From: Bacteroidales bacterium
GTDB taxonomy: Bacteria > Bacteroidota > Bacteroidia > Bacteroidales > FEN-979
Length of the DNA: 55,260 bases
Reading direction: 5' to 3'
Assembly: GCA_017882335.1 (NCBI GenBank)
Contig: JADGPR010000013.1
Location: 1 to 55,260 of the forward strand
A program made the position numbers and the translations under genes. The notes beneath the pieces were generated by a model. It saw nothing but the letters and a program-made list of their open reading frames with translations. It was not told where the DNA came from and did no database searches. Position 1 is the first letter of the stretch, and every line of letters starts with the position of its first letter. Shown one piece after another: positions 1 through 55,260 of the stretch.

Positions 1-2
1 AA

Positions 3-356
3 GTGGGAAAACTAAGTGTTGCGATTACAAATATCAGAAACCGTAATGATCGGGAATACAGCATGGCGGAAATGTACATCAGACCTTTCATACTAAAATT
101 TTATGATTTCAAATGGTATGAAGCTTTTTGTCAACATGGAAATATCGATTTATTCACGGCACTGAATCAAAATGTAAAAGCTCCGGTGAAAGGCAAAATT
201 CCGAACCTTGATAAATTTAACCGGCAGGAAGCTGAGAATCTTGTTAACTACTATCTGCTTATGCTCCGGGGCACCAGAATTGCACAGTACGCCGAATATG
301 CTACTGTTAATCATCAGTTACTACAAATACTCAGAAAAGAATATCATTTGGAATAA
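3..356 (+). CDS. Unrecognised protein, probably 5'-truncated by the window edge
   Basis: I do not recognise this protein. The open frame runs from the first bases of the window (GTG at 3, no upstream stop visible) to a TAA at 354-356, so the true start may lie outside. The visible 117 residues are mixed polar and aromatic, with no signal peptide or membrane segment and a probably helical C-terminal half (LVNYYLLMLRGTRIAQYAEY). It is followed 30 bases later by a long imperfect palindrome (386-494), an arrangement that resembles an integron cassette, but no integrase is visible. Function cannot be inferred. Confidence 0.5.
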   Translation: MGKLSVAITNIRNRNDREYSMAEMYIRPFILKFYDFKWYEAFCQHGNIDLFTALNQNVKAPVKGKIPNLDKFNRQEAENLVNYYLLMLRGTRIAQYAEYATVNHQLLQILRKEYHLE

Positions 357-385
357 CTACTAAAAAAGCACGAACGCACAACAAA

Positions 386-494
386 GGCTATAACAAATGG
401 CGGGTTTTAAAACATAATTGACGCTTCGTTGCCCGCACTTACATTCGTATTGGTTGACAGTTAAGTACCACGCAAACCGCCACTTGTCATAGCC
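386..494. repeat. Large imperfect palindrome, attC-like
   Basis: The left arm (386-407, starting GGCTATAACAAATGGCGG) and right arm (474-494, ending CCGCCACTTGTCATAGCC) are near-perfect inverted repeats of 21-22 bp separated by about 66 bp. The layout resembles attC recombination sites of integrons. The canonical GTTRRRY end is not evident on the right (CAACCCAGC instead), so the site would be decayed or of another class. Confidence 0.45.
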
Positions 495-503
495 TCAACC
501 CAG

Positions 504-530
504 CTGAGCGGTATTTGCAATGCCGCTCAG
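504..530. repeat. Perfect 8-bp inverted repeat (hairpin)
   Basis: CTGAGCGG at 504-511 pairs with CCGCTCAG at 523-530 across an 11-base loop. It lies directly beside the larger palindrome at 386-494, so the two may form one composite element. It has no following T-run, so it is not a classical terminator. Confidence 0.5.
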
Positions 531-860
531 AACATCGTAGAATTTGTAATTCTGCCGGAACTAAAAGATATAAAAACAAAAAGCCAATATAAAATTTGCT
601 AATCCGCCGCGGCGGACCGCACTGAGGCTGCCGGCGGGGCATTCGCTCACATTTAACACCTTCAAATATTTTAACCAGCAGTTATAATTACAAGCATTTA
701 ATAAGTCATAAAATGCAAATCCCTACATTTCTGAACACTCTTTAACTGCGGGACAAATCCATAAGCTAAAGAATCCCTGAAAATCAACCCTACTAATCAT
801 TCAATAGATTCTTTAACAACATAAAGGGGATCTGTATGAGATTATTAAAAATAAACCTAA
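531..860. other. Non-coding stretch with a GC-rich palindrome
   Basis: No convincing gene is visible between the palindromes and the promoter at 881. The stretch is AT-rich except for a perfect 14-bp palindrome TCCGCCGCGGCGGA at 603-616, followed by a GC-rich tract to about 640. This composition jump is unlike the flanks and suggests an inserted repeat element rather than coding sequence. Confidence 0.4.
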
Positions 861-870
861 CTTATTATAT

Positions 871-894
871 TTCTGACTCGTATCTTTGTCAGAA
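871..894 (+). promoter_or_regulatory. Promoter -7 box inside an inverted repeat, upstream of the flavodoxin gene
   Basis: TATCTTTG at 881-888 matches the Bacteroidota -7 consensus TAnnTTTG. It sits between the arms of a perfect 7-bp inverted repeat, TTCTGAC (871-877) and GTCAGAA (888-894). A dyad symmetric around a promoter box is the usual geometry for a repressor or activator site. The -33 element is weak. Regulation of the gene at 975 by this dyad is inferred. Confidence 0.45.
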
Positions 895-974
895 TAAGGT
901 TTTTCCTTTATTACCTCAAACAGCATAAGAGGGGATATGATCAATATTCATTACTTATACCTTGACTCACCAAT

Positions 975-1574
975 ATGAAAAAATCTGCCGGTCTTCTGGT
1001 TTTACTTCTTGGTTGCTCTATGGTAAATGCACAGGTACCAAGTTCTTCCGCCGCCTCAAAGGATGCAGAGCAAATAAAAACTACTGTTCTTGTAGTCTAT
1101 TACTCGGCCACAGGCAACACTGAAAAAATGGCACAAGCTGTGGCGGCAGGTGCACAAAAAGTCTCCACGGTGAATGTGTTGGTCAAGACACCCGATAAAG
1201 TCACTGAGGATGATTTAAAGAATGCTGATGCAATCTTATTAGGGTCACCTACTTATTATGGTAATATGTCTGCACAAATGAAAGCATTTATTGATGATTG
1301 GTTTTTGAAATATCAGACCTCGTTAGTCAATAAGGTTGGTGGCGCTTTTTCAACAGGGGCAGATGAATTCGGAGGTAAGGAGCATGTGCTCTATTCATTT
1401 GTCATTGCGATGATGAACGCAGGTATGATTATCGTTGGTCCCCTCGAAGGTTCTTTTGGAACAGTAGGAGTTGCAGCATTGGACCCAGTAAATGAGGCTG
1501 CACTCAAGAAAGCAAGTGCCCTTGGTGAACGGGCAGCCAATATCGCCCGACAGTTAAAAAACGGCAAGAAATGA
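975..1574 (+). CDS. Exported flavodoxin-like protein (NAD(P)H:quinone oxidoreductase type)
   Basis: A 199-residue flavodoxin-fold protein. The FMN phosphate-binding loop is visible at about residues 43-50 (YSATGNTE), and a second flavin-contact loop at 90-98 (GSPTYYGNM) resembles WrbA-type quinone reductases, which carry FMN and reduce quinones with NAD(P)H. Unusually, it begins with a signal peptide: a short hydrophobic run with a possible lipobox (LLGC, Cys14) or a signal peptidase I site after VNA (residue 19). An envelope location is therefore likely; flavodoxins are normally cytoplasmic. It is followed after 14 bases by the YihY-family gene in the same direction, so the two probably share a transcript. 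The fold is secure; substrate and partner are unknown. Confidence 0.8.
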   Translation: MKKSAGLLVLLLGCSMVNAQVPSSSAASKDAEQIKTTVLVVYYSATGNTEKMAQAVAAGAQKVSTVNVLVKTPDKVTEDDLKNADAILLGSPTYYGNMSAQMKAFIDDWFLKYQTSLVNKVGGAFSTGADEFGGKEHVLYSFVIAMMNAGMIIVGPLEGSFGTVGVAALDPVNEAALKKASALGERAANIARQLKNGKK

Positions 1575-1588
1575 ATTAAGAACAACAA

Positions 1589-2491
1589 ATGAAAATAAGT
1601 TTTAAAAATATTTTTACCATTTTAAAAACCGCCTCTAAAGAATGGTGGTCAAAAGACCCGTTTCGAGAAAGTGCGGTGATTGCATATTATTCGATTTTTT
1701 CATTGCCGGGATTGCTTGTAGTAATTATAACACTTGCCGGATATGTTTTTGGTCGCGATGCGGTAAATAATCATATAACAGCGCAAGTAACAGCTACATT
1801 TGGGGTAGACACTTCCACACAAATTCAAAACATGATTGTAAAAGCAAGCGAAACAAAAGATTCTATTTGGGCAACTATAATTGGATTAGTTACAATTATT
1901 ATTGGTGCAATAGGTGTGTTCGCACAATTTCAAAAATCATTAAATATTATTTGGGAAGTAAAGGCAGACGAATCCAAATCGGGCATCTGGAATTTAATCA
2001 AGGTGCGATTGTTTTCGTTCGGGCTGATAGTTGCTTTTGCGTTTATACTTATTGTGTCACTTGTAATTTCTGCAATGCTGTCAGCTTTTGGTAATTGGCT
2101 ATCAGGTCATTTTTCTGAAGCATTTCTTATGGTGCTATGGCTGGTCAATTTCATTTTATCCTTAACTATTCTCGCTGTATTGTTTGCACTTATGTTTAAA
2201 TTTTTCCCCGATGCAAAAATAAAATGGCGGCATGTATGGATTGGCGCACTCGTAACTGCCCTTCTGTTTGAGATTGGAAAATTTGGTTTGGGATTATATT
2301 TCGGAAAAGCAAACCCTGGCACAGGATACGGTGCAGCAGGTTCGGTTATTTTAATTTTGCTTTGGGTTTCTTATTCTTCCATGATAGTTTTTTACGGGGC
2401 AGAGTTTACACGCGCTTATGCCGATATGTATTCAGGCAAGGTACCTCCTACTGAAATTGCGAAAACAGAGCCTGCGGGCAAACCCAATTAG
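1589..2491 (+). CDS. YihY/virulence factor BrkB family inner-membrane protein
   Basis: A 300-residue polytopic membrane protein of the YihY/BrkB (formerly RNase BN) family. Family hallmarks are the N-terminal AYYSIFSLPGL segment (about residues 32-42), a central GAIGVFAQFQKSLNIIW stretch, and GYGAAGSVILILLWVSY near the C terminus. About six hydrophobic helices are visible. The family's role is unsettled; the old RNase BN assignment was an error and transport has been suggested. It lies 14 bases downstream of the exported flavodoxin gene, suggesting co-transcription. The last 15 residues are polar and probably cytoplasmic. Confidence 0.85.
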   Translation: MKISFKNIFTILKTASKEWWSKDPFRESAVIAYYSIFSLPGLLVVIITLAGYVFGRDAVNNHITAQVTATFGVDTSTQIQNMIVKASETKDSIWATIIGLVTIIIGAIGVFAQFQKSLNIIWEVKADESKSGIWNLIKVRLFSFGLIVAFAFILIVSLVISAMLSAFGNWLSGHFSEAFLMVLWLVNFILSLTILAVLFALMFKFFPDAKIKWRHVWIGALVTALLFEIGKFGLGLYFGKANPGTGYGAAGSVILILLWVSYSSMIVFYGAEFTRAYADMYSGKVPPTEIAKTEPAGKPN

Positions 2492-2551
2492 ACTGTCTCC
2501 GGTCACTGCTCAGGCTTGATCTTGCGATTGTTGATTTATCTATATGTGTAA

Positions 2552-2875
2552 TCATTCAACCGTTACCGCCGTGCCATAGCAGATCACTTCCGTTACACCG
2601 CTCATCACCTCAGTAGTATCATATCGGACGCCTATCACCGCTTTACCGCCAACCTGCTCAGCATGCTGGATCATCAGCTCAAATGCATCCCTCCGGGTCT
2701 TTTCGCAGAGTTCGGTATACAGGGTGATATTCCCTCCTGCAAGCGTCTGGAAAGCAGCACCGATATTGCCGAAGATTGACCTTGAGCGGACAAGTACTCC
2801 CCTCACAATTCCCCGGTTTCCGGTAATCTTATGTCCCGGGATCTCAAATGCTGTAGATGTCATTTTAATATCCAT
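2552..2875 (-). CDS. YbjQ family (UPF0145) protein
   Basis: A 107-residue protein of the YbjQ/UPF0145 family, which forms compact beta-rich oligomers and is sometimes annotated as a putative heavy-metal-binding domain. Family features visible are GHKITGNRGIVRGVLVRSR near the N terminus, the helix RRDAFELMIQHAEQVGGKAVIGVRYDT and a C-terminal CYGTAVTVE. Length matches the family. A start at codon 5 (MTSTAFEIPG) is also possible. A TAACTTTG box at 2895-2902 could be its promoter, giving a very short leader. It is a monocistronic unit divergent from the permease. Biochemical function is not established. Confidence 0.85.
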   Translation of the reverse strand: MDIKMTSTAFEIPGHKITGNRGIVRGVLVRSRSIFGNIGAAFQTLAGGNITLYTELCEKTRRDAFELMIQHAEQVGGKAVIGVRYDTTEVMSGVTEVICYGTAVTVE

Positions 2876-2894
2876 ATGTTCAATTTTTAAATAC

Positions 2895-2902
2895 CAAAGT
2901 TA
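2895..2902 (-). promoter_or_regulatory. Probable promoter of the YbjQ-family gene
   Basis: TAACTTTG on the minus strand matches the Bacteroidota -7 consensus and lies 20 bases before the start codon at 2875. The upstream -33 region is only T-rich (TTTT), so support rests on the -7 box and its position. Confidence 0.4.
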
Positions 2903-2946
2903 AGAGATTATTTTAAAAAATAAAATTATCTTCGAAGAATATTAGC

Positions 2947-2978
2947 TGGCGAGTTGGCGAACTGGCGAACTGGTGAGT
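2947..2978 (+). repeat. Four tandem 8-bp units (TGGYGARY family)
   Basis: Four exact 8-base steps read TGGCGAGT, TGGCGAAC, TGGCGAAC, TGGTGAGT. The same unit occurs at 7814-7845, 16396-16427, 43154-43177 (reverse) and 54983-55014. It is intergenic, between two divergent genes. Confidence 0.8.
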
Positions 2979-2995
2979 AAAGAAATAGTGAAATA

Positions 2996-3041
2996 GCGAA
3001 ATAATTATCAATTATCCATTGTCAATTATCAATTATCAATT
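2996..3041 (+). repeat. Short-word repeat (ATTATCAATT) up to the permease start codon
   Basis: A chain of the word TATCAATT and close variants fills the leader and runs directly into the ATG at 3042. It is distinct in sequence from the 8-bp family just upstream. A shorter relative (TCAATTATCAATTT) appears near 55076-55089. Confidence 0.55.
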
Positions 3042-4484
3042 ATGACCAATGACCATACTTTTCGAAAAAGCCTGAATCTGTTTGATTCTACGGCCATTGT
3101 TGTCGGATCGATGATCGGATCCGGGATTTTCATTGTAAGTGCGGATATTGCCAGGCAGGTTGGCTCTCCCGGATTGCTGATGGCAGTATGGCTCATTACA
3201 GGTTTTCTCACGGTTTGCGCAGCGCTCAGCTATGGAGAACTCGCCGGGATGTTCCCGAAAGCCGGTGGCCAGTATGTTTACCTGAAGGAATCATACAACC
3301 CGCTGGTCGGTTTCTTGTATGGCTGGACCCTGTTCCTTGTGATTCAGACGGGAACCATTGCTGCCGTAGGAATGGCTTTCGCAAAATTCCTGGGAGTGAT
3401 CTTCCCCTGGGTTTCTGAATCGGTGGTTTGGTTTCAATACGGGTTCGTGAAATTCGGTCCTATCCAGATCATCGCCATCCTTTCAATCGTTCTCCTGACA
3501 TGGATCAACACCCGCGGGATCAAAGAAGGAAAAAGGATCCAGAACGCCTTTACCAGCGGGAAGTTCCTCTTATTGCTCTTGTTTATCCTGATCGGTTTGA
3601 TCTTCGCAACCAACTCCCAGGCCATTCATGAGAATCTTCGGATCTTCTGGGAACCTCAGCAGCATCTGAAAGACTCCGGGGTTATTCCCCTGACCGGTTT
3701 TGCAATCATCGCCGCCATGGGCGTAGCCATGGTTGGTTCCTTGTTTTCTTCCGATGCATGGAACAACATCACCTTCACCGCCGGAGAAGTCATCAATCCG
3801 AAGAAAAATATTCCCATGAGCCTCTTCCTTGGAACTTCGATTGTGACCATTCTGTATTTGCTTGCCAATGTTGTTTACATGACTGCGTTACCATTACGCG
3901 GAGCCGAGAACGGATCCACTGTTCTTGAACATGGAATGCAGTTTGCCGTTTCCGACAGGCTTGGGACTGCTACTATTTCCGGCATCTTTGGAACCTATGC
4001 CCCCCTCATTATGGCAGGTTTCATCGTGATCTCCACTTTTGGGTGCAACAATGGTCTCATTTTATCCGGAGCACGGGTTTATTATGCAATGGCGGAAGAC
4101 GGTTTGTTCTTTAAAAAGACCGGCCGGTTGAACATAAAAGGAGTACCTGCAACCGGACTTGTTGTTCAATGCATTTGGGCATGCCTGCTCTGCTTGTCTG
4201 GGACTTACGGACAATTACTCGATTACGTGGTATTTGCCGTGTTGATCTTTTATGTCCTCACCATTGCCGGAATTTTTATTCTCCGGAAGAAAAAGCCCGA
4301 ACTGGAAAGGCCTTACAAAGCCTTCGGTTTCCCGGTCATCCCGGCAATCTATATCCTGCTGGCTACGTTCATCATGGGAATCCTGCTGGCGTACAAACCT
4401 GACTATACCTGGCCCGGGTTGATCATCGTACTGCTCGGCATCCCTGTATATTTTTTCTGGTATAAACGAAAGCCAGCTAATTAG
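3042..4484 (+). CDS. APC-family amino acid permease
   Basis: A 480-residue secondary transporter of the amino acid-polyamine-organocation superfamily with about 12 hydrophobic helices. The first helix holds the substrate-binding GSMIGSGIFI signature (about residues 22-31), where the broken helix binds the substrate amino and carboxyl groups. AALSYGELAGMFPKAGGQYVY (about 60-80) is the typical TM2-loop motif. It probably exchanges or imports amino acids across the inner membrane; the substrate cannot be read from sequence. The DUF3108 gene starts about 25 bases downstream in the same direction. Confidence 0.9.
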   Translation: MTNDHTFRKSLNLFDSTAIVVGSMIGSGIFIVSADIARQVGSPGLLMAVWLITGFLTVCAALSYGELAGMFPKAGGQYVYLKESYNPLVGFLYGWTLFLVIQTGTIAAVGMAFAKFLGVIFPWVSESVVWFQYGFVKFGPIQIIAILSIVLLTWINTRGIKEGKRIQNAFTSGKFLLLLLFILIGLIFATNSQAIHENLRIFWEPQQHLKDSGVIPLTGFAIIAAMGVAMVGSLFSSDAWNNITFTAGEVINPKKNIPMSLFLGTSIVTILYLLANVVYMTALPLRGAENGSTVLEHGMQFAVSDRLGTATISGIFGTYAPLIMAGFIVISTFGCNNGLILSGARVYYAMAEDGLFFKKTGRLNIKGVPATGLVVQCIWACLLCLSGTYGQLLDYVVFAVLIFYVLTIAGIFILRKKKPELERPYKAFGFPVIPAIYILLATFIMGILLAYKPDYTWPGLIIVLLGIPVYFFWYKRKPAN

Positions 4485-4508
4485 CGTTACTATCCTTTGT
4501 ATCTGCTC

Positions 4509-5327
4509 ATGACCCGTTTATACCTGATCTTTCTTCTTTCGTTCATCTCTTTATCCGGGTTGCAAGCCCAGTGTTTCAAAGAGAATCGTGCTTTCCGGGA
4601 GGGGGAATTTATTTCCTATGAGGTTTCCTACAACTGGGGCCCGATATGGGTGGATGCGGGGTTGGTGACGTTTTCCATCGATCAGGATACGTATGCAGGG
4701 AAACCTGCTTGGCATCTGAAAAGTTCGGGAAAAACCTACAAATCCTATGACTTCTTCTATAAGGTTGTCGATTATTATGATGCCTGGATCGACCCGGTAA
4801 CGTTTCGCCCTTATGAATTCCGAAGATCTGTTTATGAAGGTGGTTACACGCTGCTGAATACGCTCAGGTACGACCGCACCGGGAAAACAGTATATTCCAG
4901 CACAAAAACCAATAATAACCCGGTCAGATTTGATACCATTAAGCCTGCTACCTGTGTCTACAATCCGCTTTCGGCGGTATATGTTGCACGAACCCTCGAC
5001 ATTTCAAGCCTGAAACATGATGCCCGGATCCCAGTTACGGTCCTGATTGATGACAGTACTTATTCTATCTATATCAAGTACCTAGGCAAAGAAGTGGTGG
5101 AAAACCGTGATGGAAAGCGATACAGGTGTATTAAATTCTCGGCTAAAATGGTGGAAGGAACCATTTTCAGGGGAGATGAGGATGTATTGGTTTGGGTTAC
5201 TGATGATGATAACAGGATCCCAATCTACATCGAAGCAAAAATCCTTGTAGGTACGGTAAAAGCTTATCTGAAAGAGATGAGAGGCATACGGAACCCGCTG
5301 TCATCTTTGATTAAAGATTCTAAATAA
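4509..5327 (+). CDS. DUF3108 domain-containing exported protein
   Basis: A 272-residue protein of the DUF3108 family, found in periplasmic or outer-membrane-associated proteins of Bacteroidota and Proteobacteria. I chose the ATG at 4509 over a TTG at 4497. It begins with a signal peptide (MTRLYLIFLLSFISLSGLQAQ, cut probably after LQA). Family features include FREGEFISYEVSYNWGPIWV near the mature N terminus, YDAWIDPVTFRPYEF in the middle, and WVTDDDNRIPIYIEAKILVG near the end. The mature protein should be mostly beta-strand. Function is unknown. It may be co-transcribed with the permease. Confidence 0.85.
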   Translation: MTRLYLIFLLSFISLSGLQAQCFKENRAFREGEFISYEVSYNWGPIWVDAGLVTFSIDQDTYAGKPAWHLKSSGKTYKSYDFFYKVVDYYDAWIDPVTFRPYEFRRSVYEGGYTLLNTLRYDRTGKTVYSSTKTNNNPVRFDTIKPATCVYNPLSAVYVARTLDISSLKHDARIPVTVLIDDSTYSIYIKYLGKEVVENRDGKRYRCIKFSAKMVEGTIFRGDEDVLVWVTDDDNRIPIYIEAKILVGTVKAYLKEMRGIRNPLSSLIKDSK

Positions 5328-5718
5328 GAACGGGCATTCCGAAGAATATTTTCACCGCAAAGTTTACTCCTGAAGATTTTTTCATGAACATCAAATCAGA
5401 TAATATAAAAATCGTTCTCGCTGATTTTCGCAGATTTAAACGCAGATTCACGCAGAATACATTATTACTCGTTTATTCAGATGAGGTCTATATAAAGTTA
5501 GATTGTGATCTTTTCTGCGAAAATTTGCGAATATCTGCAAGAAAAAAATAGCAGTGATAATTTAGCTACTACAACGAGTTATATAATAGACGCGGCAAAA
5601 GAAGAAAATAATTTTCCGGTGTCGGTTTAAATTACTATTGTAATTTTGTGTATTAAAGTCTAAAAATAAGGTTCAACGTCACACAAACCATTTCCGATAA
5701 AAATCAAATTATTATCCC
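5328..5718. repeat. Non-coding gap with CGCAGATT-type word repeats and a promoter
   Basis: No gene is seen in these 390 bases. A chain of CGCAGATT-like words occupies 5419-5457, and a second chain in reverse orientation lies at 5513-5541 (ending ATCTGCAAG), so the two could pair. Related words occur at 16455-16492, 39597-39662 and 49662-49742. TAATTTTG at 5641-5648 fits a -7 box for the peptidase gene. Confidence 0.6.
5641..5648 (+). promoter_or_regulatory. Probable promoter of the S9 peptidase gene
   Basis: TAATTTTG matches the Bacteroidota -7 consensus TAnnTTTG and lies about 70 bases before the ATG at 5719. No convincing -33 TTTG is visible at the usual spacing. Confidence 0.4.
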
Positions 5719-7812
5719 ATGAAAAAAAATATCATTGTTATTGTAGTCCTGGTTATAGGATTTTACGGCTGTTGCCCAAAAGAAAAGAAAGAATCGAAAA
5801 ACGAAACTGCATTGATCGGGAAGAAGGAGATGAAGCTCACAAGCAACATCATGACTCCGGAAGTACTCTGGTCATTCGGTCGCTTGAGCGAACCTGTTGT
5901 ATCACCGGATAAATCGACCATTCTCTATGGCGTTACTTATTATGACATCCCGCAAAATAAAGGAAACCGGGAACTATACACTATCGGCGTGGATGGAAAG
6001 AACCTAAAGCAGATCACCCAAACGAAATCCGGCGAATATTCAGGCACCTGGACACCCGATGGTAAGAAGATCGCATTCATGAGCGCAGAATCCGGATCTA
6101 TGCAGCTATGGGAGATGAATCCCGATGGTACCGGGCGCCAGCAAATCTCCAAAGTGGAATCCGGGATAACCGGGTTCTGTTATTCACCGGATGGAAAAAA
6201 GATGCTGTATACCAAAGAAGTTGTCATGGATAAAACCGTAAAAGACCTTTATCCCGATCTGCCGCTCTCCTCGGGAAGGATCATAACCGACCTGATGTTT
6301 CGCCACTGGGATAGTTGGGTAGATTCTTACGGCCATATTTTTATTGCTGATTATGAAGGAAGCAAACTCTCCAATGATATTGACATTATGAAGGATGAGC
6401 TTTATGAATCGCCGCTTAAACCTTTCGGCGGAATGGAACAGATCACCTGGAGCCCGGACAGCAAGGTGGTAGCCTATACCTGCCGTAAGAAAAAAGGAAA
6501 AGAATATTCCTTGTCGACCAACTCCGATATCTACCTCTATGACCTTGGCAACCAGAAAACCACGAATCTCACAGAAGGAATGATGGGATACGATGTTGCC
6601 CCGGCCTATTCTCCCGATGGCAAAAAGATCGCCTGGCAGAGCATGGAACGCGACGGGTATGAATCGGACAAGAACCGGCTTTTCATCTATAATTTTGAGA
6701 CGAAAACCAAAACCGATTACACGAAAAATTTTGATCAGAATGCAGAAAGTTTTGCATGGGCCGATGACAGTAAATCCATCTATTTTATTTCAGATATGCA
6801 GGGTACCGATGAGATCTATCGCCTGGATGTTGCAGATGGTAAATTTTCACGGCTTACCGAAGGTGTTCATAATTATACAGGCGTCATTCCTGCAGGCAAG
6901 CAGCTGATCGCAACACGCATGTCGATGTCTGCGCCGGTGGAGATCTATTCCGTGGATGCAACCACCGGGAAAGATACCCAGGTCACCTTCACCAATAAAG
7001 AGCTGTTGGATCAACTGAAGATGGGAGCCATTGAAAAGCGTTGGATCAAGACCACCGATAGCAAGGAAGAGTTGACCTGGATCATCTATCCTCCCAATTT
7101 TGATAAAACCAAGAAATATCCTACTCTTTTGTATTGTGAAGGCGGCCCGCAGAGCACAGTCAGCCAGTTCTGGTCCTTCCGGTGGAACTTCCAGATGATG
7201 GCAGCCAATGGCTACATCATTGTAGCTCCTAATCGCCGCGGGTTGCCGGGCTTCGGTCAAAAATGGAACGAAGAGATCAGCGGGGATTACGGCGGGCAGA
7301 ATATGAAAGACTACCTCAGCGCCATTGATGCGATGTCAAAAGAGCCCTTCGTTAACAAAGAAAAGCTTGGGTGTGTCGGCGCCAGCTATGGCGGGTTCTC
7401 GGTTTACTGGTTAGCCGGAAACCACAATAAGCGGTTTAAGGCATTTATTGCACATGATGGCATGTTTGACCTGGAAAGTCAGTACCTGGCAACCGAAGAG
7501 ATGTGGTTTGTAAACTGGGACCTGGGCGGACCCTTCTGGGACAAAAACAACAAGGTAGCACAGCGTTCCTTTGCTAACTCTCCTTCCCGGTTCGTGCAGA
7601 ACTGGGATACCCCAATCCTTGTGGTTCACAGCGAGCTGGATTACAGGATCCCGGCCACACAGGGGATGGAAGCATTCAATGCCGCCATTTTGCGAAATGT
7701 ACCGGCCCAATTCCTCTATTTCCCTGATGAGAACCATTGGGTACTGAAACCGCAGAATGGGATTCTCTGGCAACGGACCTTTTATGCATGGCTGGATAAG
7801 TGGCTGAAATAG
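5719..7812 (+). CDS. S9 family peptidase (prolyl oligopeptidase/DPP-like), lipoprotein
   Basis: A 697-residue serine peptidase of family S9. The N terminus carries a lipoprotein signal with lipobox FYGC (Cys18), so it is probably anchored to the outer or inner membrane. Residues from about 50 to 430 contain repeated SPDGKKIAW-type blades of a beta-propeller. The C-terminal alpha/beta-hydrolase domain carries the catalytic triad: Ser556 in GASYGG, Asp641 in SELDYRIP and His673 in DENHW. The family cleaves short peptides, often after proline or alanine; exact specificity is inferred only. Length is normal for a full-length enzyme. An 8-bp repeat array begins at its stop codon, followed by the sirtuin gene. 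Confidence 0.93.
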   Translation: MKKNIIVIVVLVIGFYGCCPKEKKESKNETALIGKKEMKLTSNIMTPEVLWSFGRLSEPVVSPDKSTILYGVTYYDIPQNKGNRELYTIGVDGKNLKQITQTKSGEYSGTWTPDGKKIAFMSAESGSMQLWEMNPDGTGRQQISKVESGITGFCYSPDGKKMLYTKEVVMDKTVKDLYPDLPLSSGRIITDLMFRHWDSWVDSYGHIFIADYEGSKLSNDIDIMKDELYESPLKPFGGMEQITWSPDSKVVAYTCRKKKGKEYSLSTNSDIYLYDLGNQKTTNLTEGMMGYDVAPAYSPDGKKIAWQSMERDGYESDKNRLFIYNFETKTKTDYTKNFDQNAESFAWADDSKSIYFISDMQGTDEIYRLDVADGKFSRLTEGVHNYTGVIPAGKQLIATRMSMSAPVEIYSVDATTGKDTQVTFTNKELLDQLKMGAIEKRWIKTTDSKEELTWIIYPPNFDKTKKYPTLLYCEGGPQSTVSQFWSFRWNFQMMAANGYIIVAPNRRGLPGFGQKWNEEISGDYGGQNMKDYLSAIDAMSKEPFVNKEKLGCVGASYGGFSVYWLAGNHNKRFKAFIAHDGMFDLESQYLATEEMWFVNWDLGGPFWDKNNKVAQRSFANSPSRFVQNWDTPILVVHSELDYRIPATQGMEAFNAAILRNVPAQFLYFPDENHWVLKPQNGILWQRTFYAWLDKWLK

Positions 7813-7813
7813 C

Positions 7814-7845
7814 TGGCGAACTGGTGAGCTGGCGAGTTTGCGAGT
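7814..7845 (+). repeat. Four tandem 8-bp units (TGGYGARY family)
   Basis: Units read TGGCGAAC, TGGTGAGC, TGGCGAGT, TTGCGAGT. The array begins one base after the TAG stop codon of the peptidase and fills most of the 42-base gap to the sirtuin gene. Confidence 0.8.
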
Positions 7846-7854
7846 TATTAAATT

Positions 7855-8643
7855 ATGGCAGGTGAAATGGTGAAAATGACGCACAACGACCCTAACATAC
7901 AGAAGGCGGCCCAGGCAATCCTGAAATCAAACTTTACCACCGCTTACACAGGAGCAGGGATCTCCGTTGAAAGCGGGATCCCTCCTTTTCGCGGTGAGGG
8001 CGGACTCTGGACAAAATATGATCCGCAGCTACTCGATATCGATCATTTCATGCAGGATCCGCTAAGGGCCTGGGAGATCATCAAGGAGATCTTCTACAGT
8101 TACTTTGGAAGTGCCAAACCCAATAAGGCCCATCTGGTCCTGGCGGAAATGGAGCAACGAGGTTTATTGGGACGCACCATCACACAGAACATCGATAACC
8201 TTCACCAGGAAGCGGGGAGCAAATATGTTTTCGACTTTCACGGGAACTCTAAACGACTGGTTTGCCTCTCCTGCCATTCCTATTATGCGGTCAGCGATGT
8301 CAACCTGGATCATCTGCCTCCCGCCTGCAGGCAATGCGGCGGATTGCTGAAACCCGATTATGTGTTTTTCGGTGAATCCATTCCACAGATCCCGCTTACC
8401 GCTGCCTATGAAGCTGCCAGCATTTCGGATGTTTTCCTGATCATCGGAACAACCGGGGAAGTGATGCCGGCCAACCAGTTCCCACTTATCGCCAAAGAAA
8501 ACGGGGCCACGATCATAGAGGTCAATCCCCACAACTCCAACTACACTTCAGCAGTAACTGACATCTTTTTACAGGGAAAAGCAACGGAAATGATGGGATT
8601 ATTGGCAGAGGCTTTATTTACCCCTTCCCTCAACAATAATTAG
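7855..8643 (+). CDS. cobB: SIR2-family NAD-dependent protein deacylase (sirtuin)
   Basis: A 262-residue sirtuin that uses NAD+ to remove acyl groups from lysine side chains. Visible motifs are the NAD-binding GAGIS (residues 33-37) followed by SGIPPFRG, QNIDNLHQ (111-118), the catalytic His129 in FHG, and a zinc site made of Cys137, Cys140, Cys158 and Cys161. The C-terminal NAD-contact GTTGEVMPANQF is also present. Starts at codons 5 or 8 are alternatives. It probably acts on acetyl or other short acyl groups in the cytoplasm. Its last 30 bases overlap the convergent sugar transferase gene. The symbol is by family resemblance. Confidence 0.93.
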   Translation: MAGEMVKMTHNDPNIQKAAQAILKSNFTTAYTGAGISVESGIPPFRGEGGLWTKYDPQLLDIDHFMQDPLRAWEIIKEIFYSYFGSAKPNKAHLVLAEMEQRGLLGRTITQNIDNLHQEAGSKYVFDFHGNSKRLVCLSCHSYYAVSDVNLDHLPPACRQCGGLLKPDYVFFGESIPQIPLTAAYEAASISDVFLIIGTTGEVMPANQFPLIAKENGATIIEVNPHNSNYTSAVTDIFLQGKATEMMGLLAEALFTPSLNNN

Positions 8644-10029
8644 GATGGTATAAATGAGGATCTTGAAATCCATGGCAAGCGACATGTTCTCAATGTAGAG
8701 CAGGTCGAATTTCAGACGTTCTATCATCTGGTCCACATTCTCAGCATACCCGTATTTCACCTGTCCCCAGGAAGTGATTCCCGGTTTAACTTTGTGCAGC
8801 AAACGGTAATGCGGTGCACGGGCAACGATCTGCTCAATATAATACTTCCGCTCCGGGCGAGGCCCTACCAGACTCATATCTCCTTTCAGTACCGTGTAGA
8901 ACTGGGGAATCTCATCGACCCTAACCTTCCTCAGGAACTTGCCAAAAGGAGTGATCCGGGGATCGTCCTTTGAAGACAACATGGGCCCGTTCTTCTCGGC
9001 ATCATTGACCATGGTCCTGAATTTATGCATGATAAAAGGCTTGCTTTTCAGACCGATACGCTCCTGCGAAAAGAAAATGGGACCTTTGGATGTAAGCTTT
9101 ACGCAGATGGCCGTGAACAGGAAAACAGGAAATAATATGATCAGACAGATGATCGAGATCCCGATATCCAATATCCTTTTCAGTGACATCTGCCAGTCGG
9201 GCATAAGATCAGGAAAGATCTGGATAAGCGGCGCCTGAAATATGGAAGTTGTTTTGACAGATCCCACGAGAATGTCCTGTATCACAGGAATGATCTTGAT
9301 CACAACATCGGTATCCTCAAGTTGTGTGATAATGTTTTCGATCGTGTGGTTCTCGGAATTTTCAATTGCGATGATCACTTCCTCGATGTTATATTCTTTT
9401 ACCAGACGGTTCAGGTCCTTCAACTCTCCAATATGAGGGACAAATCCGGAAAGCTTGTAGGTCTTATATCCCTCCACATTGACAAACCCCACGAATCGAT
9501 TTCCGGAAGATTTTTCCTGGTTCTCTATCTCATTATAAATTGTAACCGCATTTCCATTGCTGCCAACAATGATAGTATTGAACCCCATGATCTTATTATG
9601 GATCTTGTACGCTGTGTTGGAGGTCAGGATAACACGGAATGAAGCTGTAAAGAAAAGGTGTAACCCTAAAAGGGCAAAGAAAAATTCGATATAGGTTTTG
9701 TTGTTGATGATGATATCATCGAGGATCAGGGTAAAAAACAAAATGGTCACCCCGATGAATGATATTAGTACCGTTTGGCCGAATTCCCTCAGTCGTGCTT
9801 TGCGGTATATCTTGCGGTAGGTACCGATAAGAATATAAAGGATCAGCCAGAATACAGGGACTACAAGCACACCGAGATAAAGTTTCGGATCCTGGAATAC
9901 AACTCCAATATGACCTAATATCTGATGATCTACCGCATATTTCCGGAAAATAAAGAAGATTGTCCAGGCCAGTGCTGCCGACAATACATCTGCAATGATA
10001 TATTTTATAACCTGGAGTCTTTTATTCAT
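8614..10029 (-). CDS. Polyprenyl glycosylphosphotransferase (WcaJ/PglC-type sugar transferase)
   Basis: A 471-residue enzyme that starts polysaccharide repeat-unit synthesis by moving a sugar-1-phosphate from a nucleotide sugar to undecaprenyl phosphate at the inner membrane. The N-terminal third has about four to five hydrophobic helices, the middle is a Rossmann-like CoA-binding-type domain, and the last 190 residues are the catalytic bacterial sugar transferase domain with KRILDIGISII, GPIFFSQERIG, KFRTM, VDEIPQ, GDMSLVGPRPE and KPGITSWGQV. It lies 30 bases downstream of a lipoprotein gene in the same direction. The sugar donated cannot be told. The 3' end overlaps the sirtuin gene by 30 bases. 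Confidence 0.93.
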   Translation of the reverse strand: MNKRLQVIKYIIADVLSAALAWTIFFIFRKYAVDHQILGHIGVVFQDPKLYLGVLVVPVFWLILYILIGTYRKIYRKARLREFGQTVLISFIGVTILFFTLILDDIIINNKTYIEFFFALLGLHLFFTASFRVILTSNTAYKIHNKIMGFNTIIVGSNGNAVTIYNEIENQEKSSGNRFVGFVNVEGYKTYKLSGFVPHIGELKDLNRLVKEYNIEEVIIAIENSENHTIENIITQLEDTDVVIKIIPVIQDILVGSVKTTSIFQAPLIQIFPDLMPDWQMSLKRILDIGISIICLIILFPVFLFTAICVKLTSKGPIFFSQERIGLKSKPFIMHKFRTMVNDAEKNGPMLSSKDDPRITPFGKFLRKVRVDEIPQFYTVLKGDMSLVGPRPERKYYIEQIVARAPHYRLLHKVKPGITSWGQVKYGYAENVDQMIERLKFDLLYIENMSLAMDFKILIYTILIIVEGRGK

Positions 10030-10059
10030 GGGTATCCTGGTTTTTCAGTCATGGCGTTT

Positions 10060-10938
10060 TTAAAAGGATAACACTTTAATATTATCCAGAAGTATCCGGT
10101 AGTGATCTCCGGAAGTATTCTTTACATAATAATAAACCCTGAACTTTGTCGCCCCTGAATAAGCATTTAGCGTCGTAGTAAGGTCAATATAAATTTTCTT
10201 CCATTTATCATTGGTAGGAAGCAAAATCATAATCGGAACTTCATTAATTAGTCCAAAGGTCGTAACATAGACTCCCACTATCAGAGAAGTGTTAATATTG
10301 AAATTCATTTCCAGGAATACATCTGAACTTGGAATGGTAAAGGTGGAATGCGAAACAGCTTCGAATGTGGCGCCAATGGTATCCAGTTCAACAATACCCG
10401 AATGTAATCCCTCAAGTGTAAAGGGGGAACCACTCGGAGTCTGCTTTATTTTTTCAGTAGTTGCATTTGTAGTGTCCAGGGTAATTGCCGCATTATCAAA
10501 ATCTTCTTTCCAGATAAACTTTGTTTTTGTGGTGTAAGTCGTGGGAAGAGTTCCCATAGGCAGCGTCGTATCGGGAATGAGTTCAATCGTCTTGTTGATT
10601 TCCTGGTAGAAAGGATAATTAATCCTGGTTGCAGCAATCCCGTCTTTCTTGATTCCCGGGAGAACCATCAGGGTGTGTTTTCCCTGCTTCAGAACCGGGA
10701 ACCTTGCCGGAAGCTGGAATGTTCCGATCAACTCACCATCAATGTATACCCAGGCATCCGTAATATTGTGGATAGCCGTTCCCTGTGTTGAATAATCTGT
10801 AGTCAGGCGAATGGAGTCGATCTTAAGGTAGGCTGGAACTGTCTGGCTTCCCGAAAATTTTTCACATGAAGTCTGCGCCAGGAGCAGGAGAAGGAAAAAG
10901 GAAAAGGCAAGAATGTGTAAAAATTTTCTACAAATCAT
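10060..10938 (-). CDS. Lipoprotein of unknown function
   Basis: I do not recognise this 292-residue protein. It starts with a clear lipoprotein signal (hydrophobic run of F and L, lipobox QTSC, Cys25). The segment after it (about 37-120) has beta-rich sequence with AWVYIDGELIGTFQLPARF, similar in style to PEGA or carbohydrate-binding surface modules, and the C-terminal half (about 150-292) resembles a jelly-roll-like beta domain ending YRILLDNIKVLSF. A role in binding a glycan or in surface polysaccharide export would fit its position just upstream of the sugar transferase gene, but this is inference from context only. Confidence 0.75.
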   Translation of the reverse strand: MICRKFLHILAFSFFLLLLLAQTSCEKFSGSQTVPAYLKIDSIRLTTDYSTQGTAIHNITDAWVYIDGELIGTFQLPARFPVLKQGKHTLMVLPGIKKDGIAATRINYPFYQEINKTIELIPDTTLPMGTLPTTYTTKTKFIWKEDFDNAAITLDTTNATTEKIKQTPSGSPFTLEGLHSGIVELDTIGATFEAVSHSTFTIPSSDVFLEMNFNINTSLIVGVYVTTFGLINEVPIMILLPTNDKWKKIYIDLTTTLNAYSGATKFRVYYYVKNTSGDHYRILLDNIKVLSF

Positions 10939-11008
10939 AAACCGGAGTCTGGGAAATCCTGAAATCTTAACGCCTTAATGATTTGAATATTGTTAAAATT
11001 TTTCAGAA

Positions 11009-11026
11009 AAGATTTGAACAAATCTT
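11009..11026 (-). terminator. Palindrome, possible terminator after the Gfo/Idh/MocA gene
   Basis: AAGATTTG and CAAATCTT form an 8-bp stem with a 2-base centre, 20 bases past the stop codon at 11046. A short T-rich tract follows on the minus strand. The tiny loop makes it equally plausible as an operator for the lipoprotein gene. Confidence 0.35.
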
Positions 11027-11045
11027 CCCGGGCTGTGAATAACAG

Positions 11046-12032
11046 TTAAAGGTTATTTGGCGATTGGTTTATCTTTTCAATCACTTTATGGGCCACTTCG
11101 AGTGCGCTATAGCCATCATTGATGGTAACAGAGGGTACCGTATTGGTGGTGATGGCATTGTAGAAGCTTTCCAGTTCGGTACGAATTGCATTGAGCGGTT
11201 TGATCTCAGGCTTGGTGAAAGAGATCTGTTTGCTGCCTTTCCCCGGACCGAGATCAATCATTAAGCCAGGGGGAATTGAGCCCGATTTATCCACATCCTT
11301 GATGCGCACCACCTCCACTTCCTTGGTGAGGAAGTCCACTGAGATATAAGCATCCCGCTGGAAAAAGCGCGACTTGCGCATATTTTTAATGGAGATCCTG
11401 CTGGCCGTAAGGTTGGCAACACAACCATTGTCAAATTCAATCCGTGCATTGGCAATATCGGGGGTATCGCTGACCACGGCAACACCGCTGGCACTGATCT
11501 TCCGGATGTTGCTGTTTACCACGCTGAGGATAATGTCGATATCATGGATCATCAGGTCGAGGATGACGGGAACATCGGTACCGCGGGGATTGAATTGAGC
11601 AAGCCGGTGCGTTTCGATGAACATAGGGTTGTTTAAATAGGGTTCAGCAGCAAGAAAGGCCGGATTGAATCGTTCCACATGCCCTACCTGTACTTTTACA
11701 TTGGCTTCACCCGCAATCTTGATCAGCTCCTTTGCTTCTTCCAGGGTTGTAACGATCGGCTTTTCAATAAAAACATGACGGAATTTCCGCAAAGCTGCGG
11801 AAGCATATTCAAAGTGAGAGATTGTTGGCGTAACGATGTCGACCACATCCACCGAATCGATCAGTTCATCGAGTGAAAGAAAACGTCTGATACCAAATTC
11901 TGCTTCGACCTTTGCAGCATTTCCATCATTCGGATCATTAAACCCGATCAGTTCATAATCCGCAATTTCCTTGATACACTTGATATGGATCTTTCCCAGG
12001 TGACCTGCACCCAATACTCCAATTTTCAGCAT
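11046..12032 (-). CDS. Gfo/Idh/MocA family NAD(P)-dependent oxidoreductase
   Basis: A 328-residue sugar dehydrogenase-type protein. The N-terminal Rossmann fold has GAGHLG (residues 8-13), the family's EKP motif is at 90-92 (lysine in the active site), and MIHDIDI at about 161-167 supplies the substrate-domain histidine. The stretch VGHVERFNPAF (about 116-126) resembles members that oxidise UDP-N-acetylglucosamine at C3 (GnnA-type), so a role in lipid A or surface sugar synthesis is possible. This is inference, and other sugar substrates remain open. It is divergent from pcm, with a shared promoter region. Confidence 0.88.
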   Translation of the reverse strand: MLKIGVLGAGHLGKIHIKCIKEIADYELIGFNDPNDGNAAKVEAEFGIRRFLSLDELIDSVDVVDIVTPTISHFEYASAALRKFRHVFIEKPIVTTLEEAKELIKIAGEANVKVQVGHVERFNPAFLAAEPYLNNPMFIETHRLAQFNPRGTDVPVILDLMIHDIDIILSVVNSNIRKISASGVAVVSDTPDIANARIEFDNGCVANLTASRISIKNMRKSRFFQRDAYISVDFLTKEVEVVRIKDVDKSGSIPPGLMIDLGPGKGSKQISFTKPEIKPLNAIRTELESFYNAITTNTVPSVTINDGYSALEVAHKVIEKINQSPNNL

Positions 12033-12067
12033 CTGTAGATGATTTATGACCGTTAGTTCATTTTTTA

Positions 12068-12100
12068 CAAAAGTAACTTTTTTGGCGCGATTGAAATGAT
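12068..12100 (-). promoter_or_regulatory. Promoter of the Gfo/Idh/MocA gene, divergent with pcm
   Basis: Minus-strand TACTTTTG at 12068-12075 matches TAnnTTTG, with TTTC about 17 bases upstream (12093-12096). On the plus strand TTTG (12081-12084) and TATTTTCG (12101-12108) could serve pcm. The two promoters overlap face to face. Confidence 0.45.
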
Positions 12101-12136
12101 TATTTTCGTGAAAAATTTGAGAGGGCAGGAAGGATT

Positions 12137-12787
12137 ATGATCGACTCGTATAAACACCAGGGATTACGGAAACAACTTGTAGATATCATCCGGGAAAAAG
12201 GGATCACCGATTGCAATGTGCTGGCAGCCATAGGTAAGGTACCCCGGCATTTTTTCTTTGATTCTTCTTTCCTGAAGTATGCTTATGAAGACAAGGCATT
12301 TCCCATCGGAGCAGGCCAAACGATATCACAGCCTTATACCGTTGCATTTCAGTCGCAGTTACTGATGCTCACCAGGGGACAGAAAGTGCTGGAAGTCGGG
12401 ACAGGATCGGGATACCAGGCTTGTATCCTTGCAGAGATCGGTGCGAAGGTTTTCAGCATCGAGCGGCAGAAATCCCTTTATGATAAAGCAGTGCAATTCC
12501 TCCCTTCCCTCGGATACCGGATCAAACTCTTCTTTGGAGATGGCTATAAAGGACTTCCTGCCTATGCTCCTTTTGATAAAATCATCGTCACTGCCGGTGC
12601 ACCTTTCATTCCCGATGCCCTCATGGACCAACTGAAACCCGGTGGCATCCTGGTCATCCCGGTGGGAAGCGAAGATGTGCAGGAAATGACAACCATCACA
12701 AGGATTTCTGAAAAAGATTTTCAGAAACGCGAACACGGAAAGTTCCGGTTTGTGCCGCTGCTGGAAAATAAAGCCAGGGAAAAATAA
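12137..12787 (+). CDS. pcm: Protein-L-isoaspartate O-methyltransferase
   Basis: A 216-residue SAM-dependent enzyme that methylates isoaspartyl residues so that damaged proteins can be repaired. The family signature QTISQPY is at residues 61-67 and the SAM-binding loop VLEVGTGSGYQ at 84-94; the downstream KPGGILVIPVG strand is typical. Length is close to the E. coli enzyme. It starts at an ATG shortly after a divergent promoter region and is followed 73 bases later by a lipoprotein gene with its own promoter. It acts in the cytoplasm. Confidence 0.93.
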   Translation: MIDSYKHQGLRKQLVDIIREKGITDCNVLAAIGKVPRHFFFDSSFLKYAYEDKAFPIGAGQTISQPYTVAFQSQLLMLTRGQKVLEVGTGSGYQACILAEIGAKVFSIERQKSLYDKAVQFLPSLGYRIKLFFGDGYKGLPAYAPFDKIIVTAGAPFIPDALMDQLKPGGILVIPVGSEDVQEMTTITRISEKDFQKREHGKFRFVPLLENKAREK

Positions 12788-12806
12788 TTCAATTTTAAAA
12801 ATACTA

Positions 12807-12839
12807 TTTGACAATTATATCATTTTTTTCTTAGCTTTG
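12807..12839 (+). promoter_or_regulatory. Promoter of the YwqK-like lipoprotein gene
   Basis: TTTG at 12807-12810, a 21-base spacer and TAGCTTTG at 12832-12839 make a good Bacteroidota promoter. Transcription would begin near 12846, which supports the ATG at 12861 as the start. Confidence 0.6.
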
Positions 12840-12860
12840 ATCTTCCAAATAGCAAAAACC

Positions 12861-13508
12861 ATGAAGAAAATTCTATTAGTTTCAGTTATTCTGACGATCC
12901 TGTTTGCCTGTTCTTCTGAAAGAGTCAATTTCAGCCAGCTTCAGGATCGGAGCGGCATGTTTTACCTGGTCAACAGTGACAAACCTTTCTCGGGTGAGAT
13001 TGTTTCATACGCAAACGGAAAGGTTGAATTCGAAGGAAAGATCGAAAAGGGACTGCGTGAAGCAACCTGGATATACTACTATCCCAATGGCCAGAAAAAG
13101 ATGGATGGGAACTACAGGGAAGGTGTGAAAGACGGCACCTGGACTTATTGGAAAGATAACGGGACACAGGAAGGCCTTGAGGTTTACAAATATGGGAAAC
13201 TTCTCAGCAATGAGGGCACGATTACCAAAGAGGTGAAACCGGATACCATTAAAGTGATCGTCCCAACGCCAACACCTGCTCCTCCCGAGCCAAAAAAAAT
13301 CGAGAGGAAACAGCAAGCCGTTGTATGGGAAAAGTTACATGGCGGGCCAGTAAAATTCCTGGATGGAGTTCCCTACTCCGGTCCGGTTGTGAAATACCAG
13401 AAAAATGGCGAGAAGGAATTTGATGGATATCTCACACGTGGAAAGAAATCCGGCAGGTTTAATTATTACGACAAAAAGGGGAATATCAAAGAAGCTAAGT
13501 ATTATTAA
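12861..13508 (+). CDS. MORN/YwqK-type repeat lipoprotein
   Basis: A 215-residue lipoprotein: signal peptide with lipobox LFAC, then repeats of the type FEGKIEKGLREATWIYYYPNG, MDGNYREGVKDGTWTYWKDNG and, near the end, FDGYLTRGKKSGRFNYYDKKG. These are YwqK/MORN-variant beta-hairpin repeats. A proline-rich linker (PTPTPAPPEP) separates two repeat blocks. Such proteins are common in Bacteroidota; some are labelled toxin-antitoxin YwqK antitoxins by homology, without evidence here. I chose the ATG at 12861 because the promoter lies just upstream. Its 3' end overlaps the convergent ccmF-like gene by 14 bases. Function unknown. Confidence 0.8.
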   Translation: MKKILLVSVILTILFACSSERVNFSQLQDRSGMFYLVNSDKPFSGEIVSYANGKVEFEGKIEKGLREATWIYYYPNGQKKMDGNYREGVKDGTWTYWKDNGTQEGLEVYKYGKLLSNEGTITKEVKPDTIKVIVPTPTPAPPEPKKIERKQQAVVWEKLHGGPVKFLDGVPYSGPVVKYQKNGEKEFDGYLTRGKKSGRFNYYDKKGNIKEAKYY

Positions 13509-15561
13509 CCTGACGCTTCCTCATGCGCCGGAAGAAAGCATAGGAAAGCCCGGCGATCATCAGGATTGCCCCTGCCCATAATACATTTATATAAGGGTTT
13601 CTGATCGCTTTGATTACGATGTAATCAGAATCAAGGTTGGTTCCTGTTGATGAAATGTAGGTATAATAATCAGTCCAAATGAAATGCCTTGTATCAGGGT
13701 TGTAAACATCACCCATGCGTGGATTCCTATTCACGGAAGGATACAGGGTGAATGCCTTCACATATTTTGCATTCTTGGTCTTCAGGAAGTCGACTGAATA
13801 CGTGGTGGTATTTCCGGCTTTTGAACTGTGGTTGTAAACCACGTAAAATCCACTCATGTAAAGCGTATCCCCCTTCATCAGCAGGAGATTCTCAGCATTG
13901 GCTTTCATATCTCCGAGATCAAACCGGGAAGTATTGGTTGATATGGTTTTTGAATTCGAAAAAGTCATGATGGTCCCCAGCACGAAGAAGAGAAAGCCGC
14001 TGTGTGTCAGGATGGCTGCGAGGTTTCGTGGCCGTGCCGATTGGAAAATCAGATTATAAAGAGAAGACAGGATCGAAAACAAGATAAAGAAAACCGCAAT
14101 GACCAGGTTCATCCTTGTTACGATCCCAACTATTGTAAACGGAATCAAAACCACGATGCTGAGCCCGAATGGGACTGCCATTTTTTTTAAAAATACACGA
14201 CCGGAATTGACATTGTAGTGAAGGAATTGCGTAAAGGCAATAAAACCGGCAATCAGCATTACAAAAGGTGTTTGCAAGCGATTATAGAATCCTATGCGAT
14301 CGGCCGGAGGTGCAATGTTCGTCTTGAAAATGCTGTTAAATACCGGGAGGGAGGTGGTGAAAATGATCTGGAACGCAGCCAGGACAATAATAATCGACCC
14401 TAAAAACATCCAGAACTCACGGGATAAAAGTATTTCACTCCTTTTTTCAGAGAATTTCTTTGTACGTATCGCAATGAATACGATGGCGATGGCAAGAAAG
14501 ACCAGCAGAAACAACAGTAACTGCACCGTCATCCCGTTATCGCCAAACGAGTGCGCCGAAGAATTGGCCAGTACCCCACTGCGGGTCAGGAAGCTTGCAT
14601 AGAGCACAAGAACGTAGGAAAGAGTGATAAATATATAGGCTGCCAGCAGGGCATACCGCTGTTTCCGCGCTACAAGCAGGAAATGAAGTCCCGCTATGAG
14701 TGTCATCCAGGGAACAAGCGAGGAATTTTCGACAGGATCCCAAGACCAGAATCCGCCAAACGTTAAGGATACATAAGCCCAGGCGCCACCAAGCAGGATG
14801 CCGGCACCCAGCAGGGTAAGCGAAAGAAGTGTCCATGGCAGGGCAGTTTTGATCCAGGAATAATATTCCTTGCGCATCAAGCCGGAAATAGCATAGGCAA
14901 AAGGGACCAGTGCCAGCGCATAACCCAGGAACAGAATCGGAGGATGGATGGTCATCCAGATATTTTCAAGCAGGGGATTTAATCCATTCCCATCCTTTAC
15001 CACCGAGAGATAATCGGGTTGTTGAAAGATCGTATCCTGAATGTTACTGTAGGTTTCCCTCAAAAGGGTAAAAGGACTTCCGCCAATTCTAAATGAGAGA
15101 AAGTGAACACCCAGCATCATCGAAGTCACAAACACCTGCGACAAAGACACCACTGAAAGCACATGATCTTCCCAGTCGCGGGTAATGAAGATCAGCACCA
15201 GCCCGATCAGGGCCTGGAATACAGCCCAGACAAGGAAACTACCCTCCTGCCCTGCCCAGAAACAGGAGATGATGTATTTTACCGGAAGTGTGGAAGAGGA
15301 ATATTCCCAGACATAAGCATACTCAAAATAATGGCGGAAGATCAGGTAATACAAGATCACTGCAACAGAAACCAGCGAAAAAACATGCAAAATGAAGAAT
15401 CCCCGGGCATATGAACGGGTGGCTTTCAAAGGCTCATTCTTCCTTCGGGTGTTAAGAAAATAGAGGACCGTAGCCAGAATTGCCGCAACAAAGCTGATCC
15501 AGATAAATGTTCTCCCGATCATCCCAGGCATCAGGTGTTCTCCGATATATTGAATATTCAT
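13495..15561 (-). CDS. ccmF: Cytochrome c biogenesis haem lyase, CcmF/CcsA-like
   Basis: A 688-residue polytopic membrane protein of the haem-handling (HHP) family that attaches haem to apocytochrome c outside the inner membrane. The haem-binding WWD segment is visible at about residues 260-285 (FGGFWSWDPVENSSLVPW), along with WAGQEGSFLVWA (102-113) and the conserved IHPPILFLGY (His206). About 14 or 15 hydrophobic helices are present. I chose the ATG at 15561 because a -7 box at 15584-15591 overlaps the longer possible start at 15594. No other ccm genes are adjacent, so partners are encoded elsewhere. Confidence 0.9.
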   Translation of the reverse strand: MNIQYIGEHLMPGMIGRTFIWISFVAAILATVLYFLNTRRKNEPLKATRSYARGFFILHVFSLVSVAVILYYLIFRHYFEYAYVWEYSSSTLPVKYIISCFWAGQEGSFLVWAVFQALIGLVLIFITRDWEDHVLSVVSLSQVFVTSMMLGVHFLSFRIGGSPFTLLRETYSNIQDTIFQQPDYLSVVKDGNGLNPLLENIWMTIHPPILFLGYALALVPFAYAISGLMRKEYYSWIKTALPWTLLSLTLLGAGILLGGAWAYVSLTFGGFWSWDPVENSSLVPWMTLIAGLHFLLVARKQRYALLAAYIFITLSYVLVLYASFLTRSGVLANSSAHSFGDNGMTVQLLLFLLVFLAIAIVFIAIRTKKFSEKRSEILLSREFWMFLGSIIIVLAAFQIIFTTSLPVFNSIFKTNIAPPADRIGFYNRLQTPFVMLIAGFIAFTQFLHYNVNSGRVFLKKMAVPFGLSIVVLIPFTIVGIVTRMNLVIAVFFILFSILSSLYNLIFQSARPRNLAAILTHSGFLFFVLGTIMTFSNSKTISTNTSRFDLGDMKANAENLLLMKGDTLYMSGFYVVYNHSSKAGNTTTYSVDFLKTKNAKYVKAFTLYPSVNRNPRMGDVYNPDTRHFIWTDYYTYISSTGTNLDSDYIVIKAIRNPYINVLWAGAILMIAGLSYAFFRRMRKRQVNNT

Positions 15562-15583
15562 ATGTAGGTTTCTGAATAAAACG

Positions 15584-15591
15584 CAAAGGTA
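15584..15591 (-). promoter_or_regulatory. Probable promoter of the ccmF-like gene
   Basis: Minus-strand TACCTTTG is a perfect TAnnTTTG match 23 bases before the chosen start codon. The -33 region is weak. Confidence 0.45.
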
Positions 15592-15646
15592 CATTTTTCA
15601 TTTTTAGGAAGGAAATTCTGATTACATTCGTCTCAAAATACTAATT

Positions 15647-16393
15647 ATGGCAAGAATCGGATTGATCGGCGGATCAGGGCTTGAGAAACTCAATTTGTTC
15701 CGGAATCCGGAAGAGATCAGGATGGAAACTCCTTATGGAGATCCCAGTTCAACCTTCCTGAAAGGCGAAATGGGAAAAAATACGGTTTATATTCTCTCAC
15801 GTCATGGCAGGGATCACACCATCACCCCTACGCATGTCAACAACCGTGCAAACATCCATGCACTGAAAGAACTGGCCTGTGATCACGTGATCGCTACCAC
15901 CGCCTGCGGAAGCCTGCGCGAAGAGATCGATCGGGGTCATATCGTGATCCCTGATCAGTTCATCGATTTCACGCACTTCCGGAAAAATACATTTCATGAA
16001 ATATTCGAACCGGGAAACCCAATTCATACTGCCATGGCGAATCCTTTTTCAACACCGCTCCGTGAATTGCTGATTGCAGCAGCCATCGACCTGGGATTAC
16101 CGTTTCATCCAACCGGCACTGTCGTTACCATCGAAGGCCCCCGCTTTTCCACACGCGCCGAGTCAGTCATGTTCCGTAACATCGGTGTCGACATCATCAA
16201 CATGAGCATTGCACCCGAAGCAGCACTGGCAAACGAGGCAGGACTTTCCTATGCAGCCATTGCCCTTTCCACCGATTATGATTCATGGAAACACGATGAA
16301 GAACCCGTCACCTGGGATGATGTCCTCCGGGTTTTTGAGGAAAATGTGAAGAACGTCACCCGGTTGCTGGAAAAAGTAATCCTGGCTTTATAA
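15647..16393 (+). CDS. mtnP: S-methyl-5'-thioadenosine phosphorylase family protein
   Basis: A 248-residue member of the PNP/MTAP family that splits methylthioadenosine (or another purine nucleoside) with phosphate. Visible features are IGLIGGSGLEKL at the N terminus (phosphate loop), HVNNRANIHALKEL, EGPRFSTRAES, and the nucleoside-contact NMSIAPEAALANEAG with ALSTDYDSW, whose aspartates bind the purine. MTAP usually has NMT where this has NMS. MTA is a by-product of SAM-based aminopropyl transfer, so a salvage role is expected. An 8-bp repeat array begins at the stop codon. The exact substrate is inferred. Confidence 0.88.
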   Translation: MARIGLIGGSGLEKLNLFRNPEEIRMETPYGDPSSTFLKGEMGKNTVYILSRHGRDHTITPTHVNNRANIHALKELACDHVIATTACGSLREEIDRGHIVIPDQFIDFTHFRKNTFHEIFEPGNPIHTAMANPFSTPLRELLIAAAIDLGLPFHPTGTVVTIEGPRFSTRAESVMFRNIGVDIINMSIAPEAALANEAGLSYAAIALSTDYDSWKHDEEPVTWDDVLRVFEENVKNVTRLLEKVILAL

Positions 16394-16395
16394 GC

Positions 16396-16427
16396 TGGTG
16401 AGTTGGCGAGCTGGTGAGGTGGCGAGT
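16396..16427 (+). repeat. Four tandem 8-bp units (TGGYGARY family)
   Basis: Units read TGGTGAGT, TGGCGAGC, TGGTGAGG, TGGCGAGT, starting two bases after the mtnP stop codon. Confidence 0.8.
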
Positions 16428-16454
16428 AATCCCTTTGTTACTGAGTATTTTTTT

Positions 16455-16553
16455 ACGCAAAGGGCGCTTAGTTTACTGCAAAGGTTGCAGAGAAAATAAA
16501 TCGTAAATCGAAAATTCATTCCTGCATTCCTGCATTCTGAATTCCTGCATTCA
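16455..16553. repeat. CGCAAAG-type words followed by reversed TGCAGGAAT repeats
   Basis: 16455-16492 holds the words CGCAAAG, GCGCTTAG, TGCAAAGG and TGCAGAG. 16520-16553 holds ATTCCTGC units, that is TGCAGGAAT read on the minus strand, ending a few bases from the eno stop codon (16559). Two repeat families are thus stacked in the convergent mtnP-eno gap. Confidence 0.65.
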
Positions 16554-16558
16554 ATAGT

Positions 16559-17902
<1,344 letters not shown>

Positions 17903-17938
17903 TTATCCTTATTTGTTCACCTATGATTAAAATTCAGG

Positions 17939-18526
17939 TTATTCTTTGGGTTCCTCCGTTTCTTCCTTCAGTGGAAGTTCCGGGGCTGCTTCAGCTGCTG
18001 ATTCTTTCTTTGCAGTTTTCCGGGGTTTCTTTACCGCTTTTTTTTCGGCAGTAACTTCCGGTTGAATTTCTTCAGCGGGTTTGGATTCTTCAGAAGCTGC
18101 TTTTTTGGTTACGCGGCGACGGCGGGTTGCCTTGGCCTTTACAGGTTCTTTGGAAGAAAGCATGGTTTCATTGTAATCCACCAGTTCCACAATACACATA
18201 TCGGCATTATCTCCAAGGCGGTTCCCTGTTTTCAGGATCCTGGTATACCCACCGGGGCGTTCTGCCACTTTCTGTGAAACTTCCCTAAACAGTTCGGAAA
18301 CTGCTTCTTTACTCTGAAGATGGCTGAACACAAGTCTCCTTGAATGGGTAGAATCTTCCTTTGAACGGGTGATCAGGGGCTCAACATATATCCTCAACGC
18401 TTTGGCTTTAGCCAGGGTAGTGGAAATCCGTTTATGTAGGATCAACGATGTGGCCATATTGGATAACATGGCCTTACGGTGCGCACTTTTTCTTCCCAGA
18501 TGATTGATTTTCTTACCGTGTCTCAT
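17939..18526 (-). CDS. rplQ: 50S ribosomal protein L17 with long charged C-terminal tail
   Basis: A 195-residue L17. The conserved domain is residues 1 to about 118 ([17 protein letters not shown] at the start, ending IVELVDYNE). L17 sits near the peptide exit tunnel of the large subunit. Beyond it is a tail of about 75 residues rich in Lys, Ala, Glu and Pro, beginning with a basic patch ([10 protein letters not shown]) and ending acidic. Such tails occur in Bacteroidota L17 and are expected to be disordered. It is the last gene of the alpha operon and lies 5 bases after rpoA. Confidence 0.96.
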
Positions 18527-18531
18527 TTTAA

Positions 18532-19524
18532 TTATTCCTTATCTAATTTATATTTTGCAGTATTCATGCCAAATTCCAACCCTTTCGATTTCACCAGTTC
18601 CTCGAGTTCGGTCAGTGATTTCTTTCCGAAATTCCGGAATTTTAACAGGTCATTCTTGTTAAATGCAACGAGGTCGCCCAGGGTATCCACATCAGCAGCC
18701 TTCAGGCAGTTCAGGGCCCTTACGGAAAGGTCCATATCTACCAGCTTGGTCTTCAGAAGCTGGCGGATGTGCAATGAGGTTTCATCGAATTCCTCAGCAA
18801 CAGCTTTTTCAGCAGTATCCAGGGTGATCTTTTCGTCTGAGAATAACATAAAATGCTGGATCAGGATCTTGGCTGCTTCCTTCAATGCCGTTTTCGGATG
18901 GATTGAACCATCGGTATCCAATTCGATGATCAGCTTTTCGTAGTCTGTTTTCTGTTCTACACGGTAATTCTCAACATGAAATTTCACATTGCGGATAGGG
19001 GTATGGATCGAATCGATGGCAATTTTCCCCAATGCAGATCCAAGCATTTTATTCTCTTCGGCTGGAATATATCCCCTGCCGCGGTCGATGGACAATTCAA
19101 CGTTCAGTTTCACATTGGGCTCCATGTGGCAGATAACCACATCGGGATTCAAAACCTGGAACACCGAAAGAAACTTGTTGATATCACCGGCCTTAAAAAC
19201 ATTCTGTTGGCCAACAACGACATTTACCTTTTCAGAGATTTCGGATTCGATTTGTCGTTTGAACCGGATCTGTTTGAAATTCAGGAGAATCTCAGTAACA
19301 TCTTCGATAACCCCTTTAACGGTCGAAAATTCCTGGTCAACTCCTTCAATCTTTACAGAAGTTATCGCATATCCTTCGAGAGAGGACAGCAATATCCTTC
19401 TTAGTGCGTTACCTATGGTTATGCCAAATCCGGGTTCAAGGGGTCTGAATTCAAAAATTCCTCTGGTTTCATCGGCTTCAACCATGATCACCTTATCGGG
19501 TTTCTGGAAAGGTAGTATTGCCAT
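18532..19524 (-). CDS. rpoA: DNA-directed RNA polymerase alpha subunit
   Basis: A 330-residue RpoA with both domains. The N-terminal assembly domain (about 1-230) includes [21 protein letters not shown], which dimerises and binds beta and beta-prime. The C-terminal domain (about 250-325) contains [19 protein letters not shown] and [18 protein letters not shown], the helix-hairpin-helix region that contacts UP elements and activators. It lies between rpsD and rplQ as in most bacteria. Confidence 0.98.
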
Positions 19525-19599
19525 GATAGATCGTTTAAATTAGTTTTTTATGTCTTTCTTATAATTGCTGCAGATGCAGATAATAATGTCGTTTATGGA

Positions 19600-20205
19600 T
19601 TACTTAGAGTATAATTCGACGATGAGCTGCTCCCTGATATTTTCCGGGATTTCGGCTCTTTCGGGGTAATTCATGAATTTTCCGGCCAACTGGTGTTCGT
19701 CCCATTCCAGCCAGGGATAAGCATTCGAACGGGATGATACCGACTCGGAAATAACCTCGAGCGACTTGGAACGTTCGCGAACCCCAATGATATCGCCGGG
19801 TTTAACCTCAAATGAAGGAATGTTGACGACTTTGGCATTGACTACAATATGACGATGGCCGATAAGCTGGCGCGCAGCACTGCGGGTAGGTGCAATCCCA
19901 AGGCGATATACCACATTATCCAGCCGTGATTCAATTAGCTGAAGCAGCACTTCACCCGTGATCCCTTTCTTCCTTGAAGCCTTTAAAAAAGTATTCTTAA
20001 ACTGGCGCTCCAGGATGCCGTATGTATATTTAGCTTTCTGTTTTTCCATTAACTGGCTGCCGTACTCCGATTGTTTGGCCCTTCTCTTGGTCTGGCCATG
20101 CATACCGGGAGGGTAGCTCTTTTTATCGTAACTTTTATCGGGTCCGAAAATGGGATCTCTGAACTTTCTTGCTATTCTTGACTTAGGACCTATGTACCTT
20201 GCCAT
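19600..20205 (-). CDS. rpsD: 30S ribosomal protein S4
   Basis: A 201-residue S4, a primary 16S rRNA binder and, in some bacteria, a translational repressor of the alpha operon. It starts [15 protein letters not shown] and contains the S4 RNA-binding fold around [20 protein letters not shown]. The N-terminal zinc-binding cysteines found in some S4 proteins are absent, so this is the zinc-free form. Confidence 0.97.
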
Positions 20206-20243
20206 ATTCTTTGTTTATGTATTTTAATGATTAATTTTCGGAA

Positions 20244-20633
20244 TTATACCCTTCTTCTTTTGGGAGGCCTGCAACCGTTGTGCGGCAATGGAGTGATATC
20301 CGTTATCTCCATTACTTCTATACCGGCAGTATGAATAGTACGGATAGCCGATTCCCTTCCTGCACCCGGTCCTTTGATATACACTTTCACTTTCCGGAGG
20401 CCTTGATCGTATGCAACTTTTGCAGCATCCTGGGCTGCCATCTGGGCAGCATAAGGAGTGTTTTTCTTTGAACCCCTGAATCCCATTTTACCAGCGGAGG
20501 CCCATGAAATAACTTGCCCTGCATTGTTAGTAAGGGTTATGATGATGTTGTTGAAAGAGGCATTTACAAAAGCCTTTCCGATTGCATCTACCTTGACAAC
20601 CCTCTTCTTTGAACTTTTTTCAGTCTTTGCCAT
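20244..20633 (-). CDS. rpsK: 30S ribosomal protein S11
   Basis: A 129-residue S11 of the small-subunit platform. Typical segments are [30 protein letters not shown] (split across the first half), [13 protein letters not shown] and the C-terminal [16 protein letters not shown]. It sits between rpsM and rpsD. Confidence 0.97.
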
Positions 20634-20692
20634 AATACTTTTTTACGCTTTCTTGATTAACAATCTGTACCCATCCAGGGCACTACAGCAAA

Positions 20693-21073
20693 TTAGCCTT
20701 TCGTAGCCTTCTTTTTATTGGCAACGGTCTTTTTCCTTCCTTTACGGGTTCGGGCATTGTTTTTCGTGCTTTGTCCGCGTGTCGGCAAGCCGATACGGTG
20801 ACGTATCCCACGGTAGCACCCGATATCCATCAAACGTTTGATGTTCATCTGTACCTCCGAACGAAGTGCGCCTTCTACTTTGAAGGCGTCATTGATAATG
20901 GTGCGGATCGCATTTTGCTCCTCGTCATTCCAATCCTGGACCTTTTTATTCCAGTCTATTCCTGCCTTCGACAGGATATCCTGGGCGGTGCTGCGGCCAA
21001 TCCCATAAATGTATGTCAATCCGATCTCGCCCCTTTTGTTTTTAGGTAAATCAATACCTGCAATTCTGGCCAT
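20693..21073 (-). CDS. rpsM: 30S ribosomal protein S13
   Basis: A 126-residue S13 of the small-subunit head that forms bridges to the large subunit. It starts [19 protein letters not shown] and has the conserved [15 protein letters not shown] followed by the basic tail [13 protein letters not shown]. It is preceded by rpmJ with a 29-base gap. Confidence 0.97.
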
Positions 21074-21102
21074 ATCAATTCCTTATTTTGTGATTATAAT
21101 GA

Positions 21103-21219
21103 TTATCCTTGTCTTTGTTTGAACCTTGGGTTCTTTTTGTTGATAACGTATAGCTTCCCCTTTCTGCGGACGATTTTGCAATCGGCCGAACGTTTTTTAA
21201 TCGATGTTCTTACTTTCAT
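21103..21219 (-). CDS. rpmJ: 50S ribosomal protein L36 (zinc-free form)
   Basis: A 38-residue L36 that I read directly between rpsM and infA. It starts [19 protein letters not shown] and ends NPRFKQRQG before a TAA at 21103-21105. Only one cysteine (Cys14) is present, whereas the zinc-ribbon form has three Cys and a His, so this is the C-minus form usual in Bacteroidota. It is the smallest protein of the large subunit. Confidence 0.95.
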
Positions 21220-21233
21220 TTGTTGCAGTTTTA

Positions 21234-21452
21234 CTATTGGTATCTGAATGTTATTCTTCCTTTTGTAAGATCATATGGTGACATTTCGATCTTTACCCTG
21301 TCGCCGGGAAGGATTTTAATGTAATGCATCCTCATCTTCCCGGATATATGAGCCGTAATCACGTGCCCGTTTTCTAGTTCCACCCGGAACATGGCATTGC
21401 CAAGGGACTCGATTACAGTGCCATCCTGTTGAATTGATGTTTGTTTTGACAT
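21234..21452 (-). CDS. infA: Translation initiation factor IF-1
   Basis: A 72-residue IF-1, a single OB-fold that binds the A site of the 30S subunit. Typical segments are [47 protein letters not shown] (in parts) and the end GRITFRYQ. It lies 15 bases after map and just before rpmJ. Confidence 0.97.
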
Positions 21453-21467
21453 TGAAACCGTTTATGT

Positions 21468-22241
21468 TTATACTGTTCCCAGAACCTCTTCAATGTACCG
21501 GAATGTTGAAAGTATATCCGGTTCTTCTTTTTTAACCATAACAGTCAGTTCAAAATGTGCCGACGGGTAACCGTCAACCGTGCGGATTGTCCAGCCATCC
21601 TTCCCCTGCATGATATTCTTTGAACCCATATTGATCATGGGCTCGATGCAGATTACCAACCCTTCCTGCAACTTGATGCCTGTTCCTCGTTTTCCATAAT
21701 TCGGAACATCCGGTTTTTCATGCAATTTCTTTCCGATCCCATGTCCAACCAGTTCTCTTACAACCGAATAGCCGAAGGGCTCTACATGTTCCTGTACCGC
21801 CGAGCCTATGTCGCCGATCCTCTTTCCTGCAACCGCATGATCGAGTGCCAGGAATAAGGATTCGCGCGTTCTTTTCAACAGGCTTAGCACCTCAGGTTTT
21901 ACTTCTCCCACTGCAAAGGTATAGGCAGAGTCGCCGTAATAACCGTTCTTGATGCTCCCACAATCAATCGAAACTATATCACCATTTTTAAGAACTCTAT
22001 CTCCCGGAATCCCGTGTACAACCTCATCATTCAAAGAGGTACACAACGTAGCCGGGAATCCGTTATATCCTTTAAACCCTGGTACCGCCCCTTCCGACCT
22101 CAAGTAATCCTCTGCGATCGTATCCAGCATCCGGGTGGTAACCCCGGGTTTTATATTTTTTGCCACCTCGGCAAGGGTCTTGCTCACAATCAGAGCATTT
22201 TCCCTCATGTATTCTATTTCTTCCTCCGTTTTAAGTTCCAT
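21468..22241 (-). CDS. map: Methionine aminopeptidase, type I
   Basis: A 257-residue MetAP that removes the initiator methionine from new proteins. The metal-binding residues lie in SIDCGSIKNGYYGDSA (two Asp), ELVGHGIGKKLHE (His), CIEPM (Glu) and AHFELTVMV (Glu). The type I form lacks an N-terminal extension, as here. It follows secY directly; the adk gene that often lies between them is absent. Confidence 0.96.
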   Translation of the reverse strand: MELKTEEEIEYMRENALIVSKTLAEVAKNIKPGVTTRMLDTIAEDYLRSEGAVPGFKGYNGFPATLCTSLNDEVVHGIPGDRVLKNGDIVSIDCGSIKNGYYGDSAYTFAVGEVKPEVLSLLKRTRESLFLALDHAVAGKRIGDIGSAVQEHVEPFGYSVVRELVGHGIGKKLHEKPDVPNYGKRGTGIKLQEGLVICIEPMINMGSKNIMQGKDGWTIRTVDGYPSAHFELTVMVKKEEPDILSTFRYIEEVLGTV

Positions 22242-22263
22242 TCAGTTTTTCTGAATTATGACG

Positions 22264-23634
22264 TTATGACCCGGTCATACTGAAAGATGAACGTCCTTTA
22301 ATCCTGCCCGATTTAGTGAGACCATCATAATGCCGCATGAGCAGATGGCTTTCGATCTGCTGCAGTGTATCCAGCACAACACCTACCAGAATGAGCAGTG
22401 AAGTACCTCCATAGAACTGTGCAAATTGTGTGTTTACACCCACTAACCTGACCAAAGCCGGCATGATGGCGACAAAGCCAAGAAAAATGGATCCGGGAAG
22501 TGTGATTCTCGACATCACATTGTCAATGAATTCGGCAGTCCGTTTACCAGGTTTTACACCCGGAATAAATCCGCCATTCTTCTTCATATCTTCTGCCATC
22601 TGGTTCGGATTCACCGTAATGGCCGTATAGAAGTAAGTAAATATAATGATCAGTAGGAAAAATGTCGCATTATAAGGGAAACTGTTAAAATCAGTGAACA
22701 CCCGTGCAAAGCCGGTCAGGGTTTCCGAATTGGCAAAGCCTGCCAGTGTAAGGGGCAAGAACATGATAGCCTGTGCAAAGATAATGGGCATTACGCCAGC
22801 TGCATTCACCTTCAGGGGAATGTATTGGCGAACACCACCGTATTGTTTGTTCCCGACGATCCGCTTTGCATATTGAACCGGGATCCTTCGGGTACCCTGA
22901 ACGAGGAGGATAGTGACAAGGATAATAAAAACAAGAAATGCGATTTCAACAACGAAAAGTACCATTCCGCCGCCCTTCTGTTCCATCCTGGAAACAAGTT
23001 CACCGAATAATGCAAACGGCAATCTGGCGATGATACCGATCATAATGATGATCGAGATGCCATTGCCGATTCCTTTATCCGTTATCCTTTCGCCGAGCCA
23101 CATGATAAACATGGAGCCTGCGGTAAGAAGGATGATGGAGGAGATCCCGAAAAAGGAAAATACAGAATGATGCAATTGTACTGCGCTGAATGGATAGATG
23201 GCTTCTGAGGGAAGCTGTGAAACAAGGTTTGCAATGTATGCGGGTGACTGGAAGATCAGGATGAACACGGTAAGATAACGGGTGATCTGGTTGATCTTTT
23301 TCCTGCCGCTTTCCCCTTCTTTCTGCAATTTCTGGAAATAAGGAATCGCCATGCCCAGCAATTGCACTACAATGGATGCAGAGATATAAGGCATAATACC
23401 CAGTGCAAAGATGGAAGCATTCGAGAAGGCTCCTCCTGAAAACATGTTCAGCAACCCAAGTAAACCGCTCTTGGTTTGATTTTGAAGGCTGGCCAGCATG
23501 CTGGGGTCAACACCCGGCAAAACAACATAAGCACCAAAACGATATATGAGAATAATACCGAGGGTATAGAGGATCCTTTTCCTGAGATCCTCAATCTTGT
23601 ATATGTTTCGAAGAGTTTGAAATAATTTTTTCAT
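22264..23634 (-). CDS. secY: Protein translocase subunit SecY
   Basis: A 456-residue SecY, the channel of the Sec translocon in the inner membrane, with about ten hydrophobic helices. Recognisable segments are RILYTLGIILIYRFGAYV at the first helix, MFSGGAFSNASIFALGIMPYISASI (in parts), and GERITDKGIGNGISIIIMIGI. It lies between rplO and map as in other spc operons. Confidence 0.97.
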   Translation of the reverse strand: MKKLFQTLRNIYKIEDLRKRILYTLGIILIYRFGAYVVLPGVDPSMLASLQNQTKSGLLGLLNMFSGGAFSNASIFALGIMPYISASIVVQLLGMAIPYFQKLQKEGESGRKKINQITRYLTVFILIFQSPAYIANLVSQLPSEAIYPFSAVQLHHSVFSFFGISSIILLTAGSMFIMWLGERITDKGIGNGISIIIMIGIIARLPFALFGELVSRMEQKGGGMVLFVVEIAFLVFIILVTILLVQGTRRIPVQYAKRIVGNKQYGGVRQYIPLKVNAAGVMPIIFAQAIMFLPLTLAGFANSETLTGFARVFTDFNSFPYNATFFLLIIIFTYFYTAITVNPNQMAEDMKKNGGFIPGVKPGKRTAEFIDNVMSRITLPGSIFLGFVAIMPALVRLVGVNTQFAQFYGGTSLLILVGVVLDTLQQIESHLLMRHYDGLTKSGRIKGRSSFSMTGS

Positions 23635-23644
23635 TCAGAACAGA

Positions 23645-24091
23645 TTAAAGTGTGTTCGCAATACCACCGGTTTCTTCTATCGCTTTTTTTGCCGCAGCAG
23701 AAAATGCATGGACCGTGACTTCAAGCTTGGCTTTCAGTTCACCACGTCCCAGGATCTTGATCCTGTCATTCTTGGAAACGTATCCGCTTTTCACCAGTAC
23801 ATCCTGGGTAATCACGGTAATGTTCTGCTTTTCATGTATCAGTTGCAGCACATCCAGGTTAATTCCTTTGTATTCCATCCGGTTGAAATTCTTAAACCCG
23901 AATTTCGGAAGCCTTCTTACCAATGGCATCTGACCGCCTTCAAAACCAAGTTTTTTGGAATATCCTGAGCGTGACTGGGCGCCTTTATGTCCGCGTGTAG
24001 ATGTGCCTCCCCTACCGGAACCTTGTCCCCTTCCTATTCTTTTTGGTTTTTTTGTTGAACCTTTCGCTGGTTTCAGATTACTTAAATCCAT
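23645..24091 (-). CDS. rplO: 50S ribosomal protein L15
   Basis: A 148-residue L15 from the ATG at 24091 (MDLSNLKPAKGSTKK). The frame extends upstream to 24124, but the family start is at 24091. The glycine-arginine-rich N-terminal extension (RIGRGQGSGRGGTSTRGHKG) reaches into 23S rRNA and the globular C-terminal part follows. It is located between rpmD and secY. Confidence 0.95.
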   Translation of the reverse strand: MDLSNLKPAKGSTKKPKRIGRGQGSGRGGTSTRGHKGAQSRSGYSKKLGFEGGQMPLVRRLPKFGFKNFNRMEYKGINLDVLQLIHEKQNITVITQDVLVKSGYVSKNDRIKILGRGELKAKLEVTVHAFSAAAKKAIEETGGIANTL

Positions 24092-24129
24092 CTCTTTTGC
24101 GTTTTTATCTGATTGATTGCCCAATAATA

Positions 24130-24312
24130 TTATTGTACTTCCTCCACGGTAACGAGGTGATTTACTTTTGCCACCATCCCGAGGATCTGGGGAGTAGCTT
24201 CTTTCTCAACCGTATGATGCATCCTGCGGATACCGAGGGCTTGCAGGGTTCTTTTCTGCCGTAATGGCCGGCCGATTCCGCTTCTGACTTGAGTTATTCT
24301 GATCTTTTTCAT
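24130..24312 (-). CDS. rpmD: 50S ribosomal protein L30
   Basis: A 60-residue L30 from the ATG at 24312 (MKKIRITQVRSGIGRP); ATG at 24321 is an alternative. The conserved core QKRTLQALGIRRMHHTVEK and end MVAKVNHLVTVEEVQ match the family. It lies between rpsE and rplO. Confidence 0.93.
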   Translation of the reverse strand: MKKIRITQVRSGIGRPLRQKRTLQALGIRRMHHTVEKEATPQILGMVAKVNHLVTVEEVQ

Positions 24313-24346
24313 TTCGTTCATCAAGATTATGATTTCTCAACTGCAA

Positions 24347-24865
24347 TTAGCCGTTGAATACTCTGCTAAGTTCTATTCCCCTGAGTTGGGCGATCGTATG
24401 AGGATCACGCATCTTCATCAGGGCATTAATGGTGGCCTTCACCACACTGTGCGGATTGGAAGATCCCTTGGATTTTGCAAGCACATTTTTCACTCCGACA
24501 CTTTCCAGTACGGCACGCATAGCACCACCGGCGATTACACCGGTACCGGGAGCAGCAGGCTTTAGATAAACAAGCGCACCGCTGTATTTGCCCAACTGAT
24601 CATGCGGGATCGTTCCCTTCAGGATCGGCACCTTGATCAGGTTTTTCTTGGCATCATCAATTCCTTTTGCGATGGCTGCCGTAACTTCCTTAGCCTTTCC
24701 AAGACCGTAGCCAACCACTCCGTTTTCGTTTCCAACCACTACGATAGCTGAAAAGCTGAAGGTTCTACCCCCTTTGGTAACTTTGGTTACCCTCTGAATG
24801 CTGACAAGACGATCTTTGAATTCGATTTCGCTTGATTTTACTCTTTTTACGTTAACGTTGCTCAT
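24347..24865 (-). CDS. rpsE: 30S ribosomal protein S5
   Basis: A 172-residue S5, important for decoding accuracy. The double-stranded-RNA-binding-like N-terminal domain carries [20 protein letters not shown] and [17 protein letters not shown], followed by the [15 protein letters not shown] loop and the [15 protein letters not shown] segment. It is in the normal spc order. Confidence 0.97.
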
Positions 24866-24872
24866 AATATTT

Positions 24873-25235
24873 TTAGAATTTCAGGCCCGCTTCCCTGGCT
24901 GCTTCTGCCAGCGACTTGACCCTTCCATGATACAAATATCCATTACGATCAAAAACTACCGTGCTGATCCCGGCCTGTATGGCTCTTTCAGCTATGAGTT
25001 TACCTACGAGTTTGGCTTTTTCCGAGTGCGAAACCTTGCTATCGGTAAAATCTTTCGACATAGAAGAAGCGGTAACCAGGGTCTTGCCCGACAGATCGTC
25101 GATCAACTGGACATAGATTTCCTTGTTGCTTCTGAAAACACTCATCCGAGGCCTGTCAGGAGTCCCATCGATGATCTTACGAACACGTTTCTTGATCCTG
25201 AACCTTCTGAATTCTTTATTGCTTTTAAGTGCCAT
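24873..25235 (-). CDS. rplR: 50S ribosomal protein L18
   Basis: A 120-residue L18, one of the proteins that carry 5S rRNA into the large subunit. Family features include the basic N terminus ([13 protein letters not shown]), [20 protein letters not shown], and the end [21 protein letters not shown]. It lies between rplF and rpsE. Confidence 0.97.
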
Positions 25236-25268
25236 TCTATAATAGTTTTAACTAATGATTCCAAAAAA

Positions 25269-25826
25269 TTACGTGCTGGATGCGGATTTACCTGCCTTTT
25301 TCTTGATTTCTTCACCCAGGAAGCGGATACCTTTACCCTTGTAAGGCTCGGGTTTGCGCAGCGACCGGATCTTTGCGGCAACCTGTCCGATCAGTTGTTT
25401 ATCGTTTGATTTCAGGATGATGGTATTGTTCTTTCCTCTCTCGGCAGTAGTCTCAACCTTGACCTCCTTGGGAAGTTCCATCACGATATTGTGGGAATAC
25501 CCCAGGGAAAGCTCGAGCAGATGATCCTTGGCAGTTGCCTTGTAACCAACCCCAATGAGTTCCTGAACGATGGTATAGCCCTCATTCACACCTTTCACCA
25601 TATTGGAAAGGAGTGAACGGTAAAGGCCATGCTTGGCACGGTCGTCTCTTTCTTCCGAATTCCGCAAGAAGATGAGGTTTGTTCCATCAACTTTAATTGT
25701 AATCTTGGGATCAACCTGTTGATAAAGTTCTCCAAGTTTTCCTTTTACCGTTACCAGGTTTGTGGGAGAAATTGTTACACTTACTCCGGCGGGTAATGGG
25801 ATCGGTAATTTTCCTATTCTTGACAT
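25269..25826 (-). CDS. rplF: 50S ribosomal protein L6
   Basis: A 185-residue L6 starting at the ATG at 25826 (MSRIGKLPIPLPAGV). The frame is open to 25862 but the family start is clear. It has two related domains; the C-terminal one includes GQVAAKIRSLRKPEPYKGKG, which contacts the sarcin-ricin loop region where elongation factors bind. Confidence 0.96.
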   Translation of the reverse strand: MSRIGKLPIPLPAGVSVTISPTNLVTVKGKLGELYQQVDPKITIKVDGTNLIFLRNSEERDDRAKHGLYRSLLSNMVKGVNEGYTIVQELIGVGYKATAKDHLLELSLGYSHNIVMELPKEVKVETTAERGKNNTIILKSNDKQLIGQVAAKIRSLRKPEPYKGKGIRFLGEEIKKKAGKSASST

Positions 25827-25846
25827 TTTAAAGGTCTCCTCTCCAA

Positions 25847-26245
25847 TTAACTGATAAAACATAAAACTTCACCGCCAACTTTCTTTACCTTGGCTTCTTT
25901 ATCGGTCATCACCCCCTGTGAAGTAGATATGATCGCGATTCCAAGTCCGTTCAACACGCGTGGCAGGTGATCTGCATCAACATACTTTCGAAGACCGGGT
26001 TTGCTGATTCTCACCAGCGAATTGACCGCAGATATCTTGGATACCGGGTGGTACTTCAGAGCAATTTTTATCACTCCTGGCTTGGTTTCATCTTCAAATT
26101 TGTAATTCAGGATATATCCTTTTTCGAATAGGATCTTTGTCATCTCTTTCTTCATCTTCGAAGAAGGGATCTCAACGATCCGGTGGTTTGCCATTACAGC
26201 ATTCCTGATTCTTGTTAAATAATCTGCAATTGGATCCGTAACCAT
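25847..26245 (-). CDS. rpsH: 30S ribosomal protein S8
   Basis: A 132-residue S8 that binds the central domain of 16S rRNA and, in E. coli, represses the spc operon by binding its mRNA. It starts [18 protein letters not shown] after the first residues and has the C-terminal [19 protein letters not shown] motif. Confidence 0.97.
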
Positions 26246-26300
26246 GATCTATCTTATCTGTTTGTTTGTGATTTCCTTTTATAAGACACACTGCCTTATT

Positions 26301-26570
26301 TTACCAACTGGCTTTTTTTACACCGGGGATCAAACCCTTGACAGCCATTTCCCGGAAGTTGATACGTGAGACCCCGAAGAGCCGCATATATCCTTTTGGA
26401 CGGCCGGTTAATTTACAGCGGTTATGCAGCCTTACCGGCGATGCATTTTTCGGAAGCTTCTGCAGGGCAAGATAATCACCTGCTGCTTTAAGTGTCTTCC
26501 TTTTTTCTGCAAATTTTTCTACCAGATGTTCTCTTTTTCTCTCCCTGGCTTTGATTGATTCTTTTGCCAT
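26301..26570 (-). CDS. rpsN: 30S ribosomal protein S14 (zinc-free form)
   Basis: An 89-residue S14 of the head of the small subunit. It ends with [27 protein letters not shown] in the usual arrangement. The two CxxC pairs of the short zinc-binding S14 are absent and the length is that of the long zinc-free form. Confidence 0.96.
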
Positions 26571-26573
26571 AAA

Positions 26574-27125
26574 CTATTTTGTTTTAAACGGTAATCCGAA
26601 TTCTTTTAACAATGCATGTGCTTCCCGGTCGGTCCTGGCGGTAGTGACAAAAGTGACGTCCAGTCCATTGATCTTAGCGACTTTGTCGATATCGATCTCG
26701 GGAAAAATGATCTGTTCGGGAATCCCGAGGGTATAATTTCCGCGCCCGTCAAATCCCTTGTCGCCGATTCCGCGGAAGTCCCGGATACGGGGAATGGAAA
26801 CAGATACCAGGCGGTCGAGAAACTCATACATCCCGTTGCCACGCAATGTGACCCTGACCCCGATCGGCATACCTTTTCTGAGTTTGAAATTCGATATATC
26901 CTTTTTGGATTTGGTAGCCACTGCTTTCTGGCCGGCAATCATTGTCATCTCGTTGATACCGGAATCAATGAATTTCTTGTCCGTGATAGCGATCCCCAAT
27001 CCCTGGTTGATACAGATCTTCAGGATCCTGGGAACCTGCATCGTGCTTTTGTAGCTGAATTGAGCCATCAATGCGGGGACGACCTCTTTCGTGTACTTTT
27101 CTCTCAATCTCGGTGTGTAAGCCAT
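26574..27125 (-). CDS. rplE: 50S ribosomal protein L5
   Basis: A 183-residue L5 that binds 5S rRNA and contacts P-site tRNA. Typical segments are [54 protein letters not shown] and the end [12 protein letters not shown]. Its start codon overlaps the rplX stop codon (TAATG at 27123-27127), so the two are probably translationally coupled. Confidence 0.97.
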
Positions 27126-27448
27126 TATTTTATAACCTCCCCTGATTTTTTAGAATAACGTACCGACATGTTTTTCTTACTGTCGACTCTTCTTCCGGTT
27201 CTAGTCGGTTTTCCGGTGGAATCGATGACCATCAGATTGGAAATATGAACCAGGGCCTCTTTTTTCAAGATGCCGCCCTGAGGGCTTTTGGCATTGGGCT
27301 TGGTATGTTTGGAAACCATATTGATTCCTTCCACGATGGCTTTGCTTTTTGCAATATCCACCTTCAGCACTTTTCCCTGTTGCCCTTTGGAATTCCCGGT
27401 AATGACCATTACCATGTCGCCTTTTTTGATATGTAACTTCGTTTGCAT
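27125..27448 (-). CDS. rplX: 50S ribosomal protein L24
   Basis: A 107-residue L24, an early assembly initiator of the large subunit near the tunnel exit. The KOW motif is visible in [20 protein letters not shown], followed by [14 protein letters not shown]. It is coupled to rplE by an overlapping stop and start. Confidence 0.96.
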
Positions 27449-27464
27449 GATTGAAAATATATAC

Positions 27465-27833
27465 TTAGAGCACTTCCGGTGCCAATGAAATAATTTTCAT
27501 GAATTGTTTTTCCCTTAATTCCCTGGCTACCGGCCCAAAAATACGGGTACCGATCATTTCGCCGGTGGCATTCAGGAGTACCACCGCATTGTCATCGAAC
27601 CGGATATAGGAACCGTCATTCCTACGAATCTCCTTTTTGGTCCTGACAACAACTGCCTTGGATACTGTTCCTTTTTTTATGTTCCCGGAGGGAAGGGCAT
27701 TTTTTACAGTTACGACAATTTTATCGCCGATGGATGCATACCGTTTTCCTGTTCCTCCCAGGACCCTGATGCAAAGGACTTCCTTTGCTCCACTGTTATC
27801 TGCAACCGTTAGTCTTGATTCTTGTTGTATCAT
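27465..27833 (-). CDS. rplN: 50S ribosomal protein L14
   Basis: A 122-residue L14 that forms part of the subunit interface. It starts [19 protein letters not shown] and ends [12 protein letters not shown], matching the family over its whole length. It lies between rpsQ and rplX. Confidence 0.98.
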
Positions 27834-27835
27834 GG

Positions 27836-28093
27836 CTATTTAACCTTTTCTAATATTTCGACAAGTCTCCAACATTTGATTTTACTCAGCGGACGGGTTT
27901 CTGCAATCCGAACTTTATCGCCTTCGCTGCATTCGTTCGCTTCATCGTGTGCCACGAAACGGGAGCTCTTTTTAACGAATTTTCCGTATTTCGGATGCTT
28001 GACCTTCCGTTCGACTTCAACAACAATGGATTTATCCATCTTGTTGCTGACTACGATGCCGTCTTTTTCCTTTCTAAGTTTTCTGTTTTCCAT
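27836..28093 (-). CDS. rpsQ: 30S ribosomal protein S17
   Basis: An 85-residue S17, an OB-fold 16S rRNA binder. The core [19 protein letters not shown] and [20 protein letters not shown] with [13 protein letters not shown] match the family. It is two bases before rplN. Confidence 0.97.
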
Positions 28094-28144
28094 TTTTTCT
28101 TCTTCTTATTAGAGACCGGTCGTTTCAGTCTCTTCAAAAGTGAA

Positions 28145-28366
28145 TTATACTATTATCCGTTTGGTTATTTTCTCACCGGTCAGAATCCTTTTTCTCAATT
28201 CCGTTTCAAGACGGGCAATAGTTCTGCGATAAGCCTTGATCTTATTGGGATTCTCAAGAGGGGAAACAGCATGGTTCAACTTCAGTTTCGTCAGTTGTTT
28301 CTTTTCCTCATCCAAACGCTCGATGATCTCACCGGTCGTTAGCTCTCTGATTACTTTTTGTTCCAT
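28145..28366 (-). CDS. rpmC: 50S ribosomal protein L29
   Basis: A 73-residue L29, a two-helix protein at the tunnel exit where trigger factor and SRP dock nearby. It contains IRELTTGEIIERLDEEKKQL and the AYRRTIARLETELRKR helix. Confidence 0.95.
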   Translation of the reverse strand: MEQKVIRELTTGEIIERLDEEKKQLTKLKLNHAVSPLENPNKIKAYRRTIARLETELRKRILTGEKITKRIIV

Positions 28367-28410
28367 TTTTCTTTGAAAAGGAGATTGATACTATGTTTAT
28401 CCTGTGGTTT

Positions 28411-28839
28411 TTAGATGGCCTCTTCCGTATAATCTTTCCGGGTAACCATTTTTGTCGCAACAGGCAGTTTCTGTGCACCCAGGCGCAAAGCTTCCTTTGC
28501 AACAGCGAGGGTAACACCTTCTATCTCGAACAATATTCTGCCGGGAGTGATCCTGGCAACAAAATATTCGGGTGCCCCTTTTCCTTTACCCATACGCACT
28601 TCAGCAGGTTTTTTGGTAACCGGTTTATCCGGGAAGATCCGGATCCAGAGCTGGCCTTCACGTTTCATATGACGGGTGATAGCCTGACGGGCAGATTCGA
28701 TCTGGCGTCCGGTGATCCAGGCTTCCTCCAAAGTTTTGATCCCAAATGAGCCGAATGCAAGCTGGTGGCCCCGCTTTGCGTTGCCTTTCATCTTTCCTTT
28801 CTGCTGCTTTCTGTATTTGGTCTTCTTAGGCTGTAACAT
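28411..28839 (-). CDS. rplP: 50S ribosomal protein L16
   Basis: A 142-residue L16, near the A site and needed for peptidyl transfer. It starts [19 protein letters not shown] and has [20 protein letters not shown] and [19 protein letters not shown]. Confidence 0.97.
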
Positions 28840-28873
28840 TATCTGATAAGTATTAGGTTATAGGGTATTCTGT

Positions 28874-29629
28874 TTATTTTCTGGGTCTTGGTTTGTTCCT
28901 TCTGTCTCTGTCTCTGTCTCTGTCACCGCCACCACCACCTTTGTTATGATGTTCGGAGGAAGGTTTTAATTTTGTGCTGGCAGCAGCAGGAGTCAGGTCA
29001 GGACGTCCATAAATTTCGCCTTTACAGATCCAAACTTTAATTCCGATTCTTCCGTAAGTAGTATGGGCCTCACTCGTGGCATAGTCAATATCTGCGCGGA
29101 AAGTATGCAGCGGGATTCTTCCATCTTTATACTGCTCCCTGCGGGCCATTTCAGCTCCTCCCAAACGGCCGGAGATCATTATCTTGATGCCTTCGGCGCC
29201 GATACGCATGGCCGAAGCAATGGAAGTCTTGATCGCCCTGCGGTAAGAGATACGTCCTTCAATCTGGCTCGTAACAGTATTGGCAACGATCACGGCATCC
29301 AATTCCGGGCGCTTGATCTCGGAGATATTGATCTGGATCTCTTTCTTGGTGATCTTCTTCAATTCTTCCTTCAGCTTGTCCACTTCCTGTCCTCCCTTCC
29401 CGATGATGATCCCCGGGCGAGCCGTATGAATGGTTATCGTAACAAGTTTCAAAGTCCTTTCAATAACGATCTTTGCAATTCCTGCCTTGGATAAACGGGC
29501 ATTCAGGTATTTCCGGATCTTGTCATCCTCTACGAGCTTGGCGGCGAAGTTCTTTCCACCATACCAATTGGAATCCCATCCTCGGATGATCCCTAACCTG
29601 TTTGCGATTGGATTTGTTTTTTGTCCCAT
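28874..29629 (-). CDS. rpsC: 30S ribosomal protein S3 with RD/G-rich tail
   Basis: A 251-residue S3, part of the mRNA entry channel. I start at the ATG at 29629 ([13 protein letters not shown]). The KH domain carries [19 protein letters not shown] and the C-terminal half [16 protein letters not shown]. After the usual end ([11 protein letters not shown]) there is a tail with five glycines and an alternating Asp-Arg run. At DNA level the Asp-Arg run is a hexanucleotide microsatellite (TCTCTG units, 28901-28923). Confidence 0.96.
28901..28923. repeat. Hexanucleotide microsatellite in rpsC
   Basis: TCTCTG repeats in tandem for almost four units and encodes the alternating Asp-Arg tail of S3 on the minus strand. 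The unit keeps the reading frame, so copy-number changes would only lengthen or shorten the tail. Confidence 0.75.
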
Positions 29630-29660
29630 TAACAAAACATTTTATTGTACCAGTTCGATC

Positions 29661-30101
29661 TTATTCTTTTGTTTCTATTGTCGTTTCTTCAACTTCCGAA
29701 GAAGGTTTGTTGCGGCTATCAACGACCAGCGTCACATGATTGGAACGCTTCTTGATCCGGTGTGCACGTCCCTGGGGTGCAGTTCGGATACGTTTCAGCA
29801 CCCGGCCACTGTCCACGGAAATTTCCTTCACAAAAAGGTCGCTATCTTCCAACCTTACACCTTCGTTCTTGGCCTGCCAGTTTGAAATGGCTGATTTCAA
29901 CAGGGTATAAAGCCGGTCGCTCGAAACCTGAGGTGAATTCTTCAGCATCACCAATGCCAGCTCCACTTTTTTTCCCCTGATCATATCTGCAATCAGCCTC
30001 ATCTTACGCGGTGAAGTGGGACAATTATTCAATTTTGCGTAATAAAGAGTCTTTTTTTCCTCTTTACGCTTCTCCGCTCTGTTTTTACTTTTTACGCCCA
30101 T
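29661..30101 (-). CDS. rplV: 50S ribosomal protein L22
   Basis: A 146-residue L22 that lines the exit tunnel. The core includes [20 protein letters not shown] and the long beta-hairpin region ending [21 protein letters not shown] charged N-terminal extension (about 18 residues) and a Glu-rich C terminus are additional to the minimal family. Confidence 0.96.
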
Positions 30102-30119
30102 GATATCTCGAAATTATTC

Positions 30120-30398
30120 TTATTTCTTACCTTTATCCTTATTTCCGGCATGACCCCTGAAAATACGGGTCGGTGCGAATTCCCCCAGCTTGTGTCCAAC
30201 CATGTTTTCAGTAACATAGACGGGGATGAATTTATTGCCGTTGTAAACTGCAATGGTTTGTCCTACAAAATCAGGAGAGATCATGGAACCCCTTGACCAG
30301 GTTTTAATGACACTCTTTTTCTTGGAATCACCTGCATCCAGGACTTTCTTTTCCAGTTTGAAATTAATGTAAGGACCTTTTTTAAGCGATCGGCTCAT
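30120..30398 (-). CDS. rpsS: 30S ribosomal protein S19
   Basis: A 92-residue S19 of the head of the small subunit. It starts [19 protein letters not shown] and has [20 protein letters not shown] followed by TRIFRGHAG, as expected. Confidence 0.97.
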
Positions 30399-30416
30399 AT
30401 CCTGTTGTTGTTATAA

Positions 30417-31241
30417 TTATTTTTTCCTTTTTTCAACGATGTACTTGTTGGTATTCTTCTTCTTGCTGCGGGTCTTATAACCCTTTGCAGGAGTACCTTT
30501 CCTTGACCTCGGATGACCGCCGGAAGCCCTTCCTTCACCCCCGCCCATGGGATGGTCAACAGGGTTCATGGCAACACCACGGGTACGGGGCCTTCTTCCG
30601 AGCCATCTGCTTCTCCCGGCCTTACCGGAGGATTCAAGCTGGTGGTCCTGGTTCGAAACCATCCCGATCGTAGCTTTGCAGGCTTGGAGGATCATGCGGG
30701 TTTCGCCCGAAGGCATCTTGATGATGGCAAACTTTCCGTCCCTCGACATCAGCTGTGCATAGGAACCAGCGCTTCTTACCAGCTTGGCTCCCTGTCCCGG
30801 TCGAAGTTCCACATTGTGGATGATTGTACCGAAGGGAATTTCACTGAGGTAGAGCGTATTTCCGATTTCCGGGGAACTGCCTTTTCCGGATACCACTGTC
30901 TGGCCTACCTTCAGTCCATGAGGAGCAATGATGTAACGCTTCTCACCATCATTATAGCATACCAGAGCAATCCGGGCAGTTCTTCCAGGGTCGTACTCTA
31001 TGGTCTTTACCACAGCAGGAATAGATTCCTTATCCCGTTTGAAGTCGATGATCCTGAACATCTGTTTATGACCACCACCGAGGTACCGCATGGTCATTTT
31101 TCCTTCGTTGTTTCTACCACCACTCTTCCGGTGGGGAAGCAGTAAGCTCTTCTCAGGCGTCGAAGTCGTGATTTCGTCGAACGCGCTGATCAGTTTGAAG
31201 CGCTGACCGGGGGTTGTTGGGTTAAATTTCTTTAGCGCCAT
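30417..31241 (-). CDS. rplB: 50S ribosomal protein L2
   Basis: A 274-residue L2, essential for subunit joining and peptidyl transferase assembly. Recognisable segments are [40 protein letters not shown], and the conserved loop [19 protein letters not shown] holding the functionally important histidine. Confidence 0.98.
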
Positions 31242-31245
31242 TTAT

Positions 31246-31536
31246 TTAAATATTGCTGTAAAAATCAATTGTTTCACCTTTTGCCAATGTAACAATGGCT
31301 TTCTTATAATTGTTGGATTTGCCGTTGATAAACCCGCTCTTTGAATACCGGGTCTTGCTCTTTCCACGATAAACCATAGTATTGATATCGGCAACTTCCA
31401 CTCCATATATGTCCTTGATCGCCTTCTTGATCTGAAGCTTGTTCGCCCGTTTGTCTACCTTGAACCCATAACGGTTGAGCTTCTCGCCCATCTGGGTCAT
31501 CTTTTCAGTAATGATCGGCTTTAATATAACACTCAT
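31246..31536 (-). CDS. rplW: 50S ribosomal protein L23
   Basis: A 96-residue L23 at the tunnel exit, a docking point for trigger factor and SRP. It contains ILKPIITEKMTQMGEKLNRY and KLQIKKAIKDIYGVEVADIN. The gene ends 5 bases before rplB. Confidence 0.96.
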   Translation of the reverse strand: MSVILKPIITEKMTQMGEKLNRYGFKVDKRANKLQIKKAIKDIYGVEVADINTMVYRGKSKTRYSKSGFINGKSNNYKKAIVTLAKGETIDFYSNI

Positions 31537-31569
31537 TGCGTATGCTTTTTAATTTGGGTTCTTGCTAAA

Positions 31570-32199
31570 TCAATTCGCATGAATACTTTCTATTTCCTTA
31601 ACCGAGCTTTCCGTGAGCAGCAGGCGACCGGCATCCAAAATCTCATAAGTGTTCAGGTCGGAAGCCTGGATCACCTTTACCTTTGCCAGGTTCCGGGATG
31701 AAAGAAGGACATTCATGTCAACACTGCTGGTCACCAGCAACATCTTCTTGCCTTCGGTCTTGAAATTCTTCAGCAACTCGGTAAAATTTTTGGTCTTGGG
31801 TGTCTCAAATGTGAAATCTTCCACCACCATGATGCTGTCATCTTTTACCTTATAGCTCAAGGCTGATTTCCGGGCGAGTTTTTTCAACTTCTTGTTGAGT
31901 TTGAAATCGTAATCCCTTGGATGAGGGCCAAAAACCCTAGCACCACCCTTGAACAAAGGACTTTTTATACTTCCTGCACGGGCTCCGCCGGTTCCTTTTT
32001 GCTTCTTCAGCTTCCGGGTGCTGCCCGTAAGCTGCGATTTTTCTTTTGAGCTGTGGGTTCCCTGCCGCCTGTTTGCCATGAACTGTTTTACATCCAGGTA
32101 AATGGCATGATCGTTCGGTTCAATACCAAATATGGCATCGTCCAGTTTGATCTTGCGGTCTGTAATTGCTCCTGATACGTTATATACTGCTACTTCCAT
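31570..32199 (-). CDS. rplD: 50S ribosomal protein L4
   Basis: A 209-residue L4, part of the exit-tunnel wall; in gamma-proteobacteria it also represses the S10 operon. The tunnel loop includes [20 protein letters not shown] and [20 protein letters not shown]. It overlaps the end of rplC by 10 bases, so translation is probably coupled. Confidence 0.97.
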
Positions 32200-32819
32200 C
32201 TCTCAATAATTACATATGAACCATTGGATCCCGGTACTGCTCCTTTGACCAGAACCAAATTCTTATCTAAAATAATCTTCAAAATCTGAAGATTGATCAC
32301 TTTCACACGGTCGCCACCCATCCTGCCGGCCATCCTTAATCCGGGAAATACCCTTGAAGGCCAGGATGAAGCACCCACCGAACCGGGGGCTCTCAGGCGG
32401 TTGTGCTGGCCATGCGTGGCTTCACCCACACCATGAAAATGATGCCGTTTCACCACACCCTGGAATCCTTTTCCCTTTGAAATCCCGACAACGTCGATGT
32501 ATTCTCCCTCTTCGAAAATATCAACCTTGAGAATATCACCGAATACCTTCGAGTGGTCAGGTTCAAAACGGGTGAATTCAGCAATAACCTTTTTCGGGGT
32601 GATTCCGGCTTTTGCAAAATGGCCCATAAGCGCCTTGGTGGTATGCTTTTCCTTCTTATCTTCATAAGCAAGCTGAATGGAGTCATAACCTTCTTTTTCC
32701 TTTGATCGGACTTGGGTTACAACGCAAGGACCTGCTTCTATGACCGTGCATGGAATATTCTTTCCATTCGCATCATAAATACTGGTCATCCCGATTTTTT
32801 TTCCTATTAATCCAGACAT
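32190..32819 (-). CDS. rplC: 50S ribosomal protein L3
   Basis: A 209-residue L3, an early assembly protein near the peptidyl transferase centre. It starts [20 protein letters not shown] and has the conserved [23 protein letters not shown]-type loop (seen in parts) and [19 protein letters not shown]. It overlaps rplD by 10 bases. Confidence 0.98.
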
Positions 32820-32854
32820 TTTTTATTTTTTTTCAGTTCAATGAGAAGTAACGA

Positions 32855-33160
32855 TCAAACCTTGATTTCAACCTCAACACCACTCGGAAGTTCGAGCTTC
32901 ATCAAAGCATCAATGGTCTTTGATGTGGTGCTGTAAATATCCAGCAGCCGCTTGTAAGAACAAAGCTGGAACTGATCCCGTGATTTCTTGTTCACAAAGG
33001 TCGACCTCAGAACCGTAAAGATTTTCTTATCGGTCGGCAATGGAATAGGTCCGCTCACAACAGCGCCGGTGGCTTTTACAGTCTTCACGATTTTTTCGGC
33101 TGATTTATCAACCAGGCTGTAATCGTATGACTTCAATTTTATTCTGATTCTTTGGCTCAC
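32855..33160 (-). CDS. rpsJ: 30S ribosomal protein S10
   Basis: A 101-residue S10, first gene of the S10 operon and also the transcription factor NusE, which links ribosome and polymerase through NusG and NusB. It contains [20 protein letters not shown] and [20 protein letters not shown]. It follows fusA directly; tuf is not between them. Confidence 0.97.
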
Positions 33161-33218
33161 TTTTTTTTGTTTTTGTTGAAACGCCTGCTGGCGTCTTTAC
33201 AAGGATTGTCTTATTATT

Positions 33219-35324
33219 TTAATATGCGGGAACGTACCCCCGTATCTTATATAACACATCATTCATGATTTCCTGCGGGATGGCACCAAAGTGTGAAAAT
33301 TCCAGCATGCAGGTTGCCCTACCCGAAGAAACACTGCGCAGGGTGGTAACATATCCGAACATCTCCGACAAGGGAACTTTTCCATGGATCACCTGGTCGG
33401 TAATGCGCGATTGAACTTCTTCAACCTGTCCCCGGCGTTTATTCAGGTCACCGGTCACATCACCCATGTATTCGCTGGGTGTTACGATCTCGAAACGCAT
33501 GATCGGTTCCAGCAGAGTGGCTTTGGCCTTTTTGCAGGCTTCCCGGAATGCGATCCCGGCAGCGATCTGGAATGCCAGCGCATCCGAATCAACACTGTGA
33601 AAAGAACCATCGATCAGGCGTACCTTGATGCTTTCCATTGGGTAACCAATGATGGGGCCGTTCATCATTCCTGATTTCAGTCCCTTTTCAATCGACGGAA
33701 TAAATTCCTTCGGGATATTTCCTCCCTTTATATTATTGATAAATTGAAGCCCTTTCACACCTTTATCGGCTGGGGAGATTTCAATAACAAGATCAGCGAA
33801 CTTGCCCCTGCCTCCGGTTTGTTTCTTATACACTTCGTGGTGAAGTATGGTGTTGAGTATCGCTTCTTTATAAGCAACCTGGGGATTTCCACGGTTACAT
33901 TCAATATTGAATTCGCGTTTCAGGCGGTCGCAGATGATATCCAGATGAAGTTCACCCATCCCGCTGATCAATGTTTGCCCGGTATCACTATCGACCTTTA
34001 CCTTAAAGGTAGGATCTTCTTCTTCCAGCTTTGCCAGCGCTACCATCAGCTTATCAATATCATCCTGTGTCCTGGGCTCTATAGCCATGTTGATAACAGG
34101 TTCAGGAAATGCCATGGTTTCAAGGATGATGGGATGTTTAACATCACACAAGGTATCGCCGGTATGAATGTTTTTAAGACCTACAGCAGCTCCGATTTCG
34201 CCTGCTTCGATCCGTTTGATGGGATTCTGCTTGTTGGCATGCATCAGCATCAGCCGCATGATCCTTTCCTTTTTATCGGTATTGGCATTCAAAACGGTGC
34301 TTCCGGCATCCAGCGCTCCGGAATAAACCCTGAAATAAGCGATCCTGCCCATAAACGGGTCAGTGGCAATTTTAAATGCGATGGCGGTAAAGGGTTCGTT
34401 CGGATCGGGTTTGCGTGATTCTTCTTTATCGGTAAAGGGGTTAATACCGGTAATAGCAGCCCTATCAATTGGAGAAGGAAGATATTTGACAATGGCGTCG
34501 ATCAGCAGTTGTACTCCCTTATTTTTAAAGGCAGCTCCACAGATCACCGGGGAGATCCGGTTTTCGAGGGTTGCTTTACGAAGGGAAGCCATGATCTCAT
34601 CTTCACTGATGGCATCAGTATCCGCCAGATATTTCTCCAGCAAATGGTCGCTTTCTTCAGCAGTTCCTTCGATCAGCTTCGCGCGGTATTCTTTAACGGT
34701 TTCTTTAAGATCTTCAGGAATGGGAACTTCATGGTACTGTTTACCAAGGGTATCATCTTCCCATACAAACGCTTTGTTTGAAACCAGGTCGACAACACCG
34801 GTAAATCCTTCCTCAGCCCCTATCGGGATCTGGATCGGAATCGGGTTGGAGCCAAGCTTTTCCTTGATCTGGGTAACTACCCTGAAAAAATCAGCCCCTG
34901 TACGATCCATCTTATTAATGAAACTGATACGGGGGACGTTATATTTGTTTGCCTGTTTCCAGACGGTTTCGCTTTGCGGTTCAACACCACCAACGGCGCA
35001 AAAAATAGCGATGGCACCATCCAGCACTCTCAGGGAGCGCTCCACTTCAATGGTGAAATCAACATGCCCGGGGGTATCGATGATATTGATGCGGTATTTT
35101 TGGTTGCGAAAGTCCCAGAATACGGTTGTGGCGGCAGAGGTGATGGTGATGCCTCGCTCCTGCTCCTGGACCATCCAGTCCATGGTGGCAGTCCCGTCGT
35201 GAACTTCTCCTAACTTATAATTGATGCCGGTATAATACAATATACGCTCCGTCGTCGTGGTTTTACCCGCGTCGATGTGCGCCATAATGCCGATGTTGCG
35301 AATATTTGTTAAATTCTCTGACAT
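33219..35324 (-). CDS. fusA: Elongation factor G
   Basis: A 701-residue EF-G, the GTPase that moves tRNAs and mRNA through the ribosome. I start at the ATG at 35324 ([14 protein letters not shown]). The frame is open to 35519, but the extra 65 residues overlap rpsG and do not match the family. The P-loop [10 protein letters not shown] is at 15-24, then DTPGHVDF and NKMDRTG; domain IV ends with [20 protein letters not shown]. It lies between rpsG and rpsJ. Confidence 0.97.
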
Positions 35325-35358
35325 TACTTTTATTGTATCCTGCTTCCTAAGCGTGTTG

Positions 35359-35826
35359 TTAAAATCTGAAATGGGAGAATGCCTTGTTGGCTTCGGCCAT
35401 TCGGTGTGTATCTTCTTTCCGTTTGTATGCAGCTCCTTCTTCTTTGTATGCGGCCACGATTTCTGCAGCAAGCTTTTGGCCCATGCTCTTCTCGTGCCGT
35501 TTCCTTGAAAATGAAACAAGCGCTTTCATCCCGATGGACATCTTTCTGCCCGGGCGAATCTCGGAAGGGATCTGAAAAGTAGCTCCACCGATACGGCGGC
35601 TTCTGACTTCCACCGAAGGAGTAACATTTGCAAGTGCTTTTTTCCAGACGTCAAGACCTTCTTCTTTTGTCTTTTCCGAAACAATATCGATCGCCTCATA
35701 AAAAACATCATAAGCAATGTTTTTCTTTCCCTGTTCCATGAGATTGTTCACAAACTTTGTGACCAGAGTATCTCCGTATTTGGGATCCGGAAGTATCGCT
35801 CTTTTCTTGGGTTTTGCTTTTCTCAT
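35359..35826 (-). CDS. rpsG: 30S ribosomal protein S7
   Basis: A 155-residue S7 that organises the head of the small subunit. It contains [40 protein letters not shown] and the end [14 protein letters not shown]. In E. coli S7 represses the str operon by binding between rpsL and rpsG; the gap here is about 70 bases. Confidence 0.97.
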
Positions 35827-35898
35827 AAATTATAGTATCCTGATTATTCGTTTATATGCGGAAGGGTTATCCCTCGGATCGCCCAGCAATGAATTCAA

Positions 35899-36282
35899 TT
35901 AAGCTTTCTTTTCTTTCGGCCTTTTTGCTCCGTATTTTGATCTCCTTTGCCTTCTGCCTTCCACACCGGAAGTATCCAGTGCGCCGCGGATGATATGGTA
36001 CCTTACACCGGGGAGGTCCTTCACCCTGCCGCCACGGATCATCACGATCGAGTGTTCCTGCAGGTTGTGGCCTTCACCGGGAATGTATGCATTGACTTCT
36101 TTCCCATTGGTCAGACGAACCCTGGCAACTTTACGCATGGCAGAATTCGGTTTCTTCGGAGTGGTGGTGTAAACCCTCACGCAAACACCCCTGCGCTGCG
36201 GACAGGAATCCAATGCCGGCGACTTGCTTTTATCCGTCAGCTTGTGTCTTCCCTTACGAACCAATTGATTTATTGTAGGCAT
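35899..36282 (-). CDS. rpsL: 30S ribosomal protein S12
   Basis: A 127-residue S12, a decoding-centre protein and the classical streptomycin target. It starts [20 protein letters not shown] and has the sensitive-type [18 protein letters not shown] loop and [19 protein letters not shown]. It is the first gene of the str-S10-spc-alpha series. Its upstream region holds two promoter boxes and a structured element (36301-36610). Confidence 0.98.
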
Positions 36283-36300
36283 ATTTTACTGATTAATGTT

Positions 36301-36323
36301 AACAAAAACCCCATTTTTTGGGG
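36301..36323 (-). terminator. Short hairpin with T-tract just before rpsL (terminator or attenuator)
   Basis: On the minus strand CCCCA, a five-A loop and TGGGG (36309-36323) are followed by TTTTTGTT. The stem is short (5 bp) but GC-rich. It would end transcripts from the upstream promoter 20 bases before the rpsL start, so it could be the 3' end of a small RNA or a regulated attenuator. Confidence 0.4.
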
Positions 36324-36327
36324 AGTG

Positions 36328-36335
36328 CAAAGTTA
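36328..36335 (-). promoter_or_regulatory. Second promoter box for rpsL
   Basis: Minus-strand TAACTTTG matches TAnnTTTG. Transcription would start near 36321, inside the hairpin at 36309-36323, so this shorter transcript could not form that hairpin. No clear -33 element. Confidence 0.4.
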
Positions 36336-36429
36336 TAAAATAATTGAATCCGAAAAATATTTCAGAAAAATATTCTTCAAATTCGCTGTTTTACTGTTAG
36401 TTGGGGGATAATTGCAAAGAAATTCAAGG

Positions 36430-36577
36430 AAGGATAAATATCCTAGACAAACCGCCAGAGTGGGTATCCGGACATTTTTGGCGCTGCCCGGTCGAAACCT
36501 ATTAGTGTCTTAATTTATCAGGTTCCCTAGTATTTCCTTATGATCCCTTCAAAAGAACGCTATCGCTTTTTTGAGGG
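36430..36577 (-). ncRNA. Candidate structured RNA or leader upstream of rpsL, with H-type pseudoknot
   Basis: On the minus strand a 5' hairpin (36545-36577) is followed by a long-range stem (36527-36539 with 36430-36446), an inner hairpin (36520-36526 with 36494-36500) and a 7-bp stem (36485-36491 with 36468-36474). The loop of that last stem (TGGCG on the plus strand at 36479-36483) can pair with CGCCA at 36453-36457, making an H-type pseudoknot. In two stems a G-U pair exists only in the minus-strand RNA; on the plus strand it would be an A-C mismatch. I recognise no known riboswitch or RNA family. It may be a ribosomal-protein leader or a free small RNA. Confidence 0.45.
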
Positions 36578-36579
36578 TG

Positions 36580-36610
36580 CAAAAGTACAACTTATTTTTG
36601 ATTGACCAAG
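36580..36610 (-). promoter_or_regulatory. Promoter of the rpsL leader/small RNA
   Basis: On the minus strand CTTG at 36607-36610, a 19-base spacer and TACTTTTG at 36580-36587 match the Bacteroidota consensus well. Transcription would begin at about 36573, inside the first hairpin's 5' arm or a few bases before it, roughly 290 bases ahead of rpsL. Confidence 0.55.
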
Positions 36611-36681
36611 AAAATTATCAATTATTTTACAAGGATGGTCCCAATGGCTAAATCTTGTTTTATTATGAAGCATTGCTGTTA

Positions 36682-38769
36682 TCACCTTTTCTTCTCGCTC
36701 AATTTCCTGTAAGCAATGTCCCGGTTGGAATATGCCATAGTATAATTCGGGTCAATTTCAATTGTAGAAGTATAATCATCTATTGCCTTGTCCCATTGCC
36801 TGAGGGTCCCATAAGCGATACCACGATTGTAATAGGTTCTGGCAGATTTCGGATCAATTTGGATTGAGATTGAGTAATCGGCTATTGCTTTGTCCCACTG
36901 TCCTAGATAATAGTAGGCATTGCCACGATTGTAATAGGCTGTTGCATATTGTGGGGAAAGCTCGAGTGTCTTGGAGAAATCTGTTATAGATTTGTCCCAC
37001 TGTTTAAGATTCCCATAAGCGATACCACGGTAGTTAAATGCGTCGGAATATTTCGGATCAATCTCTATCGCCTTGGATTGATCGGCAATCGATTTGTTCC
37101 ACTGTCCAATGTTACCGTATGCAATGCCACGGTTATAATAGGCTATGGTATATTTCGGGTCTAGCTCGATCGCCTTGGAGTCATCGGTTAATGCCTTTAC
37201 CCACTGCCCAAGATTACCATAAGCAATACCACGATTGGAATATGCCTTAGTGAAATTTGGGTCAATCTCAATTGCCTTTGAGTAATCGGCTATTGCCTTG
37301 TCCCACTGCCCGAGATTCCCGTAAGCAACACCACGGTTGATATAGGCATCTAAATCATTCGGGTAAACACCAATTGCTCTTGAATAATCGGCAATCGATT
37401 TATCCCACTGTCCAAGATAATCGTAAACCATGCCAAGGTTATAAAGTGATCTTGGTTTATTCGGAGATTTTGACACAACATCACTCCAAAGTGTAAGATC
37501 ATCCCTCCATACTTTATTCCTTTCATAGGTCAGATATGAATTTGAACCTATTATGATCACGAAGATAATAATTGCAATGTGTTTATATTTATTCCAGAGT
37601 AAAACGTATATGCCTGAGCTAAAGATCAGAAAAAACCCAAATGAAGGAAGATATGTTCGGTGTTCGAAAATCACATCCTTTATCGGAATGAAGCTCGATT
37701 CGATTGATAGCGTAAGAAAGAACCAGAAAATGCCAAAAGAAATGAACCTGTATCTTTTAAAAGAGAATATTGCCAGAATAATCAATGATATAAGTACTAC
37801 GAAACTTAGCAGGGTTCTTATCTCAAAAAAAGTATTTGAGATCGGGAAATCATAGTCTAAATTCTGATTTATTGGCAGGAACAAAAGCTGGATATATTTG
37901 ACAATGACACTGAACTGAGTGAAAAGATAATTAAGTGGGGTTACAGTATAGGTATTCATATATGACGGTGGGATCGATTTGAAAATGCTTAATGACAACC
38001 TTAAAGTAATGATAATGATTACACCTAAAAATGCTCCTATAAGCAGGATAACACGATAATCCTTAAAATTTATTGAAAGTTTCTTTGTCCTTAAAAAGAA
38101 TAATTCGAAGAGAACTATGGCAAAAGGAAGCGTGAAGGCATTTTCCTTTGTAAGCATAGCCAATCCAGCAGAAATCAATGAACTTGTAAACAGCAGGGTT
38201 TTAACTATATTTCCTTTGTTTGATAATCGGGCTTTAACATAAAGCACCAGAGAAAGGAGATAGAACATGGCAACCATGGAGGCAAGCCGTTGAACGATAT
38301 AGGTGACAGATTGTGTTGCAAGAGGGTGTGAAACAAAAAGTAAAGCTGTCAGAAAGGCTAAAACTTTTTTATTCCTGGCAATTGGTTGATTTTTCAGAAC
38401 TGGTGAAGAAAAGATCAGTAAGGTAAGCCACCAAACCAGGCAGGCATTGATAAGATGAATAATTAGGTTTACAAGATGCCAATACCATACATCAAGCTGG
38501 TTGAAATGGTAATTAAGTGCAAAGGTCAAAGTACCGACAGGACGAGATGGATAGTAGTTCCACCATGCTTTCACATCTGCTAAATTCCGAATCTTAATAT
38601 TATAAACAATACGGAGAAGATCGTCAAAATGGAATGAACAGTAAAACGAATTGGAATAAATTATGATTCCCAGTAGGAATATCAGAGACAGTCCAACCAC
38701 GTTGGAATATTTGTTTTTTTTTACCTGTTTTAGCGGTTTCTGATATTGCGAGCGATCATCCTTTTTCAT
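36682..38769 (-). CDS. GT-C-like membrane protein with C-terminal TPR repeats (TMTC-like)
   Basis: A 695-residue protein in two halves. Residues 1 to about 430 have roughly 10-12 hydrophobic helices and an early acidic pair (Asp49-Asp50 in CSFHFDDLLRI) in the first extracytoplasmic loop, where GT-C glycosyltransferases keep their catalytic acid. Residues about 450-695 hold seven full 34-residue TPR units and one partial, each with NRGIAYGNLGQWDKAI-like sequence. The same architecture occurs in eukaryotic TMTC O-mannosyltransferases. Transfer of a sugar from a lipid carrier is inferred, not shown. It starts with ATGA overlap to the methyltransferase gene. The TPR-coding DNA is itself a 102-bp tandem repeat. 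Confidence 0.8.
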   Translation of the reverse strand: MKKDDRSQYQKPLKQVKKNKYSNVVGLSLIFLLGIIIYSNSFYCSFHFDDLLRIVYNIKIRNLADVKAWWNYYPSRPVGTLTFALNYHFNQLDVWYWHLVNLIIHLINACLVWWLTLLIFSSPVLKNQPIARNKKVLAFLTALLFVSHPLATQSVTYIVQRLASMVAMFYLLSLVLYVKARLSNKGNIVKTLLFTSSLISAGLAMLTKENAFTLPFAIVLFELFFLRTKKLSINFKDYRVILLIGAFLGVIIIITLRLSLSIFKSIPPSYMNTYTVTPLNYLFTQFSVIVKYIQLLFLPINQNLDYDFPISNTFFEIRTLLSFVVLISLIILAIFSFKRYRFISFGIFWFFLTLSIESSFIPIKDVIFEHRTYLPSFGFFLIFSSGIYVLLWNKYKHIAIIIFVIIIGSNSYLTYERNKVWRDDLTLWSDVVSKSPNKPRSLYNLGMVYDYLGQWDKSIADYSRAIGVYPNDLDAYINRGVAYGNLGQWDKAIADYSKAIEIDPNFTKAYSNRGIAYGNLGQWVKALTDDSKAIELDPKYTIAYYNRGIAYGNIGQWNKSIADQSKAIEIDPKYSDAFNYRGIAYGNLKQWDKSITDFSKTLELSPQYATAYYNRGNAYYYLGQWDKAIADYSISIQIDPKSARTYYNRGIAYGTLRQWDKAIDDYTSTIEIDPNYTMAYSNRDIAYRKLSEKKR
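36720..37440 (-). repeat. 102-bp tandem coding repeats (TPR array)
   Basis: About seven units of 102 bases encode near-identical TPR motifs; words such as CCATAAGCGATACCACG recur with few changes. High DNA-level identity suggests recent expansion or gene conversion among units. Confidence 0.75.
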
Positions 38770-39509
38770 AATTTATTCCTGATAATCATGCAGGTACCAT
38801 CAATATCCGGCACCAGTACCAGGCATTCCGGGATATTCCGAATAAAATCATCCACAGCCCTTTTAATCCCTTCCCATTTATAATTATAATCATGAATGAA
38901 GATGATACCACCGGGCGAAAGCCGCGGATAGAAAAAATCCAGTGCAGCCTGCGTGGGCTGATACAGATCGGCATCCAGGTTTACCAGTGCAAAGATCTCA
39001 TTCCGGACCTGTTCCGCAGTTTCCGGAAAATAACCGGGATGCAGGATGATATTTTCATTTCCGGATATTTTTTTTAGCACCTCGGTAATATGGGTGTCTG
39101 AGAACCGGTCGGGTGTATAGGTGGCAGCTTCACCCGTCTCGTGTGCCAGGTCTCGAGGAGGAAAGCCGGTAAAGGTATCGAACAGGTGAAATTTACGCCC
39201 GGGATCCATATGATGAAGAACACTGGCACTGTCTCCTTTATATACACCCACCTCAGCAAATCCGCCGATGACGCTTTCCTTCTTAAGCCGTTCGACCTGG
39301 AACCACCAGTTGAAAAACCTGACCTTGTCAGGATAATGCTTTTCAACCTGCAACAGCTTTCTGCTTACCTGACCCGACTTTCGTGCATGTTCCCACTCCA
39401 CGGGCGAATACCCTTTTCCGAAAAAGAGGTCCCATGCATATCTGACAAGGAAAACCAGGATAACCAGGATAATGCCTAGATTGATCATCTGAAAAACAGG
39501 AATTTTCAT
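38766..39509 (-). CDS. TylF/MycF-type class I methyltransferase with N-terminal membrane anchor
   Basis: A 247-residue protein. Residues about 9-27 form a membrane helix (MINLGIILVILVFLVRYAW). The rest is a SAM-dependent methyltransferase of the TylF/MycF (macrocin O-methyltransferase) type: GFAEVGVYKGDSASVL, FDTFTGFPPRD, VNLDADLYQPTQAALDFF and GGIIFIHDYN, with the acidic metal-binding residues of the family. Relatives methylate sugar hydroxyls. A promoter (TTTG, 21 bases, TATGTTTG) lies just upstream, and its stop overlaps the start of the GT-C/TPR gene, so the pair probably modifies the same surface glycan. The substrate is not known. Confidence 0.88.
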   Translation of the reverse strand: MKIPVFQMINLGIILVILVFLVRYAWDLFFGKGYSPVEWEHARKSGQVSRKLLQVEKHYPDKVRFFNWWFQVERLKKESVIGGFAEVGVYKGDSASVLHHMDPGRKFHLFDTFTGFPPRDLAHETGEAATYTPDRFSDTHITEVLKKISGNENIILHPGYFPETAEQVRNEIFALVNLDADLYQPTQAALDFFYPRLSPGGIIFIHDYNYKWEGIKRAVDDFIRNIPECLVLVPDIDGTCMIIRNKL

Positions 39510-39529
39510 GAAGGAGTTCTATTATCCTA

Positions 39530-39562
39530 CAAACATACAGGATTTTTTCTGATACGTACAAA
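39530..39562 (-). promoter_or_regulatory. Promoter of the methyltransferase-TPR operon
   Basis: Minus-strand TTTG at 39559-39562, 21-base spacer and TATGTTTG at 39530-39537. The predicted start near 39523 gives a short leader to the ATG at 39509. Confidence 0.6.
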
Positions 39563-39596
39563 ATCAAAGAAGCGGGCAAATTCGTCATTTAATATG

Positions 39597-39838
39597 CTGC
39601 GACGAAAAAGACTTTTACTGCAAACCAGCCTGCCGGTAGGCAGGGACGCCAAGACGCAAAAAAATAGTATTGAAGTATTACCTTTTCAAGTTAAAGCCGA
39701 TAAAGGGTTAAATCTACCATGCCTCTCAAACGGGATAAATTGTAGAATGCCAAAAAAATTGATCTTGAACAATGACAAGTATCCTTAGTTTCAGGAAGGG
39801 ATGTTTGATTTTATAAGGTAATAACAAGAAAACTGAAA
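39597..39838. repeat. Non-coding gap with GC-rich palindrome and CGCAAAA words
   Basis: The gap upstream of the transposase holds no convincing gene. GCTGCGACG, ACTGCAAACC and GACGCAAAAA words resemble those at 5419 and 49706. A perfect 6-bp-stem palindrome CCTGCCGGTAGGCAGG lies at 39629-39644. The remainder to 39838 shows nothing recognisable. Confidence 0.45.
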
Positions 39839-39932
39839 GCTGCCACGAAGTGGCTAAAGATCAATAACCGTGGGCGGAGTCCACGGATAAAGGCAGACTA
39901 AAACCACAGCCCCGAAGGGGTTGAATAATTAA
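39839..39932 (+). repeat. REP-like module, upstream copy
   Basis: Three hairpins in order: GCCAC/GTGGC at 39842-39854, CCGTGG/CCACGG at 39868-39886 and CCCC/GGGG around GAA at 39910-39920, followed by TTGAATAATTAA. The same order of hairpins occurs downstream at 40530-40618. The transposase ATG lies a few bases after it. Confidence 0.75.
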
Positions 39933-39937
39933 CACAT

Positions 39938-40384
39938 ATGTCAAGTTACCGTCAGATTCTTTATCATTTGGTGTTCCGTACAAAAAATAGTCGGAAAACG
40001 ATTGTACCGGCCCATTCCAAAGAACTTTATGCCTATATTATGGGTATAATCAGAAACAAAAACAGCTTTCTTTACCGTATTAACGGAATGGAAGATCACC
40101 TGCATATTTTAAGTGATCTGCACCCTTCAATTGCTTTGGCTGATTATATGAGGGATATTAAAACATCATCTTCGATCTGGTTAAAACAATCAGGAAATTT
40201 TCCTGACTTTAACGGATGGGCAGAGGGATATGCAGCACTTACATATGGTTGGAAGGATAAGGAGATGATTGCTAACTACATTAAAAATCAACCTGAACAT
40301 CACAAGAAAGAATCGTTTGAAAATGAATTAAGGAGATTACTTGAAGAAAATGGAATCGAGGTGGATGAAAGGTATTTTCCATAG
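39938..40384 (+). CDS. REP-associated tyrosine transposase (IS200/IS605-like, RAYT)
   Basis: A 148-residue Y1-type single-strand DNA transposase. The HUH-like metal site is HLH at 54-56 and the probable catalytic tyrosine is Tyr114 in IANYIKNQ, with Gln118 following. LVFRTKN near the N terminus and GYAALTYG are typical. It is flanked by multi-hairpin modules (39839-39932 and 40391-40618), the hallmark of RAYT proteins, which are thought to spread or maintain REP sequences, usually as single-copy genes. The reading frame is intact. It is the only clear mobile-element gene in the window. Confidence 0.88.
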   Translation: MSSYRQILYHLVFRTKNSRKTIVPAHSKELYAYIMGIIRNKNSFLYRINGMEDHLHILSDLHPSIALADYMRDIKTSSSIWLKQSGNFPDFNGWAEGYAALTYGWKDKEMIANYIKNQPEHHKKESFENELRRLLEENGIEVDERYFP

Positions 40385-40390
40385 AGAGGA

Positions 40391-40490
40391 GATTCAGCCC
40401 CTTCAAGGCTGGTACCGCGGCCACATTCACTACCATGAGCGATGCTCATGGTTATTTAGATCTAGCTCCTTCAGAGCATGAATCAATAAC
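40391..40490 (-). repeat. REP-like module, diverged inverted copy
   Basis: Read on the minus strand it has the same order as the other copies: GCTC/GAGC hairpin (about 40466-40478), a perfect 8-bp inverted repeat CCATGAGC/GCTCATGG (40433-40451), then AGCC(TTGAAG)GGGCT (40395-40410). Sequence is diverged but the hairpin order is kept. Confidence 0.55.
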
Positions 40491-40511
40491 CTTAGGCTCC
40501 ACCAAAGTTAT

Positions 40512-40618
40512 AAGGCAGACTAAAACCGCAGCCACGAAATGGCTAAATATCAATAACCGTGGGTGAAGCCCACGGCTGAAGCCAGTATAAAACCACAGCC
40601 CTGAAGGGGCAGAATAAT
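40512..40618 (+). repeat. REP-like module, downstream copy
   Basis: Hairpins AGCCA/TGGCT (40530-40544), a perfect 7-bp stem CCGTGGG/CCCACGG (40557-40575) and GCCC/GGGC (40598-40610), then AGAATAATTG. Words between hairpins (TCAATAACCG, AAACCACAGCCC) match the upstream copy. Loop bases are GAA or TGAAG throughout. Confidence 0.75.
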
Positions 40619-40727
40619 TGATTAAAAAAATATACCAGTCGCCGCATAAGTAGCCTTGGCTGGTGCCATCGAACGAAGTTTCTGTAAATAACTTATCCAC
40701 AATTTAAATTCCAATCCCTCTAAATCG

Positions 40728-40735
40728 TACTTTTG
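40728..40735 (+). promoter_or_regulatory. Probable promoter of the UvrD-type helicase gene
   Basis: TACTTTTG matches TAnnTTTG and lies 20 bases before the GTG start; a TTTA about 21 bases upstream could be the -33 element. Confidence 0.5.
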
Positions 40736-40754
40736 GCGCCTGGTAAAATATACC

Positions 40755-43100
40755 GTGATAGATATTCTGAAAGATCTGAATGAAAAACAGCGTAAAGCTG
40801 TTGAATGTACTGCCGGGCCCTCACTTGTAATTGCCGGTGCAGGTTCAGGGAAGACCCGTGTGCTGACATACCGGGTCGCGCATCTGCTGAACCTGGGTGT
40901 GGATTCATTCAATATCCTCGCACTCACTTTTACCAACAAGGCTGCACGGGAGATGAAGAATCGCATCATTGAATTGGTGGGCAGCTCCGATGCAAAGAAT
41001 GTCTGGATGGGAACATTTCATTCCATTTTTGCAAGGGTCCTGCGCATCGACGGCCATCGCCTGGGGTACCCGTCCAACTTCACCATTTATGATACTGAAG
41101 ATTCCAAAAGGGTGATCCGTTCCCTAATCAAGGACAATAATCTTGATGATAAGCTATATGCCCCCGGATATATACTTCATCGCATCTCCGCCGCAAAAAC
41201 CAGCTTGATCTCTGCCCTTGAATACAATGAATCACCTGAACTGAGAGAATACGATTCCAGCTCCGGAAAGCCCTTTACCGGGCAACTTTACGTCCAGTAT
41301 CAGTCGCGCCTGGTCAGGGCTTCTGCCATGGATTTCGACGACCTGCTGTTCAACATGAACATCCTGTTGCGCGATTTCCCGGATGTGCTTTACAAGTATC
41401 AGCAAAAATTTCATTATATCCTCGTGGATGAATACCAGGATACAAATTATGCGCAGTACCTCATTGTAAAGATGCTGGCAGCCAACAATGAAAATATCTG
41501 TGTGGTCGGGGATGATGCCCAGAGTATCTATGCCTTCCGTGGCGCCAATATCCAGAATATTCTCAATTTTAAAAGCGATTACCCAGACCTGAAGATATTC
41601 AAGCTGGAACAAAACTACCGGTCAACCAAAACCATAGTAGCCGCTGCAAACAGCCTTATCCTCAACAACAAGCAGCAGATCTTCAAGGAAATATGGACAG
41701 ATAACGCAGAAGGTTCAAAGATCACCCTTATCCGTTCTTCGACCGATGGCGAAGAGAGTAACCTGGTTGCCCAGTCCATCTTTGAAAACAAGATGAACAA
41801 CCAACTTGCCAATACGGCTTTTGCCATCCTCTACCGTACAAATGCCCAATCAAGATCACTGGAGGATGCCCTGCGGAGAATGAATATTCCCTGCCGCATT
41901 TACGGGGGCCAATCATTCTACCAGCGAAAGGAAATCAAAGACATGCTTGCTTATTTCCGGCTGGTCGTCAATCCGAAAGATGAAGATGCACTGCTCCGGG
42001 TCATCAATTATCCTGCCCGCGGAATCGGAAAAACAACGGTAGAGAAACTGATCGTGGCCTCGGATGAGTATAAAAAGAGTATTTATGAAATTTTGGAAGA
42101 TCCTGCCTCCTACCCTGTTCACCTTACCGAAGGCACCTCAGCTAAACTGACTTCTTTCATCACCATGATTCGCAGTTTTTCCGTGCTGCTGAAAACAAAA
42201 CCGGCATTCGACCTGGCAAAACATATTGCCACTTCGAGTGGTTTATTGAAAGAGATGTACGAAGATAAAACCCCGGAGGGAGTCAGCAGGTATGAAAATA
42301 TAGAGGAACTACTAAACGCCATCAAAGAATTTACTGAAATGAAAGTCACCCCGGCCATTAAACCCATACCTGATCCCGGCTTGCCATCTGATGAAAGTAC
42401 TCCTCAACCTCCTGACGAAACCGAGCCAAGGACCCTCGACCGCTTCATGCAGGACATTGCCCTTCTGACAGACCAGGATACCAAAGACAGTGAAAACCAG
42501 GACCGTGTAACCCTGATGACCATTCATGCTGCTAAAGGATTGGAATTCCCGTTTGTATATGTTGTCGGCTTGGAAGAGAATCTTTTTCCTTCGATCCAGT
42601 CAATGTCGTCCAGGGCCGACCTGGAAGAAGAGCGGAGGTTGTTTTATGTTGCCATTACACGGGCACAGCAAAAACTGACGGTTAGTTACGCTGAAAACCG
42701 CTACCGGTGGGGAAACCTGACATCCAACGGACCCAGCCGTTTTCTTCAGGAAATTCCGGAAAAACACATCGACTATCCGCAGAAACCGATGGGACGGCAG
42801 GCAAGTTTTCTTACCGATGATAATTTCTCGGGCATCCTTGCCGGGAAAGGACCAGTTAAACAAAAACCGGTAAACCTGAAAAATTTCCATAAACTCAACC
42901 ACCTGCCCTCCGGGCCGGCACCGGCGGGCTCTTCCGGCGATGATATCCAGATCGGGATGGAAGTGGAACACGAACGTTTTGGGAAAGGGAAAGTGATCAG
43001 CCTCGAAGGAACGGGCGCCAATACAAAAGCAACGGTTTTCTTTCCCGGTATTGGCCAGAAACAGCTCCTGCTTCGTTTTGCCCACCTGAAAATTGTATAA
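40755..43100 (+). CDS. uvrD: UvrD/PcrA-type superfamily 1 DNA helicase
   Basis: A 781-residue ATP-dependent 3'-5' helicase. Motifs in order: Q-motif LNEKQRKAV (8-16), Walker A AGAGSGKTR (27-35), DEYQDT (225-230), GDDAQSIYAFRGA, LEQNYRST, TIHAAKGLEF and VAITRAQQKLTVSYA. The last 50 residues form a Tudor-like domain (VEHERFGKGKVI) typical of PcrA/UvrD, which in related proteins contacts RNA polymerase. It acts in nucleotide excision and mismatch repair and in removing blocked polymerases. It starts with GTG. The symbol is by family; PcrA would be equally apt. Confidence 0.95.
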   Translation: MIDILKDLNEKQRKAVECTAGPSLVIAGAGSGKTRVLTYRVAHLLNLGVDSFNILALTFTNKAAREMKNRIIELVGSSDAKNVWMGTFHSIFARVLRIDGHRLGYPSNFTIYDTEDSKRVIRSLIKDNNLDDKLYAPGYILHRISAAKTSLISALEYNESPELREYDSSSGKPFTGQLYVQYQSRLVRASAMDFDDLLFNMNILLRDFPDVLYKYQQKFHYILVDEYQDTNYAQYLIVKMLAANNENICVVGDDAQSIYAFRGANIQNILNFKSDYPDLKIFKLEQNYRSTKTIVAAANSLILNNKQQIFKEIWTDNAEGSKITLIRSSTDGEESNLVAQSIFENKMNNQLANTAFAILYRTNAQSRSLEDALRRMNIPCRIYGGQSFYQRKEIKDMLAYFRLVVNPKDEDALLRVINYPARGIGKTTVEKLIVASDEYKKSIYEILEDPASYPVHLTEGTSAKLTSFITMIRSFSVLLKTKPAFDLAKHIATSSGLLKEMYEDKTPEGVSRYENIEELLNAIKEFTEMKVTPAIKPIPDPGLPSDESTPQPPDETEPRTLDRFMQDIALLTDQDTKDSENQDRVTLMTIHAAKGLEFPFVYVVGLEENLFPSIQSMSSRADLEEERRLFYVAITRAQQKLTVSYAENRYRWGNLTSNGPSRFLQEIPEKHIDYPQKPMGRQASFLTDDNFSGILAGKGPVKQKPVNLKNFHKLNHLPSGPAPAGSSGDDIQIGMEVEHERFGKGKVISLEGTGANTKATVFFPGIGQKQLLLRFAHLKIV

Positions 43101-43153
43101 TCCATCATTTCTATTTCTTTCCAGCCCTTTCTTCTTAGCTGGAAGGAAAATTA

Positions 43154-43213
43154 ACTCACCAGCTCACCAACTCGCCAACTAACTTGTCCGCTTGTCCGCC
43201 TGTCCGCTATTAA
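43154..43213 (-). repeat. Three 8-bp units in reverse orientation, followed by CTTGTCCGC words
   Basis: On the minus strand 43154-43177 reads TGGCGAGT, TGGTGAGC, TGGTGAGT. It is followed on the plus strand by three CTTGTCCGC/CCTGTCCGC words (43183-43209). This array lies between uvrD and the DUF4290 gene. Confidence 0.7.
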
Positions 43214-43224
43214 ACATTTATACC

Positions 43225-43232
43225 TATCTTTG
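43225..43232 (+). promoter_or_regulatory. Promoter of the DUF4290-murA operon
   Basis: TATCTTTG matches TAnnTTTG. Transcription would start near 43239, so the ATG at 43238 is too early and the ATG at 43250 or 43256 is more likely the start of the DUF4290 gene. Confidence 0.5.
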
Positions 43233-43255
43233 CAAAAATGCAAAAGTCAATGAAT

Positions 43256-43885
43256 ATGGAATACAACACCACCCGTAAACCCCTGATCATACCGGAATAT
43301 GGCCGGAACATCCAGGAGATGATACAGTATGCCTGTACGATCGAAGACAGGGATCAACGCCTTAAAGCAGCCAAGATCATTATCAACGTAATGGCCCAGA
43401 TGCACCCCCAGACAAAGGATTCAGTAGATTACAAACACAAACTCTGGGACCATCTTTATATCATCTCCGATTTTAAGATCGATGTGGACGCTCCTTACCC
43501 TCCCCCGCCTCCCCTCAACATCAGTACAAAACCCGAAAGGATCTCTTATCACGACAAAGAAATTGAATTCAAGCACTACGGGAAGAATATTGCCATGATC
43601 ATTGAAAAGGCTACGGCATACCCGGATGGGCCTGAAAAGGATGCACTGGTAAAGACCATCGCGATCCACCTGAAAAAATCCTACCTGAACTGGAACCGCG
43701 ATTCGGTTTCGGATGACCTGATTGAAGAACACCTGAAGATTTTGTCTAAAGGGCAACTTAAGCTAAATGAAGACATCAAGCTTACAACCACGAGCGATCT
43801 TCTTGCCCGCAATAAACCACGTAAACCATTCCGGCAGAAAAATACGGGCAACAATAACCAAAGGGGCAGAAAAAAACCACAATGA
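43256..43885 (+). CDS. DUF4290 domain-containing protein
   Basis: A 209-residue protein of the DUF4290 family, found in Bacteroidota. The N terminus MEYNTTRKPLIIPEYGRNIQ is the family's most conserved part. The C terminus is basic and rich in Asn, Gln and Arg (RKPFRQKNTGNNNQRGRKKPQ in parts), suggesting nucleic-acid or rRNA contact, though this is inference. Starts at 43238 and 43250 are open alternatives; I prefer 43256 because of the promoter position. Its last codons overlap murA (ATGA), so the two are translationally coupled. Function unknown. Confidence 0.88.
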   Translation: MEYNTTRKPLIIPEYGRNIQEMIQYACTIEDRDQRLKAAKIIINVMAQMHPQTKDSVDYKHKLWDHLYIISDFKIDVDAPYPPPPPLNISTKPERISYHDKEIEFKHYGKNIAMIIEKATAYPDGPEKDALVKTIAIHLKKSYLNWNRDSVSDDLIEEHLKILSKGQLKLNEDIKLTTTSDLLARNKPRKPFRQKNTGNNNQRGRKKPQ

Positions 43886-45186
43886 GTTCCTTCAAGATTT
43901 CAGGGGGAAAACAATTAACGGGAGAAATCGTTCCCCAGGGAGCCAAGAATGAGGCTTTACAGGTTATATGCGCCTGCCTTCTGACCAATGAAAAGGTCAC
44001 AATCCACAATGTTCCTGCGATCAGGGATGTCGTTAAACTGATGGAATTGCTGAAATCCATCGGCGTAAAAATCAAGCCTTCCGGCAATTCTTCTTACACT
44101 TTTGAAGCAGCAGATATTAACCTGGATTACCTTAACACAACAGATTTTAAAGAAAAAGTCGGCGCCCTGCGTGGGTCCATCATGATCCTCGGGCCCCTGC
44201 TCGCGCGGTTTGGCCGGGGTATCGTTTATGCGCCCGGAGGTGACAAGATCGGACGCCGGCGCCTGGATACACATTTTTTCGGCCTCCAGAAACTGGGTGC
44301 AGAGTTCAATTACGACTTTACAAATCAGCTGTTCACCGTATCTGCAACAGAGCTGAAAGGCAATTATATGCTGCTGGATGAGGCTTCGGTTACCGGTACG
44401 GCCAACATTGTCATGGCTGCTGTTCTTGCAAAGGGACCCACTACCATTTTCAATGCAGCCTGCGAACCCTACCTTTTTCAGCTTTGCAACATGCTTTCAA
44501 GGATGGGTGCGAAGATCCAGGGGATAGGATCCAACCTGCTTACCATTGAAGGAGTCACCAGTCTCAAGGGTTGTGAACACACGCTCCTCTCCGACATGAT
44601 CGAAGTAGGCAGTTTTATTGGTCTTGCTGCAATGACACGTTCAGCGATTACCATCAAGAATGTGAACTACCAGCAACTGGGGCTGATTCCGGATGTGTTC
44701 CGCAGGTTGGGTATTGATATTATCCGGCAGGGCGATGACATCTTCATTCCACAGAAAGACGTTTACGAACTGGAAACATTCATGGACGGGTCTATAATGA
44801 CCATTGCCGATGCACCCTGGCCGGGTTTTACCCCCGACCTGATCAGTATTGTGCTGGTTGTGGCAACCCAGGCACGAGGCAGTGTGCTGATCCACCAGAA
44901 AATGTTTGAAAGCCGCCTTTTCTTTGTCGACAAACTGATCGACATGGGAGCCAAAATCATCCTTTGCGATCCTCACCGGGCCACCGTGATCGGTCTCGAC
45001 CGGCAATACCCTTTACGTGGCCTCCGCATGTCCTCACCTGACATCCGTGCCGGTGTGGCTTTGCTCATCGCCGCTCTTTCGGCCGAAGGTATTAGCATCA
45101 TCGACAACATCGAACAGATCGACCGGGGCTACCAGGAAATCGACATCCGCCTGAGAAACCTCGGGGCAGATATCCAGCGTATCTGA
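43882..45186 (+). CDS. murA: UDP-N-acetylglucosamine 1-carboxyvinyltransferase
   Basis: A 434-residue MurA, the first committed step of peptidoglycan synthesis (enolpyruvyl transfer from PEP to UDP-GlcNAc). GAKNEALQV (20-28) holds the conserved Lys22-Asn23. In the active-site loop the usual catalytic Cys is replaced by Asp121 (YAPGGDKIGRRRLD). Cys-to-Asp at this position keeps activity but prevents fosfomycin from alkylating the enzyme, so intrinsic fosfomycin resistance is expected. The gene overlaps the DUF4290 gene by 4 bases and ends with a strong terminator. Confidence 0.95.
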   Translation: MSSFKISGGKQLTGEIVPQGAKNEALQVICACLLTNEKVTIHNVPAIRDVVKLMELLKSIGVKIKPSGNSSYTFEAADINLDYLNTTDFKEKVGALRGSIMILGPLLARFGRGIVYAPGGDKIGRRRLDTHFFGLQKLGAEFNYDFTNQLFTVSATELKGNYMLLDEASVTGTANIVMAAVLAKGPTTIFNAACEPYLFQLCNMLSRMGAKIQGIGSNLLTIEGVTSLKGCEHTLLSDMIEVGSFIGLAAMTRSAITIKNVNYQQLGLIPDVFRRLGIDIIRQGDDIFIPQKDVYELETFMDGSIMTIADAPWPGFTPDLISIVLVVATQARGSVLIHQKMFESRLFFVDKLIDMGAKIILCDPHRATVIGLDRQYPLRGLRMSSPDIRAGVALLIAALSAEGISIIDNIEQIDRGYQEIDIRLRNLGADIQRI

Positions 45187-45187
45187 T

Positions 45188-45226
45188 CCTGCCATTTTGT
45201 CCTGAAACTCCGATGGCAGGTTTTTT
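45188..45226 (+). terminator. Intrinsic terminator of murA
   Basis: CCTGCCAT (45188-45195) and ATGGCAGG (45213-45220) form a perfect 8-bp stem followed by six T. It begins one base after the murA stop codon. Confidence 0.85.
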
Positions 45227-45284
45227 GATAGGACACACCCAATCAGAAAATAATAGATTTTTGAAGTTGAAGAAACCATAACCG

Positions 45285-45914
45285 ATGGAAGAAAAGAACA
45301 ATCAACACAACGAGCTCATTCAAAATCCGAAAGAAGGAGAAACAAACGAAAGCAATAAAAAGATGGATGTAATTTCAGAGACAGGAACCTCTGCTGAATC
45401 ATCAGAAGAACAACATGAACACAAAAAAGAGAAGACTTCAAAATCAAAACACCGTAAAGAAGACAGGACAGAAGAACTGGAACAGGAAGTTGCACAATGG
45501 AATGACAAATATCTCCGTCTTTATTCTGAGTTTGATAATTACAGGAAACGTTCGCTAAAGGAAAGGATCGAACTCAGCACATCGGCTGCTTCAGAACTTA
45601 TCACTACCTTGTTACCGGTGCTGGACGATTTTGAAAGGGCCCTGAATGCCATGGAAACAAATGAAGATAAAGAGAATGCCATCCTCGACGGGATCAACCT
45701 CGTTTACAATAAACTGAAAAATATTCTTTCCCAGCAAGGACTGGAACGGATGAAGGTAATGGGAGAAGAATTTAATACCGATTTCCATGAAGCGATGACA
45801 AATATTCCTGCTCCCAAACCTGAACTAAAAGGCAAAGTAGTTGATGTTATCCAGAACGGTTACCTCCTCAATGGGAAAGTTATACGGTACGCAAAGGTGG
45901 TGGTTGGAAGTTAA
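45285..45914 (+). CDS. grpE: Nucleotide exchange factor GrpE
   Basis: A 209-residue GrpE, which releases ADP from DnaK. The first 60 residues are polar and charged (likely disordered), then a coiled coil (EELEQEVAQWNDKYLRLYSEFDNYRKR in parts) and the C-terminal beta-wing (GEEFNTDFHEAM, VIQNGYLLNGKVIRYAKVVV). dnaJ follows after a repeat-filled gap; dnaK is not in this window. Confidence 0.95.
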   Translation: MEEKNNQHNELIQNPKEGETNESNKKMDVISETGTSAESSEEQHEHKKEKTSKSKHRKEDRTEELEQEVAQWNDKYLRLYSEFDNYRKRSLKERIELSTSAASELITTLLPVLDDFERALNAMETNEDKENAILDGINLVYNKLKNILSQQGLERMKVMGEEFNTDFHEAMTNIPAPKPELKGKVVDVIQNGYLLNGKVIRYAKVVVGS

Positions 45915-45919
45915 AAGAA

Positions 45920-45958
45920 TGCGGGAATGCAGAATGCAGGAATGCGGGAATGCAGGAA
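45920..45958 (+). repeat. TGCAGGAAT-family repeats after grpE
   Basis: Units GAATGCGG, GAATGCAG, GAATGCAGG, GAATGCGG, GAATGCAGG follow the grpE stop codon within six bases, in the sense direction. Confidence 0.75.
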
Positions 45959-45990
45959 TAAGAATGAATAGTGAATGAAGAATGTCCAAT

Positions 45991-46055
45991 CCTAATACCT
46001 AAAACCAAATACCCAAAACCCAAAACCTAATGGCCAATGGCTAAAGCCTAACACC
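45991..46055 (+). repeat. CCTAAAACC/CCAATGGC word repeats before dnaJ
   Basis: A run of CCTAATACC, AAAACC, ACCCAAAACC and CCAATGGCTAAAGCC words fills the dnaJ leader. It differs in sequence from the TGCAGGAAT block immediately upstream. Confidence 0.55.
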
Positions 46056-46067
46056 TATATTTCCCTG

Positions 46068-47240
46068 ATGTCAAAACGTGATTATTACGAAATACTGGAA
46101 GTGTCCAGGAATGCTACTCCGGAAGAGATCAAAAAGGCTTACCGTCAGCAGGCATTGAAATATCATCCGGATAAAAACCCGGATAACAAAGAGGCCGAGG
46201 AAAAATTCAAGAAAGCTGCTGAAGCTTATGAAGTGCTGAGCGATCCGGAGAAACGGAAACGTTATGATCAATTCGGCCATGCCGGCATGGGGAATAACAA
46301 GTCAGGGTTCAGTGGTGGATTCGGCGGCGGGATGAGCATGGATGAGATCTTTCGCCATTTCGGTGATATTTTCGGAGGAGGAGGCTTCGACGATCCTTTC
46401 GGCACTATGTTCGGCGGTGGAGGCGGGCGCGGCAGAAAAGCCGTGAACCGTGGTTCAAACCTCCGCGTAAAGGTCAAACTTACCCTGGAAGAGATCGCAC
46501 ATGGCGTTGAAAAAAAGATCAAAGTAAACAAATATATCAGGTGCAACACCTGTAAAGGAACCGGGGCCAAAGGAGGAAGTTCCTACCAGACCTGTTCAAC
46601 CTGTCGTGGCAGCGGACATGTGACCCGCGTTACCAGCACCTTCCTCGGACAGATGCAAACCACATCCCCTTGCCCGCAATGCGGAGGCGAAGGACAGATC
46701 ATCACGGATAAATGCCAGGACTGTGCAGGAAACGGTATCATTAAAGGGGAAGAAGTGATCAGTATCCGGATCCCTGCCGGTGTTTCAGAAGGCATGCAGC
46801 TTTCTGTGAATGGAAAAGGAAATGCTGCAGCGCGCGGTGGAGTCCAGGGCGACTTGTTCGTTCAGATTGAAGAGATTGAACACCCCGACCTGATGAGAGA
46901 TGGAGATAATCTTCATTATGAACATTATATCACCATCACCGAAGCAGCGCTTGGCACCTCAGCTGAAGTCCCTACCGTAGATGGCAAAGCAAAAATCAAG
47001 ATCGAGCCGGGAACGCAAAGTGGAAGAGTTCTCCGGTTAAAAGGTAAAGGATTGCCCAATGTGAATCAATGGGAAGGCAAAGGCGACCTGCTGATCACCA
47101 TCCATGTATGGATCCCCCGTACTCTTTCAAAAGAAGAAAAAACCATTCTCGAAAAACTGGGCGAATCTCCGAATTTTAAGCCTAATCCTTCTTCCCGTGA
47201 TAAAAATATCTTTTCACGGATGAAAGACATTTTTGAATAA
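46068..47240 (+). CDS. dnaJ: Chaperone DnaJ (type I Hsp40)
   Basis: A 390-residue DnaJ with all parts. The J domain has the HPD motif at 33-35, then a Gly/Phe-rich linker (about 74-120), four CxxCxGxG zinc repeats starting near Cys159, Cys176, Cys202 and Cys216, and the C-terminal substrate-binding domains. It stimulates DnaK ATPase and delivers unfolded proteins. It lies 150 bases after grpE. Confidence 0.97.
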
Positions 47241-47275
47241 TCTACATTCTTTTTCATCAACAGACCTCAACCCTG

Positions 47276-48226
47276 ATGGATCTCTTTATTGCGAAAAATG
47301 TCACCAAGACGTTTGCCCAACACAAAGCCTTAGATAAAGTCGATATCAATGTTCCGGAAGGGAGCATTTTTGGGCTACTGGGGCCGAATGGTGCAGGAAA
47401 AACCACCTTCATCCGCATCGTGAACCGGATCCTGGCACCCGATGATGGGGAGCTTTTTTTCAGGGGGCATCCACTAACACCTTCCGATATCTTCAACATT
47501 GGCTACCTTCCGGAAGAACGCGGACTGTATAAGAAAATGAAAGTCGGGGAACAGGCGCTGTACCTGACCCAGCTGAAGGGACTCAGCCGGCATGATGCCC
47601 TGGGAAAACTGCATTACTGGTTCGAAAAATTCGAGATCAACGCCTGGTGGAACCGGAAAGTGGAAGAACTTTCAAAGGGGATGCAGCAAAAAGTTCAGTT
47701 CATCATCACCATCATCCATGAACCTAAAATGCTGATCTTCGATGAACCCTTCAGTGGTTTCGACCCCATCAATGTGAACCTGTTGAAGGAAGAGATCCTT
47801 GAACTTAGAAAAAAGGGATCCACCATCATCTTTTCGACACACAACATGGCATCCGTAGAAGAACTCTGCGACAATATCGCGCTCATCAACAATGCGCGTA
47901 AAATCCTTGATGGAAAGGTATGGGAGATCAAGAAAACCTACAAAACAAATACATTCGAGGTCCGTTTCACGAAGTTTGATGGCGATACCCGCAGTTTCCT
48001 TTCTCCCTCATTTGAAGTCCTTGAGCAAACCACCGAAAATGAACATTTCAAAGTAAAGATCCGCATCCCTGCGGATGCAAATCCCAATGACCTGATCCGG
48101 CAGATGCTGCCCCATGTGATGATCCAGTCGGTCAACGAGATCATCCCCAGCATGAACGATATCTTTATCCGGACCGTCACCAGCCAACATCCTGATCCTT
48201 CCACTTCTTCAAGCGAAAAGATATGA
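47276..48226 (+). CDS. ABC transporter ATP-binding protein, NatA-like
   Basis: A 316-residue ATPase subunit. Walker A GPNGAGKT (36-43), ABC signature LSKGMQQK (132-139), Walker B MLIFDE (152-157), D-loop SGFD and switch His in STHNM are all present. After residue about 220 is an extra C-terminal domain, as in NatA/YhaQ-type exporters. It overlaps the permease gene by 4 bases (ATGA), so they form one transporter. The substrate (sodium, drug, or other) cannot be read from sequence. Confidence 0.93.
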   Translation: MDLFIAKNVTKTFAQHKALDKVDINVPEGSIFGLLGPNGAGKTTFIRIVNRILAPDDGELFFRGHPLTPSDIFNIGYLPEERGLYKKMKVGEQALYLTQLKGLSRHDALGKLHYWFEKFEINAWWNRKVEELSKGMQQKVQFIITIIHEPKMLIFDEPFSGFDPINVNLLKEEILELRKKGSTIIFSTHNMASVEELCDNIALINNARKILDGKVWEIKKTYKTNTFEVRFTKFDGDTRSFLSPSFEVLEQTTENEHFKVKIRIPADANPNDLIRQMLPHVMIQSVNEIIPSMNDIFIRTVTSQHPDPSTSSSEKI

Positions 48227-49599
48227 ACAAGATCTTACTGATCATCCGGAGAGAATATATGACCCGCGTAAAAAAAAGGTCCTTTATTGTCATGACCATT
48301 CTCGGCCCTTTATTAATGGCAGCCATTGTGATCGTTCCAGTTTATATTGCCACGATGTCGAATGAGCTGAAAACCCTTTCGGTGATCGATGAAACAGGAT
48401 TCTTTTTTGGGAAATTCAAGGATTCTGAAAGCATCAGGTTCCATTACCTTGTCAGCGATATCGGGTCCGCCAAGGCCTCGTTTACCAAAAGCGGGGATTA
48501 TGCATTGTTGTATATCCCGAAAACAGAATTAACGCTTCCCACCAGCGCTGTTCTCTATTCAAAAAGCCAGGTTAATATGAATGTAAAGAGTTACATTAAA
48601 AATGTAATGGGAAAGCGGGTGGAGGAGTTGAAACTTGAAGCCAAGATCAAAGACCTGAAATTGTCAGATGATGCCAAACTTACAACAGACGATATCCTTC
48701 GTTCCATTAAGGCCAGTGTGGATATCAGCACTATAAAAATCGGGGCCGAAGGGAAAGAGGAAAAAAGCTACCCGGAAGTCAGTATGATACTTGGCATGTT
48801 CAGCGGAATCCTGATCTACTTCTTTATTTTCTTATTCGGCTCCCAGGTCATGCGTGGGGTGATCGAAGAAAAAACAAACCGTATCATCGAAGTCATTATC
48901 TCTTCCGTTAAGCCTTTCCAACTGATGATGGGAAAAATCACCGGTATCGGCCTGGTCGGACTTACACAGTTCCTGTTATGGGTCATACTTACCGGTACCA
49001 TTGTGACGATTGGAATATCCTCATTTTCATCGAAAATAAAACCCGGCGCTGCTACTGAACAACTGATGCAATCTCAGGCAAAAGGCATGACAGCAATGCA
49101 ACTGCCCAATGCGGCGGATTCGACAAAAGTCACTGGGGAACAGTCAAATGAAGTGATCAATGCCATCGAATCCATCGATTTCCCCGTTATGATTGGGATG
49201 TTCCTCTTCTTCTTTCTCTTTGGGTACCTTCTTTATGCCGCTCTTTTTGCGGCAGTAGGTTCGGCGGTCGATAGTGAGGCGGATACGCAGCAATTCATGC
49301 TGCCACTAACGGTGCCCCTCATTTTATCCATCGTTATGGCCCAGTATGTGATCCAGGAGCCCCAGGGTCCGGTTGCGTTTTGGTTCTCCATCATCCCGCT
49401 TACCTCGCCGGTGATCATGATGATCCGAATCCCATTCGGCGTACCCTATCCACAGATCATCCTCTCCATGACGCTACTGGTTGGCGGATTTCTTGGTGCA
49501 ACCTGGCTGGCAGCAAAGATCTATCGCACAGGAATCCTGATGTACGGGAAAAAGGTCAGTTATAAGGAATTGTGGAAATGGCTGAAATACAAGAGTTAA
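48223..49599 (+). CDS. ABC-2 type transporter permease, NatB-like
   Basis: A 458-residue permease with one N-terminal membrane helix (about 20-45), a large external domain (about 50-185) and five or six C-terminal helices. GVIEEKTNRIIEVIISSVKPFQLMMGKI at about 214-241 is the ABC-2 family's conserved segment joining helices, and GYLLYAALFAAVGSAV is also typical. It works with the NatA-like ATPase just upstream. TGCAGGAAT repeats start directly after its stop codon. Confidence 0.9.
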   Translation: MNKILLIIRREYMTRVKKRSFIVMTILGPLLMAAIVIVPVYIATMSNELKTLSVIDETGFFFGKFKDSESIRFHYLVSDIGSAKASFTKSGDYALLYIPKTELTLPTSAVLYSKSQVNMNVKSYIKNVMGKRVEELKLEAKIKDLKLSDDAKLTTDDILRSIKASVDISTIKIGAEGKEEKSYPEVSMILGMFSGILIYFFIFLFGSQVMRGVIEEKTNRIIEVIISSVKPFQLMMGKITGIGLVGLTQFLLWVILTGTIVTIGISSFSSKIKPGAATEQLMQSQAKGMTAMQLPNAADSTKVTGEQSNEVINAIESIDFPVMIGMFLFFFLFGYLLYAALFAAVGSAVDSEADTQQFMLPLTVPLILSIVMAQYVIQEPQGPVAFWFSIIPLTSPVIMMIRIPFGVPYPQIILSMTLLVGGFLGATWLAAKIYRTGILMYGKKVSYKELWKWLKYKS

Positions 49600-49645
49600 A
49601 ATGCAGGAATTTAGAATGCAGGAATGCAGGAATTCAGAATGTAAG
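49600..49645 (+). repeat. TGCAGGAAT-family repeats, left arm of a 25-bp inverted repeat
   Basis: It begins at the stop codon of the permease gene. Bases 49600-49624 are the exact inverse of 49761-49785, and the same 25 bases recur directly at 50821-50845. A further unit and GAATTCAGAATG follow. Confidence 0.85.
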
Positions 49646-49661
49646 TTTTTCGCTGTAATTA

Positions 49662-49742
49662 TTCTGCGAGAATCTGCGAGAAATAGTTGTACGAATGTTA
49701 TTTAACCGCAAAGAACGCAGAGGTTTATGCAAAGTCCGCAAA
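49662..49742. repeat. CTGCGAGAAT and CGCAAAG word repeats
   Basis: TTCTGCGAGAATCTGCGAG at 49662-49680 and a run of CGCAAAGAACGCAGAGG-type words at 49706-49742 lie between the two inverted TGCAGGAAT blocks. They resemble 5419-5541 and 16455-16492. Confidence 0.65.
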
Positions 49743-49760
49743 AAATAAATTATCAATTAC

Positions 49761-49788
49761 TTCCTGCATTCTAAATTCCTGCATTCAT
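49761..49788 (-). repeat. TGCAGGAAT-family repeats, right arm
   Basis: Exact inverse of 49600-49624 over 25 bases. On the minus strand it starts at the stop codon (TGA, 49785-49787) of the deoxyhypusine-synthase-like gene, so each convergent gene ends in the same repeat. Confidence 0.85.
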
Positions 49789-50807
49789 CTTTTACTATAG
49801 ATTTTACTCCACTCATACTTCTTTCTGGTCTTCCAGTCTCCTTTATGATAGACATAGCTTGCAATCAGCGGAAGAACGGAAGTAGCTTCAGCATAGACCA
49901 TTTTTTCGTAAACCGTATCCACCTTCCCCCAGGAAGAGGCTTCTTTCAGTGTGGAACTTGAGCAGGCGCCATCACGTGAGTCTGCAACGGTAATCTGAAC
50001 TGCATATTTATGCATCGGAACTTCTTTTCCGAGCACTTCAGCACAGATCACCGTATCCTGGACAAAATTCTTGGGCACTCCCCCTCCGATCATAAACAGT
50101 CCGGATGTTTTTGCTTTCATTTTGACCAGTGTGAGTTCAAGAAAATCCTTCACGGAATCGATGGAAACATGTTTATCCGGATGAGTCCACTGGTGCTTCA
50201 CAAGGCCAAATCCGGCACTGCTGTCACTGAAAGCCGGGCAGAAGATAGGAACATTGTGCTCGTAACAGGCCTGCACGAGTGAATCTTTCTTCTTGGAATT
50301 CTTTTTCAGGTATTTCCCCATCTCCCAGATAAACTCCCGGGAAGAATAAGGCCTTGGCTCAAGCGAATCGGCGATCTTTGCAACCGTCATGTCGCAGGCC
50401 TGCAGTTCTTTTTCATCGATGTATGTGTCATAAATCCGGTCGATATAAAGATTCCTCAGAAGCTTATCATCCACATTGTACGAACCCTGGTAATGCATAT
50501 ATCCCAGCGCTTCAAAGAAATCCATATCGACGATTGATGCTCCGGTGGCAATAATGGCATCCACCATGTTGTTCTTTACCATGTCGACATAAACCTGCAT
50601 GCAACCGCCTGCACTCGTGCTCCCTGCAATGGTTAGGAAGATCGTGCACCCCTTGTCTTTGATCATCCGGTTAAGGATATCTGCAGCAGCAGCCGTGTCG
50701 CGTGAGGTAAACGACATCTCCCGCATGGCGTCAATGATGGGAACAGCATTGATCTTCTTAATATCAAAATGTTTTACCGGGTTTTTTAAGAAGTCTTTTT
50801 TCTTCAT
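49785..50807 (-). CDS. Deoxyhypusine synthase family protein
   Basis: A 340-residue NAD-dependent enzyme of the deoxyhypusine synthase fold. Active-site segments include AGSTSAGGCMQ (about 61-71), GASIVDMDFFEALGY, GGGVPKNFVQ and ADSRDGACSSSTLKEASSWGK, whose Lys295 matches the lysine that forms the enzyme-imine intermediate in the eukaryotic protein. Bacteria lack the hypusine-bearing eIF5A, so bacterial members probably move an aminobutyl group between polyamines (as in homospermidine synthase) or modify another target. It lies downstream of arginine decarboxylase, consistent with polyamine work. The reaction is inferred. Confidence 0.88.
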   Translation of the reverse strand: MKKKDFLKNPVKHFDIKKINAVPIIDAMREMSFTSRDTAAAADILNRMIKDKGCTIFLTIAGSTSAGGCMQVYVDMVKNNMVDAIIATGASIVDMDFFEALGYMHYQGSYNVDDKLLRNLYIDRIYDTYIDEKELQACDMTVAKIADSLEPRPYSSREFIWEMGKYLKKNSKKKDSLVQACYEHNVPIFCPAFSDSSAGFGLVKHQWTHPDKHVSIDSVKDFLELTLVKMKAKTSGLFMIGGGVPKNFVQDTVICAEVLGKEVPMHKYAVQITVADSRDGACSSSTLKEASSWGKVDTVYEKMVYAEATSVLPLIASYVYHKGDWKTRKKYEWSKIYSKR

Positions 50808-50820
50808 ACTTATTCTTATT

Positions 50821-50863
50821 AATGCAGGAATTTAGAATGCAGGAATTCAAAATTCAGAATGTA
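50821..50863 (+). repeat. TGCAGGAAT-family repeats, third copy of the 25-mer
   Basis: 50821-50845 is identical to 49600-49624. It lies upstream of the deoxyhypusine-synthase-like gene on the opposite strand sense. Confidence 0.8.
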
Positions 50864-50984
50864 ATTAATATTGAACTTGAGTTAAAAATTATGTAAAAAT
50901 AACAAATCTCAATTAATTACGGGTATTTCATATGAATTATAACAAATAACATACTCTATCTCAATTATTTATAAAATTAATTTC

Positions 50985-51060
50985 CGCATTCCCGCATTCT
51001 GAATTCCTGCATTCCTACTTTTCTACATTCCTGAATTCTGAATTCTGAATTCCTGCATTG
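50985..51060 (-). repeat. TGCAGGAAT-family repeats downstream of arginine decarboxylase
   Basis: On the minus strand, units of TGCAGGAATTCAG and GAATTCAG start 6 bases past the speA stop codon and continue for about 75 bases. Together with 50821-50863 in opposite orientation it brackets an AT-rich 120-base centre that shows no gene. Confidence 0.75.
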
Positions 51061-51065
51061 GTACG

Positions 51066-52460
51066 TTAGTACCCTAAGATCTTAAGCATTGATTTGTAGC
51101 TCTGCTCCTTAGAGAAAAGCTTGAATGATATTTCTTCATTTTCATCCAGGTCGATCAAAACATGTTTCGGGGCAGGAATTAAACAGTGCTGGATCCCTCC
51201 ATAACCACCGATCGCTTCCTGATATGCGCCGGTGTGGAAGAGGCCTATGTACTGCTGTTCTTTTTCATTGAATTTTGGCAGGTAGACTGCATTCGTGTGT
51301 CCTTCGGCATTGTAATAATCTTCACTGTCGCAGGTCAGTCCGCCCAAGAACACGCGTTCATATTCCACGTCCCAGTTATTTACTGCCAGTAAGATAAATT
51401 TCTGGTTGATCGCCCAGGTATCGGGCAGAGTGTTCATGAAGGAGCTATCGATCATATTCCAGACTTCCCTGTCGTTCTGTCTTTTCTGGTCGATAATGGA
51501 AAACAGCACTGCTCCGCTCTCCCCAACGGTGAACTGTCCGAACTCCGTGAAGACATCCGGTTCTGGTACTTCATTGCGTTCGCATATGCTTTTTATCTGT
51601 GCAATGATCTCCTCGGCCATGTATTCATAATCGTACGAGAAATCGAGGGAATTCTTGATGGGTAATCCCCCGCCGATATTCAATGCGGTCAGTTCAGGGC
51701 AAATCTTCTTCAGATCGCAGTATACACTGACGCTCTTGTGCAACTCGTTCCAGTAGTAAGCAGTATCCTTGATCCCTGTATTCAGGAAAAAATGCAGCAT
51801 CTTAAGTTCAAATTTTGAATTATCCTTGATCTTGTCAATATAATAAGGAAGAATATCATTGTACCGGATCCCAAGGCGGGAAGTATAAAAATCAAATTTG
51901 GGTTCTTCTTCCGATGCAATCCGGATCCCGATCTTCATTTTATTGGTTCCGATCTGGTTCTCATATTTATCCAGTTCAAAAAGGTTATCCAAAACAGGGA
52001 TTGTATTTGAGAATCCATGGTTGATCAGGTTCCCAATGTATTCGATGTACATCGGTCGTTTGAATCCATTGCAGATGATATATTGTTCCTTATTGAATAA
52101 GCCGCGGGCGATCAGGTCCTCGATGATCGGGATATCAAAGGCAGAAGAAGTTTCAATGTTAATCTCATTTTTAAGCGCCTCTTCCAGGACAAAACTGAAA
52201 TGAGAGCTTTTTGTGCAATAACAATAATGGTAGTCACCCTGGTAATCAACCTTTGCCATTGCCACGTTGAACAATCTCTTCGCCCTTTGTATCTGTGAAG
52301 AGATCTTCGGCAGGTAACTTATTCTTAATGGAGTACCATATTGTTTTATAATATCTATCAGGGAAACTTTATGAAAATAAAGTTCATTATCAATGACTTC
52401 AAATTCCTCCTGGGGAAAATCGAAGGTTTGTTCGATCAGATCAATATATTTATTTTTCAT
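51066..52460 (-). CDS. speA: Arginine decarboxylase (short fold-III type)
   Basis: A 464-residue PLP-dependent decarboxylase of the alanine-racemase (fold III) class. The PLP lysine is probably Lys84 in CYCTKSSHF. ALNIGGGLP (259-267) binds the cofactor phosphate, EFGQF (306-310) is the family's glutamate motif, and Cys377-Asp378 in GGLTCDSEDYY give the dimer-interface catalytic residues. E. coli SpeA is about 650 residues; this shorter form is common in Bacteroidota and annotated as arginine decarboxylase making agmatine. Substrate is inferred. Its leader contains near-repeats and a hairpin (52471-52533), and a promoter box lies at 52538. Confidence 0.85.
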   Translation of the reverse strand: MKNKYIDLIEQTFDFPQEEFEVIDNELYFHKVSLIDIIKQYGTPLRISYLPKISSQIQRAKRLFNVAMAKVDYQGDYHYCYCTKSSHFSFVLEEALKNEINIETSSAFDIPIIEDLIARGLFNKEQYIICNGFKRPMYIEYIGNLINHGFSNTIPVLDNLFELDKYENQIGTNKMKIGIRIASEEEPKFDFYTSRLGIRYNDILPYYIDKIKDNSKFELKMLHFFLNTGIKDTAYYWNELHKSVSVYCDLKKICPELTALNIGGGLPIKNSLDFSYDYEYMAEEIIAQIKSICERNEVPEPDVFTEFGQFTVGESGAVLFSIIDQKRQNDREVWNMIDSSFMNTLPDTWAINQKFILLAVNNWDVEYERVFLGGLTCDSEDYYNAEGHTNAVYLPKFNEKEQQYIGLFHTGAYQEAIGGYGGIQHCLIPAPKHVLIDLDENEEISFKLFSKEQSYKSMLKILGY

Positions 52461-52470
52461 GATACTTTTA

Positions 52471-52533
52471 TTAAATGTAAGTTACCCGGATTACATTTTT
52501 TTACTTAAAGTAAGTCACCTGGATTTATCCGGG
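52471..52533 (-). promoter_or_regulatory. Repeated element and hairpins in the speA leader
   Basis: Two near-identical direct copies lie 34 bases apart: 52471-52494 (TTAAATGTAAGTTACCCGG...) and 52505-52527 (TTAAAGTAAGTCACCTGG...). CCCGGAT at 52485-52491 can also pair with ATCCGGG at 52527-52533, and TTACTTAAAGTAA at 52501-52513 is palindromic. The element lies between the promoter and the start codon, so it could be a tandem operator or a leader RNA that senses a polyamine or arginine. Confidence 0.5.
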
Positions 52534-52537
52534 AGGG

Positions 52538-52545
52538 CAAAAGTA
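52538..52545 (-). promoter_or_regulatory. Probable promoter of speA
   Basis: Minus-strand TACTTTTG matches TAnnTTTG about 78 bases before the start codon. No clear -33 element. Confidence 0.5.
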
Positions 52546-52630
52546 TGACAATATTCCATAAAATTTGATCTTCCGGATCAAAAATCATCGAATATTTTTT
52601 CTGTTTTTGGATGGAATTAACACAAAAACA

Positions 52631-52987
52631 ATGTCTTTTCAGGAGGTTCAAAATAAAATTAGGCTATTACCAGGAACCGCTGCATTGATTGTGAATGCTT
52701 CGCCAGAGTATCTGGAATTGATGTCGGCGATTAAATTTGACATCCAACCAGCCAAAATAAAACAAGGCAAATATGATTTTGTCCAGGTATTTGGATCAGA
52801 AAGATCCATGCCAGAGCAACTGGTTGGCAAGTATGTAGGATCGGGTAAGTACGATTGTTTGTTCTGGATCTGCTATCCCAAAGGAGTCAGAAACGACAGG
52901 CTTCCATTCCCAAGGAAAGAAACTGCTGAAACAGCTCTACCGGGAGTTACAGAGGATGTAAATTATTCCACTGCTTTCCGGAATTAG
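52631..52987 (+). CDS. Small conserved protein, DUF3052-like
   Basis: A 118-residue protein from the ATG at 52631 (MSFQEVQNKIRLLPGTAALI). ALIVNASPEYLELM, YDFVQVF and KYDCLFWICYPKG resemble DUF3052-type proteins, in which a nucleotide-fold-like core ends in LWISWPK. The expected conserved C-terminal block after YPKG is not present in frame; the sequence there (GVRNDRLPFPRKE) is unlike the family. Either this lineage has a divergent end or a frameshift has occurred near 52885. Function unknown. An earlier possible start at 52565 is less likely. Confidence 0.6.
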   Translation: MSFQEVQNKIRLLPGTAALIVNASPEYLELMSAIKFDIQPAKIKQGKYDFVQVFGSERSMPEQLVGKYVGSGKYDCLFWICYPKGVRNDRLPFPRKETAETALPGVTEDVNYSTAFRN

Positions 52988-53067
52988 TTTTTAATTTTGG
53001 GGATGAAAATGTTCAGTACGAAAAACCCTTCAGTGAATTTTTCATGCTATAACCTTAACGCATCCTT

Positions 53068-54975
53068 ATGAACACCACCCGGATATCTTCATCTGTTTAT
53101 TACCCCCTGCTCTTCCTGCTCATCCTTTTCTCATTCTACAATTTCGCTGAGATTTACTTCCCGTTGTTGAATTCAAATATGGCGATTACCATTCTCATGG
53201 CACAGAACCTCAATCTCCCGGGCGACCTATATTTCTGGGGGCAAGACAGGGGCGGAAGCCTGATCCCTTTGTTGGCAAATATTCTCGTCGAAGCTTATAA
53301 GTTCCCGTCTGTGCTGGCTGTTTCCCTGATTCATTACCTCATCATGATTGCCGGCTTCTTTGCGATGGCTTCCTTTTTCCGGAACCGGAACCTCAAGCTT
53401 ATTCTCGCACTCATCTGGTTCTTCCCGTCATGGCATTTCCTTGATCAGGTATTCACGCTGTTCGGAATTCAGATGTGCCTGGTGGCTATTGCACTCTACT
53501 TTCTTAAGATCATGCAGGTGGCCATGAACCGTTACCTGCAGTTGGTCTGGCTTTCGCTTGCTTGTTTTTCTTTCATTATTTCCATCTGGGTATCCGACCT
53601 GGCCATAGTGTCGCTATTTATTGTTGCAATGATCGTGCTTTGGAAATACCTGCCGATGTTAAGAAAAAAAAGATATCTCTTCTTCTTCAAAGACAGAAAC
53701 ACTTTGTTACAGGCAGTACTGGTGGCAACCTGGTTCATTCTTGGAACTGCATTTATCCTCTATGCGAAACATAAGGCAACACGGACCGAGGGATATCATA
53801 CCCATCACCTGAATCACCCGGGTGAAATTTTTACCGCGTTAAGAATCATTTTTTATTCGATCTGGCGCGTATTTATTTTTGCCTCGGAGAACTTCATGGA
53901 AAGCATTTACGCATGGGCCATTGTTGCCGGCATTCCACTGGTTATTTCACTTTCAAATACCCGAAGCCATTTCCTGAAGTTCTGTTCATCACACAAATGG
54001 CTGATCTTTTTCACCCTGAACGGGATAGTAATATTTTTTCTCCTTGTTCTGTCACATTGGGTATACCTGAATGGAACCAACCGGAAGTATTTTACGCTGG
54101 TGTACATCTCGCTCTGGATTGCAATGTTGCTCTATGTTGAAGCGACCGGATCCCACAACCGGCAATTACGGTTGATCATTCTTCTCATTGTTGTGCTAAT
54201 CGGGTCCATCAGTTCTTTCAATAGATTCTTTTTCCCGGAACGTTTACCTTCCCGGCTTTCGGCGATGGCCGATTTCAAAAAACTGGGTGATTTCGGCCTG
54301 ATCTCTGATTATTGGGATGCCTATTTAATCGCAAGTGTGGATCCAAAGCATATCGTGGCAACTCCTCACGACAAAGAAAATGTAAGGAATCACAATCTCC
54401 CGGAATTGGTTTTTAAAATGCCGAAGCTTTACCTGGCCAGGGACGGATGGATGGATTCCTTCCCCGATACCATCACACAGTTTGGTCACATCCTTTCCCG
54501 CAAGGGATCGGAGTTCAAGGTTGCGACAATTGCTCTATGTCAATATGAACGGGTTTATTATAAGAGAACGTTCATTTGTGAGGAGATGCAGCACCAGGGA
54601 ACGGTCAACGCAGACCCTTTGACAGGATCAGGAAAATCGGTCGTTATCGGCAAAGACTTTGACCGGAAGAAACATTTCATTTATGGTCCCTTCCTCTCCC
54701 TGCAACACGGGACTATTCTCGTTCAGTACAGCCTGAAATCGGAACCCGACCTGAACACACGGAACATTGCCGTTCTCGAAATCTCTGTTGAATATGGCAA
54801 GAAAGTCATCGCAACCCAGGCGATCCGCTCCTGTGACTTCCAGCGCCGTGATGCTTACCAGCTTTTTGATCTGAAAACAACACTTGACAAAGATTACAAA
54901 GGTGTGGAATTCAGGATCATGTATCTTGGAGGGCCGGATATCTATTTTGACAGGGTTGAGTTGACGGGAATGTAA
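53068..54975 (+). CDS. Large membrane protein, possibly GT-C-like
   Basis: I do not recognise this 635-residue protein with confidence. Residues 1 to about 400 contain about ten hydrophobic helices; the first external loop reads LNSNMAITILMAQ and FWGQDRGGSLIPLL, which recalls the first loop of GT-C or PMT-like glycosyltransferases, although the canonical Asp-Asp/Asp-Glu pair is not clear. The last 230 residues are soluble and beta-rich (ending DIYFDRVELTGM). It may transfer a sugar from a lipid carrier, but this is a guess. TGGCGAGT repeats follow its stop codon. Confidence 0.7.
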   Translation: MNTTRISSSVYYPLLFLLILFSFYNFAEIYFPLLNSNMAITILMAQNLNLPGDLYFWGQDRGGSLIPLLANILVEAYKFPSVLAVSLIHYLIMIAGFFAMASFFRNRNLKLILALIWFFPSWHFLDQVFTLFGIQMCLVAIALYFLKIMQVAMNRYLQLVWLSLACFSFIISIWVSDLAIVSLFIVAMIVLWKYLPMLRKKRYLFFFKDRNTLLQAVLVATWFILGTAFILYAKHKATRTEGYHTHHLNHPGEIFTALRIIFYSIWRVFIFASENFMESIYAWAIVAGIPLVISLSNTRSHFLKFCSSHKWLIFFTLNGIVIFFLLVLSHWVYLNGTNRKYFTLVYISLWIAMLLYVEATGSHNRQLRLIILLIVVLIGSISSFNRFFFPERLPSRLSAMADFKKLGDFGLISDYWDAYLIASVDPKHIVATPHDKENVRNHNLPELVFKMPKLYLARDGWMDSFPDTITQFGHILSRKGSEFKVATIALCQYERVYYKRTFICEEMQHQGTVNADPLTGSGKSVVIGKDFDRKKHFIYGPFLSLQHGTILVQYSLKSEPDLNTRNIAVLEISVEYGKKVIATQAIRSCDFQRRDAYQLFDLKTTLDKDYKGVEFRIMYLGGPDIYFDRVELTGM

Positions 54976-54982
54976 AACCAGT

Positions 54983-55014
54983 TGGCGAGTTGGCGAGCTT
55001 GTGAGTTGGCGAGT
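54983..55014 (+). repeat. Four tandem 8-bp units (TGGYGARY family)
   Basis: Units read TGGCGAGT, TGGCGAGC, TTGTGAGT, TGGCGAGT, beginning 7 bases after the stop codon of the membrane protein. Confidence 0.8.
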
Positions 55015-55260
55015 TAAAAAATAGCGAAGTAGAGAAAATCTCATCATGCATTATGCCTTATGCATCACGACACAATCAATTATCAATTTCATTCTTATAT
55101 TCTCATATTCCAAATTCTTTTCAAGGAAAAGATTAATTCTTAAAATTAGGTTATTGATATATTCAATATCTTTAAGTAGGTTTCTGAATTGCAATTCTAA
55201 ATTCAAAAATTGAATTTCGGAAGTTGCATTCATGAAACATTATTCATTTAAATTATCCTT
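55015..55260. other. AT-rich stretch without a supported gene
   Basis: After the repeat array come short words (ATAGCGAAGTAG, ATGCATTATGCC/TTATGCATCA) and AT-rich sequence to the window end. A 60-codon minus-strand frame (55051-55233) is possible but unsupported. Confidence 0.4.

Follow-up and report, generated by a model that had tools for sequence, protein, structure and literature searches.

A conserved pseudoknotted RNA before rpsL in many Bacteroidales, probably a leader of the str operon

In a Bacteroidales bacterium with a genome of 3.13 Mb, a conserved structured RNA lies upstream of rpsL on the minus strand, at positions 36578-36416 of the window (the whole stretch of DNA analysed here, 55,260 nucleotides), where it begins at a Bacteroidetes-type promoter. 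Judged by comparison of sequences, this element is more than a chance fold and is a conserved RNA in many Bacteroidales. It is predicted to form a closing stem (P1) and a hairpin (P2) whose loop pairs with a downstream segment to make an H-type pseudoknot. An earlier note on this DNA had proposed a structured RNA with a promoter and an H-type pseudoknot before rpsL, and this proposal is backed by the observed conservation, synteny, promoter motifs and covarying helices. The element is probably a 5' leader RNA of the str operon that serves as an autoregulatory target of S12 or S7.

The str locus and the elements of the fold

The str operon of this genome consists of rpsL, rpsG and fusA with subsequent ribosomal protein genes, all downstream of the element. 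The first gene of the operon, rpsL (S12), occupies positions 35899-36282 of the minus strand (Pfam Ribosom_S12_S23, E 2.6e-42), the second, rpsG (S7), occupies 35359-35826 of the same strand (Pfam Ribosomal_S7, E 2.7e-58), and the third product, after S12 and S7, is EF-G according to Pfam. Directly upstream of the distal promoter is an open reading frame of 695 aa (36682-38769, minus strand) rich in tetratricopeptide repeats (Pfam TPR_1, E 3.1e-69), and farther away an open reading frame of 148 aa (39938-40384, plus strand) matches an IS200-like transposase (Pfam Y1_Tnp, E 4.6e-24). A single-sequence fold of the window region gave z = -1.47, with 16 of 200 shuffles folding equally well or better; this is not significant, and the question of structure was therefore settled by comparison.

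The promoter, 5' hairpin, closing stem, inner hairpin and 7-bp stem that the earlier note had listed are all present in the sequence, and all elements described here lie on the minus strand. The distal promoter (36580-36609), as read from the window sequence, consists of TTG, a 19-nt spacer and TACTTTTG, which is of the TAnnTTTG type deduced as the -7 element for Bacteroides fragilis (PMC7366714). It is followed by P0 (36545-36577), an imperfect hairpin that would form the 5' terminus of the distal transcript and that by eye is kept in the alignment of family f1. The closing stem P1 has its 5' arm at 36526-36539, supported by a partner-swap test with one sequence per family, and its 3' arm at 36416-36429, supported by the gapped form of that test together with pairing in the window, where 12 of 14 positions are paired (36539-36526 with 36429-36416). 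Pairing over 86 distinct sequences supports the two arms of P2, the 5' arm with the core GRAACCU at 36520-36526 and the 3' arm with the core AGGUUYC at 36494-36500. The P2 loop starts with GAYAA and carries the 5' strand of the order-wide pseudoknot, PK1 (NNRAGACN, 36506-36513, supported by the covariation tests), whose 3' strand lies at 36442-36449 and forms five contiguous pairs in the window and eight in the sibling locus L004. The near-invariant loop nucleotides are CCUGA and AGGUU. From 5' to 3', the sequence of parts is conserved: the distal promoter comes first, then the 5' arms of P1 and P2, the loop and the P2 3' arm, and finally a variable stretch (usually with the P3 hairpin), the PK1 3' strand and the P1 3' arm.

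The variable hairpin P3, between P2 and the PK1 3' strand (36468-36491), has 7 bp in the window (36491-36485 with 36474-36468), and by eye its position is kept while its length and sequence vary. The G-U pairs that the earlier note had taken as a mark of minus-strand transcription are found in P1, in P2 and in this 7-bp stem. The pseudoknot of that note, termed PK2 here, pairs 36479-36483 with 36453-36457, and all five pairs are Watson-Crick in the window; by eye it is present in four of the five genus loci compared (L002-L006), with one compensated pair in L005. It is seen only in the genus, whereas the pseudoknot that extends through the order is PK1, a different pairing.

Between the motif and the second promoter, the window has an AT-rich inverted repeat of 17 bp with a 5-nt loop (36346-36384), which by eye is partly kept in the sibling loci L003-L005. 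The proximal rpsL promoter has the -7 element TAACTTTG at 36328-36335. At the predicted start of the proximal transcript, the window sequence forms a 5-bp GC hairpin followed by TTTTTG (36309-36323). This is the GC hairpin and T-tract that the earlier note had placed after the element, and it is present at 36323-36309 as described; since it stands just after the second promoter, it more likely marks where a second, short rpsL transcript starts than where the structured RNA ends.

Conservation, synteny and covariation

Relatives of the element were sought by BLAST in the genomes of 100 relatives, where a lax limit gave some match in all 100, mostly short. The best 30 matches (E 9.5e-8 or better) all fall in the window's own family, and in all of these loci (L002-L031) rpsL is found just downstream. 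A covariance model, R1, was made from 25 core sequences of one family with the P1 and pseudoknot pairs, on the alignment A2, in which the placing of P1 is still wrong in five rows; the MAFFT alignments A1 and A3, in which P1 or a pseudoknot strand was misplaced, were set aside. The training loci of R1 had been found by BLAST with gene context unused, so that R1 serves as an independent test of synteny. Searched against 393 genomes of the order with an E limit of 0.1, R1 gave 89 matches in 86 genomes; 78 of these matches have rpsL downstream on the same strand, and the other 11, all at E 0.0018 or worse, do not. Outside the five training genomes, 73 of 84 matches precede rpsL on the same strand at E 0.1, and at E 0.0016 or better the count is 59 of 59 (64 of 64 with the training genomes included). 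From the end of the motif to rpsL, the distance in 95 leaders is 39-256 nt, with a median of 143.

A second model, R2, covers only the 38-nt P2 core, and was made from 86 sequences with the P2 pairs alone, such that it is blind to the pseudoknot. With an E limit of 0.001, R2 matched 92 of the same 393 order genomes, at 94 places; 83 of these lie before rpsL, namely every match that reached 33.3 bits (82 in all) and one at 32.2, and the 11 that do not scored 26.4-32.4 bits (one step behind these rpsL-context counts left out L116-L118, L120 and L191). The training loci of R2 had been preselected as preceding rpsL, so only the 11 misses and the five loci that R2 alone found (L176-L180), all of which precede rpsL, are independent, and the case for synteny rests on R1. 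Beyond the order, R2 was run on 395 class genomes and 247 phylum genomes, where the window itself gave the one strong score. The weak matches besides it, 14 in the class set and 7 in the phylum set with two shared, scored 22-28 bits, and these 19 were treated as chance, rpsL being absent from their loci.

The aligned carriers amount to 103 leaders, which the kinship labels of the search place in 29 families of the order. The main aligned set has 99 loci, 25 of them R1 training sequences, and excludes L032-L035 and L039, five of 30 loci from the R1 search, as duplicates of earlier places, as well as ten low scorers among 59 fetched loci (L104, L107, L111 and L114-L120). Counts on 95 leaders omit the four of the 99 loci that are not before rpsL (L096, L097, L112 and L113), and three low scorers that do precede rpsL (L107, L115 and L119) were added back for the pseudoknot and P1 tests. 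In 30 order genomes there was no R2 match near rpsL; 27 of these have a detectable rpsL, and an R2 scan of those 27 rpsL loci did not find the motif, while two Bacteroidales MAG contigs scanned alongside them scored 43.7 and 42.5 bits. The motif is thus dispensable in these 27 members of the order, which counts against a leader role. In five motif-less loci (L147, L150, L157, L160 and L162), all TAnnTTTG matches lie 125-162 nt before rpsL, and another long rpsL 5' UTR may therefore exist there.

Covariation was assessed by a partner-swap test, in which the pairing of each loop with the downstream strand of its own locus is compared with its pairing with the strands of other species; the PK1 and P1 tests collapse identical loops or relatives, and phylogeny was handled by thinning to one sequence per family. 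For PK1, 78 distinct loops scored a mean of 15.41 with their own strands and 13.92 (sd 0.27) when permuted, and the largest of 10,000 permutations reached 15.05. With one random sequence from each of the 29 families, the mean z over 30 draws was 3.75 (2.87-4.65), as against 1.16 (0.00-2.27) for the reversed loop, a control that is slightly positive, and -0.08 for an upstream region. The signal of single loops is modest, the own partner being within the top 10% of swaps for 14% of the 78, and contiguous-helix searches of each sequence were often not significant individually. In 81 distinct cases, the third pair of PK1 is GC in 28, AU in 27, CG in 9, UG in 5, GU in 4 and UA in 2, and other pairs switch too, with the two outermost formed in just 67% and 62%, although in these counts the 3' window was chosen as the best, which favours pairing. 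When each loop was allowed its best window, the score was 13.04, compared with 11.66 for swapped loops (sd 0.23, highest of 1,000 12.36). Matches of R1 are mildly selected for pairing, as the model includes the pseudoknot pairs. In the loci that R2 alone found, PK1 pairing is clear in L176-L179 (GAGAC/GTCTC, AAGACT/AGTCTT, GGACAAG/CTTGTCC and GTGGACA/TGTCTGC, respectively) and weak in L180. By these comparisons of aligned leaders, PK1 covaries across 29 families.

For P1, the partner-swap test with gaps and one sequence per family gave a mean z of 3.61 (range 2.79-4.31, 12 draws), and the version without gaps a weak 1.89. P2 is paired in 98.0% of cells over 86 distinct sequences; three of its pairs are invariant, two have changes on one side and two on both sides, nine sequences having GC for AU at one pair and one having AU for GC at another. 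This covariation is weak, as the number of double changes is higher (13 cells compared with 10) when the pairing is displaced by two columns. RNAalifold on the family alignment A2 predicted P2 only.

Promoters and the role of the element

In 94/95 leaders, a distal TAnnTTTG lies upstream of the motif at a distance of up to about 90 nt, compared with 6.3 (at most 15) in shuffled regions. After the motif, 64/95 leaders have a strict proximal TAnnTTTG (10.7 on average in shuffled regions, with a maximum of 20), and of the 65 strict proximal matches, 61 sit 50-65 nt from the rpsL start codon. The other 31 leaders comprise 13 with a relaxed match only and 18 with none, and the distance from core to start codon tends to be smaller where a proximal promoter is missing: it is 142-221 nt in the 18 leaders without a later promoter, and its median is 256 nt in the two-promoter group. 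Where the distal promoter is the only one, we infer transcription from it and read-through into rpsL, unless rpsL has a promoter of another type, and in leaders without a proximal promoter the element is expected, from this arrangement of motifs, to be part of the rpsL mRNA. In L015, L016, L018 and L031, the interval between motif and rpsL has no strict proximal promoter and instead has a hairpin before the start codon, the two strands of which change together (GGCGC/GCGCC in L018, TGACGC/GCGTCA in L015).

The alternative that survives best, which is nonetheless improbable, is that the element is a free-standing trans-acting small RNA that starts at the distal promoter and stops before the proximal one, and whose adjacency to rpsL would reflect inherited gene order. 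Such an RNA would fit the 64 leaders that have a second promoter motif after the element and the window's 17-bp inverted repeat between the two promoters, and also the terminator-like sites found in 15 of those 64 (5% in shuffles), which in 7/15 occur only further than 50 nt before rpsL. In the remaining 8/15, however, a site lies 25-48 nt from rpsL and is formed by the short hairpin that follows the proximal promoter, as in the window; none of the 31 leaders without a strict proximal promoter has a terminator-like site; and every one of the 64 strongest R1 matches mentioned above stands before rpsL. The earlier note had considered a free RNA of about 270 nt beside an autoregulatory leader, and this is less favoured, as all R1 matches up to E 0.0016 stand before rpsL, 18/95 leaders show no other rpsL promoter even when the pattern is relaxed, and the 31 leaders just mentioned have no terminator-like site.

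In the leader reading, the transcript from the distal promoter would fold as a closing stem around the H-type pseudoknot, and an operon protein in excess over rRNA (S12 or S7, which are not separable here) would bind the pseudoknot. Binding would lower the translation or the transcript yield of the operon, a feedback whose direction and mechanism are proposed here; as no terminator is evident, an effect on translation or mRNA stability is more likely than attenuation. What counts against this reading is that the proximal promoter motifs in 64/95 leaders would bypass the sensor, since in about two thirds of leaders the second promoter would also make a short rpsL mRNA without it. One tentative extension is that promoter choice switches the sensor out, with distal mRNA being feedback-repressed and proximal mRNA feedback-free; it is possible, but less likely than the leader role itself, and if true, cells could pick feedback-controlled or feedback-free synthesis of the str operon, in a phylum whose ribosomes do without Shine-Dalgarno pairing.

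Another alternative, more doubtful than the small RNA, is a ligand-free element for 5' stability or processing of the str mRNA. The 5'-terminal hairpin after the distal promoter, kept by eye in family f1, and the short hairpin after the proximal promoter in eight leaders are both consistent with such a function, but the near-invariant loop nucleotides and a pseudoknot that covaries in 29 families exceed what a stability hairpin needs. Somewhat less likely again is a riboswitch-like element that would respond to a small molecule or to the translational state, and not to an operon protein; a compact H-type pseudoknot with strongly conserved nucleotides would suit it, yet strong matches occur before rpsL only, as ribosomal protein leaders would show, and no Rfam 15 family was matched. 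A chance structure in AT-rich intergenic DNA, with which the single-sequence z of -1.47 would agree, is already contradicted by compensatory change across 29 families and by the synteny of strong matches, and is very improbable.

If the leader reading is true, many Bacteroidales would have a regulator of a central ribosomal operon, and S12/S7 feedback outside E. coli would become directly testable. It would also be a new RNA-protein pair in bacteria whose ribosomes have been reported not to recognise Shine-Dalgarno sequences (PMC9976891). The compact model would also be of use for annotation of MAGs.

Relation to known RNA families and leaders

The earlier note had matched the element to no known RNA, and the searches agree: at the gathering score, Rfam 15 has no match in the window, a permissive search of 36250-36700 gave six matches, all at E 1.2 or worse, and 20 loci from relatives gave one tRNA and nothing else. 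An identity with 6S RNA (RF00013) was rejected, as it has no match in the window's own genome, while 5 of 14 control genomes do match, four of them over the cut-off. Mimicry of rRNA at the level of sequence was likewise rejected: compared with the 16S of three relatives (L170, L171 and L172), the core reached at best 15, 15 and 16 of 25, and in this sequence-only scan 97, 96 and 52 of 100 shuffles scored as well. With no 16S likeness beyond that of shuffles, rRNA mimicry lends the ligand no support and does not choose between S12 and S7. In the open-licence literature, subscription papers and supplements aside, no similar leader from Bacteroidota was found.

Leaders of rpsL in other bacteria have been predicted as attenuators in Listeria, Xanthomonas, Pseudomonas and Rickettsia (Naville and Gautheret, 2010; PMC2965389), where the authors describe the leader as multiform, with no globally conserved sequence or structure; the word "Bacteroidetes" is absent from the main text of that paper. 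Those leaders are like the element described here in that they lie upstream of rpsL and are thought to control the same operon. They differ in that they act through a terminator and antiterminator, whereas here there is a pseudoknot, and an identity with them was rejected on the scarcity of intrinsic terminators, terminator-like sites being found in 0/31 leaders without a strict proximal promoter and in 15/64 with one. Another example is the rpsL motif of Candidatus Pelagibacter ubique (Meyer et al., 2009; PMC2704228), likewise a conserved RNA before rpsL whose ligand is unknown, in which, by contrast, a bulged P1 leads into a three-stem junction and which is described from that organism and marine metagenomes only.

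In E. coli, the str operon is repressed by S7 (PMC10931766), and the feedback by an encoded ribosomal protein on the same operon is like that proposed here. The S7 site of E. coli, however, lies between rpsL and rpsG, as opposed to the position of this element before rpsL, and an identity of the two was rejected on location. Ribosomal protein leaders for L13, S4, S15 and S16 have been described in Bacteroidia and Flavobacteria (Eckert and Weinberg, 2020; PMC7247131), which are in the same phylum and are the same kind of regulator, but belong to different genes; none of the 20 motifs in Table 1 of that paper is for the S12 operon, and the entry "rpsl" in this table belongs to the row of the L13 operon. 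Based on its sequence conservation and predicted structure, the element before rpsL in Bacteroidales is probably a new ribosomal protein leader, and its fold differs from those of the rpsL leaders in the papers cited here.
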